Source: a virus
Virus record (IMG/VR): IMGVR_UViG_3300033148_001228
Location: 1-20,442 of that record
Strand: one strand, 5' to 3'
DNA length: 20,442 bases
Numbering within the stretch: position 1 is the first letter of the stretch; every line of letters begins with the position of its first letter. The translations under genes and the position numbers were made by a program. Shown here in pieces: positions 1 through 20,442 of the stretch. The notes beneath the pieces are model-generated. The model did no database searches. It worked only from the letters and a program-made list of their open reading frames with translations, and was not told the DNA's origin.

Positions 1-39
1 AATACTTATGACAGCACTTATTATCAAGTTATAGTTTAA
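1..39 (+). CDS. possible 3' end of an upstream gene
   Basis: Reading from base 1, frame 1 is open for 12 codons (ending in YYQVIV) and closes with TAA at 37-39, just before the ribosome-binding site of the next gene. Frame 2 is also open up to a TAG at 32-34, so the frame is not certain. The tight packing elsewhere makes a gene ending here likely. No function can be read from so short a tail. Confidence 0.3.
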   Translation, partial: NTYDSTYYQVIV

Positions 40-53
40 CCAAGGAGGAATAA

Positions 54-305
54 ATGAAAATAGTATGTAAAGTAAGAGCTCAAGAAAATTTCTGGCACAA
101 GGTACAGCTAGTACATCTAAAAGTAGCTCTAAAAGAGGAAATAATTATAGACCGTGCGCAAGAAAAATACTTCCGCGACCTCTGGAATAAAACACATCGC
201 CTGAGTCCACTGGAATCCTTGGGTAACGTGGTTGTCAACAGGAGGGCAGCCGAAAAAGAACTAAAAGAAATTAACGATCAATTCAATAAAACTAACGAAG
301 AGTAA
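54..305 (+). CDS. small hypothetical protein, 83 aa
   Basis: The gene starts at ATG after a very strong ribosome-binding site (AAGGAGGAA), which supports it being real. The product is charged and probably helical, with many Lys/Glu/Arg residues, no Cys pair, no signal peptide and no membrane segment. The C-terminal third (about residues 62-83) looks like a single amphipathic helix. I do not recognise the family. A 142-base gap separates it from the lipoprotein gene, so it may belong to the upstream transcription unit. Confidence 0.7.
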   Translation: MKIVCKVRAQENFWHKVQLVHLKVALKEEIIIDRAQEKYFRDLWNKTHRLSPLESLGNVVVNRRAAEKELKEINDQFNKTNEE

Positions 306-447
306 ATATAAGGACGCTTTTTAGCGCGAGGCAAGAAAATGAAGAAGTTAAGGGCAGGACACAAGACAAGGTTGTGGTAAAGCAACAGGAATTATCGATG
401 TATAAATACCACCATTTGTGGGCATGTAAATAATAAGGGGTGCAATT

Positions 448-1371
448 ATGAGAATTATAGTAGTTATGTTACTGTTATTGTTGACAGGGTGTGGGATCGT
501 AGGGGATAAGTCAGTCAAAAGAGATAAGATGCTCGACCCAAACATTCAGTTCATTGGCGAGGCAAGCGCATACAATCAAGGACTATCCAATAAAGTACAG
601 CCTGCTTTTGGTGGGGATCATATTATTGAGGTATCAACAATTAACGAGGGAGATTATCTCTCTTTGTTTTGTGATGTTGGGGCTAAGGGGAATCTTAATT
701 ATGGTTATACAACTAATAATAGAGATTTTTATGTTGATGGCATGGCCTCAATGGATAGACGATTTAGTTATATTTTCAAACATAATAGCATTTACTACAT
801 GGCCTATTGTGCTGAAGGTTCAGGCATGGATATATTTCTAATGAAATCTATTGACTCGGTTAATTGGGAATACTTGAACGAAGGCAATCCAATATTAACT
901 AAGAGTGAGGATATTAACTCTATATACTATTATCTTTGGAATGTAGCGATCACTATTGATAATAATGATGTATGGCACTTGTTCGTTGAATCTGCTCCAA
1001 AAGTAATCAATAATTATAATCTCTTACAAGGTGGCGTGGGTCTTGCGTATTCAACTGCTACTTTATCAGGTGATTTAATAGAATTTGATACCAACAGACA
1101 AGCTTCTCAATTAGTACCATTTGGCGGTAATCCCTGGGCGGAATATAAAGATGGTAAGATTGAATTGATTTATGGTTCTACAGAAAGGGGCCACTGGTCA
1201 ATCAAGGCGGGTATATTTGATATGACAACATTTACAGAATCAGACTTTGAGATATATGAACCTGGTGTACATATCTGCGATCCACACTTAGTTGAAACTA
1301 CTGATGGTAGAAAAATGCTAAGCTATAGTTATGCTCAATTATATACATTCTTTGCATACAAGGAGAACTAA
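448..1371 (+). CDS. lipoprotein with glycosidase-like beta-propeller
   Basis: Residues 1-15 form a lipoprotein signal: a short n-region (MR), a Val/Met/Leu core and the lipobox L12-T13-G14-C15. Cys15 should be lipidated, and the residue after it is Gly, not Asp, which in a Gram-negative host favours the outer membrane. The rest is beta-rich with repeating blade-like stretches (for example IYYMAYCAEG, then SIDSVNWEYLN, and later GKIELIYGS and DPHLVETTDGRKMLSY). This resembles five-bladed propeller glycosidases such as GH43, GH32 or GH117. I cannot assign the catalytic acids with certainty. It is the first gene of the sugar operon and its stop shares one base with the next ATG. Codon use is less biased to CTA than the neighbouring genes, which may mean a different origin. 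A role in trimming or binding host surface glycan, or in blocking superinfection, is inference. Confidence 0.75.
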   Translation: MRIIVVMLLLLLTGCGIVGDKSVKRDKMLDPNIQFIGEASAYNQGLSNKVQPAFGGDHIIEVSTINEGDYLSLFCDVGAKGNLNYGYTTNNRDFYVDGMASMDRRFSYIFKHNSIYYMAYCAEGSGMDIFLMKSIDSVNWEYLNEGNPILTKSEDINSIYYYLWNVAITIDNNDVWHLFVESAPKVINNYNLLQGGVGLAYSTATLSGDLIEFDTNRQASQLVPFGGNPWAEYKDGKIELIYGSTERGHWSIKAGIFDMTTFTESDFEIYEPGVHICDPHLVETTDGRKMLSYSYAQLYTFFAYKEN

Positions 1372-2369
1372 TGAAACCATCAACACAATCGAAACAGAAT
1401 ATGCCAGTTATTGCCAAGGCTAAGGGAAAATATTGCTGGAATAAATATGGTAAGAAATACAAAGACTTCACTGGCGCAAACTTAACCACCGTACTTGGGT
1501 ACAGGCAATCAAAAGCAACTGTCCCTAACCTGCCAGGCGTATCGATAACTGAGCAAGAACTAACTAAGTTGCTATCGTCATACACAGGGACTAAGCACAT
1601 GAGATACTTTAAGAATGGTCACAACGCTGTAGACTGTGCTGTTAGATTAGCGATTCACCTCGCAAGAAACAGAGACAGCGATGTTGAAATACATTTCATG
1701 GGCTATCATGGTACTGGTGATGCCTACATGGAAACAACAGACAATGACAACGGAACAAACTTTAGTAACGACTTTATTAATAGCTATCAATTAAAGCCAG
1801 GAGAAAAACCTTCTTGTGGAGCAACAGATATCCTAGTATTTGAATCACGGTATGCAGAATACGCAGACAAGATAGATGCAAAGATAAAGATATGTGACAC
1901 CCTAAAGGATGGGATCAGAGCTCTGTATGATGGAGTGGATTATGGGGTAGCAAAAACACCACCATTCATAACAGACAAATATTATAACAGGGTAAGGAAT
2001 AATTATGACTTCACTCTCTATGGTAAATCAATAGCCAATGGCACATCAATAGCAGTAATGACAGGTAAAGACGAACGCATGGAAAGAATAGACGAGATAT
2101 ATTATTCTACTACTTTTGGCTGTAACCAAGATGCTATGGTGGAGTGCATAAGAACAATAAAAGATTTTGAGAAAGTAAAAGACAAATACTTTGATCTATA
2201 TAACTACGCTAAAGAAGTTCTTCCTGAGTGGCAGTCGCTAACAACGGATCAAATCAAGGCATTTCAAAAAGAGGGTATATTATTCAACGGATACTGGAGC
2301 ATCCATATTAAACACACAAAGAAAGATATTGATTTCTTATCCAGACTGTGCAATAATATACTATCTTAG
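1371..2369 (+). CDS. class-III PLP aminotransferase, short form
   Basis: Fold-type I PLP enzyme of the class-III group, closest in motif order to glutamate-1-semialdehyde aminomutase-like sugar aminotransferases. Visible landmarks: FKNGHNAVDCAVRLA at about 80-94 (the N-S-G-x-E-A region of relatives), the YHG cofactor-stacking motif at 112-114, Asp176 in KIKICD for the pyridine nitrogen, and Lys219 in LYGKSIANGT as the Schiff-base lysine. At 332 aa it is about 100 residues shorter than usual. The usual D-E-V of the family reads D-T-L here. The start ATG has AAGGAG 5 bases upstream and overlaps the previous stop by one base. In a nonulosonate-type cluster it could supply the amino group of a keto-sugar, a job done by DegT-family PseC in the classical pathway. 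Confidence 0.85.
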   Translation: MKPSTQSKQNMPVIAKAKGKYCWNKYGKKYKDFTGANLTTVLGYRQSKATVPNLPGVSITEQELTKLLSSYTGTKHMRYFKNGHNAVDCAVRLAIHLARNRDSDVEIHFMGYHGTGDAYMETTDNDNGTNFSNDFINSYQLKPGEKPSCGATDILVFESRYAEYADKIDAKIKICDTLKDGIRALYDGVDYGVAKTPPFITDKYYNRVRNNYDFTLYGKSIANGTSIAVMTGKDERMERIDEIYYSTTFGCNQDAMVECIRTIKDFEKVKDKYFDLYNYAKEVLPEWQSLTTDQIKAFQKEGILFNGYWSIHIKHTKKDIDFLSRLCNNILS

Positions 2370-2385
2370 TTAAGAGGGGTGTGGC

Positions 2386-3240
2386 TTGACTGAACTAGAA
2401 AATAAAACGTGGTTAGTGACGGGTGGCTCAGGCTTCCTTGGAAACCAGCTAACAAAAGATATCCTAGATAAACATAATCCAAAAGAAATAAGAATACTGT
2501 CACGCAGTGAAGCTAGACAGGCAGAAATGAAGCGCTCGTTTAAAGATGATAGGCTCAGGTTTATTATCGGTGATGTATCAGATGACAGAAGCGTTAACAA
2601 AGCACTGCGCGGTGTAGACGTTTGTATTCATGCGGCCGCAATGAAGAGAATTGATACATGTGAAGAGAATCCAATTGAGTCAGTAAAAGTAAATGTAAAA
2701 GGTACGATTAATATTATCGAGTCCGCACTGCATCACAACATAGAGTGTCTACTATTTACCTCTACCGACAAAGCGCCAAAAGCAGAGACAACTTACGGAG
2801 CAGGGAAGTATCTAGCTGAAAGGTTAATGCGGAACGCATACCAAGAAAAGGGCGATAGGCAAACACAATTTAAAACAACACGCTATGGTAATGTCTGGAA
2901 CTCTACAGGCTCTGTCGCAAAGATATGGGATAAACAATACGAAGACAAAAAGCCACTAACCGTAACCAGCAAAGAAATGACTAGATTCTTTATGAGTGTT
3001 GGTGATGCAAGTAAATTAGTTTTAGATACTATAGAATCAGGCGAAGAGAATACAGAGCATAGCCTACCAATGAAGTCTGTAAACGTGTATGACTTTTGTA
3101 AACACTTATATCCTAATCAAGAGATAGAGGTAACAGGATTACGCCACGCTGAAAAGATACACGAGGATTTATACGATGGCTACAACAGTGCGGATGTAGA
3201 GATAGCGCCCAGGAAAATGATGGAGTTATTAGCACTATGA
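2386..3240 (+). CDS. UDP-GlcNAc 4,6-dehydratase-like SDR (PseB/FlaA1 type)
   Basis: Extended short-chain dehydrogenase/reductase of the polysaccharide-biosynthesis CapD/PseB group, expected to convert UDP-GlcNAc to a 4-keto-6-deoxy sugar nucleotide. Visible motifs: nucleotide-binding GGSGFLG (13-19), GDV (62-64), HAAAMK (82-87), the active-site run S-T-D-K (126-129) followed by Y137-G-A-G-K141, then RYGNV (166-170), MTRFF (198-202) and RHAEKIHE (243-250). All match the PseB/FlaA1 pattern, so it is likely active. The start is TTG at 2386: AGAGGGG lies 6 bases upstream and an in-frame TAA at 2371 leaves no ATG. At 284 aa it is shorter than the usual 330 or so. Its last four bases (ATGA) overlap the next gene, so the two are probably translationally coupled. 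Confidence 0.9.
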   Translation: MTELENKTWLVTGGSGFLGNQLTKDILDKHNPKEIRILSRSEARQAEMKRSFKDDRLRFIIGDVSDDRSVNKALRGVDVCIHAAAMKRIDTCEENPIESVKVNVKGTINIIESALHHNIECLLFTSTDKAPKAETTYGAGKYLAERLMRNAYQEKGDRQTQFKTTRYGNVWNSTGSVAKIWDKQYEDKKPLTVTSKEMTRFFMSVGDASKLVLDTIESGEENTEHSLPMKSVNVYDFCKHLYPNQEIEVTGLRHAEKIHEDLYDGYNSADVEIAPRKMMELLAL

Positions 3241-3854
3241 CACAGATTGTCTTAGACATGTCAGCAAACACAACAAAGAATGACAACGCTTATCTAAAGC
3301 GTATGCTTGATGAACTCAGGGCAGTGGACACGGGCAAGCATGAGATAATAATTAAGGCCCAGTTGTTTATGAGTGCAGGGCAAAACATAAGAATGACTGC
3401 ATCTCATTTTGATTGCATGTATAAATATGCACAGGCGCTTGGTTATAAATGCACAGCTAGTGTGTTTGACAAAAGGTCACTTAATACTTTGCTTGACTAT
3501 GATATCCCGTTTGTGAAGATAGCGAACGATAAAGAGAAAAGACTACTTATAGGAGATATCCCAAGAAAATACCGAGTATACTTTAGTTATACTGAGAACA
3601 AACCTATTCCATATCTTGATGCAAACGTACATGAAATGTTTTGTATATCAGAATATCCTGCAGACATAGATAAATATCTAAACAATTCTGGATATTTTAC
3701 AGGCTCTAAAATATCAGACCACACTATAGGAACTGAGTTGTTTAAATATGGCGGTATAGAAGTATGGGAAAAACACTACAAACTTAAAGACAGCACTGGT
3801 CTAGATGCTGGTAGCTGGGCGATAACTCCTGAAGAATTAGCAGAGATACTTTGA
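3237..3854 (+). CDS. short NeuB/PseI-like nonulosonate synthase
   Basis: The order of conserved segments matches the NeuB TIM barrel, which condenses phosphoenolpyruvate with an amino sugar: IIIKAQ (37-42, compare VKFQ), SVFD (75-78, compare TPFD), VKIAN (93-97), CISEYP (136-141), SDHTIG (160-165) and EKHYKL (178-183). The protein is 205 aa, against about 340 for bacterial NeuB. It lacks the C-terminal antifreeze-like SAF domain and the barrel itself is shortened. In the usual L-L-H-C-T-x-x-Y-P motif, whose His binds the metal, this protein reads M-F-C at 134-136, so that ligand is Phe135. The second ligand, His162 in SDHT, is kept. It overlaps PseB-like upstream (ATGA) and the zinc-ribbon gene downstream (TGATG). 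Family membership is fairly sure, but activity is uncertain. Confidence 0.8.
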   Translation: MTQIVLDMSANTTKNDNAYLKRMLDELRAVDTGKHEIIIKAQLFMSAGQNIRMTASHFDCMYKYAQALGYKCTASVFDKRSLNTLLDYDIPFVKIANDKEKRLLIGDIPRKYRVYFSYTENKPIPYLDANVHEMFCISEYPADIDKYLNNSGYFTGSKISDHTIGTELFKYGGIEVWEKHYKLKDSTGLDAGSWAITPEELAEIL

Positions 3855-4021
3855 TGGCATTGTATGAATTTAAATACGAGTGTGGTAAGTTGGAAGGTAT
3901 GATATGTAAATATTCAGAGAAAAGAACGCCAAAGTGTAAGTGTGGCAAACAGATGCAGGAAATAAGCGGTATGCCTAGCGTAAACCCAGGATGTTTAAAT
4001 GGAGTTAATATAGCAACATGA
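3854..4021 (+). CDS. tiny FmdB-like zinc-ribbon protein, 55 aa
   Basis: A 55-codon gene whose ATG shares one base with the preceding TGA, and whose own TGA overlaps the next ATG (ATGA), so it fits the coupled operon exactly. The start MALYEFKYECG matches the FmdB/CxxC small-zinc-ribbon pattern (MPxYEYxCxxCG). Cys10, Cys18, Cys28 and Cys30 could bind one metal, with PKCKCGKQM standing for the usual PxCPxCG knuckle, though the spacing is irregular. An ISGMPS stretch follows, as in FmdB relatives. These proteins are common in phages and of unknown function. The exact fit between two genes makes it very likely real. Confidence 0.75.
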   Translation: MALYEFKYECGKLEGMICKYSEKRTPKCKCGKQMQEISGMPSVNPGCLNGVNIAT

Positions 4022-4440
4022 TAAGAGTAGTTAAAAAATCAGACTTAGAACTTATAAGAAAAATACGGAATAAGTGGCACCACTTAGGATTATTCAGGCA
4101 GGACCATAACATATCAAAAAAAGAACAGCTTAAATGGTACGAGGAAAACAAAGATAATCCCGGATATATAATAAACGACAGAGCCTATGGTAAGATATAT
4201 AGTGACAATGAAATAGCTTTCTTTGGCTTTGACGAGTGGGAAGTGAATGATTTACAAGAACTAATCAACAGCTTAAATCCGGTACTCCTCTACGGAGAGT
4301 GCTACCAGAACAATCAGTTCTTAACAATGTGGCTAGATGCAGGGTTTAAAGTAACAGGACACCAGAAGAACAGGAAGTATTGGGACGGTAGAATGTGGGA
4401 TTCACTGCTATTAACATGGAGCAGAAATGATATTTCTTAG
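4018..4440 (+). CDS. PseH-like GNAT-family acetyltransferase, shortened
   Basis: The N-terminus (IRVVKKSDLELIRKIRNKW, then NISKKEQLKWYEE near 31-43) matches PseH-like GNAT enzymes, which N-acetylate the 4-amino group of UDP-linked amino sugars. The end also fits: GECYQNNQ (93-100) is the ExNxxS strand, followed by AGFKVTG (108-114). The central segment is short, and I see no (Q/R)xxGx(G/A) loop, the element that holds acetyl-CoA pyrophosphate. At 140 aa it is smaller than typical PseH. It may use another donor arrangement or be non-catalytic. ATGA overlap with the zinc-ribbon gene and a 14-base overlap with the next gene show it is part of the coupled run. Confidence 0.65.
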   Translation: MIRVVKKSDLELIRKIRNKWHHLGLFRQDHNISKKEQLKWYEENKDNPGYIINDRAYGKIYSDNEIAFFGFDEWEVNDLQELINSLNPVLLYGECYQNNQFLTMWLDAGFKVTGHQKNRKYWDGRMWDSLLLTWSRNDIS

Positions 4441-5383
4441 AGACAAACACTGTTTACTACTACAGCTACAGGACCACTTTAAAGATAAGATTACAGACAA
4501 TCTACTAGAAGCCAAGGTTCTTGTTACATGGTCAGACATACCACAGACAGAAAAGGACCAAGTTATATTAGCTAAAGAAATGGGCATTAAAACAGTAGTG
4601 GTTCAGCACGGCAGAAACGCCACTATAAACTATGACCCTGAGTATCAAGATATAGCAACCGGGCAAGAGAAGTATGACTTTATCGGTGATAAGTTCCTAG
4701 TATGGGGCGAAGCTGACAGGGAAAGATTATTAAGAGGAGGTGTGGCAGATGAAAAGATTACTATCATTGGATGTCCTCTCATTCCTTGCGTGTTACCTGA
4801 TAAGAAAAATGAAGGGGCCATCATCTTCATTACACACCACGACCATTCAAGAGAAGATGCACGATTTGCAAACGAAGAGATACACAAAACGCTCTATGAA
4901 AAATACGGTGGAGAAACATTTGCCTACACCATAGATGACAAGATAAAGACCATAGCTAAGTATGTAATGGTAGTTAGCCCACAGATGGACAATGAGGATA
5001 TCCTAAAACCACTAGAGAAACCGTTTGGAACAATGAGGATTGATTCTGAGGAACGGCAAGCATGGTCCAAGATGATGAGCGCACTAATGAGAGCTAAGTG
5101 TGTGGTATCACCAACAGGTGGCTCGTTTGAAGGATTAGCTCATGCTATGGATGTCCCTGTGTTGAGGGTAGATGTAGACTTTGGTTATCGTGACGCAGAA
5201 GGTGAGAATTTCACAGCAGATCAAAAAGGCTCTAAAGTAATTAACCTTGATAAACTGATAGAAGAAATTGAAAGCCTAGACGCTGCTGATTTAAAAGAAG
5301 AAAGAAGAGAAATTGCAGTTAACGAAATGGGTGTAGATTATTTGCCTAGTAAACTTATACAGGAGATAGAATGTTATTTATAG
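4427..5383 (+). CDS. GT-B-fold transferase of the glycan cluster
   Basis: The 318-aa product has the two-domain layout of GT-B proteins. In the first half, TVVVQHGRNAT (about 56-66) and DKFLVWGEADRERLL (88-102) followed by KITIIGCPLI (110-119) are typical of the CDP-glycerol glycerophosphotransferase / UDP-GlcNAc 2-epimerase-like superfamily. In the second half, VVSPTGGSFEGLAHAMDVPVLRVD (about 216-239) is the nucleotide-sugar-binding loop, with Ser223 and Glu225 in the usual places. It could be a glycosyl- or glycerophosphotransferase, or it could fill the position of the PseG hydrolase or an epimerase. The sequence alone does not decide. It starts inside the acetyltransferase gene (GGAG 5 bases upstream) and overlaps the cytidylyltransferase gene by 13 bases. 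Confidence 0.65.
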   Translation: MIFLRDKHCLLLQLQDHFKDKITDNLLEAKVLVTWSDIPQTEKDQVILAKEMGIKTVVVQHGRNATINYDPEYQDIATGQEKYDFIGDKFLVWGEADRERLLRGGVADEKITIIGCPLIPCVLPDKKNEGAIIFITHHDHSREDARFANEEIHKTLYEKYGGETFAYTIDDKIKTIAKYVMVVSPQMDNEDILKPLEKPFGTMRIDSEERQAWSKMMSALMRAKCVVSPTGGSFEGLAHAMDVPVLRVDVDFGYRDAEGENFTADQKGSKVINLDKLIEEIESLDAADLKEERREIAVNEMGVDYLPSKLIQEIECYL

Positions 5384-5931
5384 TGCAGGCTAGACAAGGT
5401 AGTGAAAGATTCCCTAATAAATGTTTTGAGGAAATAAACGGAGAGTATGTCATAGAGCTGCTTAACCGTAGAATAAAGCAGTCAGACTATTATGATGATA
5501 ATATAATTTACGTTGTACCACCACAGGACACAACGCTTAGAAACTATCTTGAACAAGAGGGGATAGAGTATGTACATAGCTCAGATGAAGATGTATGGAT
5601 AGGATATGCTAACGCCCTAAACACGTATGATACAGACATAGCAGTACGAGTAACAGCAGACAGCCCAATGATAGATATAAACAAAATGGACCAGAGCATA
5701 AAGTTAATGGAGAAGGGCTATGAATATGTCACAGATGAAATAGGAACGCTCGGCACAATTGTAGAGTGCTTTAAACCAGATTCATTTATTAAACACTTCC
5801 CTGAAACCAAAGCAGATAGAATGAATGTCACTCCTGCAATTAGAAGGAAGTCACAGAATAAGCTAATTAAGTCTTTAATGGTAGACTACCCAGAGGCAAT
5901 AAGACACATTGAGGGGCATATCAATGGTTAA
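5371..5931 (+). CDS. SpsF/NeuA-like sugar cytidylyltransferase
   Basis: Nucleotidyltransferase of the SpsF / acylneuraminate cytidylyltransferase group, expected to make CMP-activated sugar. The signature loop QARQGSERFPNK (6-17) matches QARxGSxRLPxK, with Arg13 and Lys17 placed to bind the CTP phosphates. EDVWIGYANA (73-82) and the metal-site strand RVTADSPMID (93-102) follow, and GTIVECF and NVTP (about 128-155) match later SpsF motifs. At 186 aa it lacks roughly 50 C-terminal residues of typical SpsF but keeps the catalytic half. It starts inside the end of the GT-B gene (AGGAG upstream). Its presence next to a NeuB-like gene is the strongest sign of a nonulosonate-type product. Confidence 0.85.
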   Translation: MLFIVQARQGSERFPNKCFEEINGEYVIELLNRRIKQSDYYDDNIIYVVPPQDTTLRNYLEQEGIEYVHSSDEDVWIGYANALNTYDTDIAVRVTADSPMIDINKMDQSIKLMEKGYEYVTDEIGTLGTIVECFKPDSFIKHFPETKADRMNVTPAIRRKSQNKLIKSLMVDYPEAIRHIEGHING

Positions 5932-6517
5932 AGTATGTATCATGCAACCAACGTTCCTTCCCTACTACGGGTACTTTAAACTCATGCAAGAGGCAGATAT
6001 AGTTGTATTCTTAGATAACGTACAGTTCAGTAAACAGTCATGGCAACAGAGAAACAAAGTATTAGTGAACGGTGTCGAGCAATGGTTAACACTGCCAGTT
6101 AAGCAGAAGATGGGGCAGTTGATAAAAGATGTTGAGATAGCAGACAAGGATAAGCTAGATAAAATAATATCAACAGTAGCCACGAGTTTTAAGTATGTGT
6201 TGCAACCAGTCACTACAGAGAACATGGCTAGGATAAACAGGATATGGATTGAACAGCTAGCAAAGAAGCTAGGAATAAAGGCAGCGTATTATTCAGCCAA
6301 TTCACTAGACACAAGTGATATACTAGAGATATGTAAAAAACTAGGAGCAACGGAATATATCTCCACTGGTGGAAGTAGGGTATACTTTGACGATAACCTA
6401 GAGAATAAGTTTCTATGCTCTCGGATAACGGTCGCATTTAGAGACTTTGAGCCAGACTATAGTATAGTGCAGTATTTAGATGATAAAGAATATCTAAAGG
6501 GAAAGGGGTTAATATGA
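5924..6517 (+). CDS. WbqC-like glycan biosynthesis protein
   Basis: The start (MQPTFLPYYGYF, 7-18) and DNVQFSKQSWQQRN (31-44) are the hallmarks of the WbqC-like family, found in O-antigen and sugar-modification loci and of unproven chemistry. Later segments LEICKKLGATEYISTGGSRVYFDD (about 134-157) also fit. I chose ATG 5924 over an upstream TTG at 5909 because GAGGGG lies 7 bases before the ATG. The gene then overlaps the cytidylyltransferase by 8 bases. At 197 aa it stops just before the final conserved stretch (S-I-x-D-x-L-F) of longer relatives. Its job is probably a late step, such as acylation or transfer on the amino sugar, by inference from context. Confidence 0.85.
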   Translation: MVKVCIMQPTFLPYYGYFKLMQEADIVVFLDNVQFSKQSWQQRNKVLVNGVEQWLTLPVKQKMGQLIKDVEIADKDKLDKIISTVATSFKYVLQPVTTENMARINRIWIEQLAKKLGIKAAYYSANSLDTSDILEICKKLGATEYISTGGSRVYFDDNLENKFLCSRITVAFRDFEPDYSIVQYLDDKEYLKGKGLI

Positions 6518-7101
6518 ATTGGAAGGGCAAGGGTGGCGATAAGTACACAGAAAGAAACTCTCCTGATATAGACAAGAGGGCTAAATGGTTTGATAAGATA
6601 CTGCCGAAAAACATCTTTGATGTTCATGAAATAGGGTGTAATAAGGGACACAATCTGGTAGCCATAAAAAAAACAAGGAATGTTAACATATCTGGCTGTG
6701 ACCTTAATGAAAAAGCAGAAAGAATTGCTATGTCTAACGGTGTTTATATTATGACCCCTGTAGACGCTGATTTAATACTGGCATCAGGTGTATTAATGCA
6801 CCAACACCCACTAGAGTTAGACACAATGTTTACAGAGCTAGAAGATGCGACTAAATATATCCTAATGATTGAACACAAAGAAGATTCGATCAGAACAATA
6901 AACACACGCTGGTATAAAAATGCGATGTGGGTTATGGACTTCGGGAAAGAGTTCTTAGACAGACACCCTAGCTGGAAGTGTATCAAAAAGGGCTGGGTAA
7001 ACGGCAAGAAACCTAAAGAGCTAGACTACACTAAACCACTAACAGATACGAAGACAGGATTTCATGAGACAGACTACTACTGGCTATTAAAGAGGAAGTA
7101 A
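6514..7101 (+). CDS. pseudaminic-acid-associated SAM methylase
   Basis: Class I SAM methyltransferase whose overall pattern matches the family annotated as pseudaminic acid biosynthesis-associated methylase. The start WKGKGGDKYTERN (3-15) parallels FWxGxFGDEYTxRN. The SAM loop is EIGCNKGHN (39-47), then SGVLMHQHPLELD (91-103), ILMIEH (116-121) and the WYKNAMWVMDFGKEFLDRHP stretch (133-152). The YYWLL end parallels the family's WFLLEK. The target is likely the sugar or an intermediate of the pathway encoded just upstream. The start overlaps the WbqC-like stop by ATGA and has AAAGGGG before it. This family match independently supports reading the module as nonulosonate-related. Confidence 0.85.
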   Translation: MNWKGKGGDKYTERNSPDIDKRAKWFDKILPKNIFDVHEIGCNKGHNLVAIKKTRNVNISGCDLNEKAERIAMSNGVYIMTPVDADLILASGVLMHQHPLELDTMFTELEDATKYILMIEHKEDSIRTINTRWYKNAMWVMDFGKEFLDRHPSWKCIKKGWVNGKKPKELDYTKPLTDTKTGFHETDYYWLLKRK

Positions 7102-7452
7102 ATGCAGAAATACACAGGGGGCGGAGATAAACTATGGTCACTCAATGAAGATGACCCCTCTCTATGCGGAATAAACGACCTAACCTATGATTCGGTAGAA
7201 CAAATAGGAGATGGTGTTAAGAAGGACTTGTTCGAGATATTAATAAAAGGCGCTGCATTTAAACTAGCAACAGATGATAAGATAACTGAACAAGAACGGG
7301 ATATATTGCTATTTGCTATGGGTATAGATGAATACTACCCAAGGAAAGAAGCAAAGGAACAGGCTAAGTTTTACAAGATAAGCAACTTAAAGGTTAGGAC
7401 AATAAGATATCAAGTAGCACAAAAGGTGCTAAAGGAGATACAAGGTGAATAA
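7102..7452 (+). CDS. sigma-70 region 4-like small regulator
   Basis: The C-terminal half (about 61-114) reads like sigma-70 region 4: ITEQERDILLFAMGID parallels L-T-E-R-E-R-x-V-L-x-x-R-Y-G-L-D. It is followed by a helix-turn-helix (EQAKFYKISNLKVRTIRYQVAQKVLKEI, about 86-113) that parallels EEIAxxLGVSRERVRQIExxALxKLR. No region 2 (core-binding, -10 recognition) is visible in the first 60 residues, so it is not a complete sigma factor. It may be a phage-specific sigma-like activator, a polymerase-binding cofactor, or only a distant HTH protein. It starts directly after the methylase stop (AGAGGAAG site) and is followed by an 8-base overlap, so it is expressed with the terminase block and could switch on later genes. 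Confidence 0.6.
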   Translation: MQKYTGGGDKLWSLNEDDPSLCGINDLTYDSVEQIGDGVKKDLFEILIKGAAFKLATDDKITEQERDILLFAMGIDEYYPRKEAKEQAKFYKISNLKVRTIRYQVAQKVLKEIQGE

Positions 7453-8020
7453 CTACTGGGAAGATAACACCGTAACGCTAGGCTGGAAAGACTTTAAAGA
7501 TGACCGGCATGGAGACGTAACAGAAATAACTAACACTATCATAGAACTCCTACCATCTCTAGAGAAAGACTCTCTCATTGTAGAGGTAGGCTGTGGACAA
7601 GGTAGGAACCTGGCTAAACTAGAATCATTAGGATACACCAACTTAATAGGCATAGAGATAAACAAAGAGAACATAGAACAAATAAACACAGACTATCCAG
7701 ACCATAAGTTCAAGACACTCAATAGAGACGCTTACCTGGCTCTGTTAGATATTCACGCTAAACTAATCATTACTGCATCATCTGCATATCTAATGGACAA
7801 GTCCACAATAAGCCTAATACAAACAAGTTGTGACTACTACATAGCAGTAGAACCAACAACAAAGACTCACTTTACGCCATACGATACTAAATACAATCAC
7901 TATAACTATAAACAAATACTAGACAAAATGGTATATATTAGAGGAGTAGACTGCAAGTGGGACAACTACCAAGGCCACCTATTCTGTAAAAAGGAGTGCG
8001 TAACATGCCGACTAAACTAA
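7445..8020 (+). CDS. class I SAM-dependent methyltransferase
   Basis: Starts at GTG with AAGGAG 7 bases upstream, inside the end of the sigma-like gene. The SAM-binding loop EVGCGQGRN (47-55) and the following acidic strand end (LIGIEINKENIEQI, about 67-80) are clear. The rest is weakly conserved to my eye. The protein ends with a Cys-rich tail (CKKECVTC) that may be partly a by-product of overlapping the next gene. The substrate is unknown. It could act on the glycan, as its neighbour at 6514 does, or on a small molecule or nucleic acid. No DNA-methylase target motif such as DPPY is present, so a DNA-modifying role is unlikely. Confidence 0.8.
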   Translation: MNNYWEDNTVTLGWKDFKDDRHGDVTEITNTIIELLPSLEKDSLIVEVGCGQGRNLAKLESLGYTNLIGIEINKENIEQINTDYPDHKFKTLNRDAYLALLDIHAKLIITASSAYLMDKSTISLIQTSCDYYIAVEPTTKTHFTPYDTKYNHYNYKQILDKMVYIRGVDCKWDNYQGHLFCKKECVTCRLN

Positions 8021-8403
8021 CGGCTAAACAAGAAAAGTTCTGCCAAGAGCTAGTAAAAGGCGCAACACAAACAGACGCATATAAAGCAGCGTATAATGCA
8101 AAAAACATGCAACCAGAAGTTATTCACGTAGAGGCTTGTACACTAGCTAAGGACCATAAGATAGCCATAAGGATAGAAGAGCTAAAGAAACCCATACAGA
8201 AGAAATTTACCAAGACTGTCACTGATCTACTACAGGAGATTGAAGACCTTAAAGAAGATGACGATAAGAAACTAAGCCTAGACTGCATTAAAGAACAAGG
8301 CAAGATGCTAGGGTACTATGTTAACAAGATAGAAACCAAGATAGAGATATCTGACATGAGCAAGATACTGGATAGCATGGAAGATGGACCCAAGAATACT
8401 TGA
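8005..8403 (+). CDS. terS: terminase small subunit
   Basis: The N-terminus MPTKLTAKQEKFCQELVKGATQTDAYKAAY matches the Terminase_2 family (L-T-x-K-Q-E-x-F-x-x-x-Y), a DNA-binding helix-turn-helix that recognises phage DNA for packaging. The middle (about 70-100) is charged and helical, suited to oligomerisation. I place the start at ATG 8005, 8 bases after AAGGAG, because the in-frame GTG at 7996 lies within that site. The start overlaps the methyltransferase gene by 16 bases and the end overlaps the large subunit by 20. The length (132 aa) is normal for the family. Confidence 0.85.
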   Translation: MPTKLTAKQEKFCQELVKGATQTDAYKAAYNAKNMQPEVIHVEACTLAKDHKIAIRIEELKKPIQKKFTKTVTDLLQEIEDLKEDDDKKLSLDCIKEQGKMLGYYVNKIETKIEISDMSKILDSMEDGPKNT

Positions 8404-9940
8404 TAAACGGTGGAGGATTAACCACCTATACAAGATAATAGATAAACACGGTAATCTTATAACGTTCAAGTGTAACGATGAGCAGACATACCTATTCAAC
8501 AAGTACCAGAAACACAAACAAGAGAACCAGGTAACAGGGCTAAGAGAGCAGAACCTAAAGGCCCGACAGATTGGGTTCACTACATTTCACTGTATATACT
8601 ACCTAGATGAAATACTCTTCAATCGTAATAGACACGCTAGAGTTGTGGCACATAAGCAGAAGCTGTTGAACGAGATATTCGAGAAGATAGACATAGCATA
8701 CAAATACCTGCCTGATATGTTCAAGATGAAGACCAAGAACGAGACAGCACATAAAATATCATTTGAAGAGTCTAACAGTTCTATCTCTATTACCCTTGAT
8801 TGTCGTGGCGAGACAGTCCAACACTTACACGTTGCGGAGATGGCGTTTATCAAGAACCCTAAGAACTTTAAAGCAGGATCATTTAAGGCAGTGCCCAAGT
8901 CTGGCGATATAACCATTGAGACAACAGCCAATGGAGTGGGTAATGACTTCCATAACAGTTGGAAGAACCCGCGGCAGTGGAATAACAATTTCTTTAGTTG
9001 GCTAGATCACAAAGACTACATCACACCTTTAGTAGAAGGTGAGGTCATAACCGGCGCACATGATGACTACTTAGATGAAATAGGGGCAACCCCAGAACAG
9101 CGTAAATGGTGGTACTTTGAGTTATCAGAGCTAAGTGGTGACTTGGACTTAATGTTACAAGAGAACCCAGCAAGACCAGAAGACGCTTTTATTTCCAGTG
9201 GTAGACCAGTAATGCCTAATATTAAGTTTGATACACTCGAACCAGAGCGAGTAGAGATTACCCCTGATAAGATGATAGATAGATTCTTTGAGCCAGTTGA
9301 TGGCATGGAGATAACCAAAGAGCAAGCGGTTAAGCTAGGCATGGAGATAGACGATGTCTTAGAGTTCCACGTGGAACCTTCTGCTAAAGCACCACTCCGA
9401 GTATGGAAGAGGCCGGAAGATGGGAAGATGTACTGTATCGGTGGAGACGTTGCAGAGGGACTAGCTAAGGGTGACTATAGCTGTGGCTATGTGCTTTGTA
9501 TCGATGATTTCGAGATAGTGGCTAAGTGGCATGGACATACTGCGCCTGATGAGTTTGGCGTAGAGTTAGTCAAGCTAGCACGATGGTACAACAACGCAGA
9601 GATAGGGGTAGAGGTTAACAATCATGGTTTAGCTACACTTAACAAGATTAAATCTATTTACGATAACATATACTTTAGAGAGAACTACGATGAGATAGCA
9701 GATAATATGACACGTAAGATAGGGTGGCAAACTAACCTAAAGACTAAGCCACTGATGATATCTGAACTACATGAGTCGCTAAGGGATAAGTTATTAAAAG
9801 TCCATGACGAAGAGTTGCAAGGCGAAGTGGCTACGTTTGTCTATGATGATAATGGCTCAATGAACGCAACTGAGGGTTGTTATGATGACAGGGTTATAGC
9901 TGCGGCAATAGTGATACAGGTGTATAAAAGCATAGCTTAA
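8384..9940 (+). CDS. terL: terminase large subunit (ATPase and nuclease)
   Basis: DNA-packaging motor protein of 518 aa. ATPase domain: Walker A-like KARQIGFTT (59-67), Walker B strand HLHVAE with catalytic Glu152, and coupling motif ETTANG (179-184). RNase H-like nuclease domain: Asp355 in CIGGDVAEG, Glu410 in GVEVNNHG and the paired Asp501-Asp502 near the end are placed like the metal-binding acids. The acidic residue usually before the catalytic Glu is Ala here, a variation seen among terminases. No good ribosome-binding site precedes ATG 8384, so it probably depends on coupling to the overlapping small-subunit gene. The stop TAA lies inside the first copy of the 22-base repeat element. 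Confidence 0.95.
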   Translation: MDPRILDKRWRINHLYKIIDKHGNLITFKCNDEQTYLFNKYQKHKQENQVTGLREQNLKARQIGFTTFHCIYYLDEILFNRNRHARVVAHKQKLLNEIFEKIDIAYKYLPDMFKMKTKNETAHKISFEESNSSISITLDCRGETVQHLHVAEMAFIKNPKNFKAGSFKAVPKSGDITIETTANGVGNDFHNSWKNPRQWNNNFFSWLDHKDYITPLVEGEVITGAHDDYLDEIGATPEQRKWWYFELSELSGDLDLMLQENPARPEDAFISSGRPVMPNIKFDTLEPERVEITPDKMIDRFFEPVDGMEITKEQAVKLGMEIDDVLEFHVEPSAKAPLRVWKRPEDGKMYCIGGDVAEGLAKGDYSCGYVLCIDDFEIVAKWHGHTAPDEFGVELVKLARWYNNAEIGVEVNNHGLATLNKIKSIYDNIYFRENYDEIADNMTRKIGWQTNLKTKPLMISELHESLRDKLLKVHDEELQGEVATFVYDDNGSMNATEGCYDDRVIAAAIVIQVYKSIA

Positions 9941-9957
9941 CAATGGGGTATATAGTA
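9936..9957 (+). promoter_or_regulatory. 22-base intergenic element, copy 1
   Basis: CTTAACA (9936-9942), spacer ATGGG, GTATAT (9948-9953), AGTA. It contains the terL stop codon and precedes the portal gene. Of 22 positions, 15 are the same in all four copies in this window. There are 19 bases from its end to the portal ATG, 8 more than in the other copies. Likely a phage promoter or RNA control element; which of these is inference. Confidence 0.6.
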
Positions 9958-9978
9958 GCACATGTAAGGAGCTACTAT
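9952..9978 (+). promoter_or_regulatory. ribosome-binding-site hairpin at portal start
   Basis: Perfect 8-bp inverted repeat: ATAGTAGC (9952-9959) and GCTACTAT (9971-9978). The 11-base loop holds AAGGA of the Shine-Dalgarno sequence, and the right arm includes the first two bases of the portal ATG. The left arm begins inside the 22-base element. Such a stem could protect the 5' end of a transcript or gate translation. Confidence 0.55.
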
Positions 9979-11992
9979 GGTCTCACAAGAAATAAAGTCA
10001 AAGGCATTGCAGTTAGTAGATGAAAGCTTTACTAAGTTTGAGTCACAGAGGACCGACCTAGAGAAAGACTGGGTCAATTACGACAAGGCATGGCGAGTGT
10101 TGTATGCTCAAGACGCACAAACCTACGTAGGAGATAGCAAATACGCTACTCCGATTATTCAAGACAACATAGAAGCGATAGTGGCAAGAGGTAGTGAGGC
10201 CGTAAAGATAGGCGATAAGTCTGTCGCTGTAACGTCTGAGAACGGTGGGGATCAAGACGACCAAAAGGCCGAGCTATATAAAAAGGTTGCTATTAAACAA
10301 GGCTCTCTCCAAAAGGTAGATGAAAAGAAAGAATCATTATGGCGCATCGGGGCTAAATACGGCACAGGGTTTGTTAAACAGGTGTGGCTAGATGAAAAAG
10401 AAGATGTCACCACTCGAAAGGTTATAGATGGCATTGAGCTAGATGAAGATGGCGAGCCGTTGCTTAACGCTAATGGACAACCTATACCGAAGAAAGAAGT
10501 AATAGAAGAGACTAACGAGGTGTCTAAATATGTCGGACCTAGCTACGAGGTAATCACTGATCTTAGAGACATATACCAAGATAGATTTATTGAACGTATC
10601 AAAGACCAGCCTATAGTCATTCATGACTACTTTATTACATGGAAGGATATACAAAAAGGTGTAGACGCTGGTATTTACGACAAAGCAGTAGCAAACGAAA
10701 TTAAAGACTCCCCATTCAGGGACAAGAACGCTACACAGAGCCAATCAGAAGACGTTGTCTCCATGGTATCAGAGCGTGGCCAAATAGAGGGCATGTTAAA
10801 GGAATGGAAAATTAAAGAGGCGTGGGCATTGTTTGATCTGCAAGGCAAAGGTGAAGAAGAGCCGGTCATGATAGCAGTTGTGAATAACAAAGTGCTTGGC
10901 TTAATACCGAATCCATTCTGGCATAAAAGGAATCCTTTTGGCGACTGGAAGTATCGAGAGATAGAGGGGGAAGCTTATGGCATGGGCGCTATCCAGCCAG
11001 TGTATGACCTGTACTTAGATTATAATGATACAGTCAATCAATACAATGACGCTAAAGCGTTCCTATTAAACCCTGTCCTAACTCGTAGGTCTGGCGTGAA
11101 AACAGCTAATAAGAATATAAAGATAGAGCCTGGTGCAATACTGGATGTTAAACAGGATGGCGATATTAAAACATTACCGATGGACCTCCAACATATAATT
11201 ACAAACATCGGTGTACTTAATGACCTTGAAGCAAGGATTAATAAGGGCATGGGTGTTACTAATCTAATGAACGGCTCTGGCGATGAAAGCGATATAGATG
11301 ATACATATCGTGGTGCTAAGATGGTCGTTGCTCAGTCTGACAAGAAGTTCAGACGCATAGCTCGTAGGTACGAACAAGACCTATGGCAGTGGTGGCTAGA
11401 AAATGGTCTTATCCTTAACGGCCAATTGTTAAGTGAGCTAGGGCCATATTTTAATACAGGGGAGATTCCATTAAATGCTGATGCTTCACAGATAGTCGGG
11501 CAGTATAGTTTTAATGTTAAAGGCGTGGAGCAATTCTTCGACCTACAGGACAGACTAGAAAAGACAATGGTATTTGCAGACAGGTCTGTTGGCAAGCCTT
11601 GGGTTAACTCCAAGTTATTAGACGAACAGATAGCGGATATGATGGGCATACAAGATATAGACAAGGTAATCATTGACCCACCACCACCTGAGAAGAACCC
11701 AGACAAACCAGCTAGTGTAAGTTTAAGCCTTAACCCTAAAGACGGCGTAGGAGTAGCAGCGGTGGCATTACAAGTATTAGAACAGAATGGATACGATATA
11801 GACGCCAACATGGCCTTAGATGACGCTGATGTCATAACTAAACGTACTGCTCCAACAGCACTAATTAACTCTGGCTTCATGCCAGACAAGATAGAAGAAG
11901 ACGTAGGAGAAGGAACAGAGGGCATTGAAAAGAAAGTCGAGGTTACTACAGGCTCTAAGCCAAAAGTAACAAAGACAGTAAGCAAGACTTAA
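9977..11992 (+). CDS. portal protein
   Basis: The 671-aa product lies directly after the large terminase subunit and before scaffold and capsid genes, the standard portal position. The first 250 residues are helical and acidic (QRTDLEKDWVNYDKAWRVL; DNIEAIVARGSEAVKIGD). The central part (about 320-370: IPNPFWHKRNPFGDWKYREIEGEAYGMG, then a YDLYLDYNDTVNQ helix) resembles portal clip/stem regions of podovirus-type portals. The length is close to P22-like portals (about 725 aa) and longer than typical siphovirus portals. The end is Lys/Thr-rich (VEVTTGSKPKVTKTVSKT) and probably disordered. The name rests on context plus general pattern. The start ATG lies within a stem-loop, so translation may be controlled. 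Confidence 0.85.
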   Translation: MVSQEIKSKALQLVDESFTKFESQRTDLEKDWVNYDKAWRVLYAQDAQTYVGDSKYATPIIQDNIEAIVARGSEAVKIGDKSVAVTSENGGDQDDQKAELYKKVAIKQGSLQKVDEKKESLWRIGAKYGTGFVKQVWLDEKEDVTTRKVIDGIELDEDGEPLLNANGQPIPKKEVIEETNEVSKYVGPSYEVITDLRDIYQDRFIERIKDQPIVIHDYFITWKDIQKGVDAGIYDKAVANEIKDSPFRDKNATQSQSEDVVSMVSERGQIEGMLKEWKIKEAWALFDLQGKGEEEPVMIAVVNNKVLGLIPNPFWHKRNPFGDWKYREIEGEAYGMGAIQPVYDLYLDYNDTVNQYNDAKAFLLNPVLTRRSGVKTANKNIKIEPGAILDVKQDGDIKTLPMDLQHIITNIGVLNDLEARINKGMGVTNLMNGSGDESDIDDTYRGAKMVVAQSDKKFRRIARRYEQDLWQWWLENGLILNGQLLSELGPYFNTGEIPLNADASQIVGQYSFNVKGVEQFFDLQDRLEKTMVFADRSVGKPWVNSKLLDEQIADMMGIQDIDKVIIDPPPPEKNPDKPASVSLSLNPKDGVGVAAVALQVLEQNGYDIDANMALDDADVITKRTAPTALINSGFMPDKIEEDVGEGTEGIEKKVEVTTGSKPKVTKTVSKT

Positions 11993-12009
11993 CAACTTAG
12001 TATATATTA
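11988..12009 (+). promoter_or_regulatory. 22-base intergenic element, copy 2
   Basis: CTTAACA (11988-11994), spacer ACTTA, GTATAT (12000-12005), ATTA. The portal stop codon lies inside CTTAACA, as at copy 1. AGAGG follows immediately, and the ATG of the next gene comes 11 bases after the element. No stable stem around this ribosome-binding site was found. Confidence 0.6.
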
Positions 12010-12020
12010 AGAGGTGCATT

Positions 12021-12239
12021 ATGGAAGATGGCGATAGATTAGCATTAGCTAATTTTTTTAAAGAACATAGAGAAGTTTTGCAGTGTCTGCAATCGTACCT
12101 TGACATGAAGATAGACCAGATAACAAAAGATACAATCGAGTATATAACTCGTAATGATATGGATACTCTGTTAATTGCTAAGGGCAAGATTGAAGCTTAT
12201 CAGGAATTAAAAGAGTTAGACGCCGACCTAGAGTCGTAA
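12021..12239 (+). CDS. small hypothetical protein between portal and scaffold
   Basis: The 72-aa, acidic, helix-forming product (FFKEHREVLQCLQSYLDMKID, then AKGKIEAYQELKELDADL) has no signal or membrane segment. It is preceded by copy 2 of the 22-base element and AGAGG 7 bases before ATG, so it is convincingly expressed. Small helical proteins are often found between portal and scaffold genes in phages, but I do not recognise a family. A head-assembly role is inference from position only. Confidence 0.75.
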   Translation: MEDGDRLALANFFKEHREVLQCLQSYLDMKIDQITKDTIEYITRNDMDTLLIAKGKIEAYQELKELDADLES

Positions 12240-12272
12240 AACATTCGTCTGAGGACGTAAAAGGAGATTAGT

Positions 12273-13082
12273 ATGTCAGAACAATTAGAAGCGGTTATCG
12301 GAGAAGTAAGCAATCTATTCAGTGAAGAAGCCCCCGTAGAAAGCGAGGAAGCAATCGAAGAAGAGGTTACAGAAGAAGTTATTTCAGAAGATGCCGAGGA
12401 AGCCGAAGAAGAGGCTCCTGAAGAACCCGGTGAAGAAGACCCACCGCAAAAAGAGTCAAGAGCGCAGAAAAGGATTAGAGAGCTAGTTGCAGACAAGAAT
12501 GACCTTAAGGCACAGTTATCTGAAATACCCCAGTTAAGAGAGATGGTCCAACAGTTAATGTTGAGCCAGACCAAGCCTGAGGTAGTGCCAGAGGAAATTC
12601 CGCACTTTGAAGACCAAGCAGAATATGCGAAGTTCATAGAAGACAGGGCAACAACTAAGGCGCAAGAGATGATAAAAGAACAACTTGAGCCATTACAAAG
12701 CCAGCAGAGAAGCAATGCATATACTAATACTATAGAGCGTTGGTTTGTTTCTAATCCAGCAGCACGGGAAGTTCAGAAAGCGATGGATGATTTAAGCGCG
12801 AAATTATCTAACGAAGAGCGAGCATTCTACGAGAATCAGATCATTGGAGGCAACACTTCAATACTAGATATATTGAGCCTACAAGCAAATAGCGCTAACT
12901 CAGGCTTGCTAACTAAAGCGACTAAGGCAGCAGCAGCCAAGGCGGCTCTCCCTAGTAGCAAGAAAGCAACCAAGTCCGCAGGGACAGGGCGATTGTCTAA
13001 TAAAGAAGCAGTAGCCACAGCATATAAAAATAAGAAGTTCCAACCAGTATTAGAAAGTATGATGGATGGGATGTTTAATTAA
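12273..13082 (+). CDS. capsid scaffolding protein
   Basis: Recognised by composition and place. Residues 1-60 are overwhelmingly Glu/Asp with Pro and Ala. A helical, coiled-coil-like section follows (about 62-100, AQKRIRELVADKNDLKAQL), and the final part is basic and Ala/Lys/Ser-rich (about 215-245). An acidic start, coiled-coil middle and basic capsid-binding end is the usual layout of internal scaffolds, and the gene lies directly before the major capsid gene. AAAGGAG precedes the ATG. No protease motif was noticed, so it is not evidently a fused protease-scaffold. Confidence 0.85.
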   Translation: MSEQLEAVIGEVSNLFSEEAPVESEEAIEEEVTEEVISEDAEEAEEEAPEEPGEEDPPQKESRAQKRIRELVADKNDLKAQLSEIPQLREMVQQLMLSQTKPEVVPEEIPHFEDQAEYAKFIEDRATTKAQEMIKEQLEPLQSQQRSNAYTNTIERWFVSNPAAREVQKAMDDLSAKLSNEERAFYENQIIGGNTSILDILSLQANSANSGLLTKATKAAAAKAALPSSKKATKSAGTGRLSNKEAVATAYKNKKFQPVLESMMDGMFN

Positions 13083-13093
13083 AGGAGTAAATT

Positions 13094-13990
13094 ATGACAG
13101 CAGTAGATAATACATATAACAGAATAGGTTTAAGAGAGGATTTAACTGATATCCTAACACTAATCAGTCCAACAGAAACGCCAATGTTCTCAGAATTTGG
13201 TAGAGCGACAGCTAAGGCTACCTTGCATGAATGGCAAACAATAGCACTTGCTGATGCAGCAGCTAACGCACAGTTAGAGGGTTTTACAGCATCGTATGCG
13301 GCTAGTACACCAACGGTTAGAGTAAATAACTACACTCAAATCCTTGGCAAGACAATCGAAGTATCAAGAACAGCTAACTCTGTTGATAAAGCAGGTCGTA
13401 GCTCTGAAATAGGGTTCCAAACTACAAACAAGTTAAAAGAACTTGCTACTGATATCGAGTACGCATTAGTTAACGGTACAGCAAACGCAGGAGCATCAGG
13501 AACGCCTAGACAGCTAAAAGGTACACTAGCTTTCACTACAAGTAACATTGTAACAGCAGGTTCAGCAGCATCTGCAGTAACGGCGTTAACAGAAGACCAC
13601 TATAACGAGTTACTACAGACTATTTTCGAGAATGGCGGTAATCCAAACACTACTTACGTTGCAGGATATAACAAACGTAAGATAAGTGCTTTTACATCTC
13701 CAGGAAACAGAAACGTTTCTACAGATGATAAGCGATTGGTTGCTAATATCGATGTCTATGAGTCTGATTTCGGACTACAGGAGATTATTTTAGATAGATA
13801 TATGCCTAAAGCATCACTATTGGCTATTGATAAGACCTTGTGGAGAGTGGCTATGCTAGACGCTCCTAAGGTTGAGAAGATGGCTAAGGTCGGTGACGCA
13901 CAGCGAGCAATGATAGTTGGTGAACTTACTCTTGAGGCTCTTAACGAGCAGTCAGGTGGTAAAATAACCAATCTTACTACTTCCGGGTAG
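13094..13990 (+). CDS. major capsid protein, SU10-like HK97 fold
   Basis: The 298-aa product matches the SU10 major capsid family (DUF5309): GLREDLTDILTLISPTETPMFS (12-33), then THE-like LHEWQT (44-49), TPTVRVNNYTQIL (72-84), ISV-like TIEVSRTANSVDKAGRSSE (86-104) and the long backbone helix LATDIEYALVNG (about 116-127). No N-terminal delta domain is present, consistent with the separate scaffold gene. AAAGGAG lies 6 bases before ATG, flanked by a weak 5-bp stem (13076-13080 with 13090-13094). It is followed at once by a strong terminator, as suits a very highly expressed gene. Confidence 0.92.
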   Translation: MTAVDNTYNRIGLREDLTDILTLISPTETPMFSEFGRATAKATLHEWQTIALADAAANAQLEGFTASYAASTPTVRVNNYTQILGKTIEVSRTANSVDKAGRSSEIGFQTTNKLKELATDIEYALVNGTANAGASGTPRQLKGTLAFTTSNIVTAGSAASAVTALTEDHYNELLQTIFENGGNPNTTYVAGYNKRKISAFTSPGNRNVSTDDKRLVANIDVYESDFGLQEIILDRYMPKASLLAIDKTLWRVAMLDAPKVEKMAKVGDAQRAMIVGELTLEALNEQSGGKITNLTTSG

Positions 13991-13992
13991 TA

Positions 13993-14001
13993 GGTATATT
14001 G
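13993..14001 (+). promoter_or_regulatory. half-site of the 22-base element
   Basis: GGTATATTG occurs three bases after the capsid stop and matches the second half of element copy 3 exactly, but CTTAACA is not found at the expected distance upstream. It touches the terminator stem. It may be a decayed element or chance. Confidence 0.25.
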
Positions 14002-14039
14002 GGGATATGGGCGCACCTCCCGTATCCCCTTCATTCCTT
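14001..14039 (+). terminator. intrinsic-type terminator after capsid gene
   Basis: Left arm GGGGATATGGG (14001-14011), 7-base loop, right arm CCCGTATCCCC (14019-14029). This gives 10 Watson-Crick pairs plus one T-G pair. A T-rich run (TTCATTCCTT) follows. It is the only strong terminator seen in the window and separates the capsid gene from the glycosyltransferase unit. Read-through probably feeds the next genes, since no full promoter-like element follows. Confidence 0.8.
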
Positions 14040-14060
14040 GAGGTGCATGAAAGGTGCAAC

Positions 14061-14378
14061 ATGACAGTAGAATTTATAAACAATCCCAAAGACCCCGATG
14101 CTATATATTGGCGCAAGCAGAAACTCGTATTAGACCCAGCCTACGTGAATAAAGTAGCGTCTATGATGCGTAACTTTAAAAACGATAGGACAGCTAATAA
14201 AGGTTGGTCCAAAAACAGAGACCTTAAATGGTTTGGCTCTATACCTGCCGAGGTGTGGTATGATAAGATACAAGAAAGTGACGACCAAAGGTACTGGCAA
14301 AGAGACAAGTACAAGAACACTAAGAAATGGCTCAATGAGAACCCCTGGTTTAGATCAGAAGACCACATAGTAAGGTAG
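14061..14378 (+). CDS. small basic hypothetical protein, 105 aa
   Basis: I place the start at ATG 14061 (AAAGGTG 5 bases upstream, sequence MTVEFINNPKD). An open frame extends back to an ATG at 14007, but that lies within the terminator stem and has no ribosome-binding site. The product is rich in Trp, Lys, Arg and Asp (for example KWFGSIPAEVWYDKIQ and RYWQRDKYKNTKKWLNENPWF), probably compact and soluble, with no membrane segment. I do not recognise it. It sits 7 bases before the glycosyltransferase gene, and the two are likely co-expressed. Confidence 0.75.
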   Translation: MTVEFINNPKDPDAIYWRKQKLVLDPAYVNKVASMMRNFKNDRTANKGWSKNRDLKWFGSIPAEVWYDKIQESDDQRYWQRDKYKNTKKWLNENPWFRSEDHIVR

Positions 14379-14385
14379 GTGCAGA

Positions 14386-15612
14386 ATGAACATATTAGTA
14401 ATGTCTCAAGGCCTAGGTGGTGCGATACCCTGGTATAGACTGACACAATCACTTAGATATTTAGAGAAGCAAGGACTTGTAACACCTATTTTCATGGACT
14501 CACGAAAAGACCCAGTACATATAACCCAACGCATAAAAGATGCGGATGTAATAGTCATGCAGTGTCGTACAGACTGGAAAGCATTAGCGTACATACAGGT
14601 GGTTAATAAGAACTTCCCTGAAAAGCTAGTGGTGACTGAGTACGATGATAATATATTCGATATCCATCCTTGGAACGATAAATACAAAACACTAGGGCAA
14701 AAGGAAGTATCACTCACTATCGATAAGAAAGATGGCGTGTTATATGACAAGTACCTAAAACTAGCCAAAGAGAAGGGCATGGATCCCGTAGAGCATAAAG
14801 ATAAGCTTGTCTCTTACTTATGGAAAGACGGCATCAACGGATTTAATAAAGACGAGAACATAGACAGAATGAACGCCTGTGCTATGACAATAGAGGCCAG
14901 TGATTTACTAACAATAACAACAAAGAGCTTAGGTGAGTATATGAAGAATTACTCAAGCAGAGTAGGGCCAATAGCCGTGCTTCCTAACCTGATAGACTTT
15001 AACTACTGGCTCCCTCAAAAAGATAACGATACAGGCAAACTAAGGATAGCATGGCAAGGTGGATCATCTCACTATAGAGACTGGCGCATGTGTGAAGACG
15101 CACTCGTAGAACTACAAGAGCATGTGGATTTCACGCTAGTGGTAGCCGGACAGAAGTTTGATGGAAAGCTAAAGCAAATTAAGGATATAGAGTTTATCCC
15201 TTGGCATGGCGATATAAGGACGTACCCTTTAATGATGCGTAATTTAAAAGCAGATATAGGCATAATCCCACTAGAAGACAATAAGTTTAACCGTGGCAAG
15301 TCCGCATTGAAGTGGCTTGAATACTCAGCATTAAAGATACCAGCGATAGCCAGTGATGAGACACCGTACAAACAGGTTGTTAAGCAGGGCAAAACAGGAT
15401 TGCTTGTAAGGAACACAAAAGAAGAGTGGCTTAACGCTTTCTTAAAGCTGGCCAACGATAAGAAACTACGTGACAGTATCGCTGATAAGGCACATAAAAG
15501 AGTCAAGGCCAAGTGGTCGCTAGCGGACAATGCAATGGACTGGTACGAAGCATATAAGCAGTGTCTAGATGCCAAGCGACTGGATAACACCAAGAAAGAA
15601 CTAGCATTATAA
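14386..15612 (+). CDS. GT4-type glycosyltransferase
   Basis: GT-B-fold glycosyltransferase of 408 aa. The N-terminal domain starts MNILVMSQGLGGAIPWYRLTQSL, with the glycine-rich acceptor loop, and carries VVTEYDDNIFDI (about 84-95). The C-terminal domain has IAWQGGSSHYRDW (about 224-236), then GIIPLEDNKFNRGKSALKWLEYSALKIPAIASDETPY (about 295-331), which is the donor-binding EX7E-like region of GT4 enzymes. Its place between capsid and tail genes, instead of with the sugar genes, suggests it acts on virion proteins or is timed with virion assembly. Whether it uses the CMP-sugar from the upstream module is open, since nonulosonates are normally moved by sialyltransferase-type enzymes. Copy 3 of the 22-base element follows its stop. 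Confidence 0.88.
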   Translation: MNILVMSQGLGGAIPWYRLTQSLRYLEKQGLVTPIFMDSRKDPVHITQRIKDADVIVMQCRTDWKALAYIQVVNKNFPEKLVVTEYDDNIFDIHPWNDKYKTLGQKEVSLTIDKKDGVLYDKYLKLAKEKGMDPVEHKDKLVSYLWKDGINGFNKDENIDRMNACAMTIEASDLLTITTKSLGEYMKNYSSRVGPIAVLPNLIDFNYWLPQKDNDTGKLRIAWQGGSSHYRDWRMCEDALVELQEHVDFTLVVAGQKFDGKLKQIKDIEFIPWHGDIRTYPLMMRNLKADIGIIPLEDNKFNRGKSALKWLEYSALKIPAIASDETPYKQVVKQGKTGLLVRNTKEEWLNAFLKLANDKKLRDSIADKAHKRVKAKWSLADNAMDWYEAYKQCLDAKRLDNTKKELAL

Positions 15613-15615
15613 CGA

Positions 15616-15637
15616 CTTAACAATTGGGTATATTGTA
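15616..15637 (+). promoter_or_regulatory. 22-base intergenic element, copy 3
   Basis: CTTAACA (15616-15622), spacer ATTGG, GTATAT (15628-15633), TGTA. It begins 4 bases after the glycosyltransferase stop. The AGGAG ribosome-binding site follows immediately, and the next ATG is 11 bases after the element. Confidence 0.6.
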
Positions 15638-15649
15638 AGGAGTACAATA
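15631..15649 (+). promoter_or_regulatory. ribosome-binding-site hairpin before 60-aa gene
   Basis: Perfect 7-bp inverted repeat: TATTGTA (15631-15637) and TACAATA (15643-15649). The 5-base loop is exactly the Shine-Dalgarno core AGGAG, and the last paired base is the A of the start codon. It parallels the hairpin at the portal start and shares its left arm with element copy 3. Confidence 0.55.
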
Positions 15650-15831
15650 TGTCTGGAATGTTAGGCGGAGTAAGGATAAACGACCAAGAGGCTTTGGACG
15701 GCATGATAATGTCATCTATAAGGGGCAAGAATCCGCGCCCTGTGGTCATGGATACAAGTGAAGAGTTACTATTAGCCATTCTCAATAAATTAGATTCGTT
15801 AGAAACAATCGGCATGATAGGGTTGCAATAA
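15649..15831 (+). CDS. small hypothetical protein, 60 aa
   Basis: The start has a perfect AGGAG site 6 bases upstream, and the TAA shares a base with the next ATG, so the gene is well supported although short. The first half is Gly/Met-rich (MSGMLGGVRI). The second half (EELLLAILNKLDSLETIGM) looks like a short amphipathic helix able to oligomerise. No family is recognised. Position suggests a minor virion or connector-associated protein. Confidence 0.7.
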   Translation: MSGMLGGVRINDQEALDGMIMSSIRGKNPRPVVMDTSEELLLAILNKLDSLETIGMIGLQ

Positions 15832-17207
15832 TGGGTATAGGATATAGATCATGTGCCGATAATTCAATATGCCATGACCTGCAAAAGGTAAGGCTAATGA
15901 CATCAGATGAGTTGGATATTGGTGTAAATAATCCATTATGTACTAATGGCGATTCAGTGTATGTTAAGGATATTAATTCAAGTTTATCCACGATAGGAAC
16001 GTTCACTGGTGACATAGAATCATTGTTTAATGATTATACAGACGAAATATCAGACACTTCTGCAACTAACCCTAAAACATATACTATTCATTTCAGTCGC
16101 CCAATTGCTAGCGATAGGATTGGTTTAGGAAGCTTAACGGGCGATTTTAGCAATGTTAAGATCATGTTGAAGGATTTATCTGGCACAGTTAGGGTGACAG
16201 TAGATAATTCTGGCGATAACACAAAGTACACAAGTAATGTTTATGCGTTTGCGCCGAATGTGTTTATTGAAATGGTTGTTGAATTTCATACAGCGGACGC
16301 TGTGAAGATAAGTGGCATGTATGTTCCAAAAAGCATAACGACTACATCACAGATACAAGCATTAAAGCCTGACGGTACGTTAACAACAGTAAACGCTACA
16401 GCCGGCGGTAACTTTAAGGTTTCATTAGAAGAGTTTGATGATGCTTTTAAAGAGTCTCCTTTGCCAGTAAGAGAAGAAAACTCTCATGCTTTTATAAATA
16501 GGCACCTATTCCAAAGGCAAGGAACATTTTTAACCGCCAACGCTGCAATGTCAGCAGGCGACAGAACAATAACAACAAACAGCACTACTGGCTTTAGTGA
16601 AGGTGATTCTATATTTATTCACGAGGGCACTAAAGAAGAATGCGACATTTTCCAAATAACATCCCTTGTAGTTGACACAAGCATAACGGTTACGCGGCCG
16701 ATATGTAATGATTATACTGTTGCATCAACTATAGAGCTAGTGGAAGATAACATGGCGGTAGATGGATCGGCAACGACTCAAGTATATACAATTAAGCCAC
16801 CAATAGATCAAGTTTGGGATATTCAAAGATGTATTGTTTTTATGAAAACAGACAAGCAACCAGACATGGATTATTTTGGTGATGTGCCAGGAGGATTAGC
16901 TAACGGGGTTGTGTTTAGGTTTAACCCCGGTGACGACACTGTGTTCAAAACTCTTGCACAATGGAGAGATAATGGAGACATGGCTCAAGACATGTACGAT
17001 GTTGCGTTTGACGACTCTGCTGGCCCTGCTGGCTTTTTTGGCGTTCGTGGTAGATGGTCTTTTAACAAGTTTGGTTACTCGCCTGAACTTGATGGGTCAG
17101 TTGGCGATTCTTTAGATATTCTCATTCAAGACGATTTAACGGTATCTGTCGCAGGTTCAGGGATCGCGGAGCTGGAAATAAAAGTACAGGGTCATGTAGA
17201 CCCATAG
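15831..17207 (+). CDS. beta-rich virion structural protein
   Basis: The 458-aa product is almost wholly beta-strand in character, with many Thr, Ser, Asp and Gly residues and alternating hydrophobic patterns (VRVTVDNSGDNTKY; TITTNSTTGFSEGDSIFI; SLDILIQDDLTVSVAG). At least two domains are likely: an N-terminal sandwich (about 40-175) and a C-terminal one (about 300-458), joined near TLTTVNATAGGNF. TGFSEGDSIFI resembles the short beta modules common in phage tail and fibre proteins. Codon choice (more T-ending codons, fewer CTA) looks different from neighbouring genes. It could be a decoration, neck or tail protein. I recognise no specific family. Confidence 0.7.
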   Translation: MGIGYRSCADNSICHDLQKVRLMTSDELDIGVNNPLCTNGDSVYVKDINSSLSTIGTFTGDIESLFNDYTDEISDTSATNPKTYTIHFSRPIASDRIGLGSLTGDFSNVKIMLKDLSGTVRVTVDNSGDNTKYTSNVYAFAPNVFIEMVVEFHTADAVKISGMYVPKSITTTSQIQALKPDGTLTTVNATAGGNFKVSLEEFDDAFKESPLPVREENSHAFINRHLFQRQGTFLTANAAMSAGDRTITTNSTTGFSEGDSIFIHEGTKEECDIFQITSLVVDTSITVTRPICNDYTVASTIELVEDNMAVDGSATTQVYTIKPPIDQVWDIQRCIVFMKTDKQPDMDYFGDVPGGLANGVVFRFNPGDDTVFKTLAQWRDNGDMAQDMYDVAFDDSAGPAGFFGVRGRWSFNKFGYSPELDGSVGDSLDILIQDDLTVSVAGSGIAELEIKVQGHVDP

Positions 17208-17217
17208 GGAGATAAAG

Positions 17218-18075
17218 ATGGCATTTTTTGATATGTACTATGACTTGGCAGACCAACTAAACGACACTGCTGATGATAACTTAATAAGGACAAAGAAGTG
17301 GGTTAACTGGACACTCAGGGATTTGGTTAATATGTTTAACTTCCCTGAACTACAGCAAACAGTAACAACTACTGCCGATGCCTATAACTTTAACCGCATA
17401 TTGCCTATTAAAACAGCATCAACAATAACCTTTGTGAGCAATGATTCATCTGACACCGCCGTTACAGCTACGGTATATGGATATAACCTAAGCGCCAAGA
17501 CGCGCACGCTACAAAGCGAGAATGTAGCCTTAAACGGTACAGCGACAGCGTCAACAACTAGTAACTTTGCATTTATAGATAGAATTGAGCTAGCAGAGAC
17601 GCTTGGAGACGTAACGGTTAGTAATGGCACTGGTGTAATCTCTACGATACTTGCAGGAGAGACAGTTGTGGGTAATGACTTTAAGAACATAATAAAAATA
17701 GATCAGAACGCAGATGTTAAGCCGATATCCACAGAGGATAGATTGTTACAGTTCCCTGGCGACACTAACTTTGCCGGTAAGTATTACACACAGACAGGCA
17801 AAACAGTTCAGTTCTATAACGCAACAGGCGCGAAGACTATTGTATATCAGAGGAAACACCCTTGGATGATTAATGACTATGAAGAGGTAGCTTTATTTAT
17901 TGAAGAGAGCGATATAGTAGATGCGGCATGGATGGGCTGGGGACTAAGGTTTGAAGATGAGCAAGGTGCAGATAATTGGAAAGCTTTATATAAGAGAAAG
18001 TTAGAGGAAATAATCGGCAATTACAACACACCAAGCGACCAAGTAAATAAGGTTGTACAGTCTAGGAGGAATTAA
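17218..18075 (+). CDS. head-tail adaptor-like protein
   Basis: The N-terminus (FFDMYYDLADQLNDTADDNLIRTKKWVNWTLRDLVNMFNFPEL, 3-45) and the C-terminal helices (about 220-285) surround a beta-rich insert (about 50-160, many Thr/Ala/Val/Asn) that reads like an Ig-like domain. Helical ends with a short N-terminal sequence counting residues per subunit are typical of connector/adaptor proteins such as P22 gp4 types, and the gene is followed by a gp10-like hub gene. Role by context and general pattern. GGGAG precedes the ATG, and the stop overlaps the next ATG by one base. Confidence 0.6.
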   Translation: MAFFDMYYDLADQLNDTADDNLIRTKKWVNWTLRDLVNMFNFPELQQTVTTTADAYNFNRILPIKTASTITFVSNDSSDTAVTATVYGYNLSAKTRTLQSENVALNGTATASTTSNFAFIDRIELAETLGDVTVSNGTGVISTILAGETVVGNDFKNIIKIDQNADVKPISTEDRLLQFPGDTNFAGKYYTQTGKTVQFYNATGAKTIVYQRKHPWMINDYEEVALFIEESDIVDAAWMGWGLRFEDEQGADNWKALYKRKLEEIIGNYNTPSDQVNKVVQSRRN

Positions 18076-19592
18076 TGCCTGCTACTTTAATCAAAGATAC
18101 ATGGTTTCCTATAAGGGGATTTGATGATACTAGCCCACCTCATGACGTGTCTATGGACATGGCTAGCAATATACTCAATATCCAACGAACGGAAAAAGGC
18201 GTTGAGAAAAGAGATGGTTACGATAAAGTCAACGAGACCATCTTGACAGCGACGGCTACGGTATTACACCAAGACACACTCAATCTATCGAACGGCACGA
18301 GTTTTGAGATATTCAATACAAGTGACGGAAAGATAAGAACACAGGCCGATGTATCAGCATCTATACTAGAGGGTTTTGCTACAGGACAACCTGTCTATAC
18401 AGAGCAGTTATTAGATACAATGATATTCGCACAAGGCGCAACGGCAATGCGTACCTATGACGGCACAAGCTCAGGCACAATAACCGCTTCCCCTCACGGC
18501 AAGTATATAACCGAACATTTAGAACAACTATGGACTGCAGGTATCGATGGACAACTATCATTAATTAGCGCATCTGCTGTAGGTGATATACACACATGGT
18601 CAGGAGCAGGGACGGCTGATATTAACGTAGCACAGAATGACGGCACAAAAGTAACGGGCCTAGCAGAGTTTAAAAACGATTTGATTATATTTAAAGAGAA
18701 GTCTATTTACAAACTTATAGGCTTTGACGCAGCAAGCTTTCAGGTCGTTAACGTGGCCAAGAACATAGGCTGTGTAGAGCATAGGACAATAAGGAACGTA
18801 GGAAGTGGCCTAGTGTTTGCCTTTGAAGATGGCGTTTACTTTTATGACGGATCGCAGGTGGCGAAAGTGTCTGGATTCCAACAGATGATATGGAATACCT
18901 TTAATAAGACACGGTATGGGTTTTGGGATTCAGTCGTACAGACAGACAGAAAGGAGTATATCCTAACCGTCCCTGTGGGTTCCGCTACAGAGAACACAAT
19001 ACAGTTGGTTTATTATTACGACCAGCTATGGAAAGACGAGCAGAATAGAATACACATGCCGTCTTACGAATGGTCTGGTATAAACATGGCAAGTGTTCAC
19101 GTAAGTAAAATAGGTTCGACAAACGTAGATATTTTATATGTCGGTGACTATACAGGCTTCATTAAGAAAAGAACTGCGTCTAAATCAGATGACGGTGCAT
19201 TAATGACGACATATATAGACTCACCACAGCGTAGCGCAAGGAGCATATCTTCTACCAAGAACCAGCGCAGAATGTATGTGCCTGTGGAGAACAATGTGGG
19301 TGATTTAGACGTTTATTACAGTATAAATGACGATGATACTAGCTGGATTCTAGCAGAATCAATGAGCGGTCAAGGTGGCTCTACGGGGGACGGTATCGGA
19401 GAGACGTTTCAAATAGGAGTGTCACAGATAGGCGTTGCCGGTTCTAACTCAACAGTACAGCGTGTTAATTTTAATGGGGCACAAGGTCGCAGAATAAAGA
19501 CAAGGTTAAGACAAGACTCTGCTATAAGGACATGGGAGATTAACGGACCTATAGAGATATACGATAAATTCAGAGGTCATAAACATGGCTAA
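18075..19592 (+). CDS. tail hub/stabilisation-type beta-propeller protein
   Basis: The 505-aa product resembles P22 gp10-like stabilisation or stopper proteins: a start rich in Asp/Pro (FPIRGFDDTSPPHDVSMDMASNILN) that reads like the family's GGLNxxDSP segment, then repeating blades (for example LAEFKNDLIIFKEKSIYKLIGFD, about 195-217, and VFAFEDGVYFYDGSQVAKVSG, about 251-271). The C-terminal part (about 385-505) is a further beta domain. It would bind the connector and close the head-tail channel. AGGAGG precedes ATG. It overlaps the fibre-like gene by 8 bases. Confidence 0.7.
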   Translation: MPATLIKDTWFPIRGFDDTSPPHDVSMDMASNILNIQRTEKGVEKRDGYDKVNETILTATATVLHQDTLNLSNGTSFEIFNTSDGKIRTQADVSASILEGFATGQPVYTEQLLDTMIFAQGATAMRTYDGTSSGTITASPHGKYITEHLEQLWTAGIDGQLSLISASAVGDIHTWSGAGTADINVAQNDGTKVTGLAEFKNDLIIFKEKSIYKLIGFDAASFQVVNVAKNIGCVEHRTIRNVGSGLVFAFEDGVYFYDGSQVAKVSGFQQMIWNTFNKTRYGFWDSVVQTDRKEYILTVPVGSATENTIQLVYYYDQLWKDEQNRIHMPSYEWSGINMASVHVSKIGSTNVDILYVGDYTGFIKKRTASKSDDGALMTTYIDSPQRSARSISSTKNQRRMYVPVENNVGDLDVYYSINDDDTSWILAESMSGQGGSTGDGIGETFQIGVSQIGVAGSNSTVQRVNFNGAQGRRIKTRLRQDSAIRTWEINGPIEIYDKFRGHKHG

Positions 19593-20346
19593 AGCAAGGC
19601 TATTTAATAGCGGAGGGTCTACCGACAGAGAGTTTGATAATGTATATCAAGAGATAAGCTCTATTTCTGGGGCTGCTGGCGATATGACAAAGGCAGTATA
19701 CGACCCTGGCTCGGTTACCGCAGATGCTTTTGATATGGCAAATATGAACGGGCAAACACACAGAACTTTTTATACAGACGGTTCAGGAGATACACAGGAA
19801 CTATCACATGGCACATCTGGAAAGGTATTAAAGAGCAACGGAACAACATCTGCACCAAGTTGGGAAGATGAAAGCGGTGGTGGCGGAGTAACCGTTACAA
19901 CAGGGTCAGGCGCACCAGCGTCAACGCCTGGGGCAATAGGTGATGTTTATATAGACACAACAAACGACCTGGAATATAGGGCATACGGCACGTCCAGCAG
20001 CGGAGACTGGGAGCCACAGTCAGGGAATGATTCAGAAGGGGCATATAATTTTGCATCGATAAATGGAACCCTTACAAAAGTATATACTAAATATTTCACA
20101 GGAACTACAGATAACGATAACTTGACAGAAGTAGCGCACGGCATAGCGGATTTTAATAAAATCTTATCTTGCAGTTCGGTAGTTGCGGCTAACGCCAACA
20201 CTTACCTTATAAATGGTGAATATACAGCATTAGGAGCCACCTTTGATTTTGGCATTAGAATTAATGCAACCAATATAAATATCCAAGATGTTGGCACAGA
20301 AATGCGGAATGAAAATTATAGGCTCAAGATAGATTATTATTTATAG
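19585..20346 (+). CDS. tail fibre-like or virion-associated protein
   Basis: The modular 253-aa product has an N-terminal part (1-60), a stretch SGKVLKSNGTTSAPSWED (about 78-95) seen widely in phage fibre and tail proteins, and a Gly linker (GGGG, 98-101). A GAIGDVYIDTTNDLEYRAYG strand repeat (116-135) follows, then a C-terminal beta domain (about 160-253) that looks like a jelly-roll tip. The last segment may bind a host surface glycan. No membrane segment or enzymatic motif was seen. The start overlaps the preceding stop by 8 bases with AGAGG upstream. Confidence 0.65.
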   Translation: MAKARLFNSGGSTDREFDNVYQEISSISGAAGDMTKAVYDPGSVTADAFDMANMNGQTHRTFYTDGSGDTQELSHGTSGKVLKSNGTTSAPSWEDESGGGGVTVTTGSGAPASTPGAIGDVYIDTTNDLEYRAYGTSSSGDWEPQSGNDSEGAYNFASINGTLTKVYTKYFTGTTDNDNLTEVAHGIADFNKILSCSSVVAANANTYLINGEYTALGATFDFGIRINATNINIQDVGTEMRNENYRLKIDYYL

Positions 20347-20356
20347 ATAAGCAACG

Positions 20357-20378
20357 CTTAACATTTAGGTATATATTA
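20357..20378 (+). promoter_or_regulatory. 22-base intergenic element, copy 4
   Basis: CTTAACA (20357-20363), spacer TTTAG, GTATAT (20369-20374), ATTA. It begins 10 bases after the fibre-like stop, with AGGAG following immediately and the next ATG 11 bases after the element. No hairpin around the ribosome-binding site was found here. Confidence 0.6.
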
Positions 20379-20389
20379 AGGAGACAGGC

Positions 20390-20442
20390 ATGGGAACAAT
20401 AGCAAGAGACGAACTTAACACGGGCGACATACCTACGGCGGC
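20390..20442 (+). CDS. start of a further gene, cut by window end
   Basis: ATG 20390 follows element copy 4 and AGGAG, giving MGTIARDELNTGDIPTA before the window ends. The 17 visible residues do not identify it. From its place it should be another late structural or lysis gene. Confidence 0.7.
   Translation, partial: MGTIARDELNTGDIPTA

Follow-up and report, generated by a model that had tools for sequence, protein, structure and literature searches.

A run of shortened nonulosonate-type enzyme genes overlapping the terminase genes of a virus sequence

Organization of the gene run

The 20,442-bp virus sequence analysed here (hereafter referred to as the window), which is possibly a fragment, contains a run of co-directional genes on the + strand. 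These encode, in order, a predicted lipoprotein, an aminotransferase, a PseB-like dehydratase, a NeuB-like synthase, a zinc-ribbon-like protein, a GNAT-like protein, a 318-aa protein, an SpsF-like cytidylyltransferase, a WbqC-like protein, a methylase, a 116-aa protein and a second methyltransferase, followed by the terminase genes terS and terL. From position 448 to 9940, neighbouring genes overlap or abut, apart from one spacing of 16 nt (successively −1, 16, −4, −1, −4, −14, −13, −23, −4, 0, −8, −25 and −20 nt), and this coupling ends at the portal gene, where the gap is +36. All ORFs of the run are intact and ribosome-binding sites are present, codons are used much as in the structural genes, and promoter-like and terminator-like sites occur near chance level. 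The terS gene (7996..8403; likely start at 8005) and the terL gene (8384..9940) match PHROG 51 (1.1e-17) and PHROG 2 (1.2e-17), respectively, and terL is about 33% identical to the terL of Aeromonas and Vibrio phages.

An earlier note described seven of the enzyme genes as one coupled operon running straight on into terS and terL. The seven genes are indeed intact, on one strand, coupled and followed by the terminase genes, but two genes (7102..7452 and 7445..8020) intervene, and the note had also omitted the true start of the run at 448 and the genes at 3854..4021 and 4427..5383. Bacterial contamination fused to a viral contig was considered and rejected, because the enzyme genes overlap terS and terL in the same direction and resemble the structural genes in codon use.

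Searches of viral_contigs with the NeuB, PseB and 4427–5383 proteins and the aminotransferase alignment did not reveal this gene order in any other contig, the aminotransferase alignment returning nothing. Single-sequence scans of that collection found no close relatives of the NeuB, PseB and 4427–5383 proteins, a scan of genome_contigs found none for the last of these, and a DNA search among phage records likewise found no close relative.

Lipoprotein, aminotransferase and dehydratase

The predicted lipoprotein gene (448..1371) was recognized by its ORF and the lipobox LTGC, and its stop overlaps the aminotransferase start by 1 nt; searches of Pfam, PHROG and NCBIfam gave no match. A comparison with the glycosidase-like protein adjoining WbqC in phage locus L087 showed no real similarity.

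The aminotransferase (1371..2369; 332 aa) is a shortened class III enzyme that passes the Pfam cut-off (PF00202, 1e-13), and an alignment to 2eh6 indicates that the PLP lysine K219 and the aspartate are kept. It has no DegT-type match (the PseC/LegC class), so that the aminotransferase of the earlier note is present but is not of PseC's type. SpsC of Bacillus subtilis also belongs to the DegT family, not to class III. A search of whole records found relatives of the window enzyme in phage contigs G015 (locus L048) and G013.

The adjacent gene (2386..3240) encodes a UDP-GlcNAc 4,6-dehydratase-like protein of the PseB/CapE/SpsM type, which passes the Pfam cut-off (PF02719, 2e-70) and matches 2gn4 (4.6e-55). 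Its TIGR03589 score of 241.2 bits is under the equivalog cut-off of 407.75. The sequence carries the T-x9-Y-x3-K catalytic triad, a motif taken from PMC7439481, and is 42.7% identical to the PseB homologue of G013.

A compact NeuB-like synthase

The NeuB-like protein (3237..3854) is a 205-aa, barrel-only synthase that scores 29.5 bits against PF03102 (6.4e-7), above the gathering cut-off of 22.1. Its AlphaFold model forms an eight-strand barrel with a pLDDT of 74. In Foldseek and VIA-align comparisons, the best matches of this model, which was derived from an alignment of NeuB homologues and is biased accordingly, were NeuB, SpsE and PseI, with a Z score of 19.5 against solved NeuB and 15.5 against KDO8P synthase. 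The protein keeps H162, H180, E178, K94 and Y140, including the metal histidines. In the alignment, H162, H180, E178 and K94 match the positions of Neisseria NeuB H215, H236, E234 and K129; K53 and D247 of the Neisseria enzyme pair with K40 and D190 only in a shifted alignment, and E25 is unmatched.

The chain stops after barrel strand 8 and thus lacks the C-terminal SAF domain, the carrier of Arg314, which is likewise absent from many phage and bacterial NeuB homologues. Bacterial barrel-only NeuB proteins (L064–L081, 231–248 aa) and Leptospira 6ncs (285–290 aa) share the barrel without SAF, often near SpsF, but are longer and far less divergent. The end branch of the window protein amounts to 7.26 changes per site, an extreme outlier that makes its tree placement unusable, and about half of the strongly conserved columns are changed. 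Sequence and modelled fold nevertheless place it in the NeuB family despite this extreme divergence.

SpsF-like, GNAT-like and neighbouring proteins

The SpsF-like cytidylyltransferase (5371..5931; 186 aa) is C-terminally shortened, scores 54.6 bits against PF02348 (1.6e-14; cut-off, 22.6) and matches 6oew (4.4e-9). It contains RQGSERFPNK, which fits the RxGSxRxPxK signature, and TADSPMID. Since the NeuB-like and SpsF-like proteins lie within their families and the NeuB model is closest to solved NeuB, the nonulosonate reading survives the check that the earlier note had named for it, namely whether profile searches would place these two proteins outside the nonulosonate enzymes.

The top NCBIfam matches of the SpsF-like protein are KDO cytidylyltransferases. 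This, together with the NeuB branch length and the altered conserved columns, would fit a change of substrate by both enzymes towards another sugar, for example one for DNA hypermodification. Vibrio phage V-YDF132, in which genes for WbqC, PIG-L, a glycosyltransferase and a ParB-like protein lie 5′ of terL, is also consistent with this alternative, and viral glycosyltransferases acting on DNA are known (cited in PMC12619734). Against it, the window, although it may be a fragment, contains no base-modifying enzyme, and the NeuB fold match clearly beats that to KDO8P synthase; we regard this alternative as improbable.

Between the NeuB-like and SpsF-like genes lie three further ORFs. A 55-aa protein with CxC pairs (3854..4021), which reads as zinc-ribbon-like, has no Pfam match. 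The GNAT-like protein (4018..4440) reaches PF13420 only below the cut-off (0.0093); no Pfam or NCBIfam profile scores above threshold, no PDB match was found, and its alignment lacks the acetyl-CoA-binding RxxGxG segment, although it is akin to the GNAT of phage locus L043 (7.5e-5). These results do not bear out its designation as a PseH-like acetyltransferase in the earlier note. The 318-aa protein (4427..5383) has no clear family, with sub-threshold matches only to TIGR04396 (0.017) and TIGR04331 (0.036). By its sequence it is possibly a GT-B surface-carbohydrate transferase, a tentative label: profile comparison with GT-B-like proteins adjoining other NeuB genes gave a probability of 0.3%, and folding without an alignment gave no usable model. 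Profiles did not identify it as PseG. For a PseG/SpsG-type hydrolase, TIGR03590 had no match up to E 10 in six frames of the 20,442-bp window, which may be a fragment.

Most of the enzymes are small compared with their relatives. The aminotransferase has 332 residues against 432–439 in relatives, the PseB-like protein 284 against 332–382, the NeuB-like protein 205 against 231–349, and the SpsF-like protein 186 against 241–248. Combined with the missing GNAT cofactor segment and the extreme NeuB branch, these lengths could mark a decaying remnant in which the frames are open but the pathway no longer works. The intact, tightly coupled ORFs with their ribosome-binding sites and structural-gene-like codon use argue otherwise, as does the retention of catalytic residues in the dehydratase, the aminotransferase, the NeuB core and the SpsF-like enzyme, and we consider decay distinctly unlikely.

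WbqC-like protein, methylases and possible targets

The WbqC-like protein (ORF 5909–6517; likely start at 5924) passes the Pfam cut-off (PF08889, 2.7e-36), and its nearest viral relative is in L087 (8e-29). The following gene (6514..7101) encodes a protein of the pseudaminate-associated methylase family (TIGR03587, 1.1e-21), its best and only NCBIfam match, at 77.9 bits under a cut-off of 112.05; relatives adjoin a compact NeuB in L043. The overlapping run continues with the 116-aa protein (7102..7452), for which Pfam and PHROG searches gave no match, and a second SAM-dependent methyltransferase (7445..8020), which matches Methyltransf_11 above the cut-off; both were assigned to the run by coupling.

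WbqC and methylase families are typical of surface-polysaccharide and flagellin loci, and a predicted lipoprotein heads the run. The sugar might thus alter the host cell surface during infection or lysogeny, through receptor masking or superinfection exclusion; prophage enzymes that alter a host pseudaminate capsule are on record (PMC12053666), and podovirus ctQWt234, discussed below, carries an integrase. The earlier note placed the genes outside a lysogeny-conversion position, a statement too firm for a sequence that may be incomplete. The window, by contrast, contains no flippase, polymerase or membrane transferase, and the overlap with terS and terL suggests late expression, when a surface change would be less useful. 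We judge a role confined to the host surface to be unlikely.

A GT4-like glycosyltransferase (14386..15612; PF00534, 2.8e-9) is encoded by the second gene 3′ of the capsid gene and is a candidate virion glycosyltransferase. The same position behind the capsid gene is occupied in L002, L003, L006 and ctQWt234, a complete podovirus that shares this virion-module glycosyltransferase with the window; in L006 and ctQWt234, it closes a cassette of sugar-modifying genes. This conserved position and the overlap of the run with terS and terL suggest that the sugar could be attached to capsid or tail proteins, by this glycosyltransferase or the 4427–5383 protein, and mycobacteriophages are known to glycosylate their virions (cited in PMC12619734). 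PF00534-type glycosyltransferases, however, usually use NDP-sugars rather than CMP-sugars, and L002 and L003 have the glycosyltransferase without nonulosonate genes, as far as the contigs reach. A role restricted to the virion is possible, if somewhat unlikely.

Comparison with known systems and other phage contigs

The legionaminic acid pathway of B. subtilis comprises SpsM, SpsC, SpsD, SpsG, SpsE and SpsF (PMC7439481). The UDP-GlcNAc dehydratases of the two systems belong to one family and have an identical catalytic triad, and the window also matches the sps pathway in having an aminotransferase, together with a synthase of NeuB type and a cytidylyltransferase of SpsF type. It differs in that no counterpart of the SpsG hydrolase was found, the SpsD role is putative, the NeuB lacks the SAF domain, and the genes lie in a phage rather than on a bacterial chromosome, where the sps genes serve the spore coat. 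Similarly, the window shares with the PseB, PseC, PseH, PseG, PseI and PseF pathway of Campylobacter and Helicobacter a PseB-like dehydratase, a NeuB-type synthase, a CMP-sugar cytidylyltransferase and the Pse-associated methylase family, but a class III aminotransferase replaces PseC, no PseG was found, the PseH match is insignificant, and all scores for families of this pathway are under the equivalog cut-offs. The six-step CMP-nonulosonate set of dehydratase, aminotransferase, acetyltransferase, hydrolase, synthase and cytidylyltransferase is thus incomplete in the window, where neither a hydrolase nor a functional acetyltransferase was found; a host could supply them. The prophage enzymes EpaA and EpaB (PMC12053666) are also phage gene products acting on nonulosonates, but they alter a host-made sugar and supply no synthesis genes, whereas the window encodes synthesis-type genes.

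New here, and judged by sequence, is that comparable nonulosonate-type clusters exist in other uncultured phage contigs. G013 (loci L043 and L136), a 206-kb contig that is myophage-like by its baseplate and PhoH proteins, carries PseB, PseC, PseH, PseG, NeuB and SpsF homologues, a class III aminotransferase and methylases, with relatives of six run families in one 25-kb stretch. G017 (L087) has a T4-type terminase and portal and homologues of NeuB, SpsF, PseB, PseC, PseI, PseF, NeuD and WbqC, thus sharing PseB, NeuB, SpsF and WbqC with the window. Further clusters occur in G015 (L048), L062 and cyanophage AG-345-L05 (L030). A T4 tail sheath model had no match in G013–G015, and a T4 capsid model had none in G013–G015 or in the controls; G014 and G015 are classed as phage because the collection labels them so and because they hold a few genes of phage type. 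As in the window, NeuB occurs alongside aminotransferases and either SpsF or NeuA in the phage sequences G013, G017, G015, L062 and L030. These phages differ in being larger, in the greater length of their enzymes and far higher number of glycosyltransferases, in the PseG homologue of G013, and, in the stretches read, in having clusters that are not coupled to terS and terL.

Proposed pathway

The genes, their families and key residues, their overlap and their co-occurrence in phage contigs lead us to favour, as moderately probable, the reading that the phage has its own pathway, with enzymes reduced in size, for an activated sugar of the nonulosonate type that is produced late in infection. 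The presumed substrates would be converted as follows. The PseB-like enzyme would dehydrate UDP-GlcNAc to a 4-keto-6-deoxy sugar, which the class III aminotransferase would aminate; an acyl group may then be added, and the UDP would be split off by a host or unrecognised enzyme. Condensation of the freed sugar and phosphoenolpyruvate by the compact NeuB would give a nine-carbon keto-acid, which the SpsF-like enzyme would activate with CTP, and WbqC and the methylase may modify the sugar or assist its transfer onto the presumed target, the virion or the host surface. The pathway is probably late because it would be translated together with terS and terL.

The earlier note had read the locus as the logic of CMP-pseudaminate or CMP-legionaminate synthesis. 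The family membership of NeuB and SpsF and the co-occurrence of these families in phage contigs agree with that, but the wording was too strong given that no PseG was detected, the absent GNAT motif, the different aminotransferase class and the outlying NeuB. These points leave the nonulosonate reading only partly supported, with CMP-pseudaminate as a putative product. The boldest version, in which a small tailed phage, using minimised enzymes, synthesizes a nonulosonate itself, ties the synthesis to DNA packaging, decorates its virions and belongs to a wide undescribed phage class, strikes us as quite unlikely.

The literature that we located covers only viromes with neuB reads and phages that edit the pseudaminate of their hosts; it describes phage editing of host-made nonulosonates, not phage-carried synthesis. 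If the clusters work, some phages would coat themselves or their hosts with self-made sialic-acid-like sugars, and this would matter for receptor masking, superinfection and virion stability. In that case, the compact NeuB would rank with the smallest synthases of its family and would provide a test of the need for the SAF domain.

A sugar-gene run leading into the packaging genes

The window, a 20,442-bp virus record that is possibly partial, carries a packaging and head module recognized by PHROG profiles (terS, terL, portal, scaffold, capsid and tail genes), and its capsid protein matches PHROG 1328 (5e-89). A DNA search found no near relative among phage records. Its terL relatives are those of Aeromonas and Vibrio phages (~33% identity); L002, which is the closest viral contig (73% in the capsid protein, 44% in terL), begins within terL and is therefore uninformative about conservation of the cluster.

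The gene set itself is real. The seven genes that the earlier note had read as a compact CMP-pseudaminate/legionaminate operon are present in the same direction, overlapping or nearly touching (1371–7101, + strand), although that list passed over the leading lipoprotein gene, a zinc ribbon of 55 aa and a 318-aa protein, the last with just sub-threshold similarity to surface-carbohydrate transferases. The operon had also been described as running straight on into the terminase genes; the overlap chain does continue through terS into terL, stopping ahead of the portal gene, but terS is separated from the methylase by two further genes. The cluster and the structural genes use codons similarly (mean difference 0.049), which hints at long residence in the phage rather than recent capture. 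The predicted lipoprotein (448–1371), which has no family match in Pfam, PHROG or NCBIfam, uses few ATA and many AGA codons, unlike the rest, and is too short to judge.

Enzymes of the cluster

The dehydratase (2386–3240) is clearly of the PseB/CapE/SpsM type (PF02719, 2e-70; 2gn4, 4.6e-55) and contains the T-x9-Y-x3-K catalytic triad of that family (PMC7439481). The shortened class III aminotransferase (1371–2369; PF00202, 1e-13) has a PLP lysine and an aspartate that line up with those of 2eh6. The SpsF-like cytidylyltransferase (5371–5931) retains the RxGSxRxPxK signature and lacks the C-terminal part, and WbqC (5924–6517) is a clear Pfam match (2.7e-36). The methylase (6514–7101) matches the pseudaminate-associated family alone in NCBIfam, with a score under that family's cut-off. 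The GNAT-like protein (4018–4440) is weak: its sole convincing relative is the GNAT of phage contig L043 (7.5e-5), and in an alignment with that protein its acetyl-CoA-binding segment is absent.

In the 205-aa NeuB-like protein (3237–3854), the stretch from residue 45 to the C-terminus matches a NeuB-homologue profile at 48 bits. Its AlphaFold model (22 sequences; pLDDT 74) contains eight strands, and Foldseek placed NeuB, SpsE and PseI at the top, followed by KDO8P synthases. VIA-align gave Z 19.5 for Neisseria NeuB (rmsd 2.4, 198 residues), whereas the top-scoring KDO8P synthase reached 15.5. The model was itself built from aligned NeuB homologues, and the match therefore supports NeuB identity rather than proving it. 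The protein retains the metal histidines H162 and H180, together with E178, K94 and Y140, and 22 of the 47 alignment columns with 95% or higher conservation across 21 homologues; neither Glu25 nor the SAF domain, the C-terminal domain of classical NeuB, was seen in it. Its end branch measures 7.26 changes per site (median 0.5), and its position in the tree is not resolved.

Barrel-only NeuB proteins of 231–248 aa, without SAF, are otherwise widespread, being found in Pelagibacteraceae, Synechococcus, Rhodospirillaceae and Gammaproteobacteria among others. They are frequently encoded close to SpsF, and also occur on phage contigs L038, L043, L047, L082 and L083. Several in bacterial loci L064–L081 adjoin asparagine-synthase-like and SpsF genes. 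A 613-aa phage protein (L049, 12036–13877) fuses a NeuB domain (PF03102) to a xylose-isomerase-like barrel (PF01261).

Similar clusters in other phages

Among 50,697 phage records, the NeuB query found two phages, cyanophage AG-345-L05 and an uncultured 484-kb phage, and one bacterial contig. AG-345-L05 carries a row of genes for a PtmA-like reductase, SpsF, a DegT aminotransferase and a barrel-only NeuB. IMG/VR returned NeuB homologues on 29 contigs, mostly of 270–290 aa without SAF.

Two of the contigs compared carry larger sets. Within ~25 kb, the 206-kb, myophage-like IMGVR_UViG_3300009537_002640 (baseplate and PhoH proteins) combines PseB, PseC, PseH, PseG, NeuB and SpsF homologues with a class III aminotransferase and two members of the window's methylase family; a compact NeuB is encoded there as well. 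Six window families have relatives on this contig, PseB at 42.7%. The 131-kb, T4-like IMGVR_UViG_3300030106_006452 (terminase, 2.6e-51; portal, 1.5e-79) holds one run of NeuB, SpsF, PseB, PseC, PseI, PseF and NeuD homologues, which also includes the closest relative of the window's WbqC. PseG was not detectable in this contig or in the window. The recurrence of such clusters in phage contigs is the main new support for the window genes forming a putative single functional set.

On the first contig, the region from about 41 to 83 kb (loci L043, L136 and L137) forms a supercluster of glycan genes about 40 kb long, with three NeuB and SpsF/NeuA homologues, a GlmS-like protein and several GT-B proteins besides the PseB, PseC, PseH and PseG homologues and the class III aminotransferase.

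Possible destinations of the sugar

A GT4-like glycosyltransferase (14386–15612) is encoded by the second gene after the capsid gene. Its position is conserved in L002, L003 and L006 as well as in ctQWt234, a complete podovirus of 40 kb; in L006 and ctQWt234, its homologue closes a cassette of further sugar-modifying genes. Sugar genes thus recur within the late module of these podoviruses, which favours virion decoration, although the conserved GT4-like type of enzyme usually takes NDP-sugars. The lipoprotein heading the run and the presence of WbqC favour instead a role at the host surface. The sugar may alternatively serve DNA modification, as Vibrio phage V-YDF132 has sugar genes and a ParB-like gene ahead of terL. 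The earlier argument that the cluster is not in a lysogeny-conversion position fails, because ctQWt234 encodes an integrase.

In related podoviruses, sugar-modifying cassettes lying between capsid and tail genes (L086, 15788–20819; L006, 10946–14856) contain radical SAM, glycosyltransferase, methyltransferase, PhyH and NodB-like genes, the last gene being the homologue of the window's GT4-like glycosyltransferase. In V-YDF132 (L031, 11336–19967), PIG-L-type deacetylase, WbqC-like, glycosyltransferase and ParB-like genes form a row just ahead of terL, a sugar gene set beside packaging genes, as in the window.

Discussion

Prophage enzymes are described as altering host-made pseudaminate (PMC12053666; PMC6586298), and table entries of a 2013 virome study include neuB (126) and neuA (11) (PMC3877843). 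Searches of openly accessible published papers yielded no description of a phage-borne nonulosonate pathway. The evidence falls short of a complete CMP-pseudaminate or legionaminate pathway, since neither the hydrolase nor the acetyltransferase step passed its test and the synthase diverges to an extreme degree. Nonulosonate-type chemistry stands as the best reading of the cluster, one to which we incline by a modest degree. The cluster is compact and unusual, and belongs to an apparently broader class of nonulosonate clusters carried by phages.
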